Shown: positions 1 to 64,000 of the stretch, piece after piece
Numbering within the stretch: the first letter of the stretch is position 1
Layout: every line of letters begins with the position of its first letter
NCBI RefSeq assembly: GCF_004023665.1
Contig: NZ_SAUF01000001.1
Location: 186,001 to 250,000, forward strand
Direction of reading: 5' to 3'
Length of the DNA stretch: 64,000 nucleotides
Source: Afifella aestuarii
GTDB lineage: Bacteria > Pseudomonadota > Alphaproteobacteria > Rhizobiales > Afifellaceae
Notes under the pieces: generated by a model
The model's input: only the letters and a program-made list of their open reading frames with translations
Database searches by the model: none
Told to the model about the DNA's origin: nothing
Made by a program: the position numbers and the translations under genes

Positions 1-607
1 CGGAAAGGCCGCCATGGTCGAGATTAAAATGGGCGAGGATCTGGGCCGCGGAGGCGTCGAGAAGCTCTGGGTCGGGAAGGTCGTCTGGCGGAGGGACGGA
101 GTGTTGTCCGCGCGTGAGGTGGGTCGTGATGGCCTCTGTATTCGTGGTGACCGTTTCCGGCTTGTGATGCCATGTCTCGGTCACGGCCTGAAGGACCTGG
201 CGGAAGCTTGGTCGACCCCAACGTGGCGTCGGGGGGAAATAGGTGCCGCCCCAGAAGGGCCTTGCCTCCGGGGTGAGGAACATGGTGAGCGGCCATCCGC
301 CGGGCTCGCCGAGGGAATGGAGGGCGGCCATATAGACCTGATCGATATCGGGGCGCTCTTCGCGGTCGACCTTTATGTTTACGAAATTCTGATTGAGATA
401 ATCTGCTGTTCCAGGATCGGAGAAGCTCTCGTTCGCCATGACATGGCACCAGTGGCAGGCGGCGTAACCGATCGACAAGTGAATGGGGACCCGGCGGGCG
501 CGCGCTTCTGCGAGCGCCGCGTCGTCCCAAGGCTGCCAATGGACGGGATTGTCCGCATGCTGCTTGAGATAAGGACTGGCGGTCTCGGCGAGGCGGTTGC
601 GGGCCAT
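1..607 (-). CDS. Thioredoxin-domain protein, DUF255/YyaL (SSP411) family, 5' part only
   Basis: The reading frame opens at ATG 605-607 and stays open to the window edge, so about 202 N-terminal residues are present and the C-terminal part is outside. The product begins MARNRLAETASPYLKQHADN and carries the family motif GYAACHWCHVM, a CxxC-like thioredoxin site, followed by NFVNIKVDREERPDID and GGWPLTMFLTPE. This is the N-terminal thioredoxin fold of the DUF255 family (bacterial YyaL, eukaryotic SPATA20). In full-length members (about 650-700 residues) it is followed by an (alpha/alpha)6 barrel. The biochemical role of the family is not established. The gene is divergent from mnmE with about 40 bp between the two starts, so promoters must overlap there. 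Confidence 0.9.
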   Translation of the reverse strand, partial: MARNRLAETASPYLKQHADNPVHWQPWDDAALAEARARRVPIHLSIGYAACHWCHVMANESFSDPGTADYLNQNFVNIKVDREERPDIDQVYMAALHSLGEPGGWPLTMFLTPEARPFWGGTYFPPTPRWGRPSFRQVLQAVTETWHHKPETVTTNTEAITTHLTRGQHSVPPPDDLPDPELLDASAAQILAHFNLDHGGLS

Positions 608-647
608 AATGTCTCCGGTGACGTGGCATAGGGCGACTACAGAAGAC

Positions 648-1982
648 ATGGACACGATTTACGCATTGTCGAGCGGGGCGCTGCCCGCCGGCGTCGGGAT
701 TGTACGAATTTCCGGACCGGAATCCGGGATGGCCCTGCACGCGCTTGCAGGGGGTTTGCCGGAACCCCGGCGAGCTGTGGTCAGAGCGTTGGTGGACCCA
801 AAGAGCCGGGATGTGATCGATGAGGCTCTCGTCTTGTGGATGCCGGGGCCTGGGACTTTCACCGGTGAGGATACGGTGGAGCTGCATTGTCACGGGAGCC
901 GTGCGGTGATTGCGCGACTGATCGAATCGCTTGCGCAATGGCCGGGATTGCGGATGGCGGAGCCCGGAGAGTTTGCCCGTCGAGCGTTCCTGAATGGTCG
1001 GCTCGACCTGACGGAGGCCGAGGGTCTTGCCGACCTCGTGGCGGCCGAGACTGAGGCTCAAAGGCGACAGGCGCTCAGCCAGGCGAGGGGAGCTCTGGCA
1101 GAAAGGCTGCTGGCCTGGCGGGAGACGTTGCTCCGATGCGTTGCCGAGGTCGAGGCCCAGCTCGACTTTTCCGATGAGGGGGATGTCGGATCGGAGCTCG
1201 AGGTTGCGAGCCGGTTGCGGGGCGTCCTTCTGGAGGTGCGTGAGCTTCTCTCGGGGGCGCGCCTTGCCGAGCGAATCCGGGACGGGTTCGTCATCGTCCT
1301 GGTCGGCGCGCCCAATGCGGGAAAATCGACCTTGCTCAACGCGTTCGCCCGGCGTGACGTCGCGATTGTCAGCGCAGAGCCTGGGACGACCCGGGACCTC
1401 GTGACCGTGCCGCTCGAGCTTTCGGGTTACGCAGTGACGCTCATCGATACGGCGGGATTGCGAGAGACGGTGAGTGCGGTCGAGGCTGAAGGGGTTCGGC
1501 GGGCGCGTCTTGCGGCCGAGGAAGCCGATCTGGTTCTGGAGCTTGTTCCCAGCGGTCAGAGCGCGCTAGTTGGAGATGCGCCTGCGGCTTCCGGCGGACC
1601 GGATCGTTGGGTGATCGAGACCAAAGCGGATCTGCTCGAGGGTGGTGATCTCCTTCGCGGTCGTCACAGAGTCTCCGCGATAACTGGAGCCGGTCTGCGG
1701 GAACTCGAATTGGCTCTTGGCGAATGGCTGACGCGTCAGGGGGTTGACGGTTTTTCCGGAGTGTCCGGTGCGGCCCCGGTGAACGCGCGTCAGAGAGAGG
1801 GGTTGCTCCGGCTTGCTGAGCGCCTCGAATCGGTTCTGAAACGAGGGCAGCCTCGTGGGGTCGACGAGCTCCTGGGGGAGGAGCTGCGTGGGTGTCTCAG
1901 AGCGATCGGCCGGGTCACCGGTGAAGTGGACCCAGAGAGCGTGCTTGGTGCCATCTTTGGCCGGTTTTGTATCGGAAAATAG
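648..1982 (+). CDS. mnmE: tRNA uridine-5-carboxymethylaminomethyl(34) synthesis GTPase MnmE
   Basis: MnmE is a GTPase that works with MnmG to modify the wobble uridine (U34) of tRNAs. From ATG 648 the protein has 444 residues, normal for the family. It shows the N-terminal formyl-THF-binding domain (start MDTIYALSSGALPAG), a helical domain, and a Ras-like G domain near residues 215-370 with G1 GAPNAGKST, G2 TTRD, G3 DTAG and a G4 variant TKAD in place of NKxD. The C-terminus ends in FCIGK, the family FC[IL]GK signature with its catalytic cysteine. An upstream in-frame start at 597 would overlap the divergent DUF255 gene and adds a non-conserved leader, so 648 is preferred. It is the first gene of the mnmE-mnmG-rsmG-parAB cluster. 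Confidence 0.97.
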   Translation: MDTIYALSSGALPAGVGIVRISGPESGMALHALAGGLPEPRRAVVRALVDPKSRDVIDEALVLWMPGPGTFTGEDTVELHCHGSRAVIARLIESLAQWPGLRMAEPGEFARRAFLNGRLDLTEAEGLADLVAAETEAQRRQALSQARGALAERLLAWRETLLRCVAEVEAQLDFSDEGDVGSELEVASRLRGVLLEVRELLSGARLAERIRDGFVIVLVGAPNAGKSTLLNAFARRDVAIVSAEPGTTRDLVTVPLELSGYAVTLIDTAGLRETVSAVEAEGVRRARLAAEEADLVLELVPSGQSALVGDAPAASGGPDRWVIETKADLLEGGDLLRGRHRVSAITGAGLRELELALGEWLTRQGVDGFSGVSGAAPVNARQREGLLRLAERLESVLKRGQPRGVDELLGEELRGCLRAIGRVTGEVDPESVLGAIFGRFCIGK

Positions 1983-2000
1983 AATCGGAGAAGCGAAATG

Positions 2001-2016
2001 TGTTTCACGTGAAACG
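2001..2016. promoter_or_regulatory. parS site (ParB-binding centromere), perfect core
   Basis: The sequence TGTTTCACGTGAAACG contains the complete 14-bp palindrome GTTTCACGTGAAAC, the consensus ParB-binding core in alphaproteobacteria. It lies in the 109-bp mnmE-mnmG gap, about 3.5 kb from parB. ParB loads here and spreads as a CTP-dependent clamp. Confidence 0.92.
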
Positions 2017-2036
2017 CCGATTGAGACGCCTGCTTT

Positions 2037-2052
2037 CGTTCCACGTGAAACA
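2037..2052. promoter_or_regulatory. parS site, second copy
   Basis: CGTTCCACGTGAAACA differs at one position from the 16-bp Bacillus-type parS (TGTTCCACGTGAAACA) and at one core position from the site 36 bp upstream. The centre-to-centre spacing to the first site is about 36 bp. Both lie in the mnmE-mnmG gap. Confidence 0.88.
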
Positions 2053-2091
2053 TAACTTCCCATTCGAGCCAGAAGGCACTAGATCGTCAGC

Positions 2092-3960
2092 ATGATTTCG
2101 AATTGCGACGTCATTGTCATCGGTGGCGGGCACGCCGGGTGCGAGGCCGCTGCCGCCTCCGCGCGTGCCGGCGCGCGCACGATCCTTGTGACCCACCGGG
2201 CTGGCACGATCGGAACCATGTCCTGCAATCCGGCGATCGGAGGGTTGGGCAAGGGACATCTGGTGCGTGAGATCGATGCCCTCGATGGCCTGATGGGCCG
2301 GGCCGCGGACGCGGCCGGGATCCAGTTTCGCATGCTCAACCGGCGAAAGGGTCCCGCGGTGCAGGGGCCACGCGCTCAGTCGGACCGCGCGCTTTACCGA
2401 ACCGCCATGCAAAGCTTGCTTGGCGGGAAGGCGGGGCTCACGGTTGTCGAGGGTGAGGCCGCCGACATTCTTATTGGTGGAGGACGGGTCAAAGGTCTGG
2501 TCCTCTCCGATGGCCGTGAAATCCATTGCGCCTCGGTCGTCATCACCACGGGGACCTTTCTTCGCGGTATGGTCCATATTGGCGAGCGTTCCTGGCCGGC
2601 GGGTCGTGTCGACGAGAAGCCGTCTCTTGCTCTCGCCGAGACGCTCGATCGGCTCGGGCTGCGCCTGGCGCGGTTGAAGACCGGGACACCGCCTCGTCTC
2701 GATGGGCGAACGATTGATTGGGCGTCGCTCGACATGCAGCCGGGGGATGACCCAGCCGAGCCGTTTTCGGCGATGACGGATCGGATCACGACCCCGCAGA
2801 TAGAATGCGGGATCACGCGGACGACCGACGCGACGCATGAGATCATAGGGCGCAATCTCGCGAGGTCGGCGATCCATGTCGGAAACATCTCCGGCCGGGG
2901 TCCGCGATACTGTCCGTCGATCGAGGACAAGGTCGTGCGGTTCGCAGACCGAGAGAGCCATCAGATCTTTCTGGAGCCCGAAGGACTCGGAGACGATACG
3001 GTCTACCCGAACGGCATCTCCACATCGCTTCCGGCGGAGGTTCAGGCGGCGTTCGTTCGGACCATACCCGGCTTGGAGAAGGTAGAGATCCTTCGACCGG
3101 GCTATGCGATCGAATACGACCATGTCGACCCCCGTGAGCTCGACGCGACGCTCGAATTGCGGCGACTGCCCGGGCTCTTTCTCGCCGGGCAAATCAACGG
3201 CACAACGGGATATGAAGAGGCCGGGGCACAGGGTCTCGTGGCGGGCGTGAACGCAGCGCGGCGGGCAGGTGGCGGCGAGGGGATCACCGTCAGCCGTTCG
3301 GACGCGTATCTCGGTGTGATGATCGACGATCTCGTGACGAAAGGGGTCAGCGAGCCATACCGAATGTTTACGTCGCGTGCCGAATATCGTCTGGCGCTGC
3401 GCGTCGACAACGCCGATGAGCGCCTGACGGGCCTCGGTGAGGAGCTCGGCGTGGTCGGGCCAGAAAGGTCGAATCGGTTCCGGAAGAAGTCGGAAAGCCT
3501 CAGGCGCTTTCGTGCGCTCCTAAGGGGGTGCAGTGTCACGCCGAGTGAGGCGCGGCGGCGGGGCCTCCCGATCAATCAGGATGGTATCCGCCGATCTGCC
3601 TTCGAGCTCCTCGCCTATCCGGAAATCGAATGGTCGGCGGTTGCCGCGATATGGCCCGAGCTCGGTGAGGCGGATTCCGCGACCCAGAAGCACCTTACGA
3701 CGGACGCACGATACGCTGTCTATCTGGAGCGGCAGGAGGAGGACGTGGCGGCTCTGCGGCGCGATGAGGCTATCGGGATCCCGAGTGATTTTTCCTACGC
3801 CGATCTCTCCGGCCTCTCCAACGAGGTGCGAGAGCGGCTTGAACTCGTGCGGCCGGCGAGCCTGGCGCAGGCGGGGCGTGTCGAGGGTGTGACGCCCGCG
3901 GCACTGACGCTCATCCTTGCCCATCTCAAGCGTGCTGCGAGGGATCGCCGTGCGGCCTGA
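2092..3960 (+). CDS. mnmG: tRNA uridine-5-carboxymethylaminomethyl(34) synthesis enzyme MnmG (GidA)
   Basis: MnmG is the FAD-dependent partner of MnmE in cmnm5U34/nm5U34 tRNA modification. The 622-residue product has the usual length. It starts with the FAD dinucleotide-binding motif [14 protein letters not shown] (about residues 8-21) and carries the family signatures [25 protein letters not shown] and [12 protein letters not shown]. The C-terminal region that contacts MnmE and tRNA is complete. ATG 2092 follows the parS pair and a short leader. The end of the gene overlaps the rsmG start by 11 nt, suggesting translational coupling. Confidence 0.98.
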
Positions 3961-4612
3961 GAGGGTGGATGCTTCACGTGAAACAGTGCTGACGCGTTGC
4001 CGCGATTTTGTGACGCCAGAGACTGAGGCCCGGCTTGTCGCGTTCGTCGAGCTTCTGGAGACGTGGCAGAGCACGCACAATCTCGTCTCACCACGAACCG
4101 TTGATGAGGTGTGGGACAGGCATGTTGGCGACAGCCTGCAGCTTGTGCCGATCGCGCTCGCGCATAAGCCTTCCTCCTGGCTCGATATCGGCAGCGGGGC
4201 GGGTTTTCCAGGCCTGATCGTTGCAATCGTCCTGCGGGACAGGTTGGAGAACGTCGGGCTCGTCGAAGCCAATCACAAAAAGGCGGCGTTCCTCCGTCAG
4301 GCTGTGCGGATCTGCAGGCTTGATAATGTCACCATCCATGCACGGCGAATTGAAGCACTGCATAATGATTTTGCGGGGCGCTTCGATGTCGTCAGCGCGC
4401 GGGCGCTCGCCCCTCTGCCGAGCCTTCTTGGCCTTGCGGCACCATTTCTCAGTGAAAACGGTCTTGTCCTTGCGATGAAGGGCAAGGAATATGTGCATGA
4501 AGAAGTGGCGGCGTCTGACATCTGGCAGTTCGATCGGATATTGTATCCGAGCGTCGCCGAGGGCGACGGCACCATCGCCGCCATCTCCCATCTGAAACGC
4601 AGGAAGGCCTAG
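3950..4612 (+). CDS. rsmG: 16S rRNA (guanine527-N7)-methyltransferase RsmG (GidB)
   Basis: RsmG methylates G527 of 16S rRNA using S-adenosylmethionine. The SAM-binding glycine motif [12 protein letters not shown] is visible near residue 85, and the frame [20 protein letters not shown] is typical of the family. The start is uncertain. GTG 3950 gives 220 residues and an 11-nt overlap with mnmG, close to the usual length. A second GTG lies at 3965, and an ATG at 3917 would add 11 residues lying wholly inside mnmG. A parS-like palindrome at 3970-3985 is inside the first codons. The stop is 3 nt before parA, consistent with one operon. Confidence 0.95.
3970..3985. promoter_or_regulatory. parS-like site within the rsmG 5' end
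   Basis: TGCTTCACGTGAAACA differs from the TGTTTCACGTGAAACA consensus at one position. It lies inside the first codons of rsmG, between mnmG and parA. With the two sites near 2.0 kb it makes a three-site cluster upstream of parAB. Confidence 0.8.
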
Positions 4613-4615
4613 ACC

Positions 4616-5437
4616 ATGCCGCAAGCCTTGGAGCGGCTCCCGAGCGTTCCCCGAATCCTTGTCGTGGCCAACCAGAAAGGTGGGGTCGGCAAGACGACGA
4701 CGGCGATCAATCTCGGTACCGCGCTGGCAGCGATCGGCGAAGACGTCCTTATCGTGGACCTCGATCCGCAAGGCAACGCGTCGACCGGGCTTGGGATCGG
4801 CCGCGAGAGCCGGACGCGCTCCACCTATGATATCCTCATGGACGGGATGCCCGTACACGACGTTGCGCTCGAGACCGTCGTGCCGCGGCTCTCCATCGCG
4901 CCCTCAACCCTCGACCTATTGGGTGTCGAGCTTGAAATCGCCGCCTTCCAGGATCGGGCCTACCGCCTGCGGCATGCGCTGACAGGGCTCGGAGGGCAGG
5001 GGCAATCGCCGTACACTTACGTGCTGATCGATTGCCCGCCGTCGCTCAACCTCCTGACCATCAATGCGATGGCCGCCGCGCATGCCGTGCTCGTGCCGCT
5101 GCAGTGCGAGTTTTTCGCGCTCGAGGGTCTGAGCCAGATCTTGTCGACGGTCGAGCGTGTGCGCCGCGGGCTCAATCCGGAGCTGTCGGTCCATGGCATC
5201 GTGCTGACGATGTTCGATGGGCGCAACAACCTATCCGGCCAGGTGGTGGACGACGTGCGCTCGCATATGGGCGACAAGGTGTACAACACCGTGATCCCCC
5301 GCAATGTGCGGATTTCCGAGGCGCCGTCGCATGGAAAGCCGGCGATCCTCTATGACATCAACTGCGCCGGCAGCCAGGCCTATCTGCGGCTCGCCAGCGA
5401 GGTTATTCAGCGCGAACGGCTGCTTCGGGCGGCGTAG
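4616..5437 (+). CDS. parA: Chromosome-partitioning ATPase ParA
   Basis: ParA is the Walker-type ATPase that forms gradients on the nucleoid and moves ParB-parS complexes to the cell pole. The 273-residue protein has the deviant Walker A KGGVGKTTT at residues 21-29 with its signature lysine, a Walker A' region IVDLDPQGNAST, and a Walker B-like segment YVLIDCPPSLNLLT. The length and the absence of an N-terminal helix-turn-helix are those of chromosomal ParA (Soj). It sits 3 nt after rsmG and 25 nt before parB, the classic order. Confidence 0.98.
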   Translation: MPQALERLPSVPRILVVANQKGGVGKTTTAINLGTALAAIGEDVLIVDLDPQGNASTGLGIGRESRTRSTYDILMDGMPVHDVALETVVPRLSIAPSTLDLLGVELEIAAFQDRAYRLRHALTGLGGQGQSPYTYVLIDCPPSLNLLTINAMAAAHAVLVPLQCEFFALEGLSQILSTVERVRRGLNPELSVHGIVLTMFDGRNNLSGQVVDDVRSHMGDKVYNTVIPRNVRISEAPSHGKPAILYDINCAGSQAYLRLASEVIQRERLLRAA

Positions 5438-5462
5438 CGCGCGATCAAGGGAGTGTTGAGTG

Positions 5463-6338
5463 ATGGCTGCTGAACCACCACGGCGCCTCGGACGCGGCCT
5501 CGACGCGTTGCTTCAGGACTATGCCGTGCCGGACATGCAAGAGGCGCCGGCCGTCCCACAGAAGCCTCAGACCGCGCTCATCGCCACCGTTCATCCCAAT
5601 CCGCGAAACCCCCGGCGTGAGTTCTCCGGGGAGGAGCTGGAAGATCTTGCGGCCTCGATCCGGGCGCATGGCCTGGTCCAGCCGATCGTGGTGCGGCCGA
5701 AGCCCGGCACGCCGGGCGAATTCGAGATTATCGCCGGCGAGCGGCGCTGGCGGGCGGCACAGCGGGCCGGCGTCCACGAGGTTCCGATCACGCTGCTTGA
5801 GGTGTCGGACCGTGAGGCGCTGGAACTCGCGATCGTCGAGAACGTGCAGCGGAGCGATCTCAATCCTCTGGAAGAGTCCCTCGGCTATCAGGCTTTGATC
5901 GAGGAATTCGGCTACAGCCAGGGCGATCTCGCCGATGTCATCGGCAAGAGTCGCGTCCACGTCACGAATACGCTGCGGCTCCTGAAGCTGCCGGAGAAGG
6001 TCCGTGACCACCTTCGGACCGGCAAGCTGACGGCTGGCCATGCGCGAGCTCTCATCAACACGGTGGATCCGGAAAAGCTCGCAGAGATCGCCATCGCCAA
6101 GGGGCTATCGGTGCGAGACACCGAAAAGCTCGCACAGAAATCCGACGAGCCGGATGTCAAAGCGGGGTCTCGGAGCCGAGAGAAGGACCCCGATACGGTT
6201 GCGTTGGAACGGGAGCTGGGAGACCGGCTGGGTCTCCTCATCGACATCCGTCACAAGGCCGACGGGAAGGGCGAGGTGCGCATCAAGTACCGCGACCTGG
6301 AGCAGCTCGATATGCTGTGTCAGAGGCTGAAGGTCTAA
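5463..6338 (+). CDS. parB: Chromosome-partitioning protein ParB
   Basis: ParB is a CTPase and parS-binding clamp. The 291-residue product shows the N-terminal ParA-interacting arginine-rich start (PPRRLGRGLDALL), the ParB/Srx CTP-binding domain with NPRNPRREF and the GERRWRA arginine patch, and a helix-turn-helix YSQGDLADVIGKSRVHVTNT. The C-terminal dimerisation segment GKGEVRIKYRDLEQLDMLC completes it. A GTG immediately precedes ATG 5463. The ATG is taken because both are equally placed after the GGGAG-like sequence and ATG is the commoner start. It is convergent with holA, with 6 nt between the stops. Confidence 0.98.
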   Translation: MAAEPPRRLGRGLDALLQDYAVPDMQEAPAVPQKPQTALIATVHPNPRNPRREFSGEELEDLAASIRAHGLVQPIVVRPKPGTPGEFEIIAGERRWRAAQRAGVHEVPITLLEVSDREALELAIVENVQRSDLNPLEESLGYQALIEEFGYSQGDLADVIGKSRVHVTNTLRLLKLPEKVRDHLRTGKLTAGHARALINTVDPEKLAEIAIAKGLSVRDTEKLAQKSDEPDVKAGSRSREKDPDTVALERELGDRLGLLIDIRHKADGKGEVRIKYRDLEQLDMLCQRLKV

Positions 6339-6344
6339 GAGGGC

Positions 6345-7382
6345 TTAACGGCGCCCCACACGGCGCGCGACCTGTGCAAGACGCATGAGCGCGAGAGAGG
6401 TGATCGCGTAATCGAGGGCCGGAAGTTTCCGTGTCTCCAAGATCGCCTCGTCGATCGAGGCGCGGGCGCGTCGTAAGGCTTCGGGAGACCAGATCTGGAG
6501 CGCGCGCTTGACGCTATCCTTTCTACGGAAATGCAAGGGCGGGCGGGCTCGATCGACTGCGGCAGCGAGCCCACTCTTGCGCACCTCAGCCTGAAGCCCA
6601 GCCAACATCAAAAGATGGTTGAGCATCTGGGCGAGGAGCGCCGAAGGCGAGGCGCCCTCAGCCTCAAGACGCGAGAGGTCGGCGGCAACCTCTTGGATGT
6701 CGCCGGTCAACGTCCGGTCAATGAGGCGATCGTTGCGAAGCTCGGTGCTCTCGCCGACGACCGTCGTCACCTCACGAAGAGTGACCTCGGCCCCATCGCC
6801 TGCATAGAGAATCAGCTTTTCGATCTCACGCCGGGCGACGCCGCGGTCGGTGCCGAGATGCACGATGAGATAGTCGAGGGCTTCGGCTTCGACGGTGACC
6901 TCGGCTTCGCGCAACATGCTGCGCGTCAGATCGGCGATGTCGCCGGCACTGCTCTCATAGAAGGGGATCGCGGCCGCGTTGGGTGAATCCTCGAACAGAC
7001 GGCGAAGCGGCGCGCCCACCCGAAGCTCGTCGGCCTCCACGACGATGATGGCGGCTTCAGGCGGGTCTTCAACGAGGGGGCGCAGCGACGGGACGACATT
7101 GTGGCGGCCGTCGAGGATCTTCAGGCGGATGAGCGGCGCGCCGCCAAACAACATGTCCGCATGGGCTTCGTCGGCGATGCGGCCAGGATTGCCTGAGAGC
7201 TCGTCGGAGCCGATCCGGAGAACCGTGGCGCCCCGGGGATCGCGCGCCGACAAGATCGACACGAGAGTCGCAGCCCGTTCGGAAACGGCACCCTGATCCG
7301 TGCCGTAAAGCAAGAAGAGTCGCACGTTTGCCGGCGGCTCCGTGGTGAAGGCTGTGGCCTGGGCGGCCTTAACGGCCACCAT
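6345..7382 (-). CDS. holA: DNA polymerase III subunit delta (HolA)
   Basis: HolA is the delta subunit of the clamp-loader complex, which opens the beta clamp. The 345-residue protein matches the family in length and pattern: an N-terminal domain with NVRLFLLYGTDQGAVSERA (the alphaproteobacterial form of the FLLYGPD motif), a middle region beginning FYESSAGDIADLTRSML, and a C-terminal collar domain ending in PALDYAITSLALMRLAQVAR. It is the last gene of the leuS-lptE-holA operon, starting 2 nt after the lptE stop. Confidence 0.95.
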   Translation of the reverse strand: MVAVKAAQATAFTTEPPANVRLFLLYGTDQGAVSERAATLVSILSARDPRGATVLRIGSDELSGNPGRIADEAHADMLFGGAPLIRLKILDGRHNVVPSLRPLVEDPPEAAIIVVEADELRVGAPLRRLFEDSPNAAAIPFYESSAGDIADLTRSMLREAEVTVEAEALDYLIVHLGTDRGVARREIEKLILYAGDGAEVTLREVTTVVGESTELRNDRLIDRTLTGDIQEVAADLSRLEAEGASPSALLAQMLNHLLMLAGLQAEVRKSGLAAAVDRARPPLHFRRKDSVKRALQIWSPEALRRARASIDEAILETRKLPALDYAITSLALMRLAQVARRVGRR

Positions 7383-7384
7383 CG

Positions 7385-7888
7385 TCAGTTCCGTGCGAGA
7401 TAGCTTGCAAGCCGCGTCTTCAGGATGCCCGCAAGCGTCTCGGCGACCCGGTCCTCCGCGTCGCGCTCTGCCCGGAGCTTCGCGAACTCCTGGTCAGAGC
7501 GGTCATAGGAGGCAACTGTATTCAAGACCGCACCCAGAACCTGCTGACCGGTCGAAATGTCAAAGAGACGATATTGCAGGCGTCCGGAGAGCTGATAGGC
7601 GGTCGGAACGCCGGTCACGGCTTCGATGCCGACGGAGCTCGAGTTGAGCGCGAGCGTATATTCGAGTCGATATTGCGGGGGGATGGTTGCGCCGTCCTGC
7701 AGGCCGAACAGCAGCGAGTTTCGGAACACCTGTTCCGGCCGCGTGGTCGGCATTTCGACCTCGATGGCGCGGAGTTCTTCTTGAACCGACCGACCGCTTG
7801 CATCTGGCGCATAAAGCGGTCGGACGGTGCAGCCGGCGACGACGCCGGCTGCAAGAAGGATGAGAAATCCGCGCCTAGCCGACCACAT
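7385..7888 (-). CDS. lptE: LPS-assembly lipoprotein LptE
   Basis: LptE is the outer-membrane lipoprotein that plugs the LptD barrel and delivers lipopolysaccharide to the surface. The 167-residue product starts with a lipoprotein signal peptide, [20 protein letters not shown], whose VAGC lipobox puts the lipidated cysteine at residue 20. The mature start TVRPLYAP is characteristic of alphaproteobacterial LptE, and the body is a short LptE/RlpB fold. The gene overlaps leuS by 14 nt and precedes holA by 2 nt, the usual leuS-lptE-holA order. Confidence 0.9.
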
Positions 7889-10499
7889 TCACGATCCTCC
7901 CAGGAACGACGATCACCTTGCGTGGGGGACGACCTTCCAGAAACCGCTGGACCGTCTCAGAGGCAAGTGCAGCCGCCTCAATCGTCTCTTTCGAAGCGTC
8001 CCTGGCGACGACGAGATCGTCGCGCTTTTTGCCGTTCACCTGCAAGGGGAGGGTGACTTCGTCCTCGCGGAGAAGAGCTGCATCGGCCTCTGGCCAGGCC
8101 GTTTCGGCGACGAGCTTGTCGTGCCCGAGCGTCTGCCAGCAGGCTTCCGCCAAATGCGGCATGAAGGGTGCGCTCAAGAGTACGAGGGCCTCCAGGGCCT
8201 CCCTGTGAGCCCACCGACCCGAGTCGCGATCGCCGCTATCGTGGCCGCCGATCTGGTTCGCCAGATCGTGGACAAAGGCGATGGCGCGGTTGAAGCGCAG
8301 GTTCTCGATCGCGTCGGTCACATCGCGGATTGCGGCATGTGTGGCACGTCTCAGGGCCTCGTCAGCTTCGCTGAAGCTCGATGGCAGAGCCGACCCGGCC
8401 GGCGGCAGAGCGTCTTGGGCCGAGGTCACGAGCCGCCAGACGCGCTGCACGAAGCGATGGGCGCCTTCGACGCCCGCTGCCGACCATTGGACGTCGCGTT
8501 CAGGCGGGGAGTCCGACAGCATGAACCAGCGGGCGGTGTCGGCGCCATAGTTGCGGCTGATCTCTTCAGGACCGACCGTGTTGCGTTTCGACTTCGACAT
8601 TTTCTCGATGGGACCGATCTCGACGGCCGCACCGGTCTTCGCATGTCTCGCGCGCCGCGCCCCGGCCGTCTCTTCCACAATCACATCTTCAGGCGGAAGG
8701 AACGGGCCATTCGGTTCGCGATAGGTTTCGTGCACCACCATGCCCTGCGTGAAGAGGCCGGCAAACGGCTCTTTCAGGTCGAGATGGCCGGTCTTCTGCA
8801 TGGCCCGCACGAAGAAGCGGGAATAGAGAAGATGCAGGATCGCGTGCTCGATACCGCCGATATACTGATCGACCGGAAGCCAGGCGTCGGCGACATCCGG
8901 AATGGTCGGCGTGTCGGCCTTCGGCGCCGTAAAGCGGGCGAAATACCACGAGGAATCCACGAAGGTGTCCATCGTGTCGGTTTCGCGCCGGGCAGGCTTG
9001 CCGCATTTCGGGCAGTCGACATTCTTCCAGGTCGGATGACGGTCGAGCGGGTTGCCGGGCTTGTCGAAATCGATGTCGTCCGGGAGTTGGACCGGCAGAT
9101 CGGCAACGGGCACCGGCACCGATCCGCAGCTCTCGCAATGGATCATCGGGATCGGGCAACCCCAATAACGCTGCCTAGAAATGCCCCAATCGCGCAACCT
9201 GAAGTTGACTTCACGGGCTGCCTGAGGGCCGTCCCCAACCGTGCGGGCTTCCAGGCGACGAGCGACCTCGTCCTTGCCTTCCTCGATCGTCATGCCGTCG
9301 AGGAAGTCGGAATGGAACAGGCGTCCAGGCCCGGTATAGGCTTCGTCCGTAACGGCGAAGTTTTCAGGATCGGCGTCTTCCGGCTTCACCACCGGCTTGA
9401 CCGGCAGGCCGTAGCGGTTGGCGAAATCGAGGTCGCGCTGATCATGCGCGGGGCATCCGAAGATCGCGCCGGTGCCGTAACCCATCAGAACGAAATTGGC
9501 GATGTAGACGGGAAGGACCGCTCCCTCGATGAAGGGATGGCGGACCCTGAGACCCGTGTCGTAGCCACTTTTCTCCGCCGTTTCGATCGCCTCCGCGGAC
9601 GTGCCGCGGCGATGACATTCGGCGATGAAGGCGGCGGCCTTCTCGTCCGTCGCCGCGAGCTTTGCCGCGAGCGGATGATCGGGCGAGAGCGCCATGAAGG
9701 CGGCGCCGAAGAGGGTGTCCGGCCGCGTGGTGAAGACTTCAAGGTAATCTTCGTCGGCGGGCGTCTCGTCGGCAAATTCGAAGCGGACCTTCAGGCCTTC
9801 GGAGCGGCCGATCCACTTCTCCTGCATGACACGGACTTTTTCCGGCCAACGCGTCAAGCCCTTCAGCTCTTCGAGAAGATCGTCGGCGTAATCGGAGATG
9901 GCGAAGAACCACTGCGTCAGCTCCCGCTGCTCGACGACGGCTCCCGAGCGCCAGCCGCGGCCGTCGATCACCTGCTCGTTGGCGAGCACGGTCTGGTCGA
10001 CGGGATCCCAGTTCACCTTGGCGCTCTTGCGCTTGACGAGGCCGGCTTCCAGGAAATCCAGGAAAAGCCGCTGCTGCTGGGCGTAATAATCCACGTCGCA
10101 GGTGGCGAACTCCCGGGACCAGTCGATCGAAAAGCCCATCAGCTTCAGCTGGTCGCGCATCGTGGCGATGTTCGCGTAGGTCCATTCCTTGGGATGGACC
10201 TTGTTCTGCATGGCGGCGTTCTCCGCCGGCATGCCGAAGGCGTCCCAGCCCATCGGGTGCAGCACGTTGTAGCCGCGGGCACGCCGATAGCGGGCGACCA
10301 CATCGCCCATCGTGTAGTTGCGGGTGTGACCGATATGGATGCGTCCCGACGGATACGGGAACATCTCCAGGACATAATATTTGGGCCGTGGATCCTCGTT
10401 GGAGCAGCGAAAAAGGCCGCGCTCCTCCCAGATGGATTGCCAGTAAGCCTCGACGTTTCGGGGATTATAACGCTCTGTTGACGCAGTCATGAACGGCAT
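7875..10499 (-). CDS. leuS: Leucyl-tRNA synthetase
   Basis: LeuS charges tRNA-Leu with leucine. The 874-residue class Ia synthetase shows the HIGH motif as HIGHTRNY near the N-terminus, a CP1 editing domain, a zinc-knuckle-like [10 protein letters not shown] segment, and the KMSKS loop [10 protein letters not shown] at about two thirds of the length. ATG 10499 gives [14 protein letters not shown] second ATG at 10490 is equally possible. Longer upstream extension reads through the intergenic region shared with the divergent yggS-like gene. It is the first gene of the leuS-lptE-holA operon. Confidence 0.98.
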
Positions 10500-10615
10500 G
10501 GTTGTTGGGGAACGGGCGAGCCGCCTTTGCAGCGGCCGAAGAGCTTCAACACGATTGCCAGAGCCGGTCAACCTCGCCTGGCGGCGATCGGTTGTGCGCA
10601 CAGTGCGGGCAGGAC

Positions 10616-11296
10616 ATGGACAAGGCAAACAAAGAGCACGAGGCGTTGGCTGAGATCAGACGCCGGGTGGATACGGCGGCGCGTGAGGCGGGCCGTGATC
10701 CTGAAAGCGTGACGCTGGTCGCCGTCAGCAAAACCTTCGATGTGGACGAGATCGAGCCCGTCATCGCCGCTGGCCAGCGCGTCTTCGGCGAGAACCGCGT
10801 GCAGGAGGCGGCGGGGAAATGGCCGGCCTTGCGTGAAGCGACGCCGGACGTGACGCTGCATCTGATCGGGCCATTGCAATCGAATAAGGCTTCCCAGGCC
10901 GTGGAGCTTTTCGACGCCATCCATTCCGTCGACCGCGACAAGATTGCTGGAGCGATTGCCAAGGAGATCGCGGCCCAGGGTCGATCGCCGGAGCTCTTCG
11001 TTCAGGTCAACACCGGCGAGGAGCCGCAGAAGGCGGGCATTGCGCCGCGGGAGACGGCAGATTTCGTCCGACGCTGTCGCGATGTACACGGGCTTGAGAT
11101 CTCAGGCCTCATGTGCATTCCGCCGTTCGAGGAGGCGCCCGGTCCGCATTTCGCGCTCCTGGCAAAGCTTGCCGGCGAGCTCGGTCTCAAGAAGCTCTCG
11201 ATGGGCATGAGCGCCGATTTCGAGACGGCGATCGCGCTCGGCGCGACCCATGTGCGCGTCGGCAGCGCGATCTTCGGCTCAAGGCCGCGTCCCTGA
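10616..11296 (+). CDS. YggS/PLPBP-family pyridoxal-phosphate-binding protein
   Basis: This family binds pyridoxal 5'-phosphate in a TIM barrel and maintains PLP and amino-acid homeostasis, with no firm enzymatic activity. The 226-residue product has the lysine-bearing segment [43 protein letters not shown] and the phosphate-binding end [23 protein letters not shown] 10616 is chosen because the family starts near [18 protein letters not shown]. An upstream in-frame start at 10502 would add 38 non-conserved residues. It is convergent with the L,D-transpeptidase gene, with only 21 nt between the stops. Confidence 0.95.
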
Positions 11297-11317
11297 GCGG
11301 TCGCTCGCTGTCGGTCC

Positions 11318-11974
11318 TCACACGCGTTTCGGGCGACCGGAGTCTGCCGGCGCCAGGATCACCATCTGCGTCCTCTCCGACAGAAACGGCAGGATCAGGC
11401 GCATGGCCGAGCGCGGTATGGCGACACAGCCTTCCGTCGCTTGAAGACCGGGCCGCGCGAGGTGGAAGAAGATGGCACTCCCCATCCGTCGCTGCCGTGG
11501 CGCAGTGTTGTGGGAGAGGCCGATCACCGCATCATAGAGCCCGTCCGGTCGCCACATCGCTTCTGCCGAGATGCTGACAGGCAGGCGCACGGCGCGATTG
11601 TAGGAGAGCGAGGTTGCCTCGTCGCACCAGCCGTCGCTTCGCCGCAACACGATTGTCGGAAGCTGCGAGCGCGGCATCGGCGGTCTTCTGTCGGGCCGCA
11701 GTGCGCACCATTCGAAGACATATCGCCCGATCGGGCTCTTCCCGTCGCCTTCGCGCTTCTGCTTGGCGTGCGTCACGCCAGTGCGGCCGATGGCGCAGCG
11801 CAGGGTGAGGCCTCGAAACGTCAGCAAGGCGGCGTGCGCGGGGCTTGGCAACGGCCGCACATAGATATGTTCGGGGAAGGTGGGTTGAGAGGCCGTGCGG
11901 CTTGACGCCGCGGCAGCTCGTTTCGGCTGTTTGCGGCGCGATTGCGGGCGAAAGCGGGGGTCGGGAGGCAACAT
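11318..11974 (-). CDS. L,D-transpeptidase, YkuD family (COG3786-like)
   Basis: YkuD-domain enzymes form 3-3 crosslinks in peptidoglycan or attach proteins to it. The 218-residue product carries the catalytic pattern as FFHLARPGLQATEGCVAIP near residues 170-190, with the conserved histidine, the glycine and the nucleophilic cysteine. The upstream strands KREGDGKSPIGRYVF match the COG3786 subgroup. No convincing signal peptide is visible from ATG 11974. The first 40 residues are basic and low-complexity, so the true start or export route is uncertain. It is divergent from the response-regulator gene at 12079. Confidence 0.85.
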   Translation of the reverse strand: MLPPDPRFRPQSRRKQPKRAAAASSRTASQPTFPEHIYVRPLPSPAHAALLTFRGLTLRCAIGRTGVTHAKQKREGDGKSPIGRYVFEWCALRPDRRPPMPRSQLPTIVLRRSDGWCDEATSLSYNRAVRLPVSISAEAMWRPDGLYDAVIGLSHNTAPRQRRMGSAIFFHLARPGLQATEGCVAIPRSAMRLILPFLSERTQMVILAPADSGRPKRV

Positions 11975-12078
11975 TGTTCAAGAATGCGTGCTTGATGGGC
12001 TGAGGTGCAAGGCTGGCGAGGGCAGGGAACTTAGCCTAAATTGCAAAATTGACGATTCCGGGCGGAGATAAGGCGCGA

Positions 12079-12765
12079 ATGACGGCCAGACGAATTCTCA
12101 TTGTCGATGATGACAAGGAGCTCTGCGGAGCCTTGACCGAGCAGCTCGCGCTTTACGAGGAGTTCGAGCTCGCTTCGGCAACGACCGCCGCAGCCGGCAT
12201 CAAGAGCGCCAAGGAAACCCATGTCGACCTCATCATCATGGACGTCGAATTGCCGGATATGGACGGACGAGAAGCCGTCAAATTGCTGCGCAAGAGCGGT
12301 GTGAATGTTCCGATCGTGATGCTGACCGGGCACGACACCGATTCCGACACCGTGCTCGGCCTTGAGGCCGGGGCCAATGATTACGTCGTGAAGCCATTTC
12401 GTTTCGCCGTCCTCCTTGCCCGCATCCGGGCGCATCTGCGCCAGCACGAACAAAGCGAAGATGCGACCTTTGCCATCGGTCCCTACACGTTTCGTCCCGC
12501 CGCAAAAGTCCTCCTCGACGCGTCTGGCGGAAAGGTCCGCCTGACGGAAAAAGAGACCGCGATCTTGAAATATCTCTACCGCGCCAGCGAGGCGACGGTG
12601 TCACGTGACACGCTTCTTTCGGAAGTGTGGGGCTACAATTCCGGGGTCACCACCCATACGCTCGAGACCCATATCTACCGCCTCAGGCAGAAGATCGAGA
12701 AGGATCCTTCGAACGCCGAGATCCTCGTTACCGAGGCCGGCGGCTACAAGCTTGCACGCACCTAG
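12079..12765 (+). CDS. OmpR-family response regulator, CenR/OtpR type
   Basis: This is a DNA-binding response regulator of 228 residues: a receiver domain (residues about 5-118, acidic pocket DDD near residue 10, phospho-acceptor Asp55 in IIMDVELPDMDG, conserved VKPF) and a winged-helix domain (about 128-226, ETAILKYLYRASEATVSRDT and TLETHIYRLRQKIE). From memory of the families, the sequence and the cNMP-binding neighbour resemble CenR/OtpR of Hyphomicrobiales (Brucella, Sinorhizobium), a regulator of cell-envelope growth and shape. ATG 12079 directly precedes the receiver start and follows GGAGATAAGG. An earlier GTG/ATG would add 10 residues. No histidine kinase is adjacent. Confidence 0.9.
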   Translation: MTARRILIVDDDKELCGALTEQLALYEEFELASATTAAAGIKSAKETHVDLIIMDVELPDMDGREAVKLLRKSGVNVPIVMLTGHDTDSDTVLGLEAGANDYVVKPFRFAVLLARIRAHLRQHEQSEDATFAIGPYTFRPAAKVLLDASGGKVRLTEKETAILKYLYRASEATVSRDTLLSEVWGYNSGVTTHTLETHIYRLRQKIEKDPSNAEILVTEAGGYKLART

Positions 12766-12774
12766 GAGAGCCGC

Positions 12775-13248
12775 GTGAGCCTCGGATCCGACGTCCAGCT
12801 CCTGCACGAATCCGCCTTCTTCAGGGGCTTCGAGGACGATCATCTGCGCTTGATCGCCTTCTCGGCGGAAAGCCGGCATGTGCGCAAAGACGAGGTCGTG
12901 GTGGAAGCTGGGCGGCCGCAGCACTCGGCCTATCTCGTCAGTGACGGCCTCCTCCTTGCGCGCAGTGACCGCCGGGGCGGCGAGGAAGAGGGACGACCGG
13001 CGCGGCGCTTCGAGCGAGGCGCCCTCATCGGCGATCTCGCACTCATCACCGAAATGAAGGCGCACGAGACCATCGTCGCAGCGGAAAATTCCAGCGTGCT
13101 GCAGATCCGCCGGTCGATGTTCAAGCGGCTTCTCGACGAATATCCCGATATCGCCGAAGCCTTGCGCGACAAGCTGACGGAAGGGCTTGCCGACACGGTC
13201 GAGGAGATCAAACGGGCCGGGCTACGCCTCGGCACTGCGGGATCATAA
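12775..13248 (+). CDS. Stand-alone cyclic-nucleotide-binding domain protein
   Basis: The 157-residue protein is a single Crp/cNMP-binding jelly-roll domain (LHESAFFRGFEDDHLRLIAFSAE, then GALIGDLALITEMKAHETIVA, the phosphate-binding-cassette region). It has no helix-turn-helix and no catalytic domain. The usual Arg of the cAMP cassette is not evident: the segment reads TEMKAHETIVAAENS, so nucleotide binding is uncertain. It begins with GTG 12775, 9 nt after the response-regulator stop and behind GGAGAGCC, so the two genes are almost certainly co-transcribed. In Brucella the equivalent neighbour is annotated as a cAMP-dependent kinase regulatory-subunit-like protein (from memory). Confidence 0.85.
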   Translation: MSLGSDVQLLHESAFFRGFEDDHLRLIAFSAESRHVRKDEVVVEAGRPQHSAYLVSDGLLLARSDRRGGEEEGRPARRFERGALIGDLALITEMKAHETIVAAENSSVLQIRRSMFKRLLDEYPDIAEALRDKLTEGLADTVEEIKRAGLRLGTAGS

Positions 13249-13269
13249 GCCCTTCGTTGTCTGGACGTT

Positions 13270-14073
13270 TCAGGCTTCGGCGAAGGTCGCGATCACGGGC
13301 ACGTGGTCGGAGGGACGTTCCCAGCCGCGCGCTTCCTTGATGACCTTGATGCCTTGCGCACGGGCGGCCACATCGGTTGCCGCCCAGATATGATCGAGAC
13401 GTCTCCCACGGTCCGAGGCTTCCCAATTGGGCGAGCGATAGCTCCACCAGGTGAAGAGCTTCTCTTCCGGCGGCACGAAGCGGCGCATGACGTCGACCCA
13501 CGGGCCGGCCGCCTGGAAGCGCAGGAGCCCCTCCGTTTCGACAGGGGTGTGACTCACGACTTTCAGGAGCTGGCGGTGAGACCAGACATCGGTCTCGAGG
13601 GGGGCGATGTTGAGATCCCCCACAAGGATCGAGCCCGGCTGCGCCAGCCTTTCTGCGGCCTGCGTCAATTCCTCGATGAAGGCGAGCTTGTGGGCAAATT
13701 TCACGTTCTTGTCGGGGTCCGGCTCGTCGCCACCCGCCGGGACGTAGAAATTGTGCAACGTCACATGCTGCTGGCCGGACTCGACCTTTGCCTCGATGTG
13801 ACGGCAATCGATGCGGTCGCAGAAATGATTGCGATCGACGCCGAAGAGGGGACGGCGCGAGACGATGGCGACGCCGTTGTAGCCCTTCTGCCCGGAGAGG
13901 GCGAGGTGGGGGTAGCCCGCCTCGCGGAAGGCCTTCTCCGGGAAGAGGGCGTCCGGGCATTTGGTTTCCTGCAGGCAGAGCACATCCGGCTGATGCTCGG
14001 CAAGAAACTGAAGAATGAGACCGATGCGCAGGCGCACCGAATTGATGTTCCAGGTGGCGATTGAGAGTGACAT
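13270..14073 (-). CDS. xthA: Exodeoxyribonuclease III
   Basis: XthA is an AP endonuclease and 3'-5' exonuclease of base-excision repair. The 267-residue endonuclease/exonuclease/phosphatase fold starts with SIATWNINSVRLR. It has the metal-binding LCLQETKCPD and the catalytic YNGVAIVSR, VGDLNIAPLETDVW and SDHVPVIATF. Length and motifs are complete. It is convergent with the cNMP-binding gene (21 nt apart), and no terminator hairpin is visible in that gap. Confidence 0.96.
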   Translation of the reverse strand: MSLSIATWNINSVRLRIGLILQFLAEHQPDVLCLQETKCPDALFPEKAFREAGYPHLALSGQKGYNGVAIVSRRPLFGVDRNHFCDRIDCRHIEAKVESGQQHVTLHNFYVPAGGDEPDPDKNVKFAHKLAFIEELTQAAERLAQPGSILVGDLNIAPLETDVWSHRQLLKVVSHTPVETEGLLRFQAAGPWVDVMRRFVPPEEKLFTWWSYRSPNWEASDRGRRLDHIWAATDVAARAQGIKVIKEARGWERPSDHVPVIATFAEA

Positions 14074-14159
14074 CTCTTTCGAATGGCCTGCCGCGACACG
14101 GAAATCCAGTCGCTGCGCGCGAGGTCAACAGGAAAGCCCAGAGCTTTTCTGAAATAGAA

Positions 14160-14188
14160 AGGCGCCCAAGCGTGGAGCCTGGGCGCCT
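14160..14188 (-). terminator. Strong hairpin, possible terminator or small RNA end
   Basis: AGGCGCCCA (14160-14168) pairs perfectly with TGGGCGCCT (14180-14188) around an 11-nt loop. Reading the minus strand, the stem is followed by TTTCTATTTC, a poor but T-rich tail. It lies 180 nt past the lolA stop and 87 nt before the xthA start, so it may be a second lolA terminator or part of the xthA leader. Confidence 0.5.
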
Positions 14189-14346
14189 TCGCGGGAACGA
14201 ACCGGATAAAATCCGGCTGATCAGACCCGAGCGAGACGGGGGGCGTTGTATCGGCCGGGTCGATCTCCGCGGCGGAGAGATGGGGCTTCTTGTCGCTGAG
14301 ACAACCCCAGCTTCCGACACAAAGATTTGTAGCCTGAAAGAAAGGC

Positions 14347-14370
14347 GAAAAAAATATCTCTCAGAAAGAT
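14347..14370 (-). terminator. Weak intrinsic terminator after lolA
   Basis: On the minus strand ATCTTTC-TGA-GAGAGAT (14356-14370) forms a 7-bp stem with one mismatch and is followed by a run of seven T residues. It abuts the lolA stop codon at 14371-14373. The stem is short, so confidence is moderate. Confidence 0.45.
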
Positions 14371-15018
14371 TTAATCACCAAGAGACCGCTCACGCGCCCG
14401 GTTCGTGACGCCGCTGTAGTTGATCTTGAAAAGCTCTGGCGAAAGCGGTCGGCCGGTCTCCACATTGTAGAGCGCGACCGTGGTGTCGAGGCCCTGTGCA
14501 TCGCGCACCGTCCATTGACGAAGCTCGTAAGTGGACGGATCGAAAAACAATGTGAGCGTCCCGCCGCCGAACTGCGCATCGTCGACGATGACCACCTGGA
14601 TCAGATCGGATTCGACCTGAACGCCGCGCACCCGGCTCGACTTGGCGAGATTGAGCTGATCGTCGAGGAGGAATTTGAGCGGCGTCTTGGACAAAGGCCA
14701 CAGATCGTCGGTCTTCATGCTCGCATCGCGCACGAGAACCGATTTGCCGTCCGACTTCACCTTCAACTTGGAGGGTGGGTCGTAGTCGAAAAGGATCCGG
14801 CCGGGACGCTCGATATAGAACTTGCCCTGGCTCTTCTCGCCGGTCGGGCCGAACTGGATGAATTCGCCGTGCATCGTCTTGAGATTGGCGAGCTTGGCCG
14901 AGATCGACGCTAGCGCCTGCTGCTGGTCTGCGGTGAAGGCAAAGGCGGAGCCGGCGGCGAGGCCGAGCGCCACGACGCCGACGGCCATGGCGGCGAGTGT
15001 CTTCGATAGGATGCGCAT
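14371..15018 (-). CDS. lolA: LolA-like outer-membrane lipoprotein carrier
   Basis: LolA ferries lipoproteins across the periplasm from LolCDE to the outer membrane. The 215-residue product begins with a signal peptide, MRILSKTLAAMAVGVVALGL, ending near AGSAFAF. The mature protein shows the LolA pattern (LKTMHGEFIQFGPTGEKSQG, FYIERPGRILFDYDPP, LTLFFDPSTYELRQW). ATG 15018 is preceded by GGAGGATC, which decides it over an in-frame ATG 69 nt upstream. It lies 86 nt downstream of ftsK on the same strand, the usual ftsK-lolA order. Confidence 0.9.
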   Translation of the reverse strand: MRILSKTLAAMAVGVVALGLAAGSAFAFTADQQQALASISAKLANLKTMHGEFIQFGPTGEKSQGKFYIERPGRILFDYDPPSKLKVKSDGKSVLVRDASMKTDDLWPLSKTPLKFLLDDQLNLAKSSRVRGVQVESDLIQVVIVDDAQFGGGTLTLFFDPSTYELRQWTVRDAQGLDTTVALYNVETGRPLSPELFKINYSGVTNRARERSLGD

Positions 15019-15104
15019 CAGATCCTCCAAGGATCGCAAAGGTCGTGAACCGGAAATGTCGGGCATGAAAACGGTAAGACCAGCCAAAGGTGGCGGAAAT
15101 CCGC

Positions 15105-17597
15105 TCAGGCTGCCTCTTCCCCGACGAGGATCTCACGCTTTCCTGCGTGGTTGGCCGCGCTGATCAGCCCTTCGTTTTCCATGCGCTCGATAATGGAAGC
15201 GGCGCGGTTGTAGCCGATCGAAAGCCGCCTCTGGACATATGAGGTCGAGGCCTTGCGGTCGCGCAAGACGATGGCGACCGCCTTGTCGTAGATATCGTTG
15301 GAATCGTCGGATCCGGCGAGTGCGTCCCAACCCGTTTCGCCTTCCGCTTCCTCGTCGGTGATGGCGTCGCGGTAATCCGGCACGCCCTGGCCCTTCAGAT
15401 GCGCCACGACCTCTTCGACCTCCTCGTCGCTGACGAAGGGGCCGTGCACGCGCTGAATGCGACCGCCGCCCGCCATGAAGAGCATATCTCCCTGGCCGAG
15501 AAGCTGTTCGGCGCCCTGCTCACCAAGGATGGTGCGCGAATCGATCTTCGAGGTGACCTGGAAGGAGACGCGGGTCGGGAAGTTCGCCTTGATCGTGCCG
15601 GTGATGACGTCGACCGAGGGGCGCTGCGTCGCCATGATGACATGAATGCCGGCGGCGCGGGCCATCTGGGCGAGACGCTGCACGGCGCCTTCGATCTCCT
15701 TGCCCGCTACGATCATGAGATCGGCCATCTCGTCGATGATGACGACGATATAGGGCATCGGCTCGAGCTCGAGTTCCTCTGTCTCGAAGATCGCCTCGCC
15801 CGAATCGTGGTCGAAGCCGGTCTGCACAGTGCGGCGAATCACTTCGCCCTTCTTCTTTGCCGTGGCGATACGCTGGTTGAAGCCGTCGATGTTGCGGACG
15901 CCCACCTTCGACATCTGCTTGTAGCGCTCTTCCATCTCACGGACGGTCCATTTGAGCGCGACGACCGCCTTCTTCGGATCGGTGACGACGGGGGTGAGGA
16001 GGTGCGGGACGCCGTCATAGACGGAGAGTTCCAGCATCTTCGGATCGATCAGAATCAGGCGGCACTGCTCGGGCGTCAGCCGGTAGAGGATCGACAGAAT
16101 CATCGTGTTGATCGACACCGATTTACCGGAGCCCGTGGTGCCGGCGACGAGCAGGTGAGGCATCTTGGCGAGATCGGTGATGACGGGCTCGCCGCCGATC
16201 GTCTTGCCGAGCGCGAGCGCCAGACGTGCCCGGCTCTTCTCGAAATCGACCGAGCCCAGGATCTCCTTGAGGAAGACGGTTTCACGGCGGGCGTTCGGCA
16301 ATTCGATGCCGATGACATTGCGCCCGGGGATGACGGCGACGCGGGCGGCGATCGCGCTCATGGAGCGGGCGATGTCGTCGGCGAGGCCGATGACACGGGA
16401 GGATTTGATGCCGGGCGCGGGCTCAAGCTCGTAAAGCGTGACGACCGGTCCGGGGCGCACATTGATGATCTCGCCGCGCACGCCGAAGTCTTCCAGGACG
16501 CCTTCCAGAGCGCGGGCGTTCTTCTCCAGGGCTGCGGGATCGTGATTGAGGCTGCCCTTGGGGTCCGGATCGGCGAGCATGTGCAGGGGCGGGTGCTCAT
16601 AGCTGTCTGAGGGCAGAAGCGACGGCTGCGATTCCCGCTTGGCGCGACGGCTCGGCTTCAGCTTCGGCGCCGGCGCGGTGACGAGCGAGGAGGCCTGCGG
16701 CTCCTCGTAGGTCTCCTCGTCGTCGTAATCCTCTTCCTCATAGGCGTCGAACGGCATGTCGCTTGCGGCCAGCGAAGGTTCGTGGCGGGTGCCCGCGATG
16801 GTGGCCGGGCGCTCGGAACGTTCCAGCGCTGCGCGCACGGCGCGATGCGAGCCGCGACGCAGACCACGGCTCACCGCAGAAAGCGCTGAAAAGCCGTGAT
16901 GCATGACGAAGCCCGCGACCACGGACAGGCCGCCGCGCGGCGCGTCCTCATCGGAGAGGTCGATGTCGTCTTCGTCCTCGGCTTCATCAAGGGCTGCGGG
17001 GGTGTTCATCGGCGCATGGGCCGCGTCACCGATCGGACGGGACTTCGCAGCGGCAAAGAGAAGGCCAAGGCCGATGCCGGTCGCCAGGACGCCGATCGCC
17101 GCGCGCATGCCGATGATGAGAGGATCGCCAAAGATCCAGGTCGGCAGGCGCAGCATGATGTCGCCGACGGCGCCGCCGATGCCGATCGGGAGAGGCCATG
17201 ATTGCGGCACCGGCAGACAGGCGAGTGCCAGCGCGGTAACGGCCGTTCCCGCAAGCCAAAAGCCGATCTGCTGGAAGGGCTGGGCGGGAACGCGCATGCG
17301 CAGAAGCGCCAGCGCCAGAAGCGCGGGCGGCAGAAGGAGCGCGATGATGCCGAGCCCGAAGAACTGCATGGCGAGGTCAGCGAAGTTCGCCCCCCATGCC
17401 CCTAGGAGATTGCCGACAGGCGCATCGGTGATGTTCGAGAGACTCGGGTCTGCGACCTTCCAGGTGGCCAGAGACAGCACCATCATCGCCAGCAAAAGGA
17501 AGAGCACGAAGCCCGCCAGCTGCACGATGCGCCGAACCGCCATGCGACGGAGGGCATAGGTGGAATGGAAAAACTCGCTGCTTGCGCCGAAGGCCAT
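15105..17597 (-). CDS. ftsK: DNA translocase FtsK
   Basis: FtsK is the septal DNA pump that clears and resolves chromosome termini with XerCD. The 830-residue protein has four to five N-terminal membrane segments (about residues 20-190), an acidic and basic low-complexity linker (about 200-335), and the RecA-like motor with Walker A VAGTTGSGKSVSIN and Walker B LILIDPKMLELS. The C-terminal winged-helix gamma domain ([20 protein letters not shown]) reads KOPS-type sites. The linker is short compared with E. coli. A perfect CtrA-type box lies 55 bp upstream of the start. Confidence 0.97.
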   Translation of the reverse strand: MAFGASSEFFHSTYALRRMAVRRIVQLAGFVLFLLLAMMVLSLATWKVADPSLSNITDAPVGNLLGAWGANFADLAMQFFGLGIIALLLPPALLALALLRMRVPAQPFQQIGFWLAGTAVTALALACLPVPQSWPLPIGIGGAVGDIMLRLPTWIFGDPLIIGMRAAIGVLATGIGLGLLFAAAKSRPIGDAAHAPMNTPAALDEAEDEDDIDLSDEDAPRGGLSVVAGFVMHHGFSALSAVSRGLRRGSHRAVRAALERSERPATIAGTRHEPSLAASDMPFDAYEEEDYDDEETYEEPQASSLVTAPAPKLKPSRRAKRESQPSLLPSDSYEHPPLHMLADPDPKGSLNHDPAALEKNARALEGVLEDFGVRGEIINVRPGPVVTLYELEPAPGIKSSRVIGLADDIARSMSAIAARVAVIPGRNVIGIELPNARRETVFLKEILGSVDFEKSRARLALALGKTIGGEPVITDLAKMPHLLVAGTTGSGKSVSINTMILSILYRLTPEQCRLILIDPKMLELSVYDGVPHLLTPVVTDPKKAVVALKWTVREMEERYKQMSKVGVRNIDGFNQRIATAKKKGEVIRRTVQTGFDHDSGEAIFETEELELEPMPYIVVIIDEMADLMIVAGKEIEGAVQRLAQMARAAGIHVIMATQRPSVDVITGTIKANFPTRVSFQVTSKIDSRTILGEQGAEQLLGQGDMLFMAGGGRIQRVHGPFVSDEEVEEVVAHLKGQGVPDYRDAITDEEAEGETGWDALAGSDDSNDIYDKAVAIVLRDRKASTSYVQRRLSIGYNRAASIIERMENEGLISAANHAGKREILVGEEAA

Positions 17598-17651
17598 GGG
17601 AGATCGTTCGTCCCTGCGTTGGTGGACTTCCGCGACAATAGGCGGGCTGGG

Positions 17652-17667
17652 TTAAACGCTTGTTAAC
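17652..17667. promoter_or_regulatory. CtrA box upstream of ftsK
   Basis: TTAA-ACGCTTG-TTAAC matches the full CtrA consensus TTAA-N7-TTAAC exactly. The 3' edge of the ftsK leader is 55 bp away on the minus strand. CtrA is the alphaproteobacterial cell-cycle regulator, and direct control of division genes is known from Caulobacter and rhizobia. Control of ftsK here is inferred from position. Confidence 0.7.
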
Positions 17668-17694
17668 CAGAGCGGCCCTGAGCGCCCTTGCAAA

Positions 17695-17725
17695 AGAAAA
17701 CGGCCCGGGCGTTGTGCCCGGGCCG
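17695..17725 (-). terminator. Intrinsic terminator of amtB-glnK unit 1
   Basis: CGGCCCGGGC (17701-17710) pairs perfectly with GCCCGGGCCG (17716-17725) around a 5-nt loop. On the minus strand it is followed by GTTTTCTTTTG. It sits 26 nt after the amtB stop. Confidence 0.85.
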
Positions 17726-17750
17726 CATCGCAGAAAGCTTTGTGTGGAAT

Positions 17751-19103
17751 TTAGACGCGCTGCGAGCCGACGCCGAATTCCGGGTAGGCTTCGACGCCGA
17801 TTTCCACCGCGTCGAGACCCAGAGCCTCTTCTTCCTCGCTGACCCTGAGGCCGACGGTGAATTTGAGGACGAGCCAGATGATGGTGCTGACGACGACGCA
17901 GAAGACGCCGATCGAGGCGATGCCGATCGCCTGGGTGACGTAGTTCGTGTCGGCGTTGGACAGCGGCACGATGATCGTGCCCCAGATGCCGGCGACGAGG
18001 TGGACCGGGATGGCACCGACGACGTCGTCGATCTTCAGCTTGTCGAGGAGCGGCACGACCAGGACCACGATGAGGCCACCGACGGCACCGACGAAGAGAG
18101 CGGTCGGCACGGAGGGGGCGAGCGGTTCGGCCGTGATCGAGACGAGACCGGCGAGGGCGCCGTTGAGGGCCATCGTCACGTCGACCTTCTTGTAGACGAC
18201 CTGGGTCAGGATCATCGCCACCACGACGCCCGACGCGGCGGCGAGGTTGGTGTTGACGAAGATGCGCGAGATCGCGGAGGCGTTCTCGAAGCCGTCAAGG
18301 GCAAGCTGGGAGCCGCCGTTGAAGCCGAACCAGCCGAGCCAGAGAATGAACGTGCCGAGCGTGGCGAGCGGGATCGAGGAGCCGGGGAAGGGGTGCACGG
18401 CGCCGTTCGGCCCGAACTTGCCGCGGCGGGCGCCCAGAATGACCGCGCCGGTCAGGGCACACCAGCCACCGACGGAGTGGACGAGCGTGGAACCCGCGAA
18501 GTCGGAGAAGCCCATCTCGGACAGCCAGCCACCGCCCCACTGCCAGGAGCCGGTGATCGGATAGATGATGCCGGTCAGGATCACGGTGAAGATCATGAAC
18601 GGCCACAGCTTGATGCGCTCGGCGAGCGTGCCGGAGACGATGGAGGCTGCGGTGGCGCAGAAGACCATCTGGAAGAACCAGTCTGACGCAGCCGCATAAT
18701 CGCCGCTCGTCTCACTGGCCGGATCCGGGATCGCCTTCGGGATCGGGACGCCGAAATAGCCGCCGTCCACGTTCATGTACATGAGGTTGTAGCCGATCAC
18801 CCAGAACATCAGGCCGGCGACCGAGTAGAGGCCGATGTTCTTGAGGCACTGCATGGAGACGTTCTTGGAGCGTACGAGCCCCGCCTCCAGCATGGCGAAG
18901 CCTGCTGCCATCCACATCACGAGGAAGCCCGTGACGAGGAAAGAAAACGTGTTGAAGGTGAAAGCGATAGCCGCCGCATCGGCGGCCGGAGCAGCCTCGG
19001 CCGCAGGCGCTGCAGCGTCCTGTGCCAGGGCCGGCTGCACGGCGGCGATGGCGGCAATGGCCGCAATCGCCGGCACCGCCTTAAGCCAGTGTTTGTTCTT
19101 CAT
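17751..19103 (-). CDS. amtB: Ammonium transporter, Amt family (copy 1)
   Basis: Amt proteins are trimeric membrane channels for ammonium. The 450-residue product has a signal peptide and an Ala-rich leader up to about residue 45, then about 11 membrane segments. The pore histidines are present in DFAGSTLVHSVGG and AIPVHLVAGIWGT, and the family motif GWFGFNGGSQ is intact. The HLVAGIWGT pattern marks a different Amt subgroup from the second copy 0.7 kb upstream (FGVHAVGGIVG). ATG 19103 is preceded by GAGAGGGA. The gene follows glnK with a 35-nt gap, so the pair forms one operon ending in the terminator at 17695-17725. Confidence 0.95.
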   Translation of the reverse strand: MKNKHWLKAVPAIAAIAAIAAVQPALAQDAAAPAAEAAPAADAAAIAFTFNTFSFLVTGFLVMWMAAGFAMLEAGLVRSKNVSMQCLKNIGLYSVAGLMFWVIGYNLMYMNVDGGYFGVPIPKAIPDPASETSGDYAAASDWFFQMVFCATAASIVSGTLAERIKLWPFMIFTVILTGIIYPITGSWQWGGGWLSEMGFSDFAGSTLVHSVGGWCALTGAVILGARRGKFGPNGAVHPFPGSSIPLATLGTFILWLGWFGFNGGSQLALDGFENASAISRIFVNTNLAAASGVVVAMILTQVVYKKVDVTMALNGALAGLVSITAEPLAPSVPTALFVGAVGGLIVVLVVPLLDKLKIDDVVGAIPVHLVAGIWGTIIVPLSNADTNYVTQAIGIASIGVFCVVVSTIIWLVLKFTVGLRVSEEEEALGLDAVEIGVEAYPEFGVGSQRV

Positions 19104-19138
19104 GAAGTGTCCCTCTCTCCCGTTCTCCGACGTCATCG

Positions 19139-19549
<411 letters not shown>

Positions 19550-19563
19550 TTACGCGCCTTTCT

Positions 19564-19580
19564 TTACAAGCCGCGTGCCA
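19564..19580 (-). promoter_or_regulatory. Sigma-54 (RpoN) promoter for glnK-amtB unit 1
   Basis: On the minus strand the sequence reads TGGCACG-CGGC-TTGTA. The -24 element is a perfect match and the spacing is correct. The -12 element has TTGT instead of the consensus TTGC. It lies 87 nt upstream of the glnK start. NtrC/RpoN control of glnK-amtB is established in proteobacteria. Confidence 0.65.
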
Positions 19581-19679
19581 GAATCGGGAACAATTTGCTA
19601 AGTGCCGTGAGTCACTTACGGAATCCCCACAAACTGGAGCGGTTTGCAGGTCGCGTCGTGAAAATTGCCTACGAGATGT

Positions 19680-19697
19680 GCAAAATTGCCATTTTGC
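19680..19697. promoter_or_regulatory. Inverted repeat at enhancer distance, candidate NtrC site
   Basis: GCAAAA-TTGCCA-TTTTGC is a perfect 6-bp dyad about 100-115 bp upstream of the sigma-54-like element, where NtrC sites usually sit. It does not closely match the TGCACC-N5-GGTGCA consensus, so the assignment rests mainly on position. Confidence 0.35.
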
Positions 19698-19779
19698 TTA
19701 AAGTTGCGCCAGTCAATACGGCAGCAGGGCGGCGCAAAGACGGCAGAAGAGAGTAGTGGGGCTGGTCTCTTCGCCAAGG

Positions 19780-19813
19780 GCAAAAATAAAACCCGGCCGC
19801 AGCGCGGCCGGGT
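19780..19813 (-). terminator. Intrinsic terminator of amtB copy 2
   Basis: A near-perfect G/C stem (CCCGGCCG with CGGCCGGG, 19792-19812) is followed on the minus strand by TTTTATTTTTG. It lies 26 nt past the amtB copy 2 stop, separating the two glnK-amtB units transcriptionally. Confidence 0.88.
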
Positions 19814-19838
19814 CCTTCGATAACGTGCTCGCGGGTGA

Positions 19839-21146
19839 TTACTGAACCACTTCGCCGTGAAGATTGACGTCGAGACCCTCGGTTTCGACTTCCGGCGAGA
19901 CGCGGGTGCCGACCGTGATATCGATGACTTTCAGGATCACGAACGAGCAGATGGCCGTCCAGGCGATCGTCGCCGCGATGCCGTAGACCTGCGTCATCAC
20001 CTGGCCCGCATTGCCTTCGATGAGGCCCGGCGTGCCGCCGATCGCTTCGCGGGCGAAGACGCCGGTCAGAAGAGCTCCGACGATGCCGCCGACAGCGTGG
20101 ACGCCGAAGGCGTCGAGCGAATCGTCATAGCCGAGCATCGGTTTCAGCCAGACCACCGCCCACAGGCAGACGAGGCCGGCGGCAGCGCCGATGATGAGCG
20201 CCCCGGTCGGATCGACGAAGCCCGAGGCCGGGGTGATGGCGACGAGGCCTGCCACGGCGCCGGAAATGATGCCGAGGACGCTCGGTTTGCCGCGCACGGC
20301 CCATTCGCCGAACATCCAGGCAAGAGCAGCAGTCGCCGTGGCGATCTGCGTCACCGCCATCGCCATGCCGGCAGTGCCGTTGGCGGCCAGCGCGGAGCCT
20401 GCGTTGAAGCCGAACCAGCCGACCCACAGAAGCGAGGCACCGATGATCGACAGGACGAGGTTGTGCGGCGCCATGTTCTCCGAGCCGAAGCCGCGGCGTT
20501 TGCCGAGAACGAGGGCTGCCACGAGGCCGGCGACACCGGCATTGATGTGGACGACCGTGCCGCCCGCGAAGTCGAGCACGCCCGCATTGGCAAGAAAGCC
20601 GCCGCCCCAGACCCAATGGGTGACGGGGGCATAAACGATGAGGCTCCACAAGCCGATGAACCACAGCATGGCCGAGAACTTCATGCGGTCGGCGAAAGCG
20701 CCAGTGATGAGGGCCGGCGTGATGATGGCGAAGGTCATCTGGAAGGTCATGAAGACCGTCTCGGGGATGGTGCCGCTCAAGGCGTCGCTGCCGACGCCCG
20801 CCAGAAGCATTTTCGACAAGCCGCCGACATAGGCGTTGAAGGCGCCCCCGTCGGTGAAGGCCAGCGAATAGCCGCATACCATCCAAAGAACCGTCGCCAG
20901 GCAGCAGATGGCGAAGCTTTGCATGGCGGTTGCCAGAACGTTCTTTTTACGCACCATGCCGCCGTAAAACAGCGCGAGCCCGGGTATCGTCATCATCAGC
21001 ACGAGTGCGGTCGATGTCAGCATCCAGGCGGTGTCGCCGCTGTCGAGAGCGGGCTCGGTCGCGTCCTGGGCCCAACTCGGCTCGACACCGAGCAAGGCAA
21101 AGGCGCCGATCAGGCCCGCCCCCCATAAAATTCCCCGCTTGTTCAT
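19839..21146 (-). CDS. amtB: Ammonium transporter, Amt family (copy 2)
   Basis: The 435-residue Amt channel resembles E. coli AmtB more closely than copy 1 does. It has a signal peptide (MNKRGILWGAGLIGAFALLG), about 11 membrane segments, the pore histidines in FAGGTVVHINAG and FGVHAVGGIVG, and GWFGFNAGSA. The C-terminal tail VGTRVSPEVETEGLDVNLHG is the segment that docks GlnK in E. coli. It follows glnK copy 2 by 32 nt and ends at a strong terminator. Confidence 0.96.
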   Translation of the reverse strand: MNKRGILWGAGLIGAFALLGVEPSWAQDATEPALDSGDTAWMLTSTALVLMMTIPGLALFYGGMVRKKNVLATAMQSFAICCLATVLWMVCGYSLAFTDGGAFNAYVGGLSKMLLAGVGSDALSGTIPETVFMTFQMTFAIITPALITGAFADRMKFSAMLWFIGLWSLIVYAPVTHWVWGGGFLANAGVLDFAGGTVVHINAGVAGLVAALVLGKRRGFGSENMAPHNLVLSIIGASLLWVGWFGFNAGSALAANGTAGMAMAVTQIATATAALAWMFGEWAVRGKPSVLGIISGAVAGLVAITPASGFVDPTGALIIGAAAGLVCLWAVVWLKPMLGYDDSLDAFGVHAVGGIVGALLTGVFAREAIGGTPGLIEGNAGQVMTQVYGIAATIAWTAICSFVILKVIDITVGTRVSPEVETEGLDVNLHGEVVQ

Positions 21147-21178
21147 TGACTGTCCTCTCTCCCAAAAGCCTGTTGCCG

Positions 21179-21517
21179 TCAGAGCGCCTCGTTGTCGGTC
21201 TCTCCCGTGCGGATGCGGACCGCCTGTTCGACGTTGACGACGAAAATCTTGCCGTCGCCAATTTGACCGCTTTCGGCGGCGGCCGTGATGGCTGCGACCG
21301 CGCGGCTCGCGCTCGCAGCCTCGACGACGACTTCGATCTTCAGCTTCGGCAGAAAGCTGACTGCATATTCCGTGCCGCGGTAAACTTCCGTGTGTCCCTT
21401 CTGGCGTCCGTAGCCCTTCACCTCAGAGACGGTGAGGCCCTGGACGCCGATTTCGGTAAGGGCATCGCGCACTGCATCGAGCCGGAACGGCTTGATGATC
21501 GCCATGATCAGTTTCAT
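21179..21517 (-). CDS. glnK: PII nitrogen-regulatory protein GlnK (copy 2)
   Basis: The 112-residue PII protein has T-loop GHTEVYRGTEYAV with Tyr51 and the conserved [16 protein letters not shown] end. Differences from copy 1 cluster in residues about 65-90, while the T-loop and the C-terminus are nearly identical. It is the first gene of the second glnK-amtB unit. I do not see a sigma-54 element upstream of it, unlike copy 1. Confidence 0.96.
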   Translation of the reverse strand: MKLIMAIIKPFRLDAVRDALTEIGVQGLTVSEVKGYGRQKGHTEVYRGTEYAVSFLPKLKIEVVVEAASASRAVAAITAAAESGQIGDGKIFVVNVEQAVRIRTGETDNEAL

Positions 21518-21738
21518 CGCTTCGATCTCCCCAGCTGCGGCGGCGCGGGCGAGGCTCAGCGCTGCCCGTTCTTTGTGCCGCCGTGGTTGCGCCTGCCACT
21601 ATCGACGCTCCCGCAAGGATGCGGGCTGCGGCATAATGCTTGAGCATTCGCCGCGCCGACGGGCAGGGCTTCTCTGGGTTCTGGAGAGGTGAAAGATGCG
21701 ATCCGCGCCCTCAGGCGCGTCAGTTGCCTAAGAAAGCA

Positions 21739-22611
21739 TCACTCTTTTCGCGGGCGTGGCCGGATGAGACCTTCCTGGGCAACGGAGGCCACGAGCGTGC
21801 CGTCACGCGTGTAGATCGCGCCCAGCGACAGGCCGCGGGCGGAGGAGGCCGACGGACTCGTCTGGGTGTAGAGAAGCCAGTTGGTGGCGTCGAAGGGGCG
21901 ATGGAACCACATCGCGTGGTCGAGGCTTGCCACCTGCATGTCGACGGAGAAAACCGAACGTCCATGCGGAAAGAGCGCCGTATCGAGGAGCGTCATATCC
22001 GAGGCGTAAGCGAGGGCGCATTTGTGCAGGGCGCTGATGGCCGGGATCGGCCCGTTGGCGCGGAACCACACGTCCTGGCGCGGCGGCAGGGCGCGTCGCG
22101 CCACGTAATGATCGAGATCGACGGGGCGGAACTCGATCGGGCGCTCGCGGCTCCAATAGGCTTTGACCGCGTCGGGCGCCTGGCTCTTCATCACCAGCTC
22201 TTTGAACTCTGCCTCCGACATCAAATCCTCAGGGGCCGGCACGTCCGGCATGGGCCGTTGATGCTCAAAGCCGCCTTCTTCCTTCTGGAAGGACGCCGAC
22301 ATGGTGAAGATCGCTTCGCCATGCTGGACGGCGATGACGTTGCGGGTCAAAAAGCTCGAGCCGTCCCGGATGCGGTCGACCTCGTAGATGATCGGGACCG
22401 TGGGATCGCCGGGGCGCAGGAAATAGCCGTGCAGCGAATGGGCGTGCCGGTCGAGGGGCGCCGTGCGCGTGGCCGCGACCAATGCCTGTCCGATCACCTG
22501 GCCCCCGAAGACGCGCTGCCAACCCGACTGCGGGCTGCGGCCCCTAAAGAGGTTGTGCTCCAGCGTCTCCAGGTCGAGAATGTCGAGCAAGGTTTGAATT
22601 CCGTCCGTCAT
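21739..22611 (-). CDS. tesB: Acyl-CoA thioesterase II (TesB)
   Basis: TesB hydrolyses medium- and long-chain acyl-CoA. The 290-residue double-hotdog protein contains QRVFGGQVIGQALVAA, HSLHGYFLRPGDP and the second hotdog DLDHAMWFHRPFDATNWLLY with the catalytic Asp region, and ends LVASVAQEGLIR, as TesB does. ATG 22611 (MTDGIQTLLDILDLE) is preferred. An upstream in-frame start would read through the intergenic region shared with the divergent hydroxylase gene. Confidence 0.94.
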   Translation of the reverse strand: MTDGIQTLLDILDLETLEHNLFRGRSPQSGWQRVFGGQVIGQALVAATRTAPLDRHAHSLHGYFLRPGDPTVPIIYEVDRIRDGSSFLTRNVIAVQHGEAIFTMSASFQKEEGGFEHQRPMPDVPAPEDLMSEAEFKELVMKSQAPDAVKAYWSRERPIEFRPVDLDHYVARRALPPRQDVWFRANGPIPAISALHKCALAYASDMTLLDTALFPHGRSVFSVDMQVASLDHAMWFHRPFDATNWLLYTQTSPSASSARGLSLGAIYTRDGTLVASVAQEGLIRPRPRKE

Positions 22612-22780
22612 GTTGATGAACCCGGAGCATAATCCTAAGGCGGGATCGGCAGAGCCGAAGCGGGCGCAACCGTTGTCGCGCGGCGCCTGGAAGTCAAGAA
22701 GGGCGTAAGTCAAGCAGGGCGAAAGCCTGAACAGAGATGGCGGCGTGGCCGTCGCGGATAATTGGAAGAAGAGGGCGAGA

Positions 22781-24007
22781 ATGGCGGACAGCAAGCGTGC
22801 GGATGTGGTGATTGCGGGTGGTGGGTCGGCCGGGCTTACGGCGGCGCTTGCCATCAAGCGCGGCGCGCCGGACCTCGATGTCATGCTCATCGATGCCGCC
22901 GGGAGAAAACCTGCCGGCGCCGATCAAAGGGCCTCTGCGATCGCGGCGGCTGCCAAGCGCATGCTCGAGACGCTCGGTGTCTGGGGGCACGTGGCCGACG
23001 AGGCGCAGCCGATCAACGCCATGGAGATCACCGACAGCGCCACCGGCGATGCCGTGCGCCCGATTTTCCTCACCTTCCAGGAGCCGCTCTCCGATGGCGA
23101 ACCCTTCGCGCATATGGTGCCGAATGGCGTTTTGACCGGGGCCTTGCAGGACGCGAGCGTTGCGGCGGGCATTGAGATCGTCGCCCCGGAGACGGTGCGG
23201 GATTTCACCGTCGAGGGAAGCTCAGTCGCGCTTTCGCTTGGTTCCGGCAAACGGGTCGATGCGCGCCTTCTCGTCGCCGCCGACGGCGTGCGATCGGGGC
23301 TGCGTGGCAAGGCCGGGATCGCCACCGTCTCCTGGCGCTACAAGCAGATGGCGATCGTGGTCACGGTCGCGCATGAGCGGCCCCATCACGGTGTCGCCCG
23401 GGAGCATTTTCTGCCCTCAGGGCCCTTTGCCATTCTGCCGCTCAAGGGCAATCGTTCCTCTCTCGTCTGGACCGAGCGCGAGGCCGACGCCAAAAAGCTC
23501 CTCGCCGAAGACGAGTTCGTGTTTCAGATCGAGCTGGAGCGGCGCTTCGGCCATCATCTTGGCGAGCTTTCGCTCGACGGTCCGCGGCAGGGCTATCCGC
23601 TCGGGCTCACGCTGGCGCGCGATTTCGTGCGTCCGCATTTCGCGCTTCTCGGCGATGCGGCGCACGGCATTCATCCGGTTGCCGGCCAGGGACTCAATCT
23701 CGGTTTCCGGGATGCGGCGGCGCTTGCGGAGATCGTTGTCGATGCCAATCGACTCGGTCTCGATATCGGGCATATCGAGACCTTGAAGCGCTATGAACAA
23801 TGGCGCCGGTTCGACAGCTGGCAGATGGGCGTGACGACCGATGTCCTCAACCGGCTCTTCTCCAAGGAAAACAAGATGCTGCGGACGGCCCGCTCGGTCG
23901 GCCTCGGGATCGTCGACCGTCTGCCCTTCCTGAAGCAGAATTTCATCAAAGAGGCGGCTGGCCTTGGCGGCGAACTGCCCCGGCTGATGCGCGGCGAGGC
24001 GCTTTAG
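22781..24007 (+). CDS. UbiH/UbiF/COQ6-type FAD-dependent hydroxylase
   Basis: Members hydroxylate the aromatic ring in ubiquinone biosynthesis. The 408-residue protein has the Rossmann motif VVIAGGGSAGLTAALAI at the N-terminus, a middle DG motif LLVAADGVRSGLR, and the FAD-pyrophosphate motif LLGDAAHGIHPVAGQGLNLG. It cannot be assigned to one ring position (C5, C6 or C1) from sequence alone. ATG 22781 directly precedes ADVVIAGGG. A GTG at 22745 would add 12 residues. It is convergent with the TetR gene (14 nt apart). Confidence 0.9.
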   Translation: MADSKRADVVIAGGGSAGLTAALAIKRGAPDLDVMLIDAAGRKPAGADQRASAIAAAAKRMLETLGVWGHVADEAQPINAMEITDSATGDAVRPIFLTFQEPLSDGEPFAHMVPNGVLTGALQDASVAAGIEIVAPETVRDFTVEGSSVALSLGSGKRVDARLLVAADGVRSGLRGKAGIATVSWRYKQMAIVVTVAHERPHHGVAREHFLPSGPFAILPLKGNRSSLVWTEREADAKKLLAEDEFVFQIELERRFGHHLGELSLDGPRQGYPLGLTLARDFVRPHFALLGDAAHGIHPVAGQGLNLGFRDAAALAEIVVDANRLGLDIGHIETLKRYEQWRRFDSWQMGVTTDVLNRLFSKENKMLRTARSVGLGIVDRLPFLKQNFIKEAAGLGGELPRLMRGEAL

Positions 24008-24021
24008 CGCGGGCGAATGCG

Positions 24022-24666
24022 CTAGAAGCCTGTCGTTCGTCCCGGAGCGGCTGAGAGCGGAGCTCCAGCTCTCTCGCCACTGAGGTTCTGTCGTGCCGCC
24101 TCGCGGAAAAGCTCGCGCATATCCTGAAGCGCCTGCCTGAGCGGTGCCTCGTCGCGGCGCGCTTCGGCGAGGGCAATGCCGCCCTGCCACAGAATCAAGG
24201 CTTTGGCCGCAGATGCCTGAGCGTCGGCCGGGCTCGCGCCGATGCGTGCCAGCTCGTTTGTGAGCCATGCTTCAAGATGGGCGAGGATTGCGGCGGCCCG
24301 TGCCGATGCCTCGGGAGCCGGATCGCGAAACTCCGCCGAGGCTCTGCGGATCGGACAGCCGCGCTCGGTGCGTGTGGCGACGGAATGCGAGAGAAGATCG
24401 ACGAGGGCGACGAGACGCGCGTCAGGGGCGTCCGCCGCTTCGGCGATCTCCTCGAGCGCCGCTTGCATCTGCTCGGCCATGATTGCTGCGACGGCCTCGG
24501 CGAGAGCCGCCTTGGAGCGAAAATAATAATAGATGTTGCCGAGCGGAACGCCCGCTGCCGCTCCGATCTCGGCGAGCGAGGTCGTCGCAAAACCCTTCTG
24601 CCAGAAGAGATCGGCAGCGGCGTTGACGAGCCGCTCGCGGCTTTCCGCGCCGCGCTTTTTTGCCAC
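24022..24666 (-). CDS. TetR/AcrR-family transcriptional regulator
   Basis: The 214-residue repressor-type regulator has an N-terminal helix-turn-helix (TTSLAEIGAAAGVPLGNIYY followed by YFRSKAAL) and a C-terminal ligand and dimerisation region with RGCPIRRASAEF, close to the YcdC/NemR-like subgroup with the conserved cysteine. The ligand is unknown. It lies 20 nt after the Trm112 gene on the same strand, so it may be read through from that operon. Confidence 0.9.
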   Translation of the reverse strand: MAKKRGAESRERLVNAAADLFWQKGFATTSLAEIGAAAGVPLGNIYYYFRSKAALAEAVAAIMAEQMQAALEEIAEAADAPDARLVALVDLLSHSVATRTERGCPIRRASAEFRDPAPEASARAAAILAHLEAWLTNELARIGASPADAQASAAKALILWQGGIALAEARRDEAPLRQALQDMRELFREAARQNLSGERAGAPLSAAPGRTTGF

Positions 24667-24686
24667 CTGCGCCCCCCTGCTTCCGC

Positions 24687-24908
24687 CTAATCTTCCAGGC
24701 GACGGGCCTCTTCTTCAAGCAGAATCGGAATGCCGTCGCGGATCGGATAGGCAAGCCTGGCAGCGCGGCTGACGAGCTCCTGTCGCTCGCGATCGTATTC
24801 GAGCGTCGTGCGGGTGACCGGGCAGACGAGAATTTCCAAGAGCTTCGGATCGACCTGACGCCGGCTTGACGTTTCATCCGGCGGTCTGGCGGCCTCTTCG
24901 CGCATCAT
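24687..24908 (-). CDS. Trm112/UPF0434-family small protein
   Basis: The 73-residue protein matches the YcaR/UPF0434 family, related to eukaryotic Trm112 zinc-binding methyltransferase activators: [20 protein letters not shown] followed by [16 protein letters not shown]. Only one of the zinc-type cysteine pairs is recognisable (Cys in LVCPVT), as in many alphaproteobacterial members. The tandem ATG at 24908/24905 is placed behind AGGAGGAGAGG, which decides the start over an ATG at 24923. Confidence 0.9.
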
Positions 24909-24940
24909 CCTCTCCTCCTGCATGTTCTCGTCTCGACCCA

Positions 24941-25615
24941 CTATTGCACGGGTGCCTGATCGTGCGAGCCTGCCAGCGACAATTCGGCGATGGCGATCAA
25001 CGTCTCCGCCCGCTCTTTCAGGCTCGGTGCCTCCAGAAGCGCCTGCTTTTCGGCTGGGCCCCACGGGCTCATCATGCACAAAGCTGTGAGCAGGCCGACA
25101 TTCGAGGCGCGTTCGACGCTTTCCCAATCGGCTTCGAGGTCATGGGCGGTGAGATAGCTGCGGAACGCCGAAAGAAGGGCCGTCCGATCGATCTCCTCCT
25201 CGCCCTGGCGCGGCTGAAGATCGGACGTGAACTTCTCAAAACACACCTGACAGGCGCGGTAGTCGGCTTCCGTTTCAAGCTCCTGCCGGATCACGAAGCG
25301 CGATACGCCGGTGAGGGTCACGAGATAGCGTCCATCACCCGTTTCGGCGATCTGGGTCAGCCGCCCGGCGCAGCCCACCTGGCAGAGAGGGGCCGTGTGA
25401 CAATCCTCACTGCACCCGATCACCGGCTGGATCATCCCGATGAGCCGCTCTCCGCGCAGCGCGTCGTCGATCATGGCGACGTAGCGCGGCTCGAAGATGT
25501 TCAGCGGCAATTGCCCGCTCGGCAGCAGCAAGGCGCCGGAGAGCGGGAACACCGGGATCCTGTCGGGAAGGTCGGATGGATCTCTGTAACAGCGATTTCC
25601 GGCCTGGATGGCCAT
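24941..25615 (-). CDS. LON peptidase N-terminal-domain protein
   Basis: The 224-residue protein consists of the LON substrate-binding domain alone ([33 protein letters not shown]) with a helical C-terminus. There is no AAA or protease domain, so it is not a protease. Stand-alone LonN proteins are common in alphaproteobacteria and have no established role. A local oddity is four cysteines at spacing C-x3-C-x5-C-x3-C in [19 protein letters not shown], plus a further C-x2-C. ATG 25615 is chosen. A TTG at 25624 is less likely. Confidence 0.88.
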
Positions 25616-25650
25616 TCGCAACACCTCGTCAAATGCTTTCCAGTCTAGAA

Positions 25651-26583
25651 CTAGGCGAAAAGCAGAGACGACAAGCGCTGACGGGACTTAGCCGTCGCCG
25701 GATCCTTGTTTCCCCAGGCTTCGAAGAACTGCACAAGCTGCTTGCGCGCCGCCTGATCGTTCCATTCGCGGTCGCGGCGCACGATCTCGAGGAGACATTC
25801 CGCCGCGCCCATGCGATCGCCACGTGCATTGAGGATGAGTGCCAGGTCGAAGCGCGCCTGATGGTCTGCGGGATCCTGCTCGAGCCGTGCTTTGAGGGCG
25901 TTGGGATCGCCGAGGCTTTCAGATTGCTCCGCCAGTTCGAGCGCTGCGCGCGCCTGCACGAGAGCTTCGTTGTTGGCGAGCGCTGGTTCGATCCCGTCGA
26001 GTAGCGCCCGTGCCGCATCGAGATTGTGGAGGCTGATCTCGCAGCGGACGAGGCCGGCCAGGGCTGCCGCGTTCTCCGGCTCTTCCTGCAGTGTCTGGGC
26101 ATAGAGATTGGCAGCCCCTGCCGGATTGCCGCCTTCCAGTTCGGCATCTGCCGCGGCGAGGGCTGCCTCGGCGGAGCTCGGTCCGACGGGTCCCGCAATC
26201 CGCTGCAGGAAATCCATGACCTGGCTTTCGGGAAGAGCGCCCATGAAGCCGTCGAGAGGCTGGCCGTCCTTGAACGCGATCACGGCCGGGATGGAGCGAA
26301 TCCCGAGCTGGCCGGCGATCTCCGGGTGATCGTCGATGTTCATCTTGACGAGCTTCACCTTGCCGCGGGCCTTCTTCACCGCGGCTTCGAGGATCGGCGT
26401 CAGCTGCTTGCACGGGCCGCACCAGGGGGCCCAGAAATCGACCAGAACCGGAACCTCGCGCGAGGCCTCCATGACGTCGGCGCGAAAGGCCTGCGTGGTG
26501 GTCTCCTTGATGAGACCGGAGGTGTCGTTTTGGGACTGCGGGGCGCTCGTCTGGCCGCCGAGGATGAATCCTTCTGCGCTCAT
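25651..26583 (-). CDS. Thioredoxin-TPR protein (CnoX/YbbN type)
   Basis: The 310-residue product has an N-terminal thioredoxin fold with the active site WAPWCGPCKQL (Cys55 and Cys58) and a C-terminal run of TPR-like helices (about residues 140-305). This is the CnoX/YbbN architecture. E. coli CnoX has lost the redox cysteines and works as a holdase. Here both are present, as in Caulobacter and many alphaproteobacteria. ATG 26583 is the conserved start. It is part of the closely spaced minus-strand cluster from the deacylase to Trm112. Confidence 0.92.
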   Translation of the reverse strand: MSAEGFILGGQTSAPQSQNDTSGLIKETTTQAFRADVMEASREVPVLVDFWAPWCGPCKQLTPILEAAVKKARGKVKLVKMNIDDHPEIAGQLGIRSIPAVIAFKDGQPLDGFMGALPESQVMDFLQRIAGPVGPSSAEAALAAADAELEGGNPAGAANLYAQTLQEEPENAAALAGLVRCEISLHNLDAARALLDGIEPALANNEALVQARAALELAEQSESLGDPNALKARLEQDPADHQARFDLALILNARGDRMGAAECLLEIVRRDREWNDQAARKQLVQFFEAWGNKDPATAKSRQRLSSLLFA

Positions 26584-26645
26584 TTGCGGCTTCCTTCCAT
26601 GTGTCGTGGCGATATGTGGCGATCGTAGCCGGGAAAGCAATCGGG

Positions 26646-27155
26646 TCAGGCGTCGCCTTGAGGGGCGATGTCGCCGCGCGCCCGCCTGTCGCTCGAGCTT
26701 TCATCGCAGAGGGCGAGTTCAAGGATGGGTCGTGTCCATGAGACGGGCCCGGACGCTGGCTCCTGACCAACGACCCGCGCGCCCATCTTTTCGTAGAAGG
26801 CCTGCGCCGGCGGATGCGAGATGATCTTGATGGCTCGGATGCCGCGCGCGGCCGCTTCACGCTTCAAATCGGCGATGAGGGCCGCGCCCAGCCCGGTTCC
26901 CTGCGCCTCGTTGGCGACGAAGAGGAGATCGAGTTCCGGCGCCGGCGTCGTCGTCAGGCTGTAATAGCCCAGGATTTTGCCGGCCTGTTCCGCCAGGATG
27001 AAGATGTCCTTGGCGATCTGGGCTTCACTGATCGCATAGCCGTCGAGCATCGCCCGGTAGTGCCCGCGATAGGCGGCGGAGGCCTGCGTCAGGGCGTTGA
27101 GGGCGGCGCGGTCCTGCTTTTCAGCGCGACGCAGGATGATCGGATCAGGCCGCAT
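26646..27155 (-). CDS. GNAT-family N-acetyltransferase
   Basis: The 169-residue single GNAT domain has the acetyl-CoA pyrophosphate loop region LDLLFVANEAQGTGLGAALI (motif A, Q-x-x-G-x-G/A) and the C-terminal AQAFYEKMGARVVG. The substrate is unknown. Its 5' end overlaps the upstream deacylase gene by 11 nt, so translation is coupled. I cannot assign a pathway. Confidence 0.9.
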   Translation of the reverse strand: MRPDPIILRRAEKQDRAALNALTQASAAYRGHYRAMLDGYAISEAQIAKDIFILAEQAGKILGYYSLTTTPAPELDLLFVANEAQGTGLGAALIADLKREAAARGIRAIKIISHPPAQAFYEKMGARVVGQEPASGPVSWTRPILELALCDESSSDRRARGDIAPQGDA

Positions 27156-27648
27156 CGCCGGATGCGGCCAGGATTTGCGGCTCGTGGCCGGTCGCCTTCA
27201 GAAAAGTGAAGAGATCGTCACGGCCGATCTTGGTCGTCGCGGTGTTTTCCAGCGGATGGAAATTCAGGACGTCGTAGGAGAGGAGAGACTCGTCCAGGAG
27301 AACAGTGACGCGTCCCGCCTCGTCGTTGATGACGGAAAACGGTGTGACGGAGCCCGGACGCACGCCCAAGAGCTCCTCCAAAAGCTCCGGCTTGCCGAAG
27401 GAGAGGCGCGCCGATCCGAGCCGCTTATGAAGCGTCTTCATATCGATCTCGGCATCTTCCTTGGCCACGAGTAGAAAGATCTGGTCCTTCTTGTCCTTCA
27501 AGAAGAGGTTCTTGGTGTGGGCGCCCTCGATCGTGCCGCGCAGGCGTTTCGATTCCTCCACGGTGAAGAGCGGCGGGTGTTCCATCGTTTCCGTCGAAAT
27601 GCCGATCTCTTCGAGGAACGCCATCAGTTCGGCGCGACCTTTCGCCAT
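27145..27648 (-). CDS. YbaK/ProX-family prolyl-tRNA deacylase
   Basis: YbaK-domain trans-editing proteins hydrolyse mischarged tRNA. The 167-residue product contains EGAHTKNLFLKDKKDQIFLL, with the catalytic-type lysine, and LGVRPGSVTPFSVINDE, typical of the ProX (PrdX, ProXp-ala) subgroup that clears Ala-tRNA-Pro. ATG 27648 fits the family N-terminus MAKGRAELMAFLEE. An upstream start would add 22 residues. It is the first gene of the minus-strand cluster and overlaps the GNAT gene. Confidence 0.92.
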   Translation of the reverse strand: MAKGRAELMAFLEEIGISTETMEHPPLFTVEESKRLRGTIEGAHTKNLFLKDKKDQIFLLVAKEDAEIDMKTLHKRLGSARLSFGKPELLEELLGVRPGSVTPFSVINDEAGRVTVLLDESLLSYDVLNFHPLENTATTKIGRDDLFTFLKATGHEPQILAASGDAA

Positions 27649-27887
27649 GTCTCTTGCCCCGCAAGCTTCGTAAAGGCGTCGCCATAACCAAGGCCGGACA
27701 CGGGCACAAGGCAAGGCGGCGGCGACAGCCCCGGCGGGCTGTGCGCAGGAGAGGGGAGGGCGGAAGAGCGGCCGATCTCAGCCCGAGAAAATTGTTCTCG
27801 CGATCAACGCATTTCAGGTGTTGCAATGGCCAATCGCTTGCGCCATATAGGCGACCGCTCCCGCCGCACGGCGGTGCAGCGATGGAT

Positions 27888-27962
27888 GCGGGTGTAGCTC
27901 AGGGGTAGAGCACAACCTTGCCAAGGTTGGGGTCGTGGGTTCGAATCCCATCGCCCGCTCCA
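27888..27962 (+). tRNA. tRNA-Gly (anticodon GCC)
   Basis: The 75-nt sequence folds as a complete cloverleaf: acceptor GCGGGTG with CGCCCGC, D-arm TAGCTCAGGGGTAGAGC, anticodon stem CAACC-TTGCCAA-GGTTG with anticodon GCC, T-arm GTGGG-TTCGAAT-CCCAT, and an encoded CCA after a T discriminator. GCC reads the GGC and GGT glycine codons. Confidence 0.97.
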
Positions 27963-28544
27963 GTTTTCTCGTGATTTCGCGTCCAGCAAATCACGCGCGT
28001 CGCGAGGCTTACCTCAGCGGGCACCGTATTTGCTCGCATCGGCGTATCGACCGCGCGGCAATCCATTTCCTCTCCCGCCATTCGCTTCTTCGCAAAGGCT
28101 GCCCAACGCTGCCTGGGTCTTGGCGCGTCTTCGCGGGGCCGCCGTTCTTCCGGCCTTGTCGGCGATTGCTCTGGTGGCGGGAAGCAAGGCGCCGGACGCT
28201 GTCGACCCTCGGCCTTGAATGGCCGCCTCAAATCGCCGATGCTCGCGCCTCCCGCCATAGGCTGCCGAGTGAGACGTGATCGCCCCACCCGACTTGCACC
28301 AGACCGACGCGTTTTTCGTGGTTGAGGCCTCGATGGCGGAGATGTCGCGTCGGGCCGACGATGACGGGAGGCCAGTCGCCGTGCTAGAGGCGGCGCGCGC
28401 GGTGTTCGCTTCGAGATCCCGCCGCGGATCGCCGCCGCAAGGTCCGGCCCAGCACGCAGGCGGAAGGTCCCTGTCGGGTTTCAAGGCAGATGTCTGCGTA
28501 GTCGCGGGCTCCTCTTCCCCTCTGCCCGCCAGCGGACCTTCGTG
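27963..28544. other. 582-bp gap after tRNA-Gly without a supportable gene
   Basis: Several open frames cross this stretch on both strands (for example 28276-28545 plus and 28014-28895 minus), but none has a recognisable domain and all overlap each other or the next gene. It should hold the promoter of the transporter gene at 28545. It may contain a decayed coding remnant, which I cannot identify. Confidence 0.5.
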
Positions 28545-30212
28545 ATGGATTTTTCCGCCCTCCTTTCCGGCCTCGATCCCGTCGCAAGCGGCCTCGTGGT
28601 GCTTTGCCTCGTCGCCGTCACCGGCCTTGCTCTCGGCAATGTGCGGATCGGCTCCGTCTCCCTCGGCATTGGCGGTGTGCTCTTCGCCGGCATCGTCTGG
28701 GGCCATCTCGGCTTCACCGTCGATCCGGAAGTGGCGCATTTCCTGCGGGAATTCGGCCTCATCCTCTTCGTCTACTCGATCGGCATCCAGGTCGGGCCGG
28801 GCTTCTTTTCGGCGCTCAAGCGCTCCGGCCTCGCGCTCAACGGGCTCGCTGCCGGTCTCGTCTTTCTCTCCATTATCGTCGCGGCCGCATTGCACCTCAT
28901 CGTGGGCGTGCCTCTGCCGGTGATGCTCGGCCTGATGTCCGGGGCGACGACCAACACGCCGTCGCTCGGTGCCGCCACCCAGATGCTGACGAGCGTCGGC
29001 GCGGGTCCGGAGGCGCTCGCCGCGCCCGCGCTCGGCTATGCCGTCGCCTATCCGTTCGGCATTCTCGGCATTCTCCTGACCATGGGGATCGTGCGAGCCG
29101 TCCTGCGCATTCGGCCCGAAGCCGAGCAGGCGGCCTTCGAAGCGGAGCGGGCGGCGAAGCAGCAGGGACTGCAGACCGTCAACGTCAAGGTCACCAACCG
29201 CAACATGCAGGGGCTGACGATCGGCACCCTGCCGGGGCTCGAAGAGATGAGCCTCATTGTTTCACGCATCATGCGCGACGGTATCGTGGAGGTCGCGCAT
29301 CCGGAGACGGAGGTGCGGCTCAACGATGTCCTTCTTCTCGTCGGCCCGGCGGAGAAACTGCCCGGTATGGTCCGCATCCTCGGCCAGCAGGCGAAAACCG
29401 ATCTGAAGGCGATCCCGTCCGACGTGAAGTGGAAGCGCTTCGTCGTCACAAATTCCAACGTCTTCGGGGCCTCTCTCGGCAGCCCCGATCTCCTGCACCG
29501 CCACGATGTCGTCATCAGCCGGGTCACGCGCTCCGGCATCGAGCTCGCCCCGCATGACGGGCTGCGCCTGCAATTCGGTGATATCTGCACGGTCATCGGC
29601 CATCCGGGAAACCTCGACAAGGCCGCCCAGGTCCTCGGCAACCGCAGTCAGGCTCTGGAGCAGGTGCAGATCCTGCCGATCTTCCTCGGCATTGCGCTCG
29701 GTGTTCTCTTCGGCTCCATCCCGGTCGCTTTTCCGGGCATGCCGGCGCCGGTGAAGCTCGGGCTTGCGGGCGGCCCGCTCGTCGTCGCCATCATCCTGTC
29801 GCGCCTCGGCCATATCGGCCCGCTCGTCTGGTTCATGCCGTCGAGTGCCAATCACGCCTTGCGCGAGATCGGCATCGTGCTCTTTCTCGGCATCGTCGGG
29901 CTCAAGGCGGGTGAGAGTTTTGTCTCCATCCTCGTGGAGGGCGACGGGCTCATCTGGCTCCTTTATGGCGCCCTCATCACCATCATCCCGCTTCTCATCA
30001 TCGGCTTCATCGGCCGCCTCGTCGTGCGGCTCAATTACCTGACATTGTGCGGGCTTCTCGCCGGCAGCATGACCGATCCGCCGGCGCTCGCCTTCGCCAA
30101 TGCCATCCGTCCCTCCGAGGCGCCGTCGCTCGCCTATGCGACGGTCTATCCGCTCGTCATGGTGCTGCGCATCCTGGCGCCGCAGGTCCTCGTCCTGATC
30201 TTCTGGTTCTGA
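28545..30212 (+). CDS. AspT/YidE-family putative transporter with two RCK_C (TrkA-C) domains
   Basis: The 555-residue membrane protein has the architecture of the aspartate:alanine exchanger family: five N-terminal membrane segments (residues about 15-185), two soluble TrkA-C domains (about 205-290 and 295-370) and five C-terminal membrane segments. The paired motifs GATTNTPSLGAATQ in the first half and AGSMTDPPALAFAN in the second half are the family re-entrant repeats. The substrate is unknown: AspT proper exchanges aspartate and alanine, and most YidE-like members are uncharacterised. A GTG precedes ATG 28545, and both are possible starts. Confidence 0.9.
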   Translation: MDFSALLSGLDPVASGLVVLCLVAVTGLALGNVRIGSVSLGIGGVLFAGIVWGHLGFTVDPEVAHFLREFGLILFVYSIGIQVGPGFFSALKRSGLALNGLAAGLVFLSIIVAAALHLIVGVPLPVMLGLMSGATTNTPSLGAATQMLTSVGAGPEALAAPALGYAVAYPFGILGILLTMGIVRAVLRIRPEAEQAAFEAERAAKQQGLQTVNVKVTNRNMQGLTIGTLPGLEEMSLIVSRIMRDGIVEVAHPETEVRLNDVLLLVGPAEKLPGMVRILGQQAKTDLKAIPSDVKWKRFVVTNSNVFGASLGSPDLLHRHDVVISRVTRSGIELAPHDGLRLQFGDICTVIGHPGNLDKAAQVLGNRSQALEQVQILPIFLGIALGVLFGSIPVAFPGMPAPVKLGLAGGPLVVAIILSRLGHIGPLVWFMPSSANHALREIGIVLFLGIVGLKAGESFVSILVEGDGLIWLLYGALITIIPLLIIGFIGRLVVRLNYLTLCGLLAGSMTDPPALAFANAIRPSEAPSLAYATVYPLVMVLRILAPQVLVLIFWF

Positions 30213-30225
30213 GGCGGCCGCAGTC

Positions 30226-31362
30226 TCAGAAGAAAAGCTTCACCAGAGTAAGGCTGAACGTCGAGATGAAAAGGAAGGCGAGGAGGCCGAGAAGCGCAGG
30301 GCGCAGGCCTTCCGCCTTGAGCTTGCGCACATCCGTCTCAAGCCCCATCGCGGCGAGCGCCATCGACAGAAGAAAGGTCGTGGCAAGCGCGATCTCGCTT
30401 TTGGCGGTCTCCGGGATTTCCACGAGGCTGTTGACGCCGACGAGGGCGATGAAGCCGAGCACGAACCAGGGGACTGGCGCGCGGGCGGCAGAATTGCCAG
30501 AGGCGGCGAGACGCTCGCGGGCGAGAATGCCGAGGCCGAGCACGACGGGTGCCAGCATCATTACCCGCGACAGCTTGGCGATGGTGCCGAATTCGCCGGC
30601 CTCCGCACCGTTCTGATAGGCGGCCGCGACCACCTGGGCGATCTCGTGCACCGAGGCTCCGGTCCACAGCCCGAATGCATGCGGTCCGAGACCTAAGAGC
30701 GGAGCGAGGAACGGGTAGGCGAACATCGCGATCGAGCCGAAGATGGTGACGCAGGCGACCGCATAGGCGACGTCCTCGTCATGGGCGTTGGTCACGGTGT
30801 TGGTGGCGATGACGGCGGAGGCCCCGCAGATCGACGTGCCGGCGGCGATCAATTCGGCGAGCTTGCGTTCCACACCGAGCTTTTTCCCGCACCAGACTGT
30901 GAAGGTGAAGGTCGAAAGAAGCGTTGCGATGATGATGGCGACCCCGGTTCCGCCGACCTCGATCACCTGCGCAGCCGTCAGCTGCAGGCCGAGCAGAACG
31001 ATGGCGAAGCGGAGGATGCGGCGCATGGAAAAGCCGACGCCCGGTTTGGCGACGGCTGGCGTGCCGATGAGATTGTGAAACAGAATACCGATGAGGATCG
31101 CAATGATCATCGGGCTGAAGGCGCCAAGCCCTGGCAGCTGACGAAGCCCGAAGGCTGCCGCTGCGATCGCCGCGGCGAGACCCACGCCGGGGAGGACGCC
31201 GTCGAAAAACGAGCTGGGTGTCTCGCTCGCCGACGCGACGAGGGATTCGTCTCGGTCTGCGTCGACAAAGGTCTCTGCGGTGATTTCGGGTTCGTCGCTC
31301 AATGCGGTCAAGATCGGTCTCCGTCCGGGAGACCGATCTTTCGCATCTGTCGCTTCAATCAC
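30226..31362 (-). CDS. YeiH-family (UPF0324) integral membrane protein
   Basis: The 378-residue protein has a polar, acidic N-terminal extension of about 50 residues followed by roughly ten membrane segments. Motifs [19 protein letters not shown] and [17 protein letters not shown] match the YeiH family, annotated as putative sulfate exporters on limited evidence. The only start upstream of the family core is GTG 31362. The next in-frame Met is inside the first membrane segment. It is convergent with the AspT-like gene (13 nt) and starts 45 nt past the stop of paoC on the same strand. Confidence 0.87.
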
Positions 31363-31406
31363 TCCAACGCATAATTTTGGTTGTAATGATCAAACTTATC
31401 CATGAG

Positions 31407-33629
31407 TCAGGCGTCTGGGAGACCTGCGAGAACCTTGTCGAGAGTCGCCGGATAATCGCGCACCCGCACGCCGCAGGCATTGTAGATGGCGTTGGTAATG
31501 GCCGCCCCGACGCCCGCAAGAGCGAGTTCGCCGAGCCCCTTGCCGGCGAGTAGACTCGCCGCCGTGTCGCGCTCCTCAAGGAAGACGACCTCGAGCTGCG
31601 GCACGTCGGCGTTCACCGGAACGTGGTATTCGGCGAGATCGTGATTGACCAGAAGGCCGGTGCGGGGATCGATCACCAGCTCTTCTTCGAGCGCCGAGCC
31701 GATCCCCCAGATCTGACCGCCGTAGCATTGTGACGTGGCCGTCTTCTCGTTGAGTATGCGCCCGGCGGCAGCGACGGTCAGAAGCCGGCGCACCCGCGTC
31801 TCGCCCGTCACGGCGTTGACGGCCACCTCGCAGAAATGCGCTCCATAGCTTGCCTGATTGGTGGTGTCCGCCGTCTTCCCCGGCTCGATCGTGCCGCGGC
31901 CGGTGAGCGTTTCGCCCCCCAGAATCTCGTCGAACGGAATTTGCCGGTTGCCCGCGATCGCCTGACCGTCCTTCAACGTGAGGTCCGAGGCGTCGGCGCT
32001 GAGGCGTTTTGCGAGCTCCGTCACGAGGTCTTCGCAGGCCAGATAGACCGACGAGCCGGCGCTGTTGGCGCCCCAGGAGCCGCCGGAGCCCGATGAGGGC
32101 GGCAGCGCCGTATCGCCCAAAAGCACGGTCACATGTTCGGGCGGAAGTCCCAGCATTTCGGCGGTGATCTGCTGCAGGATTGTGTAGGAGCCCGTGCCGA
32201 TATCGGTCATCGCCGTTCTCACCGTGGCGCGGCCGTCGGGGGAGAGCTCCACCTCGGCGGAAGATTTCATCAGCTGATGGCTGCGTGAAGCCGCGGCCAT
32301 ACCATAGCCGATCCACCATTCGCCTTCGCGCCGGCTTGCCGGCTTTTTGGGACGGTTCTGCCAGCCGAAGCGACGGGCACCTTCTTCATAGCATTCCAGG
32401 AGTTTTCGCGAGGAGAAGGGGCGATCGTCCTGCGGCGCGACCTCCGGCTCGTTCATCTTGCGAAACTCGATCGGATCGAGGTTCAATCGGATTGCGAGCT
32501 CGTCCATGGCGCCCTCAAGCGACAGCATGCCCACGGCTTCGCCGGGCGCGCGCACCGAGGCCGTCATCAAGACATCGGTCTCAGCGAGCCGATGCGTGAT
32601 TTTTCGATTCTCGCCCGCATAGAGAAACACCGTTGAAATCGCGACCGGCTCGAAGAACGAATTGCCGGTCGAGTTGACGACGAAGTTTTCGTGCGCGAGC
32701 GCGGTGATGCGGCCTTCCTTCGTCGTGCCGATGCGCACGCGCTGGATTGTTTCGGAACGACGGGAGGTCGTCTGGAAGACGTGCTGGCGGCTGAGCGCGA
32801 CCTTCACCGGCTTGCCCGCCGCTTTCGCGCCGAGTGCCGCCAGCACCGCGTCCGGCCCAATGCCGAGTTTGGAGCCGAAGCCACCGCCGACATAAGGGCT
32901 CAGAAGGCGGACGTTCTCGACTGGCACGCCGACGCCGTTGGCGATCTGAATGACATTCGTCTCCAGAAGCTGGCAGGACGACCAGACTGTCAGCTTGTCG
33001 CCGTCCCATTTGGCGACGCTCGCATGCGGCTCCATCGGGGCGGCGCTGTGGCTCGGCGTCGTATAGGTTTCGTCGAACTGAACCTCGGCTTCCGCAAAGA
33101 CGGCCTCGAACTCCCCGCGGAGATTGTCGGGCTGCATGGCGCCTGGCCCCGGATTGACCGCCTCGTCGAGCTGATCGCGCAGGCTGTAGCGGCCCTGGCC
33201 GGGTTCGTAGAGGGTCTCGACAAGCGTGGCCGCATGCCGAGCCGCCTCGAAGGTTTCGGCAACGACGAGCGCCAGCGGCTGGCCGTAATGGAAGACCTCG
33301 CCGTCGATTGTCTGCGCAGCCGGTGCCATCGGCAGGGCGGAGGCGCGCAGAACATCATCTCCCGAGATGACGGCCAGAACGCCTGGTGCCGCCTCCGCTT
33401 TGGATGTGTCGACGGACCGGATTTTCGCTCGCCCGATGCCTGCCGTCACCATGAAGCCGTAGGCGACGTCCTCACCGGCGAGATGCTCGTAAGCGTATGG
33501 CGCGCGGCCCGAGACTTTGAGGGCACCCTCGTAGCGGTTGAGGGGCTTGCCGAGAACGCCCTGCGTGCCGCGATCAAGGCGTGTGTCGCCGACCGCCTCG
33601 TCCATCGCATAGGTGTTTGCGTCGGTCAT
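31407..33629 (-). CDS. Molybdopterin-binding subunit of aldehyde/xanthine oxidoreductase (PaoC-like)
   Basis: The 740-residue protein is the large molybdenum subunit of a xanthine-oxidase-family hydroxylase. It shows the aldehyde-oxidoreductase a/b hammerhead (residues about 25-150) and the molybdenum-cofactor domain with [22 protein letters not shown] and a C-terminal [16 protein letters not shown], where the catalytic glutamate is expected. The organisation paoA-paoB-paoC and the iron-sulfur insertion in the FAD subunit point to the periplasmic aldehyde oxidase type of E. coli, but no Tat signal is visible in this operon. It overlaps the FAD subunit gene by 4 nt (ATGA). Confidence 0.92.
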
Positions 33630-34615
33630 TGTGCGGCCTCCTTTGTCGCCTCGGACAGAACGGCGATCAGCGTCCGCCGGGCGAGGGGGATCTTGAAATC
33701 GTTATGGCCGTGGCCCGCCGCCTCCTTGAGAAGCAGATCCGCGGCCTCTTCGAACAGCGCCTGTGATGGCTCCTGGCCGATGAGAGCTTCCTCGACCGCC
33801 CTGTCGCGCCACGGCTTGTGGGCGAGCCCGCCGAAGGCCAGACGGGCCGAGGCGATGTTGCCGTTGTCCACGGCGACGATGCCGGCGACCGAGACGAGAG
33901 CAAATGCATAGGAGGCGCGGTCGCGCACCTTGCGATAGATGTGCCGGCCTTTCGGTGGCGGCGGCAGCACGACGGAGGTGATGAGCTCGCCCGGCTGCAG
34001 ATTGCTTTCCACTTCCGGCGTCTGACCGGGAAGACGGTGAAAATTCTTCAGCGCGATCGTCCGGCTTCCGCCGTCCGGCAGCCGGGTCTCGACGCTCGCG
34101 TCGAGCGCCAGCATGGCGACTGCCATGTCTGAGGGATGGGTGGCGATGCACTGATCGCTTGCGCCCAGGACCGCGTGAATGCGGTTGAAGCCGTCGAGTG
34201 CGGCGCAGCCCGAACCAGGATCGCGTTTGTTGCAGGGCGCGGACGTCTCGTAGAAATAGTAGCAACGCGTGCGCTGCAGGAGATTGCCGCCGGTCGTTGC
34301 CTTGTTGCGCAGCTGTGCCGAGGCGCCGGCCAAAAGCGCCCGCGACAGGACTGGATAATCGCGCCGCACGGTCTCATCGGCGGCGAGATCGGCATTGGTC
34401 ACCATGGCTCCGATCCTGAGGCCGCCATCCTCTGTTGGCGAGATCTCCGTCAAAGGCAGCCGCGAGATGTCGACGAGCGCTTTCGGCGTCTCGACTTCGA
34501 GTTTCATGAGATCCAGAAGATTGGTGCCGCCGGCGATGAAGCGCCCAGTCTGCTCTTCGGCAAGGCGGCCGGCTTCCTGAAGATCGCCGGCGCGCGAATA
34601 GGCAAATTCCCTCAT
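33626..34615 (-). CDS. FAD-binding subunit of aldehyde oxidoreductase (PaoB-like) with Fe-S insertion
   Basis: The 329-residue medium subunit binds FAD through [20 protein letters not shown] and [11 protein letters not shown]. It passes electrons between the Fe-S and molybdenum subunits. After GGNLLQRT comes a cysteine cluster [20 protein letters not shown] followed by C, with cysteines spaced C-x10-C-x8-C. This corresponds to the insertion that carries an extra [4Fe-4S] cluster in E. coli PaoB. ATG 34615 overlaps paoA by 4 nt, and the stop overlaps paoC by 4 nt. Confidence 0.92.
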
Positions 34616-35142
34616 GCCAGCCCCTCGCTTTCGCCCTTGTCGGCACGTTCGTCGCGGGCAGCGCGGATTGCGTCGACGATGTTGGGATAGGCGGAACACC
34701 GGCAGATATTGCCGCTCATGCGCTCTGAGATTTCTTCGTCGGAGAGGTCCGTCTGGCCATCCAAGCTTGCGCTCACATGGCTCGGCCAGCCGGCGCGAAA
34801 CTCGTCGAGCATCCCGAGCGCGGAGACGATCTGGCCTGGCGTGCAGTACCCGCATTGAAAGCCGTCATGGTTGAGAAAGCTCGTCTGCATCGGGTGCAGG
34901 GCTTCAGGTGTGCCGAGGCCTTCGATGGTGGTGACGGCATCGCCGTCATGCATGACGGCAAGCGTCAGGCAGGAATTGATGCGGCGGCCGTTGACGAGGA
35001 CAGTGCAGGCGCCGCACTGGCCGTGGTCGCAGCCTTTCTTGGTGCCGGTGAGCGCGAGGTGGTCGCGCAACGCATCGAGAAGCGAGGTGCGCGGATCGAG
35101 GTCCAGCTCATAATCGGTCTCGTTGACGGTGAGTGTGATCAC
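34612..35142 (-). CDS. [2Fe-2S] subunit of aldehyde oxidoreductase (PaoA-like)
   Basis: The 176-residue small subunit has the plant-ferredoxin-type cluster motif [20 protein letters not shown] and the C-terminal [2Fe-2S] helical-domain motif CGYCTPGQI with [12 protein letters not shown]. It accepts electrons from the molybdenum subunit. GTG 35142 is chosen because AAAGGACG lies just upstream. An ORF-extending upstream start (35292) would add a basic leader with no RRxFLK motif, so I see no Tat signal. That makes a cytoplasmic complex likely. Confidence 0.9.
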
Positions 35143-35364
35143 AGATCGTCCTTTCTTGCAGACGGCGCCCTGTCTCGCTGCGTGGCGGACAGGGCCGGGA
35201 CGAGGAAATGGACGTACCAGCCAAGCCGGTCGGTGGGTGGAGGCCCGTCCATTGCGGGCAATTCCCGTGATGGGTCTGTTGCAAGAACACATGAACGGGA
35301 AAGGCGTTGCTTCTGGCCGTCGTGCCGGGATCTGTTTCCGTGAGCCGGCGAAGCGCCACCCGCC

Positions 35365-36291
35365 TCAGAGAGGATCGGTCAATTGCGCGTCATCGAGCGC
35401 CGAGGCGCGGAGCCGCGCCGCATCGCGGGCGGGAGGGGCACCGAAGAAACGCGCATATTCGCGGCTGAACTGGGACGGGCTCACATAGCCCACCGCGAAG
35501 CTGACGCTGCCCGCATCGGCATTTTGCGTAAGGAGCATGTGGCGGGCGCGCTGCAGCCGAAGCTGCTTCTGGTATTGCAGCGGGCTCATGGCCGTCACCG
35601 CCTTGAAATGGCGATGGAAAGACGAGGCGCTCATGCCGGCGATATCGGCTGCGTCCTCGATCCTGAGGGGGCTGTCGAAGCGTTGTTTGATCCACGCAAT
35701 GGCGCGGCTGATCTGACTGAGCCGGCTGTCGGACAGAGCAATCTGCCGCAGCGTGCCGCCCTGCGGTCCTCGCATCAGCCTGTAGACGATCTCCCGCTCA
35801 ATCAGCGGCGCGAGGATCCGGATATCCCGAGGTCGGTCTAAAAGGCTGACAAACCTCACAATCGGATCCAAAAGCTCAGGAGTCAGAAAGCTGACTGAGA
35901 GGCCCGGAGCGAGCGTTGTCTGGGCCTCTCCATCGCCCATTTCCAGAAGCATCGCGGCGAGGAGCTTCGGATCGAGACGCACCGCCAGGGCGAGATAAGG
36001 CTCTTCCCGGCTCGCTTTGAATATCTCCCCCACGACGGGCAGATCCACCGAGACGACGAGGTAGTTGCCTTTGCCATATTCGAAGAGCTTCTCGCCGAGC
36101 ATGGCGCGCTTGGCACCGCCAGCGATCACGCACAGAAGCGGCTCGTAAATCGAGGCCGTCGGGTGCGTCATCCCATCCGACCGCACGAGGGTGAGGCCTG
36201 GCACCTGGGTCTGGCAGCGGTGGCCATCACAATGGCGGCGGATCAGCGCGCTGAGAGCATCGAGGCCCGCAAGGGATTCCGGCATGAGCAT
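35365..36291 (-). CDS. AraC-family transcriptional regulator (AraC_N plus HTH_18)
   Basis: The 308-residue regulator has the AraC-type N-terminal domain (residues about 25-170, PGLTLVRSDGMTHPTASIYE) and the C-terminal double helix-turn-helix (IEDAADIAGMSASSFHRHFK, then AVTAMSPLQYQKQLRLQRAR and VSFAVGYVSPSQFSREYARF). This subgroup is typically divergent from an aldo/keto reductase or alcohol dehydrogenase gene that it activates, and here the aldo/keto reductase starts 311 bp away on the opposite strand. Confidence 0.92.
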   Translation of the reverse strand: MLMPESLAGLDALSALIRRHCDGHRCQTQVPGLTLVRSDGMTHPTASIYEPLLCVIAGGAKRAMLGEKLFEYGKGNYLVVSVDLPVVGEIFKASREEPYLALAVRLDPKLLAAMLLEMGDGEAQTTLAPGLSVSFLTPELLDPIVRFVSLLDRPRDIRILAPLIEREIVYRLMRGPQGGTLRQIALSDSRLSQISRAIAWIKQRFDSPLRIEDAADIAGMSASSFHRHFKAVTAMSPLQYQKQLRLQRARHMLLTQNADAGSVSFAVGYVSPSQFSREYARFFGAPPARDAARLRASALDDAQLTDPL

Positions 36292-36602
36292 TGTCCGCGA
36301 GAGTGCAGGGCAGAGATAGTTGCTTGCGGGTCAGGTTGCCACAAGGAAAGCTTGCGGCTGAGAGGATCAGGCAAGAACGTGACAGCATCCGCGTGGCGGC
36401 CGGGCGGCCAACACGCCATTTCGGTCCCGATCCGCAAAGCCGTCGCTCCGACGCGTCCGAGTAAATCCGGGCGGGATTGCAGAGAGCGACGCATCGCAGT
36501 CGCGGCGGCGACCGGTCGGATTTCTCGGCCCGGCGGATCCACCATTTGCGGCCTCGTCTTGGGCGAACCGGGCGAGGCCGACCCACGCGAAAGGATGAAT
36601 GC
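36292..36602. other. 311-bp divergent AraC/aldo-keto reductase intergenic region
   Basis: It holds the divergent promoters of the araC-type gene and the aldo/keto reductase. No gene is supported. AAAGGATG immediately precedes the aldo/keto reductase ATG. Confidence 0.55.
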
Positions 36603-37631
36603 ATGCGTTACAATCCGCTCGGCCAGACCGGCCTTCTTGTCTCGGAACTGTGCTTCGGCACCATGACTTTCGGCGGCAACGAGGGGCTTTGGGGCCAGAT
36701 CGGCAATCTTGGGCAGCAAGATGCCGATGCACTTCTCAGCCGCGCCCTCGATGCCGGCGTCAATTTCATCGACACGGCCAATGTTTATGCCGAGGGCCGC
36801 TCGGAGACGATCACCGGACAGGCGCTCAAGAATCTTGGCATTGCGCGCGACGAGGTCGTGGTCGCGACGAAGTTTCTCGGGCGCGTCGGTGAAGGACCGA
36901 ATGCCACCGGCGCCTCGCGCTATCATATCCTCGATCAGGCGAAGAAGAGCCTCACACGTCTGCAGCTCGACCACATCGATCTCTATCAGATCCACGGATT
37001 CGACCCGCTGACCCCGATCGAGGAGACGCTCGAAGCCCTCGATACGCTCGTGCGCCACGGTCATGTCCGCTACGTCGGGGTTTCGAACTGGGCCGCTTGG
37101 CAGATCGCCAAGGCGCTCGGAATCTCGGAGCGCAAGAACCTCGCGCCGTTCCGTTCGCTGCAGGCCTATTACACCATCGCGGGGCGCGATCTCGAGCGCG
37201 AGGTCGTGCCGATGCTTACCTCGGAGAAGGTGGGGCTGATGGTGTGGAGCCCGCTCGCCGGCGGTTTCCTGTCGGGCAAGTATAGCCGTGAGGACGAAAA
37301 ATCGGGCGACGGACGGCGTGCGACCTTCGACTTCCCGCCGGTCGACAAGGACCGCGGCTATGCGATCATCGACGAGATGCGCAAGATTGCCGAGGCGCAT
37401 TCGGTTTCCGTGGCGCAGATCGCGCTCGCCTGGCTCCTGCATCAGAAGGTGGTGACGAGCGTCATCATCGGTGCCAAGCGCATGGACCAGCTCGACGACA
37501 ATCTCGCCGCTGTCGAGGTTCGTCTCTCCGACGACGAGCTCAAGACGCTCGATCAGGTGAGCCGCCTTGCCCCTGAATATCCGGGATGGATGCTGGAACG
37601 TCAGTCGAGCTACCGCAAGTCCGGGGCCTGA
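36603..37631 (+). CDS. Aldo/keto reductase
   Basis: The 342-residue TIM-barrel oxidoreductase reduces carbonyl compounds with NADPH. The catalytic tetrad elements are visible: Asp and Tyr in FIDTANVYAEGRSE, Lys in VVVATKFLGR, His in LYQIHGFDPL. The cofactor-binding end VVTSVIIGAKRMDQLDDNL is intact, and the overall pattern is that of the AKR subgroup close to YajO/Gre3-like enzymes. ATG 36603 follows a good ribosome-binding sequence. Longer in-frame upstream starts read through the promoter region. It is probably regulated by the divergent AraC-type protein. Confidence 0.94.
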   Translation: MRYNPLGQTGLLVSELCFGTMTFGGNEGLWGQIGNLGQQDADALLSRALDAGVNFIDTANVYAEGRSETITGQALKNLGIARDEVVVATKFLGRVGEGPNATGASRYHILDQAKKSLTRLQLDHIDLYQIHGFDPLTPIEETLEALDTLVRHGHVRYVGVSNWAAWQIAKALGISERKNLAPFRSLQAYYTIAGRDLEREVVPMLTSEKVGLMVWSPLAGGFLSGKYSREDEKSGDGRRATFDFPPVDKDRGYAIIDEMRKIAEAHSVSVAQIALAWLLHQKVVTSVIIGAKRMDQLDDNLAAVEVRLSDDELKTLDQVSRLAPEYPGWMLERQSSYRKSGA

Positions 37632-37651
37632 GTCGTTTCGGTCGCGAGTCT

Positions 37652-37675
37652 GGGGCGGCTTCGGCCGCCCCTTTT
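37652..37675 (+). terminator. Intrinsic terminator after aldo/keto reductase
   Basis: GGGGCGGC-TTCG-GCCGCCCC forms a perfect 8-bp stem with a stable TTCG loop followed by TTTTG. It lies 20 nt past the stop and also separates the convergent LysR gene. Confidence 0.9.
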
Positions 37676-37713
37676 GTGTCCGAAGAGTGCTGAAAGTGGT
37701 CGAGCAGCAGCCC

Positions 37714-38622
37714 TCAGGAAAGCGGGTCTGGCGCCGTCGGCTCGAAACGTTCTGCCTCTTCGAAAAGCCAATTGAGGAGAAGCGTGAGGGCCGCCGTCGG
37801 GCGCGGTCGCCATAGCGCGATGTAGTGGTTGCCGCTTGGGAAAAAGCCGAAAGGCGCAACGAGCCGGCCCGCCGCGATATCGTCCGCCACGAGCGGCCAG
37901 GGTCCGATCGCCACGCCCAGGCCAGCGGTCGCCGCTTCGAGGAGATAATAGAAACGCTGATAGACGGTTGCCGCCGGGGCGGCTTCGAGTTCACTGGCGG
38001 GATTTCTCTCGCCGCTCGCGCCCGCCCATTGCGCCCACGCGCCCGGCCGCGTGCGCGTGTGCAGAATGGGTAGGCCGGCGATGTCCTGTGGAAGGAGCCG
38101 CGCAATGGAGGGGGAGAGGACGGGCCCAATTTTTTCGGCAAAGAGGGGCCGGGTCAGAAGGCCGGAGGGCCAGGGACCGGTGCCCACGCGGAGTGCAAGG
38201 TCGAAATCGATGCGGGCGAATTCTTCGTCGTGATCGCAGGCCGTCAGACGCACCTCGATCTCCGGGTGCCGCTCTTTGAAGACGTGGATACGGGGGATGA
38301 GCCAGCGCATGGCGAGCGTCCCGCTGCAGGCGAGATCGATGAGGGAGGACCGCCTGGTCGCGACGCGCGCCACAGCCGCCTGCAGCTGGTCGAAGCCGGC
38401 GGTGAGACCCGGTAGGAGCGCGCGCCCTTCCTCCGTCAGGCGGATGGCGTTCTTCGGCCCTTCAAAGAGGGAAACCCCGAGAACGTCTTCAAGCTGCTGC
38501 ACCTGACGCGAGACCGCGCTGTGGGTGACGTTCAGCTCTTTGGCGGCCAAAGACATCCGGCCGTGGCGACCGGCGGCCTCGAAGGCGCGCAGCGCGTTGA
38601 GTGAGGGAAGGCGTCGCGTCAT
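37714..38622 (-). CDS. LysR-family transcriptional regulator (GcvA-like)
   Basis: The 302-residue regulator has the N-terminal winged helix (SLAAKELNVTHSAVSRQVQQ) and a LysR substrate-binding domain that starts near residue 90. The order PSLNALRAFEAAGRHGRMSL is that of the GcvA/AmpR-like branch. Its target cannot be inferred: the convergent neighbour is the aldo/keto reductase and the divergent neighbour a DUF1127 gene whose start is about 70 bp away. Confidence 0.92.
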   Translation of the reverse strand: MTRRLPSLNALRAFEAAGRHGRMSLAAKELNVTHSAVSRQVQQLEDVLGVSLFEGPKNAIRLTEEGRALLPGLTAGFDQLQAAVARVATRRSSLIDLACSGTLAMRWLIPRIHVFKERHPEIEVRLTACDHDEEFARIDFDLALRVGTGPWPSGLLTRPLFAEKIGPVLSPSIARLLPQDIAGLPILHTRTRPGAWAQWAGASGERNPASELEAAPAATVYQRFYYLLEAATAGLGVAIGPWPLVADDIAAGRLVAPFGFFPSGNHYIALWRPRPTAALTLLLNWLFEEAERFEPTAPDPLS

Positions 38623-38694
38623 GTGAGTTTATCGAACATTGCCTGTGCGAGAATATCGTTTTTCAACGAGGCAACAAGCGACTTCTATCGTCAT

Positions 38695-38892
38695 ATGGAC
38701 GATAGGCGAGTTCTAAAAACGCACTTCGACAATGATGCAGCAGCTCGGTGCTGGCATTGGCTGAGCCTTTGCGTGTCGCGTTCGCGCCAGCGCCGGCGGC
38801 TGTCGGAGCTGGAGGATTGGCAACTAACCGACATGGCAATTTCGGACCCGGAACGAAAATCCGAGTGCCGAAAATGGTGGTGGCAGTCCTGA
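38695..38892 (+). CDS. DUF1127 (YjiS-like) small protein
   Basis: The 65-residue protein ends in the DUF1127 pattern RQRRRLSELEDWQLTDMAIS followed by DPERKSECRKWWW, which is arginine-rich and aromatic. DUF1127 proteins are abundant in alphaproteobacteria. A few are linked to RNA and phosphate metabolism, but the family role is unsettled. ATG 38695 is chosen. A GTG at 38623, overlapping the LysR start, would extend it by 24 residues. It is convergent with opgD. Confidence 0.8.
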   Translation: MDDRRVLKTHFDNDAAARCWHWLSLCVSRSRQRRRLSELEDWQLTDMAISDPERKSECRKWWWQS

Positions 38893-38943
38893 GGCCGTGA
38901 TTGAGCAATAAGAACTTCCGTCGGCCCACCTCGGGGGTGAACC

Positions 38944-40533
38944 TCAGCGGCTGTCGGCGAGATCCATGCTGGCCGGGAAGAACTGTGAGATCCAGGTCTC
39001 CGTCAGCGCTTCACCGTCCTTCTTGAGGAAAAGCCGCAGGTCCACCGGGTCTTTTCCGGTGACGTGCACCTCGAAGGCGGCACGGAAGAGCCCGTTGCTG
39101 TCGACGACCGGATAGGCGCTGCACCGCCCCAATGTGCCACGTGAAACATTAACCATGGCGGTCACGCCGTCTTCGCGCGTGAAGCGGCCGAGATCGCCAC
39201 CGGAGAAGTCGATGACGAATTGATAGACCTCCTTTGGACGCGGCTGCCCCGGAACGCCGCCGGCGCCGATAAAGGTGTCGACGACCCGCCCCGCCTTTGT
39301 CGCGTAAGGCTCGTCGAATCCCCAGTGCAGACGGTATTTGAGATCGAGCGTCTTGCCCGCCTCGACCTTCTCCTCCGGGGTCCAATAGGCGACGATGTTG
39401 TCGTAGATCTCGTCGTCCGTCGGGATCTCCACGAGTTGCACCGCGCCCTTGCCCCATCCTTCGAGCGGTTCGACCCAGAGCGAGGGGCGGCGATGATAGA
39501 AGACACCGTCGTCCTGGTAATGGTCGAAATGCCGATCGCGCTGAAGCAGACCGAATCCCTTCGGGTTGTCATCGCTGAAGCTGTTGGTCATCACGGCGGG
39601 CGGATTGTTGAGCGGGCGCCAGATGCGTTCGCCACTGCCCGTCCACATGGCGAGCCCGTCGGAATCGTGGATTTCGGGCCGCCAGTCTTTCGCGTGCTGC
39701 CGGTCTTTTTGCGAGTACCAGAACATCGAGGTCAACGGGGCGATGCCAAGCCGAGTGATCTCCTGGCGCGGGAAGAGGACCGCTTCCGTCTCCATGACGA
39801 CGCGCGCTTCGCGGGCGCAATCGAAGCGGTAGGCGCCCGTCAGGCTCGGACCCTCAAGCAGCGCGTAGACGGTGAGCCGGTCAGGATCGCCCGGCACGCC
39901 CTCAAGGAAGAACCGGCTGAAACGCGGAAATTCCTCGCCCGTCGCGAGCCCCGTATCGATGGCAATGCCCCGGGCCGACAGCCCGTATTGCTTGCCGCTT
40001 CCGGGAGAACGAAAATAAGAGGCGCCGAGGAACGACAGCCAGTCCCATTTCAAGTTTTCCGCCATCACCCGGAAACCGGCGAAGCCGATGCTTTGCGGCA
40101 GGCTGCGGGCGATGTGGCCCGCCGGCATATCGAAATAGCTCTGGCGGTAAAGAACCTCGTGCGCCTTGCCGTCTTTGACCACGGCAACAGTGACGGGGTC
40201 CTTCTGATAGCGACCGAGATGAAAAAGCTGGATCGGCGCTCCGCCCTCTCCGCCGAGATGTAAGGTGCGGTCCTTGCGATAGCTGATCTGGAAATAGGCG
40301 TCGTAATCGATCTTATCGAGGATTTCCGCCATGGCGGAGGCGGGCGGCTCCCAGGGCGCTTCAGAGAGCGTCTTCGCCGTCTCCTTCAGAAGATCGAACG
40401 AAAAGGGCTGCGTCGGCCCGTAAAGGATACCGTCGGTCTCGACATTGAGCCCTGCGAAGCTCCGGCTCGCAAATGGGCTGAGGGCGAGCGCTCCCCCTCC
40501 GGCGAGCGCAGCGCGGCGTGAGATTTTCATCAT
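38944..40533 (-). CDS. opgD: Glucan biosynthesis protein OpgD/MdoD
   Basis: OpgD/OpgG proteins shape periplasmic glucans (osmoregulated periplasmic glucans). The 529-residue protein starts with a twin-arginine-type signal, MKISRRAALAGGGALAL ending near SFAG, as OpgD is Tat-exported in E. coli. The family body shows FQISYRKDRTLHLG, LPQSIGFAGFRVM and YFRSPGSGKQYGLSARGIAI. Tandem ATGs at 40533 and 40530 are equivalent. A parS-like palindrome lies inside the gene at 39133-39148. Confidence 0.92.
   Translation of the reverse strand: MMKISRRAALAGGGALALSPFASRSFAGLNVETDGILYGPTQPFSFDLLKETAKTLSEAPWEPPASAMAEILDKIDYDAYFQISYRKDRTLHLGGEGGAPIQLFHLGRYQKDPVTVAVVKDGKAHEVLYRQSYFDMPAGHIARSLPQSIGFAGFRVMAENLKWDWLSFLGASYFRSPGSGKQYGLSARGIAIDTGLATGEEFPRFSRFFLEGVPGDPDRLTVYALLEGPSLTGAYRFDCAREARVVMETEAVLFPRQEITRLGIAPLTSMFWYSQKDRQHAKDWRPEIHDSDGLAMWTGSGERIWRPLNNPPAVMTNSFSDDNPKGFGLLQRDRHFDHYQDDGVFYHRRPSLWVEPLEGWGKGAVQLVEIPTDDEIYDNIVAYWTPEEKVEAGKTLDLKYRLHWGFDEPYATKAGRVVDTFIGAGGVPGQPRPKEVYQFVIDFSGGDLGRFTREDGVTAMVNVSRGTLGRCSAYPVVDSNGLFRAAFEVHVTGKDPVDLRLFLKKDGEALTETWISQFFPASMDLADSR
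39133..39148. promoter_or_regulatory. parS-like palindrome inside opgD
   Basis: TGTGCCACGTGAAACA differs by one base from TGTTCCACGTGAAACA and by two from TGTTTCACGTGAAACA. It lies 33 kb from parB inside a coding region. ParB binding is untested. Confidence 0.45.
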
Positions 40534-40712
40534 GTGTCGTCCAGGCGGGTGTCGTTCCTTGGCGGCTAAGATTGGTCTGCGGCAGAAAGGTGACGAAACG
40601 GCAGGTTTTCTCACCGAAGCAACGCAAACCTCACCCTCTGGTCGAAAACCTTGCTCGGCGTACAGTGTGGGGTCGCAGATTGGTGCCCTACCTGGGCGTG
40701 GGCGAGTGCCGC

Positions 40713-41597
40713 TTACTTGGCCCCGCCTTCCGGGCTGGCGCGAAAATAGCGCGCCGTGCGGCTTGCCGGACCGAGACTCGCCGCCTCGCCGCGCGTGACG
40801 AGATCGCAAAGATGCGCGAGCGTCGACTGCGCTGCGGCCTCACGCAGGTTTTCGGCGATGCCTTGATAGACCCGCTCGACGATCGAATCGATGGTCAGAG
40901 GCTCCTCGCCGAGGGCTGCAAGGATGGTCTTCTCCCGCTGGCGGCGATGTTGGAGGAGGGCACGGACAAGCCGTTTCGGTTCCGTAACGGGGCCGCCATG
41001 ACCGGGCCAGTAGATGTCGTGGTCGCGATCGAGCAGGCGTCTCAGCGAGGCCATGTAGTCGCCCATATTGCCATCCGGCGGGATCACCACCGAGGTCGAC
41101 CAGCCCATGACGTGGTCGCCGGAGAAGAGGGCCTTCTCTTCCTTGAGCTCGTAGCAGAGGTGGTTGGCGGCGTGGCCGGGGGTTGCGAGAGCCGTCAGCG
41201 TATAATCGGGCCCTTCGATCCTTTCACCCTCCTCAAGCACCCGGTCTGGCTTGTAGGCGAATGCGCTGTCATTTGTGCCGCGGCAGCCGGCCACCATTGC
41301 CCCCGTCGCTTCGGCGAGGGGGGCGACCGCCGGGTAGTGGTCGAGGTGCGTGTGCGTCAGCAGGATATGACGCAGCTTTTCGCCCGAAACGGCTGCCAGA
41401 AGCGCCTCGATATGGGCGGAATCGGCGGGACCTGGGTCGATCACTGCAACCTCACCGGTGCCGATGATGTAGGTGCAGGTGCCGCGAAAGGTGAAGGGGC
41501 TCGGGTTGGGGGCGAGCACCCGGCGCACGCGTGGCGACAGGCGGACGCATTCGCCGGGAGCACCCTCCAGCGTGAGGTCGAATGGAAGCTCGCTCAT
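40713..41597 (-). CDS. MBL-fold metallo-hydrolase (LACTB2-like)
   Basis: The 294-residue protein has the metallo-beta-lactamase metal motif ILLTHTHLDHYPAVAPL, the second metal-site segments ATPGHAANHLCYEL and FSGDHVMGW, and a C-terminal winged-helix extension (RQREKTILAALGEEPLTIDS) as in LACTB2-like and RNase-Z-related proteins. The substrate is unknown. It is 30 nt downstream of the TPP-enzyme gene, so the two are co-transcribed. ATG 41597 is preferred over GTG 41603. Confidence 0.87.
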   Translation of the reverse strand: MSELPFDLTLEGAPGECVRLSPRVRRVLAPNPSPFTFRGTCTYIIGTGEVAVIDPGPADSAHIEALLAAVSGEKLRHILLTHTHLDHYPAVAPLAEATGAMVAGCRGTNDSAFAYKPDRVLEEGERIEGPDYTLTALATPGHAANHLCYELKEEKALFSGDHVMGWSTSVVIPPDGNMGDYMASLRRLLDRDHDIYWPGHGGPVTEPKRLVRALLQHRRQREKTILAALGEEPLTIDSIVERVYQGIAENLREAAAQSTLAHLCDLVTRGEAASLGPASRTARYFRASPEGGAK

Positions 41598-41627
41598 TGT
41601 CACCCGGCTCCTTCTTCCCTCGCGTCT

Positions 41628-43313
41628 TCAGCCGGCCTTGCTGCCGCGCAGCTCGCTCAAAGTTCGGGCCGGGGTGATGGCTTCCGGATCGATGAAGCAA
41701 TGCAGGATCGCCGGCTTGCCGGAGGCGAGCGCCCGCTCAAACGCCGGCGCGAATTCCTCCGTCGTTGCCACCGTCTCGCCATGGCCACCGAAGGCGCGGG
41801 CATAGGCGGCAAAATCGGGATTGGAGAGCCGCGTCGCAGAGATGCGGTCGGGATAGCGCGATTCCTGATGCATCCGGATCGTCCCATACATGCTGTTGTC
41901 GACGACGATCACGATGATCGGGATGTCGTGCTGCACGGCGGTCGAAAATTCCTGGCCGTTCATCAGGAAGCATCCGTCGCCCGCGAACGCGACGACGATG
42001 CGCTCCGGATAAAGGCGTTTGGCAAGAACCGCGGCCGGCACGCCATAGCCCATGGAGCCAGAAACCGGCGCAAGCTGCGTCGCAAAGCGGCGGAAACGGT
42101 AATAGCGGTGGATCCAGCCCGCGTAATTGCCGGCGCCGTTGCAGATGATCGTCTCGGGGGGCACCCGGTCGCGCAGCCAGGTCATCGCCTCGGCATACTG
42201 GAAGCGGCCCGGCACAGGGAGCGGCTTGCCCGACCAGTCGAGGAAGTCTTGATGGGCGGCGCCTGCCTCCTGTGCGGGGGCGCCGACATCGAGCTCGGCC
42301 CGCACGAGCGCCTTTGCGAAGGCCTGCGGCGTCGCCTGGATGGCAAGGGTCGGCTGGTAGACCCGACCTAGCTCCTCGGCCCCCGGATGCACGTGCACGA
42401 AATTCTGGGACGGCACGGGCACGTCTACAAGCGTGTAGGAGGACGAGGGCATTTCGGAGAAACGCCCGCCGACGAGGAGAATGAGGTCGGCCTGCCGCAC
42501 GCGTTCCGCCAGCTTGGGATTGGGCCCGATGCCGAGATCGCCCGCGTAGTTGGGGTGATCTGAGGGAAAGAGATGGGCGCGGCGGAAAGAGGTGGCGACG
42601 GGAAGGCCGGTGCGCTCCGCAAAGGCGGCGAAATCCGCAACGGCCGTCTCGCTCCAACGCGAACCGCCGAGAATGGCCATCGGGCGCCGGGCGCTGCGGA
42701 GAAGATGGCCGAGCTCTTCGAGATCCTCAGCCCCTGGCCAGATCTCGGCCGCTTCGACGCGCGGCGCATCCGCGACGGCCGCCTCGTCGACAAGCATGTC
42801 CTCAGGCAGAACGACGACCACTGGGCCGGGACGTCCCTGCATGGCCGTGCGAAAAGCGCGGGCGACGAGTTCCGGCAGACGCTCCGCCTCGTTCACCTCC
42901 ACGACCCATTTGGCGAGGCCGCCGTAAAACGCTTTGTAATCCACCTCCTGGAAGGCGCCGCGCTCGCGCATGCCGCGCTCAACCTGCCCGATGAAGAGGA
43001 TCATCGGCGTGGAATCGTGCTCGGCAATGTGAATGCCGTGGCTCGCATTGGTGGCGCCGGGCCCGCGGGTGACGAAACAGACGCCTGGGCGGCCGGTCAA
43101 TTTGCCGTATGCTTCGGCCATCATCGCCGCGCCGCCCTCATTGCGGCACACGAGCACATCGATGGCACGGTCGTGCATCGCATCGAGGGCTGCGAGATAA
43201 CTCTCCCCCGGCACGCAGGTGAGACAGTTGACGCCCTGCGCAACCAATTGATCGATCAGGATCTCGCCGCCAGTGCGTGATTTCGATCCGGTCTCGGTCA
43301 CTCGCTTTTCCAT
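41628..43313 (-). CDS. Thiamine-pyrophosphate-dependent enzyme, acetolactate-synthase-like
   Basis: The 561-residue enzyme has the three-domain ThDP fold: the catalytic glutamate in VLVCRNEGGAAMMAEAYGKL near residue 60, a central nucleotide-fold domain, and the C-terminal ThDP motif FAGDGCFLMNGQEFSTAVQH followed by the metal-binding Asn in VVDNSMYGTIR. It belongs to the thiamine-pyrophosphate-requiring family with IlvB-like members. No small regulatory subunit (ilvH) is adjacent, so an authentic acetolactate synthase is unlikely. The true substrate is unknown. Confidence 0.85.
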   Translation of the reverse strand: MEKRVTETGSKSRTGGEILIDQLVAQGVNCLTCVPGESYLAALDAMHDRAIDVLVCRNEGGAAMMAEAYGKLTGRPGVCFVTRGPGATNASHGIHIAEHDSTPMILFIGQVERGMRERGAFQEVDYKAFYGGLAKWVVEVNEAERLPELVARAFRTAMQGRPGPVVVVLPEDMLVDEAAVADAPRVEAAEIWPGAEDLEELGHLLRSARRPMAILGGSRWSETAVADFAAFAERTGLPVATSFRRAHLFPSDHPNYAGDLGIGPNPKLAERVRQADLILLVGGRFSEMPSSSYTLVDVPVPSQNFVHVHPGAEELGRVYQPTLAIQATPQAFAKALVRAELDVGAPAQEAGAAHQDFLDWSGKPLPVPGRFQYAEAMTWLRDRVPPETIICNGAGNYAGWIHRYYRFRRFATQLAPVSGSMGYGVPAAVLAKRLYPERIVVAFAGDGCFLMNGQEFSTAVQHDIPIIVIVVDNSMYGTIRMHQESRYPDRISATRLSNPDFAAYARAFGGHGETVATTEEFAPAFERALASGKPAILHCFIDPEAITPARTLSELRGSKAG

Positions 43314-43478
43314 TCACCCCTCATCCGTCTCGCACTTGCAATCGATGCCCTCATGCGCGCAAGAAGAGGTTGGCGCAAGCCGGGCGAAGCTTTCTGCAGC
43401 CCTCAGTATGCGGTAAGCGGATGATCCGGGTCCACCTTCCGCCCATGTGAATGGCGGTTCTACGCACGGCGAAAATCT

Positions 43479-44255
43479 ATGGTTCAGCTGACTCTTCCGA
43501 AAAACTCGACAGTTCACCGCGGCAAGGTCTGGCCGAAGCCCGCGGGCAGCAAACACAAGGAATTCCAGATCTATCGCTGGGATCCCGAAGACGGCCGCAA
43601 CCCGCGTCTCGATACCTATTATGTCGATACCGACGATTGCGGACCAATGGTTCTCGATGCCCTATTGTGGATCAAGAACAAGGTCGACCCGACTTTGACG
43701 CTGCGCCGCTCCTGCCGCGAAGGCATTTGCGGCTCGTGCGCCATGAATATCGACGGATCGAATACGCTCGCCTGCACGACGGGCTGGGGCGACATCAACG
43801 GCGTCGTGAAGATCTACCCGCTGCCGCATATGCCGGTGGTGAAGGATCTGGTGCCGGATCTGACGCATTTCTATGCGCAGCATGCGCTGATCGAGCCGTG
43901 GCTGCAGACGGTGTCTCCGACGCCGGAAAAGGAGCACCTGCAGAGCCACGAAGACCGCGAAAAGCTCGACGGGCTCTACGAGTGCATTCTCTGCGCCTGC
44001 TGCACGACCTCGTGCCCGAGCTATTGGTGGAACGGCGATCGCTATTTGGGCCCGGCGGCACTGCTGCAGGCCTATCGCTGGATTGTCGATTCGCGTGACG
44101 AGCGCACTGGTGAGCGTCTCGATCAGCTGGAAGATCCGTTCCGGCTTTACCGCTGCCACACGATCCTGAATTGCGTGCAGGTCTGCCCGAAGGGGCTGAA
44201 CCCTGCAAAGGCGATCGGCGAAATCAAGAAGATGATGGTCGAGCGGCGCGTCTAG
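43479..44255 (+). CDS. sdhB: Succinate dehydrogenase iron-sulfur subunit
   Basis: SdhB carries the three Fe-S clusters of complex II, passing electrons from the flavin subunit to quinone. The 258-residue protein has the [2Fe-2S] region [20 protein letters not shown] and the [4Fe-4S]/[3Fe-4S] region [19 protein letters not shown] and [11 protein letters not shown]. The usual partners sdhC, sdhD and sdhA are not in the window: the gene stands alone between the divergent TPP-enzyme gene (165 bp) and the convergent repeat-protein gene, with its own terminator. Confidence 0.97.
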
Positions 44256-44320
44256 GCGAAGCCGTCCTCCCGGCAAAGACAGGCATCGCAGCCTCAGGCG
44301 GCGGTGCCTAAAGCAAAAAA

Positions 44321-44349
44321 AAGCCCCGCAGCGCGAAGCTGCGGGGCTT
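44321..44349. terminator. Bidirectional intrinsic terminator
   Basis: AAGCCCCGCAGC (44321-44332) pairs with GCTGCGGGGCTT (44338-44349) around a 5-nt loop. It is followed by TTTTTCG on the plus strand and by a run of eight T residues on the minus strand. It serves both sdhB and the convergent repeat-protein gene. Confidence 0.92.
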
Positions 44350-44371
44350 TTTCGTGTTGTCTTGCGACGAT

Positions 44372-46441
44372 CTAAATGATCGGCGACCCCTGCGGGAAGA
44401 GCCAGGTGCCGCCGTCGGCCCACTGGCGCTCCGGCAGACGGGCGCGGAACCACTTCACCATCGCGTAGTAGAAGCTCTCCTCGCTGCGGGCGGGCGTGCG
44501 TGCCGCAACCGGAGCCTGGGCCGGCGCCTGCATCGGGCGCTGCTGCCTCACCTGGATCGGTCGGCCGGCCTGGCGCGGAACGCTCGGCACCGTGCGATAG
44601 ACGCGGGCACCGTTCTGGGCGGTTGCCTGGGCCGTGTGCGCCGCGGGCTTCTGCTCTGCCGGACGGACGCTCGGGAAGAGCCAGGACGAACCATTCACGC
44701 GCGTCTGTGCGACGCCGTTTGCGCGGCTTGACGCCTGCTGGGGCTGTGCCTGGCGGGTCGCACGGATCGGTGCGCCGGCGTTCGAGCGGTAGAGATACCC
44801 CGCGGTCGCGACACCGTTCGTGGCGCGAGCGGGCGCGGCCTGGCGAGCATTCTGCTGAGCCGGCCTTTGCGCCGTCTCAGCCTGTGCACGCGGATGTGTG
44901 CCCGGGAAGAGCCAGCTTGTCCGGCCTGCACTTGAAGTTTGAGCCGGTTTCGCGGGTTGCGATTGGGCAGACTTGCCGTTGGCCTGAGCCTGGGTGCGCT
45001 GATGCGTGCCAGGGAACAACCAGCTTCCGCCAGCCGCAGCCGGCTGGGCCTGCTGTTGGGCGGCCTCTTGCGCGCCGTTCTGTTTCTGTGAGCCGTTCTG
45101 AACTGCAGCAATGCGATAAAGCCAGCTTCTCTGCGGCGTGCCATTGACGGCTTGCGCTTGCGGCTCGGCTTCGGCGGCCTGGCCGCGCCCATTCGGGAAG
45201 AGCCAGCTGCGCTGAACCACCTGCTGGGCCGGCTGCGCAGCCTCGGCTTTGCCGTTCGTGCGCGCTGCGCCATTCTGCGGCGCGGCGTTGCGGTAGAGCC
45301 AGCTCGCCTGCGGAGCGCCGGTCTGGCGTGCGGGTTCGGCTTTCTGGCCGGACGCCTGCGGTTGAGGCGCAGAATTGCGATAAAGCCAGCTCACCGGCGC
45401 CTGAGGCTTCTGCGGCTCGGGCTTTGCATCTTCCTTCGCCTTGGAGCCGCCCGTGAACCAGCTGCTGATCGTCTGGAGGGGCGACCCGAGCGACGATGCC
45501 TCGGTCTTGCTCTTTTCCTTGGCTTCGGCGGCGAGACGATAAACCCAGCTCATCACTTCGGCCGGGGTCGACTGCCCGGCCTCTTCGCTCTCCTGCGGCG
45601 CAGGCTTGCGATAGAACCAGCCCTGAGCGGCCGACACTGCGGTGTCCTTGAGCGCCGCCTTGCCGTTTGCATGGCCGTTCGCCTTGCCATTCGCCTGTGC
45701 GGCAGGCTTACGGAAAAGCCAGCTCGACGGGGTCTCGGCGGGCGCAGCCTGCGGAGCGGGGGTCGCCGTGCCGTTGGTCTGCGGCGCGGCGGGCTTGCGG
45801 TAAAGCCAGCTCGGAGAGGTTTGTTCTCGAGCCGGTGGTGCGGCTTTCGCCGCGGCGGCGGGACTCTGGGCAGGCGCAGTCCGCGCCTGTGGGAAGAGCC
45901 AACTGCCACCGTTGTTTGGCGCTCGGGCCGGCTGGCCGCGCGCGCCATTCACCGGTTGGGTGGCGGGCATCATGTTCCTCGTGTTGATGGGCTGAGAGGC
46001 TGAGCGGTTCGCGGACGGGCTGAAGGGGGGACTGCCCCCGTAGGCCGACCTTGGTGTGGGCGCCTGCGATTGACGGGCCGGGCGCGCGGCCGAAACTTGA
46101 TTGTCATGCAAAGACGCAGCCGAAGCGGGGCGCGCCCTGCGTGGCCGAAGCCAGCTTGCCTGCTGTTCGTCGCCGCGGCGATCGCCGCGCGAGATGTTGG
46201 GGGTTTGGATGTCGCGTGTCGTGCGCGGCGACCCTACCGGATGAGGGGTTGCCGGATGCGGGACTGCCGGACGAGATGCGACAGCGACGCCGTCAGAGCA
46301 GGCGGCCGGCCCGTCCTGCCGATTGAGACGGCTCGTCAGGTTCCGACGAAAGAGATCTGCGATCTCCCGCATCGGCTCCTGCAGCCGTTTGGCGACCATG
46401 TCCTCCATCGAGAGGCCCTGCCTTATCGCGATCGTCATCAT
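44372..46441 (-). CDS. Repetitive disordered protein with about 17 SWLYR/SWLFP motifs, unrecognised family
   Basis: I do not recognise this family. From ATG 46441 the product has 689 residues. Residues 1-42 look like an amphipathic, basic helix (MMTIAIRQGLSMEDM...). The rest is low-complexity Ala/Gln/Pro/Asn/Lys/Arg-rich sequence with almost no other hydrophobics and one cysteine. Set in it are about 17 copies of a short aromatic motif, centred on W97, W181, W212, W241, W275, W299, W328, W352, W381, W413, W440, W474, W510, Y549, W587, Y615 and W680, mostly 24-39 residues apart. Two classes recur: SWLYR-x-x-A (Arg after the aromatic) and SWLFP (Pro after it, often GTH or QxR next). No signal peptide or membrane segment is seen. 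A TTG at 46456 is an alternative start. The role is unknown. The design resembles a multivalent scaffold or linker protein (inference). Confidence 0.8.
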   Translation of the reverse strand: MMTIAIRQGLSMEDMVAKRLQEPMREIADLFRRNLTSRLNRQDGPAACSDGVAVASRPAVPHPATPHPVGSPRTTRDIQTPNISRGDRRGDEQQASWLRPRRARPASAASLHDNQVSAARPARQSQAPTPRSAYGGSPPFSPSANRSASQPINTRNMMPATQPVNGARGQPARAPNNGGSWLFPQARTAPAQSPAAAAKAAPPAREQTSPSWLYRKPAAPQTNGTATPAPQAAPAETPSSWLFRKPAAQANGKANGHANGKAALKDTAVSAAQGWFYRKPAPQESEEAGQSTPAEVMSWVYRLAAEAKEKSKTEASSLGSPLQTISSWFTGGSKAKEDAKPEPQKPQAPVSWLYRNSAPQPQASGQKAEPARQTGAPQASWLYRNAAPQNGAARTNGKAEAAQPAQQVVQRSWLFPNGRGQAAEAEPQAQAVNGTPQRSWLYRIAAVQNGSQKQNGAQEAAQQQAQPAAAGGSWLFPGTHQRTQAQANGKSAQSQPAKPAQTSSAGRTSWLFPGTHPRAQAETAQRPAQQNARQAAPARATNGVATAGYLYRSNAGAPIRATRQAQPQQASSRANGVAQTRVNGSSWLFPSVRPAEQKPAAHTAQATAQNGARVYRTVPSVPRQAGRPIQVRQQRPMQAPAQAPVAARTPARSEESFYYAMVKWFRARLPERQWADGGTWLFPQGSPII
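44387..46156 (-). repeat. Protein-level repeat array of SWL[YF][RP] motifs
   Basis: The nucleotide copies are degenerate (for example AGCTGGCTTTATCGC-like variants with changed third codon positions), so conservation is at the protein level. The spacing of motif centres is about 30 residues over most of the array, with a long gap of 84 residues between the first two and 65 before the last. Confidence 0.75.
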
Positions 46442-46787
46442 GTCGAAGAAACGCAACAGGAGTGCAGCCGAACCGGATTTGGCCGAATTCGGCCAAGTCC
46501 GTCGATTGCAAGATGGATTCTACAACGATTCACGCCTTTTCTCCAGGAGGGGCTCTGATCGAAACCGTCGCGGAGGTGAATTGAGTCGGCGCCGCGGGTC
46601 CTGCGCCCTGCTGGGAGCGCGGATGAGCGCTCTTTCGTCCCGTCCCGTCCGCGCGCTTGTGCCGCTGCGCAGCCGTACCCGGCGCTCAGCAGTCCATGCA
46701 CAAGGACAAACGGTGCTGGCATTCAAGTTTCCCCTTCGAAAGCACGCCTGGAATGTGGCTTTTCAATCCACTGACACCGGCGAGTCT

Positions 46788-46815
46788 AACCTGTCAAGAA
46801 TCCTCCAGACAGGTT
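46788..46815. promoter_or_regulatory. 28-bp inverted repeat
   Basis: AACCTGTC-N12-GACAGGTT is a perfect 8-bp dyad. It lacks a T-run on either side, so it is more like an operator or RNA stem than a terminator. Confidence 0.5.
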
Positions 46816-46855
46816 TCGTACTCTACTGACTCTGGATCATGTCACCGAATATTTC

Positions 46856-46871
46856 TTAATGAATAATTAAC
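46856..46871. promoter_or_regulatory. CtrA box in the gap upstream of the repeat protein
   Basis: TTAA-TGAATAA-TTAAC matches the full CtrA consensus exactly. A TTAAC half-site follows 24 bp later. It lies 415 bp upstream of the repeat-protein ATG and about 390 bp upstream of the VOC gene, in an AT-rich stretch. Confidence 0.6.
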
Positions 46872-47257
46872 GCTAGTAATGGTGGAAGTATTAACCAAAC
46901 TGAACCGCGTGAGGCAGAGTCACCATAGGTCCGCCAGCAGAGGAGTCGGTTCTGGCGCGAACAAGTTGTGGCGGGTCGCCCGAGGGCGGATCAGGCGAAA
47001 AGCCGCTGCGCCATACCTGCTATCGACGCCGGCAATTTCGCCAGGTCTGCACCTCCTCAGGACGTGGCAGCGCCAACTTTTCGGCGCGAAAGCCTGCAAA
47101 ACTGCGCGAATTGATTCGCTTTTCGCACCAAAAGGAGGATGAGCTCCCTCCGGAGGCCTGCCCCCAAGGAGACGATTGCGAGGTCCGTTCGCAGCGGACA
47201 CAATCTCTGTGGGGGTCTTCCACGCGCAGACACAGCTTACGAAGGAAAGCGCCGGCA

Positions 47258-47647
47258 ATGATCGACCATCTCGGCATCACCGCGAGGGATTTCGCAGCCT
47301 CTCGCCTTTTCTATGAAAGAGCTTTGGCGCCGCTGGGCATGGAGGTGATCATGACGGTCGGCAAGGACGAAACCGGCGGCTATGAAGGCGCAGGCTTCGG
47401 CGCCCGCGGGAAGCCCTGTTTCTGGGTCCAATCCGTGCCGAACGGGCAGGTCTCGGGCGTTCATGTGGCCTTTGCCGCGTCCGATAGAGCGGCGGTGGAC
47501 GCTTTTTACGAGGCAGCTCTCACAGCTGGCGGACGGGACAATGGTGCACCCGGCCTGCGGCCACACTACCATCCGAATTACTACGGCGCCTTTGTCCTCG
47601 ATCCTGACGGCAACAATATCGAAGCCGTCTGTCACCGGCCCGCATGA
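47258..47647 (+). CDS. VOC-family (glyoxalase/dioxygenase superfamily) protein
   Basis: The 129-residue protein has the two paired beta-alpha-beta-beta-beta modules of the vicinal oxygen chelate fold: MIDHLGITARDFAASRLFYE at the N-terminus with the metal histidine, and HPNYYGAFVLDPDGNNIEAV at the end with the metal glutamate. This pattern is common in bacterial VOC proteins annotated as glyoxalase-like. The substrate is unknown. ATG 47258 follows GAAGGAAAG. Earlier in-frame starts read through non-conserved sequence. Confidence 0.9.
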   Translation: MIDHLGITARDFAASRLFYERALAPLGMEVIMTVGKDETGGYEGAGFGARGKPCFWVQSVPNGQVSGVHVAFAASDRAAVDAFYEAALTAGGRDNGAPGLRPHYHPNYYGAFVLDPDGNNIEAVCHRPA

Positions 47648-47709
47648 GCGGAAGAAGGGGGGCCGATGGGCAGCCGTCTCGCAGGTAGCTTCGGTCTCGC
47701 GTCCGATCC

Positions 47710-48228
47710 TCAGCCCAGAACCGGATCGCCGCCACCGGCCGGCTTGAAGACGAGGGCGACACCGTTGATGCAGTGACGCTTGCCGGTCGGCTTGGGTCCA
47801 TCGTTGAAGACATGACCGAGATGCCCGCCGCAATTGGCGCAATGCACCTCCGTGCGCGGATAGATGAGCTTGAAGTCGCGTGAGGTCGCGACGGCGGCGG
47901 GCGCTATCGCCTCATAGAAGCTCGGCCACCCGGTGCCGGAATCGAACTTGGCTTTCGAACTGTAGACGGCATTGTCGCAGCCGGCGCAGTGGAAGACACC
48001 CTCGCGATGTTCGTCATTGAGGGGCGATGTGTAGGCGCGCTCGGTCCCTTCGTCGCGGAGCACCGAAAACTGCCTGTCGGTCAGCTTCTTCTTCCATTCG
48101 TCCCGGCTCAGCGTCACCGGAAAGTCGCCGGCGGCTTCAGCGTCCGCCCGGCGCGGCGAGAAAACTCCGATCCCTGTCAGCGCGGCCACCGCCGCGCTTC
48201 CGGCAAACAGACTGCGTCGTGAGAGCAT
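47710..48228 (-). CDS. msrB: Peptide-methionine (R)-S-oxide reductase with export signal
   Basis: MsrB reduces the R form of methionine sulfoxide. The 172-residue protein has a twin-arginine-like signal, MLSRRSLFAGSAAVAALTG, then the SelR domain with zinc cysteine pairs HCAGC and HCANCGGHLGH and the catalytic RHCINGVAL. The signal suggests a periplasmic repair enzyme. The neighbour on the same strand upstream is the rhodanese gene (95-nt gap). Confidence 0.93.
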   Translation of the reverse strand: MLSRRSLFAGSAAVAALTGIGVFSPRRADAEAAGDFPVTLSRDEWKKKLTDRQFSVLRDEGTERAYTSPLNDEHREGVFHCAGCDNAVYSSKAKFDSGTGWPSFYEAIAPAAVATSRDFKLIYPRTEVHCANCGGHLGHVFNDGPKPTGKRHCINGVALVFKPAGGGDPVLG

Positions 48229-48323
48229 AGGGCTCCTCCTTGAATGGACCCAATCTAAAATGGGTGTCTCGGAGGAGGAGGGAAAGAGGCTTCACCGGCT
48301 CGTGAGGAGCGGTGATGCCGGGT

Positions 48324-48704
48324 TTAGCTTCCGACGCGCTTTGGCTGACCGGTGGCAAAATCGGTGGTGATGAGCGGAAGGCCCGCCTGCTTCCAGGCGG
48401 CGAGGCCTCCTTCAAGATGGGCCGCCTTTTTGAAGCCCGCCTCGATTGCCTTGCGGCTGACGAGTTCCGAGCGCTTGCCGGAGCCGCAATGGAAGACCAC
48501 GGGCTTGTCCGTCTGGGTCGGCAGATTGGCGGCATCGAGCTCCGACATCGGCGCGAGCAAAGCGCCGGGAATGCGCTCGAAGGCAAATTCCGCCGGGGTG
48601 CGCACATCGATCAGAACGATCTCGTGCGCATCGAGCGCCTTGCGCACTTCCTGCGGCGTCATGATCTCGAAGGGGACGCCGTTGATATCTTCTGTCTTGC
48701 TCAT
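48324..48704 (-). CDS. Single-domain rhodanese (sulfurtransferase)
   Basis: The 126-residue rhodanese domain has the conserved IVLIDVRTPAEFAFERIPGA and the active-site loop FHCGSGKRSE with the catalytic cysteine, then HLEGGLAAWKQAGLP. Such domains transfer sulfane sulfur or act as a redox handle. No membrane segment or second domain is present. The start overlaps the acyltransferase stop by 4 nt, so translation is coupled. Confidence 0.92.
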   Translation of the reverse strand: MSKTEDINGVPFEIMTPQEVRKALDAHEIVLIDVRTPAEFAFERIPGALLAPMSELDAANLPTQTDKPVVFHCGSGKRSELVSRKAIEAGFKKAAHLEGGLAAWKQAGLPLITTDFATGQPKRVGS

Positions 48705-49618
48705 GTGTTGTCTTCCTTCGCAGTGAAGGGGAGGTCGGGGTCCTTGGCCAGGCTCTCGACGCAATAGGTCTGCAGCTGTTCGGTCAGCCTGGCTGCGCTC
48801 CCCTGCAGTGCCGTATGCGGGATGAGCGGCCCGAAGTTGATCTTGAAGGTCTTGCCGCGCTTGTTGAGCAGCTCGTGGAACACGGTCATGTCCCTGAGCT
48901 CCGTGAGCCCCTGGTTGCCGAAAAGATAGAAGAGCCAGGAATTGCGCGCGGTGACGCGGCAGGGGAGGACCGGGACCTTGTGCTTTTGGGCCAGCGACAC
49001 GGCCGAAACCTGCCAGGGCCGTTCGTTCAGACGGCCGCCCTGCCAATAGGCGATGCGGCCTGCAGGAAAGACCACGATGGCACGCTCTTCGGCGAACGCC
49101 TTGGAGGAGAGACGCAGCGTCTCGCGCGTTTTCGTCAGACTGCGATGCTCTTCGCGCCATTCGACGGGAATGAGATGCTCCACCAGACGTTCGTTCACGC
49201 GCACGGCGTCACGGTTGGTGAAGATGGAGATGTCGCCGCGCACCTGCCGAACGGCATCATAGACAGCAACCCCGTCGGCAATGCCTGTCGGGTGGTTTGC
49301 TGCAATAATAAAGCCGCCCTCACGCGGGATGCGCGAGATCCCGGAGATCTCCAGGTTGAGGGACAGAAGCTCGCTGATGTAGCGCATCCCCGCCGTACCC
49401 GGCAGAGGCCCCAGCGTATCGGCCATCTCGACCGCTTCGCTGTAATGGAGAATCTTATAAAGGAGTGGCCGGTAAAGCGGCCAGAGAGGATTGGCGACCA
49501 GTCCAATGCCGCGTTCGGCGATGAGCTGATCGACGATATGGCCACGCCGTTGACGGACCGCCGTTCTCAGCGCCCGCTGGCGCGCCCTTTGCATCCAGCC
49601 TAGTTCAGCCATCGCCAT
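48701..49618 (-). CDS. PlsC-like lysophospholipid acyltransferase
   Basis: The 305-residue protein has the acyltransferase motif ANHPTGIADGVAVYDAV (H-x4-D variant, with the His and Asp of the catalytic dyad) and the following strands FTNRDAVRVNERLVEHLIPV and VVFPAGRIAYWQGG, the glycerophosphate-binding region. It is related to the 1-acylglycerol-3-phosphate acyltransferase superfamily, probably the branch acting on other acyl acceptors. ATG 49618 is chosen. A TTG at 49639 is less likely. Confidence 0.87.
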   Translation of the reverse strand: MAMAELGWMQRARQRALRTAVRQRRGHIVDQLIAERGIGLVANPLWPLYRPLLYKILHYSEAVEMADTLGPLPGTAGMRYISELLSLNLEISGISRIPREGGFIIAANHPTGIADGVAVYDAVRQVRGDISIFTNRDAVRVNERLVEHLIPVEWREEHRSLTKTRETLRLSSKAFAEERAIVVFPAGRIAYWQGGRLNERPWQVSAVSLAQKHKVPVLPCRVTARNSWLFYLFGNQGLTELRDMTVFHELLNKRGKTFKINFGPLIPHTALQGSAARLTEQLQTYCVESLAKDPDLPFTAKEDNT

Positions 49619-49736
49619 CTGCGCCGCCCTTCGTGACAAACCGCCTAGGACGTGCCAGAAGTCGGGTCAAGTCGAGTCTAAGGCTCTCCTGCCAAAAGGC
49701 TCGCCAGGTGTTGCACCATCACACGAGAGTCTCGTC

Positions 49737-50309
49737 ATGTCGCATTCCTGGCGCGCGATCGCCGCAACCGCCGCGCTTGCAGCCTCCCTCGCCGCCTGTC
49801 AGTCCGCCTATTTCGGCGGACAAAGCAGCAATCGTTATTCTCCGCCTCCACCGCCGCGGCCGTTGACGGCAGCGCCGGTCGGAACCGTTTCGCAGGCCGA
49901 GCTTCCGCCCCCGAGCGGGGCAAGCGCCTCCAACGATCCGATGATGGGTGAACCGCCAGATCTGCGGCCGGGCTCAGACGGCAACGTGCAGACAGCGACG
50001 GCTACGCCCCCGACTTCGGGTGGCGCTGCTATCGGCCGCACCGATCTTCTCGGCGGCTGGACGGTATCCTCCGGGGGTGACAGCTGTCAGCTCTTCATGT
50101 CTTTGACGAGCTGGTCGGGCGGCTATCGCGCCTCGACGCGTGGCTGCACCTCGCCGGCGCTTCAGAACGTCTCCGCCTGGAACCTTTCAGGCAATCAAGT
50201 CACGCTGCTTGACCAGGGCAGCAGCACCGTCGCTCGCCTCTATTCGACCTCGAAAACCCAGTTCAATGGTCAAACAGAGGCAGGTGCCGCAATTTCAGTC
50301 GCCCGTTAG
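49737..50309 (+). CDS. omp19: Omp19-like outer-membrane lipoprotein, AprI/Inh protease-inhibitor family
   Basis: The 190-residue lipoprotein begins with a signal peptide ending in LAACQSA (lipidated cysteine about residue 21), then a Pro-rich linker with PPPPPRP and an AprI/Inh-type beta-barrel at residues about 100-190 (GGWTVSSGGDSCQLFMSL, YRASTRGCTSP, NQVTLLDQGSSTVARLYS). This matches Brucella Omp19 in order and pattern (SPPPPP linker, two disulfide cysteines, GQT near the end). Omp19 is a surface lipoprotein reported to inhibit host proteases in Brucella. Here the role is inferred. Confidence 0.88.
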   Translation: MSHSWRAIAATAALAASLAACQSAYFGGQSSNRYSPPPPPRPLTAAPVGTVSQAELPPPSGASASNDPMMGEPPDLRPGSDGNVQTATATPPTSGGAAIGRTDLLGGWTVSSGGDSCQLFMSLTSWSGGYRASTRGCTSPALQNVSAWNLSGNQVTLLDQGSSTVARLYSTSKTQFNGQTEAGAAISVAR

Positions 50310-50317
50310 CCTGCTTA

Positions 50318-50353
50318 TTGTGCAAGTGCTGTTGCACAAATGCGCCAGCACTT
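50318..50353. promoter_or_regulatory. Two overlapping, mutually exclusive inverted repeats
   Basis: TTGTGCAA-N6-TTGCACAA (50318-50339) and AAGTGCTG-N14-CAGCACTT (50324-50353) share bases, so only one stem can form at a time. They lie between omp19 and the gene at 50503. An attenuator, operator or RNA switch is possible, and no T-run follows either stem. Confidence 0.5.
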
Positions 50354-50502
50354 ATCAATTGGTTTAGTAGCGATTTCAATAGATTGTCGCCCTTTCTTGG
50401 CTTTGTCACACTTCGATGACGCCGAGTTCTTTGCGTCGGTCTTGCCGGGGTCAAGCTTCCGGCAAGCTCGTCAGGTGAAGCTCGGAGGAACGCAAGGAGT
50501 GG

Positions 50503-50850
50503 ATGATGAGAAAGCCATTTGCAGTCGGGGCGCGCATCGTTCGTCCTGCCGTTCTGGCCGCCGCGGCCGCCGCGCTCTCAACCAGCGCCATGGCGACCAG
50601 CCCGATGCTGTCCGTGCCGAAATGCGCCGAGCATGACGACATGGTGCGGATCCTCGCGAAAGAATATAAAGAGACCCCGAAAGCCCTCGGTCTCGTGGGC
50701 GGTCAGCGCGTCATGCAGGTCTTCGTTTCCAAGCAGGGGACGTGGACGATCGTGGTGACCCGCACCTCCGGCGACACCTGCATCGTCGCCGCCGGCCAGA
50801 ATTGGGAAGAAGTCCCGATGGAAGTCGGCCAGCTCGATCCGCGCGCCTAA
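50503..50850 (+). CDS. Small secreted protein, unknown function
   Basis: The 115-residue protein has a signal peptide (MMRKPFAVGARIVRPAVLAA, cleavage after about residue 31 near SAMA) and a mature domain of about 85 residues with two cysteines (PKCAEHD and DTCIVAAG). AAGGAG stands six bases before ATG 50503. I do not recognise a family. Similar short periplasmic proteins are widespread in Hyphomicrobiales as conserved hypotheticals. It is preceded by a 190-bp leader with overlapping inverted repeats. Confidence 0.75.
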   Translation: MMRKPFAVGARIVRPAVLAAAAAALSTSAMATSPMLSVPKCAEHDDMVRILAKEYKETPKALGLVGGQRVMQVFVSKQGTWTIVVTRTSGDTCIVAAGQNWEEVPMEVGQLDPRA

Positions 50851-50955
50851 GCCTCCCGTCTTGAACGCCCTCCCGACACGGCGATCGTGTCGGCGAAACT
50901 CTTCCTGGCGAATTCACACTTGAACCCGGGCGCCGGCCATAGCACATCGCGGGCG

Positions 50956-52089
50956 ATGAAAAATCCGGTTTCCCGCACCTATGATCGCCTGGCGGCGGAA
51001 GGTGGCATCACCCCCGATCCCGTCCAGAAGGAGCTCGCTTGCCGGCTCGACGCGCTTCTTGGCGCGCTTGCAGACGAGCGCACCAAATCGAAAAAGAGCC
51101 CACTCGGATGGCTGTTTTCCAAGGGGCGCCGACCCGAGCCTGTTCCCGGCCTTTATATTTGGGGTCCGGTCGGGCGCGGCAAGACGATGCTCATGGACAT
51201 CTTCTTCCAGGCCGCCCCCAACACCCGCAAGCGCCGGGCGCATTTCCATGATTTCATGGAAGACGTGCACGAGCGGATCGCCCGCTTCCGCCAGCGCCTC
51301 AAGGCCGGTGAGGTGGACGGCGACGATCCGATCAAGCCGGTGGCGCGCGATATCGCGGCCGAGACCCGGCTCCTTTGCTTCGACGAATTCGCCGTGAACG
51401 ACATCGCCGATGCGATGATCCTGGGCCGGCTTTTCGAGAAGCTCTTCGCGGAGGGGGTGACGCTTGTCGCGACCTCCAACGTGCCGCCCGACCGGCTTTA
51501 TGAGAACGGCCTCAACCGGCCGCTTTTCGTGCCGTTCATCGACCTCATCAATAAGTCTAATGCGGTTTTCCATCTCGATGCGCCGCACGATTACCGCCTC
51601 GACAAGCACGGCGAGGAGCCTCTCTATGTGACGCCGCTCGGAGAGGCGGCCGAGAAGATCCTCGACGCGCATTTCGAGCGCCTCTCGGGCGAAGCCCGCG
51701 GAACACCTCAGCAGCTCAGTCTACGTGGCCGTCATCTCGACGTGCCTGAAGCGGCTGGCGGCGTCGCCCGCTTCAGCTTTCACGAGCTTTGTGAAAAGCC
51801 CCTCGGCAGCGCCGATTATCTGAAGCTCGCCAAGACCTTCCACACGATCATCGTCTCCGGCATCCCGGTCATGAGCCCGCAGACCCGCAACGAGGCGAAG
51901 CGCTTCATCAATCTCATCGACACGCTCTACGACCAGAAGATCCGCTTCATCGCGTCGGCAGAGGCGGAGCCGGATGCCTTGTGGCAGGGCACGAGCGGGG
52001 CGGAAGCCTTCGAGTTTCAGCGCACGGCGTCGCGCCTCACAGAGATGCGTTCGGACGCCTGGCCGGGTGAGGCAGCCGAGCGCGGATGA
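50956..52089 (+). CDS. zapE: Cell-division ATPase ZapE (AFG1 family)
   Basis: ZapE is an AFG1-type AAA+ ATPase that acts on the Z-ring in E. coli. The 377-residue protein has the Walker A IWGPVGRGKTMLMDIFF near residue 70, Walker B RLLCFDEFAVNDIADAM and the following sensor segments LVATSNVPPDRLYENGLNR. Family length is about 370-380. ATG 50956 is taken because it gives the standard start. A GTG at 50887 would add 23 residues. It lies about 155 bp upstream of mdh, in the usual zapE-mdh-sucCD order. Confidence 0.93.
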   Translation: MKNPVSRTYDRLAAEGGITPDPVQKELACRLDALLGALADERTKSKKSPLGWLFSKGRRPEPVPGLYIWGPVGRGKTMLMDIFFQAAPNTRKRRAHFHDFMEDVHERIARFRQRLKAGEVDGDDPIKPVARDIAAETRLLCFDEFAVNDIADAMILGRLFEKLFAEGVTLVATSNVPPDRLYENGLNRPLFVPFIDLINKSNAVFHLDAPHDYRLDKHGEEPLYVTPLGEAAEKILDAHFERLSGEARGTPQQLSLRGRHLDVPEAAGGVARFSFHELCEKPLGSADYLKLAKTFHTIIVSGIPVMSPQTRNEAKRFINLIDTLYDQKIRFIASAEAEPDALWQGTSGAEAFEFQRTASRLTEMRSDAWPGEAAERG

Positions 52090-52233
52090 GCGAGCGCCGG
52101 GCTCTCGCGAGCCCGGTTCGCTGCGCAATTGCGCGCCCGCTGCAGAGCTGGCCAGCGCTTGCCACGGTGCGACATTCGCGCTACTCCGCGCACTCTCTTT
52201 TGAGAGTTCTTCGCTCTCGTTATCTACGTCTAG

Positions 52234-53211
<978 letters not shown>

Positions 53212-53226
53212 ACGGCGGGGGGCCGG

Positions 53227-54420
53227 ATGAACATCCACGAATACCAGGCTAAGGCCGTCCTCAAGGAATACGGGGCACCGGTCGCTGCCGGCGTCATGAT
53301 CACGTCTGCCGACGAGGCGGAAGCGGCGGCCAAGAAGCTGCCGGGTCCGCTTTATGTCGTCAAAAGCCAGATCCATGCAGGCGGCCGCGGAAAGGGCCGT
53401 TTCAAGGAGCTCGGCGAGGATGCCAAAGGCGGCGTGAGGCTCGCCAAGAGCGTTGAGGACGTCGTCGCCAACGCCAAGGAAATGCTCGGTCACACCCTCG
53501 TCACCAAACAGACGGGGCCGGCGGGCAAGGTGGTCAACCGGCTCTATATCGAAGACGGCGCCGACATTGCGCGAGAACTCTATCTCTCGCTCCTTGTCGA
53601 CCGCGGCACCGGCCGTGTCGCCTTCGTGGCCTCGACCGAAGGTGGCATGGACATCGAAACCGTCGCCGAAGAGACGCCGGACAAGATCCTGACGCTGCCG
53701 ATCGATCCGCTTTCCGGCGTCAGCGATGCCGATGCGGCGAAGCTCGCCGAGGCGCTCGAGCTCGAGGCTCCGGCGAAAGATGAATTCGGGCAGCTTGCCC
53801 GAATTCTCTACAAGGCCTTCTCCGACGAGGATATGAGCCTTCTGGAAATCAATCCGCTCATCGTCATGAAGGACGGGCATCTTCGCGTGCTCGACGCCAA
53901 GGTCTCCTTCGACGGCAACGCGCTCTTCCGGCATCCGGAGATCGTCGAGCTGCGCGACAAGACTGAAGAGGACGCCAAGGAGATCGAGGCTTCCGAGCAC
54001 GATCTCGCCTATGTGGCGCTCACCGGCGATATCGGTTGCATGGTGAACGGCGCTGGCCTCGCCATGGCCACCATGGACATCATCAAGCTCTATGGCGCGG
54101 AGCCGGCGAACTTCCTCGATGTCGGCGGCGGCGCCTCCAAAGAGAAGGTGACGGCCGCCTTCAAGATCATCACTGCCGATCCGAATGTGAAGGGCATCCT
54201 GATCAACATCTTCGGCGGGATCATGCGCTGTGATGTGATCGCGGAAGGCGTCATCGCCGCCGTCAAGGAAGTGGGCCTCAAGGTTCCGCTGGTGGTTCGC
54301 CTTGAGGGGACCAACGTGGCGCTGGGCAAGAAGATCATCGAGGAAAGCGGTCTCAACGTCATCGCCGCCGATGATCTCGACGACGCGGCCAAGAAGATCG
54401 TCAAATCCGTCAAAGGCTGA
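53227..54420 (+). CDS. sucC: Succinyl-CoA synthetase beta subunit
   Basis: SucC binds ADP/ATP (ATP-grasp fold) and with SucD converts succinyl-CoA to succinate. The 397-residue protein begins [19 protein letters not shown], and shows the ATP-grasp [17 protein letters not shown] and the end [20 protein letters not shown]. Its stop is 3 nt before the small membrane-protein gene that separates it from sucD. Confidence 0.98.
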
Positions 54421-54423
54421 CCG

Positions 54424-54633
54424 ATGGCTGAATTCATTGCCGTCTGGCTTCCTCTGATCATCATCTTTCTCGTTTTCGGCGGCTTGATGGTGATCATGTC
54501 GAAAAAACAGATGCGCAGCTATGCGAAGCATGTGGCAGAGGTGAAGGCGATCAACGACGAGATCGTTGCCGTCAACCGAGAGGTGATCGCCGAGCTTCGG
54601 GAGATCAAACAGATTCTGAAGGACAAGAACTGA
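54424..54633 (+). CDS. Small membrane protein between sucC and sucD
   Basis: The 69-residue product has one membrane segment (about residues 7-26, [20 protein letters not shown]) followed by a basic stretch [10 protein letters not shown] and a probable coiled coil to the end ([20 protein letters not shown]). It starts 3 nt after the sucC stop and its own TGA overlaps the sucD ATG by one base (TGATG), so it is translated with the operon and is very likely real. Similar small proteins occur as hypotheticals in other genomes, but I know of no assigned function. Confidence 0.85.
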
Positions 54634-55541
54634 TGTCCATTCTCGTCGACAAGAATACCAAGGTCATCGTCCAGGGGCTGACGGGCAAGACCGGCACGTT
54701 CCATACCGAGCAGGCGCTCGCCTATTACGGCACCAAGATGGTGGCTGGCGTGCATCCGAAGAAGGGTGGCCAGACCTGGGAGAACGGCGTCGAAGGCGCC
54801 GCTGAACTGCCGATTTTCGCCTCCGTCGCGGAAGCCAAAGAAAAGACCGGCGCGACCGCCTCCGTCATCTATGTGCCGCCAGTCGGCGCCGGCGCTGCGA
54901 TCGAAGAGGCGATCGACGCGGAAGTGCCGTTCATCGTCTGCATCACCGAAGGCATTCCGGTGATGGACATGGTCAGGGTGAAGGCGAAGCTCGACAAGTC
55001 GAAGTCCCGGCTTCTCGGGCCCAACTGCCCCGGCGTGTTGACGCCGGAAGAGTGCAAGATCGGCATCATGCCCGGCTCGATCTTCAAGAAGGGCTCAGTC
55101 GGGGTCGTGTCGCGCTCCGGCACGCTCACCTATGAAGCGGTGTTCCAGACGACGAATGCCGGGCTCGGCCAGACGACTGCCGTCGGCATCGGCGGCGATC
55201 CGGTCAAGGGCACGGAATTCATCGACATTTTGGAAATGTTCCTCGCCGACGACGCGACGGAATCGATCATCATGATCGGTGAAATCGGCGGTTCGGCGGA
55301 GGAAGACGCCGCCCAGTTTCTCGCCGACGAGAAGAAGAAGGGGCGGTGGAAGCCGACCGTCGGCTTCATCGCCGGACGCACGGCGCCTCCCGGACGCACC
55401 ATGGGCCATGCTGGTGCCGTCATCTCTGGCGGCAAAGGTGGGGCCGAAGACAAGATCGCCGCGATGGAAAAGGCGGGTATCGTGGTTTCTCCCTCGCCCG
55501 CCAAACTCGGCGATACGCTGGTGGAGGTTCTCAAGGGCTGA
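54633..55541 (+). CDS. sucD: Succinyl-CoA synthetase alpha subunit
   Basis: SucD carries the phosphohistidine and binds CoA. The 302-residue protein starts [20 protein letters not shown], has the CoA-binding [18 protein letters not shown] region, and the active-site histidine His259 in [16 protein letters not shown]. The start overlaps the small membrane-protein stop by one base. A terminator-like hairpin follows 66 nt after the stop. Confidence 0.98.
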
Positions 55542-55606
55542 AGCCTTTTGCGCCGCGCCGCGAGCCGTGCGCGGGCGGCGCCCTGCCTCTCCAGGCGAAG
55601 ACGTGG

Positions 55607-55626
55607 AGCGGAATTTTCCGCTTTTT
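55607..55626 (+). terminator. Intrinsic terminator between sucD and sucA
   Basis: AGCGGA-ATTT-TCCGCT is a 6-bp stem followed by TTTT. A second hairpin, CTTTCGC-N5-GCGAAAG, lies at 55632-55650. Together they separate mdh-sucCD from sucA, so sucA probably has its own promoter or is attenuated. Confidence 0.6.
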
Positions 55627-55766
55627 GGATCCTTTCGCAGTTGGCGAAAGCGGCCGATTACACTAACTGCGCGTTTGCAAAAGGCGTATAGATTGCGCCA
55701 GGTCGTCGCAGGGGCGGGCGTCGGCGCAAACCGGGAAAGGCGTAGGATCAGTTCCTGCGGAAGGCT

Positions 55767-58739
55767 ATGGCACGGCAAATCTCGAACGAAGCCCTCCGAC
55801 AATCTTCGTTTCTTTATGGCGGCAACGCCGAATACCTGGAGCAGCTTTATGCGCGTTACCAGGACGATCCTGCCTCCGTCGGCGACGGATGGCGGGATTT
55901 TTTTCAAGAGCTGAAGGACGAGAAGAACGACGTCATCCGTGAGGCACGGGGCGCGCCCTGGCAGCGACCCGACTGGCCGATCGTCGCAAACGGGGAACTC
56001 GTCTCCGCTCTCGATGGCAATTGGCAGGGCGTCGAGCGGCATATCGATACGAAGATCCGTGCCAAGGCGCAGAAGGCCGGCGTCGATCTCTCCGAGCCGG
56101 AAGTCCTGCAGGCGACCCGAGATTCCGTCCGCGCACTGATGATGATCCGCGCCTATCGCATGCGCGGACATTTCCACGCGAACCTCGATCCGCTCGGCAT
56201 CGCCGCCATGCGCGACCACGAGGAGCTGCATCCCTCCTCCTACGGTTTCACCGAAGCCGATTACGAGCGGCCGATCTTCCTCGATTGGGTTCTCGGGCTC
56301 GAATTCGCCACCATTCCGCAAATGCTGGCGATCCTTCGGCGCACCTATTGTTCGACGCTCGGCGTCGAATTCATGCATATCTCCGCCCCGGACGAGAAGG
56401 GATGGATTCAGGAGCGCATCGAGGGCCCGGACAAGGAGATCACCTTCACCGAGGAAGGCAAGCGGGCCATCCTCAACAAGCTGATCGAGGCGGAAGGCTT
56501 CGAGAAGTTTCTCGATATCAAGTATACCGGCACCAAGCGCTTCGGCCTCGACGGTTCGGAAGCGCTGATCCCGGCGCTTGAGCAGATCATCAAGCGCGGC
56601 GGTCATCTCGGCTTGCGGGAAATCGCCTTCGGTATGGCGCATCGCGGCCGGCTCAATGTGCTCGGCCTTGTTATGGGCAAGCCGCTGCACGCCATCTTCC
56701 ACGAGTTCAAGGGCGGCTCGGCGCAGCCTGACGACGTCGAAGGGTCGGGCGACGTGAAGTACCATCTCGGCGCTTCCTCCGACCGGGAATTCGACGGCAA
56801 CAAGGTGCATCTCGGCCTCACCGCCAACCCGTCGCACCTGGAGATCGTCGATCCGGTGGTGCTCGGAAAATCCCGCGCCAAGCAGGATCGCTGGGAAGAC
56901 CCGAACGAGGAGGGAATTCGCGAGCGCTCGAGCGTTCTGCCGCTCCTCATTCACGGTGATGCGGCCTTTGCCGGCCAGGGCGTTGTCGCGGAATGCTTCG
57001 GGCTTTCCGGCCTCAGGGGCCATCGCACCGGCGGCTCGATCCATTTCATCATCAACAACCAGATCGGCTTCACCACCAATCCGCGCCTGTCGCGCTCTTC
57101 GCCTTATCCCTCCGATGTCGCGAAGATGATCGAGGCGCCGATCTTCCACGTGAACGGAGACCATCCGGAGGCGGTGGTGTTTGCCGCGAAGGTGGCGACG
57201 GAATTCCGCCAGCGCTTCAAGAAGCCGGTCGTCATCGACATGTTCTGCTACCGGCGCTTCGGGCACAACGAATCCGACGAGCCGAGCTTCACGCAGCCGC
57301 TGATGTATCGGGAGATCCGCAAGCATCCCTCGACATTGTCCATTTACGGCAAGAAGCTGATCGAAGAGGGGCTGACGAGCGAAGAACAGATCGAAGAGCG
57401 CAAGGCCGAGTGGCGCGCGCATCTCGACGAGGAGTTCGAGCTCGGCCAGAACTACAAGCCGAACAAGGCCGACTGGCTCGACGGCATGTGGATGGGGCTG
57501 ACGACGCCGAAAGCCTCCGACGAGCGCCGGGTCGGGCGCACGGGCGTCGAGCTTGACCGCCTCAACCAGATCGGCATGGCGCTGACCGAAGCGCCGAAGG
57601 ATTTCAAGATCCACAAGACCATCCGGCGCTTCCTCGACAACCGGCGCAAGATGCTGGAAACGGGCGAGGGCATCGACTGGGCGATGGGCGAGGCGCTCGC
57701 CTTTGGCAGCCTGCTTTCTGAGGGCCACAAAGTGCGGCTTTCCGGCCAGGACGTGGAGCGTGGCACCTTCTCGCAGCGCCACACTGTCCTCTACGATCAG
57801 GAGACGGAAGAGCGCTACGTGTCGCTCAACAATCTCGGGCGCAAGCAGGAGACCTTCGAGGTCGTCAATTCGATGCTATCGGAAGAGGCCGTGCTCGGGT
57901 TCGAATACGGCTATTCGGTTTCCGAGCCGCGCGGCTTGACCCTCTGGGAAGCGCAGTTCGGCGATTTCGCCAACGGCGCGCAGGTGATCTTCGATCAGTT
58001 CATCTCGTCGGCCGAGCGCAAATGGCTCAGAATGTCGGGTCTCGTCTGCCTCCTGCCGCATGGTTATGAAGGGCAGGGGCCGGAGCATTCCTCCGCCCGG
58101 CTGGAGCGCTTCCTGCAGATGTGCGCGGAAGACAATATGCAGGTCGCCAATTGCACGACGCCTGCCAACTACTTCCACATTCTGCGCCGTCAGCTGCACC
58201 GCAATTTCCGCAAGCCACTCATTTTGATGACGCCGAAGAGCCTGCTGCGCCACAAGCGGGCAGTGTCCAAGCTTGATGAATTCGTCAAGGACACGTCCTT
58301 CCATCGGATTCTCTTCGACGATGCCGATCGCAACGAGGGCGAGGGCATCCGCTTGAAGCCGGACGCGGACATCCGCCGTGTCGTCGTCTCCTCCGGCAAA
58401 GTCTATTACGACCTCTTCGAGGAGCGCGAAGAACGCGGCATCGACGATGTCTATCTCTTGCGGCTGGAACAGTTTTATCCGTTCCCGATGACGGCGCTCA
58501 CCAAGCAGATGGCACGCTTTCCGAACGCAGAGCTCGTCTGGTGCCAGGAAGAGCCGAAAAATATGGGCGGATGGGCTTTCGTGAAGCCGCGCCTGGTCAA
58601 TATCCTGAACACGCTGGAGTTGTCGCAAGAGAAGCCGCGCTACGCCGGCCGGCCGGCTTCGGCGGCGACCGCGACCGGCGTCATGTCGCGGCATCTGCAG
58701 CAGCGGGCGAAATTTCTCGACGAGGCGCTCGGCGAATAG
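55767..58739 (+). CDS. sucA: 2-oxoglutarate dehydrogenase E1 component
   Basis: SucA decarboxylates 2-oxoglutarate with thiamine diphosphate. The 990-residue enzyme has the N-terminal E2-binding segment with SNEALRQSSFLYGGNAEYLE, the ThDP motif GDAAFAGQGVVAECFGLSGL and the following IHFIINNQIGFTTNP. It ends with the transketolase-like C-domain RPASAATATGVMSRHLQQRA. GGAAGG precedes ATG 55767. sucB follows 62 nt later. Confidence 0.97.
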   Translation: MARQISNEALRQSSFLYGGNAEYLEQLYARYQDDPASVGDGWRDFFQELKDEKNDVIREARGAPWQRPDWPIVANGELVSALDGNWQGVERHIDTKIRAKAQKAGVDLSEPEVLQATRDSVRALMMIRAYRMRGHFHANLDPLGIAAMRDHEELHPSSYGFTEADYERPIFLDWVLGLEFATIPQMLAILRRTYCSTLGVEFMHISAPDEKGWIQERIEGPDKEITFTEEGKRAILNKLIEAEGFEKFLDIKYTGTKRFGLDGSEALIPALEQIIKRGGHLGLREIAFGMAHRGRLNVLGLVMGKPLHAIFHEFKGGSAQPDDVEGSGDVKYHLGASSDREFDGNKVHLGLTANPSHLEIVDPVVLGKSRAKQDRWEDPNEEGIRERSSVLPLLIHGDAAFAGQGVVAECFGLSGLRGHRTGGSIHFIINNQIGFTTNPRLSRSSPYPSDVAKMIEAPIFHVNGDHPEAVVFAAKVATEFRQRFKKPVVIDMFCYRRFGHNESDEPSFTQPLMYREIRKHPSTLSIYGKKLIEEGLTSEEQIEERKAEWRAHLDEEFELGQNYKPNKADWLDGMWMGLTTPKASDERRVGRTGVELDRLNQIGMALTEAPKDFKIHKTIRRFLDNRRKMLETGEGIDWAMGEALAFGSLLSEGHKVRLSGQDVERGTFSQRHTVLYDQETEERYVSLNNLGRKQETFEVVNSMLSEEAVLGFEYGYSVSEPRGLTLWEAQFGDFANGAQVIFDQFISSAERKWLRMSGLVCLLPHGYEGQGPEHSSARLERFLQMCAEDNMQVANCTTPANYFHILRRQLHRNFRKPLILMTPKSLLRHKRAVSKLDEFVKDTSFHRILFDDADRNEGEGIRLKPDADIRRVVVSSGKVYYDLFEEREERGIDDVYLLRLEQFYPFPMTALTKQMARFPNAELVWCQEEPKNMGGWAFVKPRLVNILNTLELSQEKPRYAGRPASAATATGVMSRHLQQRAKFLDEALGE

Positions 58740-58801
58740 GCCGGGCGCTCCATTGTAGCTTATGACAGGCGCCGCAACGGCGCGACGAAACGGGACGATC
58801 A

Positions 58802-60358
58802 ATGACAACGGACATCAAGGTTCCGACGCTTGGCGAATCGGTCACGGAAGCCACCGTCGGCCAGTGGTTCAAAAAGGAAGGCGAGACGGTGTCTCGCGAC
58901 GAGCCCCTCGTCGAACTTGAAACCGACAAGGTCACGGTGGAAGTGCCTGCGCCTTCCGAAGGCACGCTGGAATCGATCGTCGTCAAGGCTGGCGAGACCG
59001 TCGAAGTCGGCACGCTTCTCGGCTCCATCGCCGCGGGCGACAGCAAGGCCAAACCGGCCGAGAAGCCGGCTGCCGCAGCGTCTGATGGCAGCGGCAAGGC
59101 GGAGAAATCCGCCGCGGCGCCGAGTGCCGCGCCGGCCGCAGAGGATGAGGGCGGGGAAGGCGAGCTGATTGACATCGTCGTTCCCTCCGCGGGTGAAAGC
59201 GTGACGGAGGCCGATGTCGGCGAATGGCTGAAGCAGGAGGGCGACGAGGTCGCTCTCGACGAGGCCGTCGTCGAGCTCGAGACGGACAAGGCGGCGCAGG
59301 AGATCCCGGCGCAGGCCGCCGGTGTCCTGGCTGAGATCATCAAAAAGCAGGGTGAGACGGTGACTGTCGGTCAGGTTCTCGGCCGCATCCGCGTCGGCGC
59401 CAAGGGGGCGAAGACGGCGGAAGCTCCGGCGCCCAAGGCCGAGAAGACGGAAGCGGCACCTGCTGCCGGCGAGCGCAAGCCCGCGCCTTCCGCGGCCAAA
59501 ATGATGGCAGAAAAGGGCCTCGCCGCAGCCGATATGGATGGATCCGGCAAGAAGGGCCAGGTTCTCAAAGGCGATGTGCTGAAGGCGCTCGAACAGGGTT
59601 CCGAGCAGCCGCAGGCGAAGCCCTCGGCACCTCGCGCCCCGTCGCCGGAAGCCGACGAGGTGCGTGAAGAACGGGTGAAGATGACCCGCCTCCGCCAGAC
59701 CATCGCGCGGCGGCTGAAAGAGGCACAGAACACCGCGGCGATGCTCACCACGTTCAACGACGTGGATATGGGCGCCGTCATGGATCTCCGGAAGACCTAC
59801 CGCGACCTCTTCGAGAAGAAGCATGGCGTCCGGCTCGGCTTCATGGGCTTTTTCGTGAAGGCGGCGGTGGCCGCGCTCAAGGAGATCCCGGCCGTCAATG
59901 CCGAGATCGATGGCACCGACCTCGTCTACAAGAACTATTACCACATCGGCGTGGCCGTCGGGACGGACAAGGGCCTCGTCGTGCCGGTCGTGCGTGATGC
60001 GCAGGACATGTCGGTGGCCGAAATCGAGAAGGAGATCGGCTCCCTCGGCAAGAAGGCGCGCGACGGTTCGCTCACCCTTCAGGACATGCAGGGCGGCACC
60101 TTCACCATTTCCAATGGCGGGGTCTACGGCTCTTTGATGTCGACGCCGATCCTCAACGCGCCGCAATCGGGCATTCTCGGCATGCACCGCATCGAGGAGC
60201 GGCCGGTCGTCAGGAACGGTCAGGTCGTGGTCCGCCCGATGATGTATCTGGCGCTCTCCTACGATCACCGCGTCGTCGATGGCCAGGAAGCCGTGACGTT
60301 CCTCGTCCGCATCAAGGAAGCCATCGAAGATCCGCAGCGTCTCGTGCTCGATCTTTGA
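58802..60358 (+). CDS. sucB: 2-oxoglutarate dehydrogenase E2 (dihydrolipoyl succinyltransferase), two lipoyl domains
   Basis: SucB transfers the succinyl group to CoA. The 518-residue protein has two lipoyl domains (residues about 1-78 with lipoyl Lys43 in ETDKVTV, and about 120-197 with Lys163 in ETDKAAQ), an Ala/Pro-rich linker, a peripheral-subunit-binding domain ([20 protein letters not shown]), and the catalytic CATD domain ending in [19 protein letters not shown] with the active histidine. E. coli SucB has one lipoyl domain. Two are unusual in general but occur in some alphaproteobacteria. It is followed by MAPEG and LysE-type genes and then lpd. Confidence 0.97.
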
Positions 60359-60378
60359 GGCATCATCAGGGGGCTTGA

Positions 60379-60792
60379 ATGGAAGCGGCAGCGACCGGTC
60401 TACCCGTTGAGATGACGCTCCTTGGCTGGAGCGTCATCCTTCTCATCGTCCACATCATCGTTCAGTCCGGCGCGGCGACGCGGGAGACGGGGCTCGATTA
60501 CAATGCGAGCCCGCGCGACGAGGGCAACAAGGCCTGGGGCGTCATGGCCGGACGTTCGTCGCGGGCGCTCAAGAATTTTCTCGAGACGTATCCGGCCTTT
60601 GTCGCGATGGCGCTGGCCCTTGCCGTGACCGACAAGACGGGCGGCCTCGGGGCGATCGGCGCGCATGTCTGGTTCTGGGCGCGTATCGTCTATCTGCCGC
60701 TCTATCTTCTCGGTATTCCTTATATCCGCAGCATCGTATGGACGATTTCCGTCGGCGGCATTTTGCTGATGCTATGGGCGCTCTTCTTCTAG
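60379..60792 (+). CDS. MAPEG-family membrane protein
   Basis: The 137-residue protein has four membrane segments. Its pattern, RETGLDYNASPRDEGNKAWG then SSRALKNFLETYPAFVAMAL, fits the MAPEG family, which includes glutathione-transferase-like and peroxidase membrane proteins. It is inserted between sucB and the LysE-type gene. No substrate can be named. Confidence 0.85.
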   Translation: MEAAATGLPVEMTLLGWSVILLIVHIIVQSGAATRETGLDYNASPRDEGNKAWGVMAGRSSRALKNFLETYPAFVAMALALAVTDKTGGLGAIGAHVWFWARIVYLPLYLLGIPYIRSIVWTISVGGILLMLWALFF

Positions 60793-60834
60793 GTCCGGCG
60801 CTGTAGGGTCGGGGCCGCGAGACAAGGGGGGCCC

Positions 60835-61449
60835 ATGAGTGTCGAATTCTTCGTCACTTCGCTTTTGATCATCCTCATTCCCGGCACCGGTGTCGTCTAT
60901 ACGCTGGCGGCTGGTTTGTCCGGCGGGCAACGGCGCGCAATCATCGCCGCCTTCGGCTGTACGCTCGGCATCGTGCCGCATCTGACAGCTTCGATCCTCG
61001 GCCTTGCTGCGCTTCTGCATGCGAGCGCCACGCTCTTCGCCTTCATAAAATATCTGGGCGTTGCCTATCTTCTCTATCTCGCCTGGCAGACGCTCAAATC
61101 CGCGGGACCGCTGGCGCTTTCGGGCCGAGAGGAGACGCCGAAGCGTGCGCTATCGATCGTGCGCAACGGTATTCTCATCAATGTTCTCAACCCGAAGCTG
61201 TCGATCTTCTTCGTCGCCTTCCTGCCGCAGTTCATCACGCCGGGGGAAGTCTCGCCGACAGGTGAACTCCTCGTCCTGTCTCTTCTGTTCATGGCGATGA
61301 CCTTCGTCGTTTTCGTCCTCTATGGCGTGTTTGCGGCTGCCATGCGTGCAAAGGTCTTGCAAAACGCACGGCTTATGCGCTGGCTGCAGCGAACGGTGGC
61401 CATCGCATTTGCCGGTTTCGGCCTGCGTCTCGCTTTCGCCAGTCGTTGA
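60835..61449 (+). CDS. LysE/RhtB-family exporter
   Basis: The 204-residue protein has six membrane segments and the RhtB-type pattern LIPGTGVVYTLAAGLSGGQR near the N-terminus, then NVLNPKLSIFFVAFLPQF and a final amphipathic C-terminus. The family exports amino acids or their derivatives. The substrate is unknown. It lies between the MAPEG gene and lpd, on the same strand. Confidence 0.9.
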   Translation: MSVEFFVTSLLIILIPGTGVVYTLAAGLSGGQRRAIIAAFGCTLGIVPHLTASILGLAALLHASATLFAFIKYLGVAYLLYLAWQTLKSAGPLALSGREETPKRALSIVRNGILINVLNPKLSIFFVAFLPQFITPGEVSPTGELLVLSLLFMAMTFVVFVLYGVFAAAMRAKVLQNARLMRWLQRTVAIAFAGFGLRLAFASR

Positions 61450-61513
61450 TGCGGCAGGGCGGCCACCTACCTTAGTGACCTATCCTTCGAGAATTCTGGA
61501 GTAATCAGCCGAC

Positions 61514-62917
61514 ATGCCTGACACCTACGATCTCATCGTCATCGGCAGCGGACCGGGCGGCTACGTCTGCGCCATCCGCGCCGCACAGCTCGGGCTCAAG
61601 ACGGCAGTCGTGGAAAAGCGCCCGACCTTCGGCGGCACCTGTCTCAATGTCGGCTGCATTCCTTCCAAGGCGCTTCTCCACACCTCCGAGATGTTCGAGC
61701 AGGCGGCGCATGGCTTCGCCGATTTCGGCATCAAGGTGAAGCCGGAGCTCGATCTCGAAGCGATGCTGGCGCACAAGGACAAGACGGTGAAGTCGAATGT
61801 CGACGGCGTCGCCTACCTCTTCAAGAAGAACAAAATCGACACGTTCGAGGGCGTCGGCCGCATCGTTCAGGCTGGTGAGGTCGAAGTGACGCCCGAGAAG
61901 GGAGAGGCGACGCGCCTTTCCACCAAGGCGATCGTCATCGCGACCGGGTCCGAATCGGCACCCTTGCCGGGCGTCGAAGTGGACGAGAAGAAGATCGTGT
62001 CCTCGACCGGCGCGTTGAAGCTCGGCAAGGTACCGGAGAAGCTCGTCGTCGTCGGTGCCGGCATCATCGGGCTCGAACTCGGTTCCGTGTGGCGGCGGCT
62101 CGGGGCGAAGGTCACGGTCGTGGAATTCCTCGATCGCATCCTGCCCGGCATGGACGGGGAGGTGGCCAAACAGGCCCAGCGGCTTTTCAAGAAGCAGGGG
62201 ATCGACTTCCGTCTCGGCACCAAGGTGACGGGCGTCGAAACCGAAAAGAAGGGCCTGCGTGTCTCCGTCGAGCCGGTCAAGGGCGGGGATGCGGAGAAGC
62301 TCGATGCCGATATCGTGCTCGTGGCGATCGGCCGGCGTCCCTATACGGCGGGGCTCGGGCTCGAAGAGGCGGGGGTCGCGCTCGACGAGCGCGGCCGCGT
62401 TGCCACCGCCAAGGATTACAAGACGAATGTCGAGGGCATCTACGCGATCGGCGACGCGATCGCCGGACCGATGCTCGCCCATAAGGCGGAGGACGAAGGC
62501 ACGGCCGTTGCCGAAATCCTCGCCGGCCAGAAGGGCCACGTGAATTACGAGGTGATTCCGAGCGTCGTCTATACGGAGCCGGAAATCGCCGTCGTCGGGC
62601 GCTCTGAAGAGGAGCTGAAGGACGCCGGTATCGCCTATCGCAGCGGCAAATTCCCGTTTAGCGCCAACGGGCGCGCCCGTGCGATGAATGCCACGGACGG
62701 TTTTGTGAAAGTCCTGGCCGACGAGAAGACGGACCAGGTGCTCGGCGTGCATATCGTCGGGCGCGGCGCCGGCGAAATGATTCACGAGGCGGCTGTCCTC
62801 ATGGAATTCTCAGGTGCCGCAGAAGACCTTGCACGCACCTGCCATGCGCATCCGACGATGTCTGAAGCCGTTCGCGAAGCGGCGATGGCGGCCTGGTTCA
62901 AACCCGTTCATATCTGA
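61514..62917 (+). CDS. lpdA: Dihydrolipoyl dehydrogenase (E3)
   Basis: Lpd reoxidises dihydrolipoamide in the 2-oxo-acid dehydrogenase complexes. The 467-residue flavoenzyme has the FAD motif LIVIGSGPGGYVCAIRAAQL, the redox-active disulfide GGTCLNVGCIPSKAL (Cys43 and Cys48), the NAD Rossmann region KLVVVGAGIIGLELGSVWRR, and the C-terminal catalytic motif CHAHPTMSEAVREA. Complete by length. The neighbouring sucA-sucB genes imply it is the E3 of the 2-oxoglutarate dehydrogenase complex. Confidence 0.97.
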   Translation: MPDTYDLIVIGSGPGGYVCAIRAAQLGLKTAVVEKRPTFGGTCLNVGCIPSKALLHTSEMFEQAAHGFADFGIKVKPELDLEAMLAHKDKTVKSNVDGVAYLFKKNKIDTFEGVGRIVQAGEVEVTPEKGEATRLSTKAIVIATGSESAPLPGVEVDEKKIVSSTGALKLGKVPEKLVVVGAGIIGLELGSVWRRLGAKVTVVEFLDRILPGMDGEVAKQAQRLFKKQGIDFRLGTKVTGVETEKKGLRVSVEPVKGGDAEKLDADIVLVAIGRRPYTAGLGLEEAGVALDERGRVATAKDYKTNVEGIYAIGDAIAGPMLAHKAEDEGTAVAEILAGQKGHVNYEVIPSVVYTEPEIAVVGRSEEELKDAGIAYRSGKFPFSANGRARAMNATDGFVKVLADEKTDQVLGVHIVGRGAGEMIHEAAVLMEFSGAAEDLARTCHAHPTMSEAVREAAMAAWFKPVHI

Positions 62918-63025
62918 GGGCAGGACTGCCCTCAGCCTTGCCCCTGTCGGCGTGGTCCCTGCGAAACTCGGCCTAGGGCGATGGCGTTGGGCCGGGCCAC
63001 CAGGGATGGCGAAAAGCGGCAAGGC

Positions 63026-63055
63026 AAAAAAAAGCGCCGGCTCTTCGGCCGGCGC
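63026..63055 (-). terminator. Intrinsic terminator after the small secreted protein gene
   Basis: GCGCCGGC (63034-63041) pairs with GCCGGCGC (63048-63055) around TCTTCG. On the minus strand it is followed by a run of eight T residues. It lies about 60 nt past the stop at 63116. Confidence 0.9.
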
Positions 63056-63115
63056 AGACGTTATCCGGTTGCTATTGGCAACCTGGACTGGAGTACGTGA
63101 AAAACGTGCCGGGCC

Positions 63116-63364
63116 CTATTTGGTTCCGCCCGTGCAGGCCGTATCGCCCGCCGCACACTCTTTTTTTGGAGCGGCGTTGCGTTCGCTGCGGGTCGCGACT
63201 TGCGAAAGTGGTGTGGGGGTGGTTGCCATCGCCACCTTTTCCTCAGCAACCGGCGCTTTGGAGGCCATCACCTGCTGCCGGTGAAAGCTGCAATCGGCGC
63301 TGGCAGCAGATGCCAGCAGGAGGAAGGCGGCGGTCGCGCTGACGCATGTCAAAACCTTGCGCAT
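63116..63364 (-). CDS. Small secreted protein with C-terminal cysteines, unknown function
   Basis: The 82-residue protein has a clear signal peptide (MRKVLTCVSATAAFLLLASA, cleavage near ASA/DCSF). The mature 59 residues carry two groups of cysteines (DCSF at the start and ECAAGDTACTG near the end). The gene ends before a strong terminator. Similar short secreted proteins are seen in Hyphomicrobiales as conserved hypotheticals, and I know no function. Confidence 0.8.
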   Translation of the reverse strand: MRKVLTCVSATAAFLLLASAASADCSFHRQQVMASKAPVAEEKVAMATTPTPLSQVATRSERNAAPKKECAAGDTACTGGTK

Positions 63365-63515
63365 GAATCTCTCTCCTTGTTCCCTCTTGTCTCTCCGCGG
63401 ACAAAGCTTTCGCTCACGTCCGACGAGGAAAGTTAGGGCGGAAAGAAGGCCGCGCTAAGATCGATTCTGCCTCAATATTCGTCATCTCGAAAACGTGATG
63501 ACGCAAGAAGACGTC

Positions 63516-64000
63516 TCACGAATGCCGTTGATGCGCGGCACGGGGATGCGCCTTTGCATAGATATCGAGAAGCCGGGCCGCATCGACATTGGTATAGATC
63601 TGTGTCGTCGACAGGCTCGCATGACCCAGAAGCTCCTGGATCGTCCTGAGATCGCCGCCGTCGCCAAGAAGATGCGTGGCGAATGAGTGGCGCAGCGCAT
63701 GTGGCGTGACGCTCGGCTCGAGACCCAGGGCAGATCGAAGCCGTTCCACCAGTTTTTGGACGATGCGGGGCGACAGGGAACCACCCTTGGCGCCGCGAAA
63801 CAGGGGCTCGCTCGGCGCCAGAAGGTAGGGGCAGAGGCGGATATAGGCTTCGATCGCCTCGCTCACCTTCGGCAGCACCGGCACGATCCGCGTCTTGCCT
63901 CCCTTGCCGGTGACACGAAGTGTATCGCGGCCTCCGATAGGGGCATCGGCCCGCGAAATGCCGAGTGCTTCGGAGATGCGCAGGCCGCTGCCGTAAAGAA
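63516..64000 (-). CDS. xerC: Tyrosine recombinase XerC, C-terminal part
   Basis: XerC with XerD resolves chromosome dimers at dif, a step activated by FtsK. Only the C-terminal catalytic part (about 161 residues) is in the window, and the N-terminal SAM-like domain is beyond the edge. The tyrosine-recombinase motifs are clear: YGSGLRISEALGI with the first catalytic arginine, TGKGGKTRIVPV, the HxxR motif HALRHSFATHLL, GHASLSTTQIY with the nucleophilic Tyr (residue in TQIY). XerC rather than XerD is inferred from context. Confidence 0.92.
   Translation of the reverse strand, partial: LYGSGLRISEALGISRADAPIGGRDTLRVTGKGGKTRIVPVLPKVSEAIEAYIRLCPYLLAPSEPLFRGAKGGSLSPRIVQKLVERLRSALGLEPSVTPHALRHSFATHLLGDGGDLRTIQELLGHASLSTTQIYTNVDAARLLDIYAKAHPRAAHQRHS

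Follow-up and report, generated by a model that had tools for sequence, protein, structure and literature searches.

An apparently genus-restricted, mostly unstructured Afifella protein with many Trp motifs, probably a binder of membranes or of a partner protein

We analysed a stretch of 64,000 nucleotides from Afifella aestuarii (positions 186,001 to 250,000 of contig NZ_SAUF01000001.1; hereafter the window), in which an open reading frame on the minus strand (44372-46441; start ATGATG at 46441, stop TAG at 44372) encodes P0001, a protein of 689 amino acids. Between residues 180 and 683 (44393-45904, minus strand) the protein carries an array of short motifs of the form W-L-aromatic-R/P, of which a script counts 14 copies with the looser pattern [WY][LFVI][FY][RPFGL] and 13 with the strict pattern W[LFV][FY][RP]. 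SWLFP occurs five times and SWLYR four times, alongside single copies of SWLFR, GWFYR, SWVYR, GYLYR and TWLFP; the tetrapeptide WLFP is present six times, and the remaining eight of the 14 copies end in Arg. When P0001 was shuffled 2000 times, the strict motif appeared 0.01 times on average and never more than once. An earlier reading of the sequence alone had reported about 17 motifs roughly 30 residues apart. The 17 corresponds to our count of Trp residues, of which 13 lie within strict motifs, three belong to what we judge to be degenerate copies (SWLRP, residue 97; SWFTG, 328; KWFRA, 664) and one, Trp 674, has no resemblance to the motif; gaps between motifs range from 24 to 93 residues (median 34). 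That reading was also right that codon usage varies among copies, whose 15-nucleotide stretches have a mean pairwise identity of 0.71. Its extended form SWLYR-x-x-A stands for P0001, where Ala follows at that distance after all eight Arg-ending copies, but not for the orthologue P0003, which breaks the rule, for example with SWLYRAAPK.

By letter count, Ala, Pro, Gln and Arg are abundant in P0001, which has a net charge of +47 (+43 in P0003) and no hydrophobic stretch, the best 19-residue mean being 0.42. As the sequence-only reading had expected, the chain is predicted to be largely disordered: the AF2 model has a mean pLDDT of 38.5, with 621 of the 689 residues below 50, values for which the shallow depth of the five-sequence alignment is partly to blame. 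Helices are modelled at residues 12-43, 293-317, 321-329, 654-668 and 672-675, and the six WLFP copies of P0001 are set in a stretch that AF2 models as disordered. The last two helices fall in an aromatic and basic C-terminal region (residues 652-676; 44414-44488, minus strand) that has a low dN/dS and that is not evident in an alignment with the two longer orthologues described below. No known family matched P0001 in Pfam (no match at E up to 10), NCBIfam, PDB sequences, PADLOC or PHROGs.

Orthologues were found in five of the 61 genomes searched. These are five of the 11 genomes of the family, all of them Afifella, with none in the six family genomes outside that genus: the window's own genome (G000), A. 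marina DSM 2698 (G001), A. pfennigii DSM 17143 (G002), another Afifella (G003) and Afifella sp. IM 167 (G004). G000, G001 and G003 form a close trio, the window's clade, as against the more distant G002 and G004, whose orthologues P0002 (1014 residues) and P0003 (991 residues) are considerably longer. The gene lies downstream of msrB at all four loci compared and near a gene for a VOC protein at three, and is followed by sdhB and a TPP enzyme at three (names by eye; the A. pfennigii contig stops shortly past the gene). The five species carry 13, 13, 14, 15 and 16 strict motifs while the linkers between them diverge. The sequence-only reading had held that a lack of homologues with conserved motifs would point to a frame artefact; such homologues exist, with 13 to 16 strict copies each.

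A wider scan confirmed three loci, all in Afifella. Among 397 genomes sampled from the order, a profile of the N-terminal domain matched the five Afifella genomes and one other (a 171-residue frame, E 8.4e-10). A codon pattern for pairs of motifs at a distance of 23-33 residues, which uses CTN Leu codons and could let more distant forms escape, gave 5, 5, 6, 3 and 5 matches in G000, G001, G003, G002 and G004, respectively, and 10 scattered matches in nine of 392 genomes outside Afifella; its reversed control gave about 33 matches by our count, none of them in Afifella. A tblastn search of plasmids with P0003 found no match, and of nine stretches in viral contigs that fitted a pattern, none was confirmed. 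Nor was a second multi-motif protein seen in the window's genome with two codon patterns, which cover part of the Leu codons: all eight matches to the pattern with AGY Ser codons fall within this gene, and the six matches to that with TCN Ser codons comprise one in this gene and five scattered ones. As far as these samples reach (397 genomes of the order and 385 of the class), the protein appears to be specific to Afifella.

Substitution rates among the three close species show that the frame is under selection. Whole-gene dN/dS for the three pairs is 0.236, 0.268 and 0.230, values on which we reject a frame artefact or pseudogene for the main open reading frame. Constraint is strongest on the motif codons (0.089, 0 and 0.077, from 7-8 synonymous and 0-3 other changes per pair) and on the last 40 codons (0, 0.033 and 0.088), compared with 0.253, 0.299 and 0.246 for the linkers. 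The first 45 codons give 0.217, 0.726 and 0.305, the middle value reflecting two synonymous and five other changes. Between A. pfennigii and IM 167, where overall dS exceeds 1, the motifs again score lower (0.146) than the linkers (0.345). P0001 is a real, selected and mostly unstructured bacterial protein, and the central claim of the sequence-only reading, a conserved multivalent disordered protein with its motif under selection, is borne out by orthologues in all five Afifella genomes and a motif dN/dS of 0 to 0.09.

The longer orthologues reveal what the window's clade has lost. At the N-terminus of P0002 and P0003 lie a hydrophobic helix (mean of 2.5 over 19 residues) and the Pfam domain DUF4760 (PF15956; 28.4 and 30.4 bits against a gathering score of 25), whereas the same model has no match to P0001 above the gathering score. 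The earlier description of the family as unrecognised therefore holds for P0001 itself but not for two of its orthologues. Likewise, the basic helical N-terminus that it described is present in the AF2 model (residues 12-43; 46313-46408, minus strand), but alignment to P0002 and P0003 places it within the surviving second half of a DUF4760-type domain, of which AF2 gives only a poor model (pLDDT 52). The membrane helix of the long form has positive residues after it and none before, and the tail is therefore predicted to be cytoplasmic.

In the three close species, the sequence preceding ATGATG (46442-46722, minus strand) can still be aligned with the opening part of the long form, which comprises the membrane helix and the N-terminal half of DUF4760, but the helix part is out of frame. 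An in-frame TAG (46520-46522, minus strand), common to the three close species, lies inside the domain remnant, and the sequence on either side of it aligns with a profile of the two long orthologues (E 5.8e-12). The alignments indicate that the domain is decayed in this clade and that the tail is translated from a new start at ATGATG; the ancestral form would have been anchored by the membrane helix, which a frameshift and a stop would then have removed. The ATG at 46722 lines up with an ATG in the start region of the long form; it now begins a frame of 94 residues (46438-46722, minus strand) whose TGA overlaps the ATGATG. We rejected this upstream frame as a selected protein, given that its variable sites in the three species (14, 24 and 18 at codon positions 1, 2 and 3, with no gap columns) lack a third-position bias; it may be a leader. 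Over the stretch above the TAG, the main frame has 15, 9 and 19 variable sites, a weak coding-like tilt that we do not count as evidence, and read-through of the TAG to give a working protein is disfavoured, since that stretch is frameshifted relative to the membrane helix. Inspection by eye reveals no evident ribosome-binding site ahead of ATGATG, where ribosomes possibly re-initiate in a coupled manner after the upstream frame.

The region upstream of this leader contains a full CtrA-type site, TTAA-N7-TTAA (46856-46870, minus strand), which is found upstream of the orthologue in all five genomes; its N7 occurs in three different versions among the five species. Two GANTC sites, GAGTC (46828-46832) and GATTC (46798-46802, directly before a TTGACA at 46792-46797 that is a possible -35 element), are conserved with the TTGACA in the alignment of the five genomes, and a third, GACTC (46782-46786), occurs in the window's clade only (all minus strand). 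The density of GANTC in the window is 1.6 per kb. Among the three close species, nine of 176 columns vary upstream of the leader as against 56 of 281 within it. The promoter also contains AGGATTCTTGACA, kept in all five species, and an element, GATTCTTGACA-N-GGTGTC, whose single match in the window's genome is this promoter. We further observed that the promoter as a whole (46723-46900) is nearly invariant and that AGGATTCTTGACA, followed further on by GGTGTC, is kept in the five species.

In Caulobacter, the full CtrA motif is described as TTAA-N7-TTAA and ftsK is among the CtrA targets; the podJ promoter carries a CtrA site with N6 spacing together with a GANTC site (PMC4287350), and the podJ and mipZ promoters bear marks recognised by GcrA (PMC3667746). 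A ctrA gene is present in the window's genome (421.7 bits, cut-off 350), and CtrA may well bind this box in Afifella. The box occurs 13 times in that genome, at 12 loci, and its reversed control nine times; the corresponding counts are 13 and 13 in G001, 18 and 10 in G002, 12 and 9 in G003, and 19 and 8 in G004, so that the control is clearly rarer in G002 and G004 and not much rarer in the window's clade. When loci were matched by tblastn (at least 50% identity over at least 100 residues, about 1.5 kb on each side) to the 18 sites in G002 and 19 in G004, a box stood beside the orthologous gene in both genomes for nine of the 12 loci and in G004 for 10 of the 12, compared with none of the nine control sites in either genome (10 control sites in G002, eight in G004), although the controls are unmatched for intergenic position. 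The locus studied here was matched in this comparison through its neighbour msrB, the gene itself having been matched in a separate search.

Besides this gene, the conserved set includes ftsK (by Pfam), ftsE (276.3 bits, cut-off 264.85), hemE (Pfam URO-D) and an outer membrane protein (Pfam). At the remaining loci the box adjoins a gene for MeaB, for a quinone oxidoreductase or for one of two enzymes named by best match below cut-off, an aminotransferase and a cyclopropane fatty acid synthase; which gene the box serves is ambiguous at some loci. A PBP1-type gene keeps its box in G004 and lacks it in G002; neither genome conserves the boxes of a CheY-like gene and of one remaining site. The promoter of the gene studied here looks cell-division-linked. 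A second box in the window (17652-17666) lies just upstream of ftsK on the minus strand, so that two of the genome's 13 sites fall within this window. The metabolic part of the presumed CtrA regulon was unexpected; at five loci (L048, L052, L055, L056 and L058) conserved boxes accompany hemE, the quinone oxidoreductase, the aminotransferase with an acyl-CoA ligase, meaB and the cyclopropane fatty acid synthase.

The motif itself is not without precedent, contrary to the sequence-only reading. In human VPS37A, a component of ESCRT-I, a disordered stretch holds a WLFP that inserts into membranes, preferentially those of high curvature; binding fell by as much as about 90% in mutants, and rose by about 650% in a construct carrying WLFP twice (PMC10942982). 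This is the sole literature precedent that we found, and we do not claim homology: VPS37A shares with P0001 an identical tetrapeptide in a disordered stretch, but is a eukaryotic protein with one natural WLFP beside a folded domain, whereas P0001 has six WLFP copies and eight that end in Arg. Of the three roles suggested by the earlier reading, a condensate, a polar hub or a membrane array, the membrane role has the best support. We conclude that P0001 probably grips membranes, or a partner protein, at many points and is made at a set time of the cell cycle. Our tentative choice, for which we would claim somewhat less than an even chance, is a protein specific to the genus, timed by the cell cycle and attached to membranes through multiple contacts. 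CtrA, perhaps with CcrM and GcrA, would time its expression alongside that of division genes, ftsK and ftsE among them. Each W-L-[FY]-[RP] would insert its Trp, Leu and aromatic side chains weakly into the cytoplasm-facing leaflet, assisted by Arg and acidic lipids, and the summed copies could coat or bridge membranes firmly, possibly in a curvature-sensitive way; there the chain might gather lipids, membranes or clients. Since many weak Trp motifs would bind the membrane themselves, the anchor would be dispensable, and its loss in the window's clade tolerable if the motifs alone hold the membrane. Many weak membrane-binding motifs would account jointly for WLFP, the basic chain, the anchored ancestor and the loss of the anchor with the tail still selected. 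Several observations weigh against this explanation: the resemblance to VPS37A extends over four residues and could have arisen by chance or convergence, eight of 14 copies end in Arg rather than Pro, and a membrane role alone needs neither the strict residue order nor two endings. It is weakened by the non-division genes in the conserved box set (hemE, the outer membrane protein and the metabolic loci) and by a reversed control that is not much rarer than the box in G000, G003 and G001. The loosely held first 45 codons in one pair (dN/dS 0.726) and the lack of a visible ribosome-binding site before ATGATG also count against it.

The strict residue order, the two recurrent endings and the preserved number of motifs speak for the main rival, a CtrA-timed protein scaffold in which each motif would be a short linear element recognised by a single partner or by the chain itself, the many copies serving to cluster that partner. 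Predicted disorder and a promoter box in common with division genes are compatible with it, and PodJ, which is likewise linked to CtrA and GANTC, offers a bacterial precedent in that its disordered region acts in condensates and client recruitment (PMC9684454, PMC4287350). PodJ differs in having coiled coils as well as a disordered region, whereas P0001 has a repeated Trp motif and no family match; the likeness is one of working and of promoter (a CtrA site with GANTC). No partner was found, no second multi-motif protein was seen in the genome with the two codon patterns tried, and WLFP is already known as a membrane binder (PMC10942982), leaving a scaffold a serious but doubtful candidate. 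The box in common with ftsK and ftsE, and that of the PBP1-type gene (in G004 but not G002), could instead suggest a division- or cell-wall-linked factor. ZipA, the membrane tether of FtsZ, combines a membrane helix with a flexible chain rich in Pro and Gln, and the long form resembles it in having a helix and flexible chain, although with many repeated Trp motifs and no other Pfam domain. A comparable bridge between membrane and divisome is improbable, since a common regulator is weak evidence for a common machine, hemE and metabolic loci carry the box too, and the gene is restricted to one genus as far as we searched.

A nucleic-acid binder, whose basic chain would hold RNA or DNA through Arg and aromatic stickers, would suit the net charges of +47 and +43 but sits poorly with an ancestral membrane helix and a Leu conserved in the motif; we regard it as very unlikely. 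Still less probable is a tail outside the cytoplasm with a TonB- or FtsN-like topology. Although P0002 and P0003 do have one N-terminal hydrophobic helix followed by a Pro/Ala-rich tail, the charges flanking that helix predict the opposite orientation, and in P0001 the tail is under selection with no hydrophobic stretch left (0.42). The frameshifted 5' half, the TAG common to the clade and the want of an evident ribosome-binding site could be taken to mean that the gene is decaying and untranslated in the window's clade, but we give this hardly any credence: the main frame is open in three species at a dN/dS of 0.23-0.27, its last 40 codons stand at 0-0.09, and the promoter is nearly unchanged (nine variable columns of 176, against 56 of 281 in the leader).

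The layout of P0001 is that of EPYC1 and CsoS2, Rubisco linkers in which short binding motifs are spaced along a disordered chain, although the motif of these proteins differs from that of P0001. A similar role found no support in Pfam, NCBIfam or PDB sequences; P0001 has no Pfam match, shares its promoter box with ftsK and ftsE, and neighbours msrB and genes for a VOC protein, sdhB and a TPP enzyme. As to PodJ and PopZ, P0001 has no Pfam or NCBIfam match, and P0002 and P0003 match only DUF4760 (Pfam). Membership of the PodJ, PopZ, CsoS2 or EPYC1 families is thus not supported by these comparisons.

If the protein does bind membranes, a more specific role is possible but speculative. Confinement of the photosynthetic membranes to the vicinity of the poles has been published for A. 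marina and A. pfennigii, whose bacteriochlorophyll patterns resemble that of Rhodopseudomonas palustris; in the latter, the lamellae keep close to the poles and track cell growth and division. The available portion of the source names no determinant of this polar restriction (PMC6030561). Because it is genus-specific, timed to the cell cycle as its promoter suggests, membrane-binding on our preferred explanation and multivalent, the protein is a candidate organiser of the lamellar photosynthetic membranes of Afifella, scheduled by CtrA, whose WLFP- and WLYR-type motifs would zip membranes together or hold them near the poles, with one set passing to each daughter cell. We rate this as a slim chance, as Rhodopseudomonas and Rhodoplanes share the pattern and our genome searches turned up no orthologue beyond Afifella. 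Whatever its role, bacterial multivalent disordered proteins are easily missed since they offer no fold to match, and the value of this one lies in a countable motif under selection, a promoter that hints at timing and a tetrapeptide that inserts into membranes elsewhere. With the anchor kept in two species and lost in three, the genus also provides a natural experiment.

DUF4760 itself extends beyond Afifella. Among 385 sampled genomes of the class, 15 had a match with E no higher than 0.001; fourteen of these matches exceed the cut-off and lie in open frames of 163-284 residues, and the weak one lies in a frame of 870, while P0002 and P0003 begin with the domain and continue into the long tail. 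The window's genome has a second, different frame of DUF4760 type (G000:C2:973189-973434), open over 276 residues and without the motif tail.
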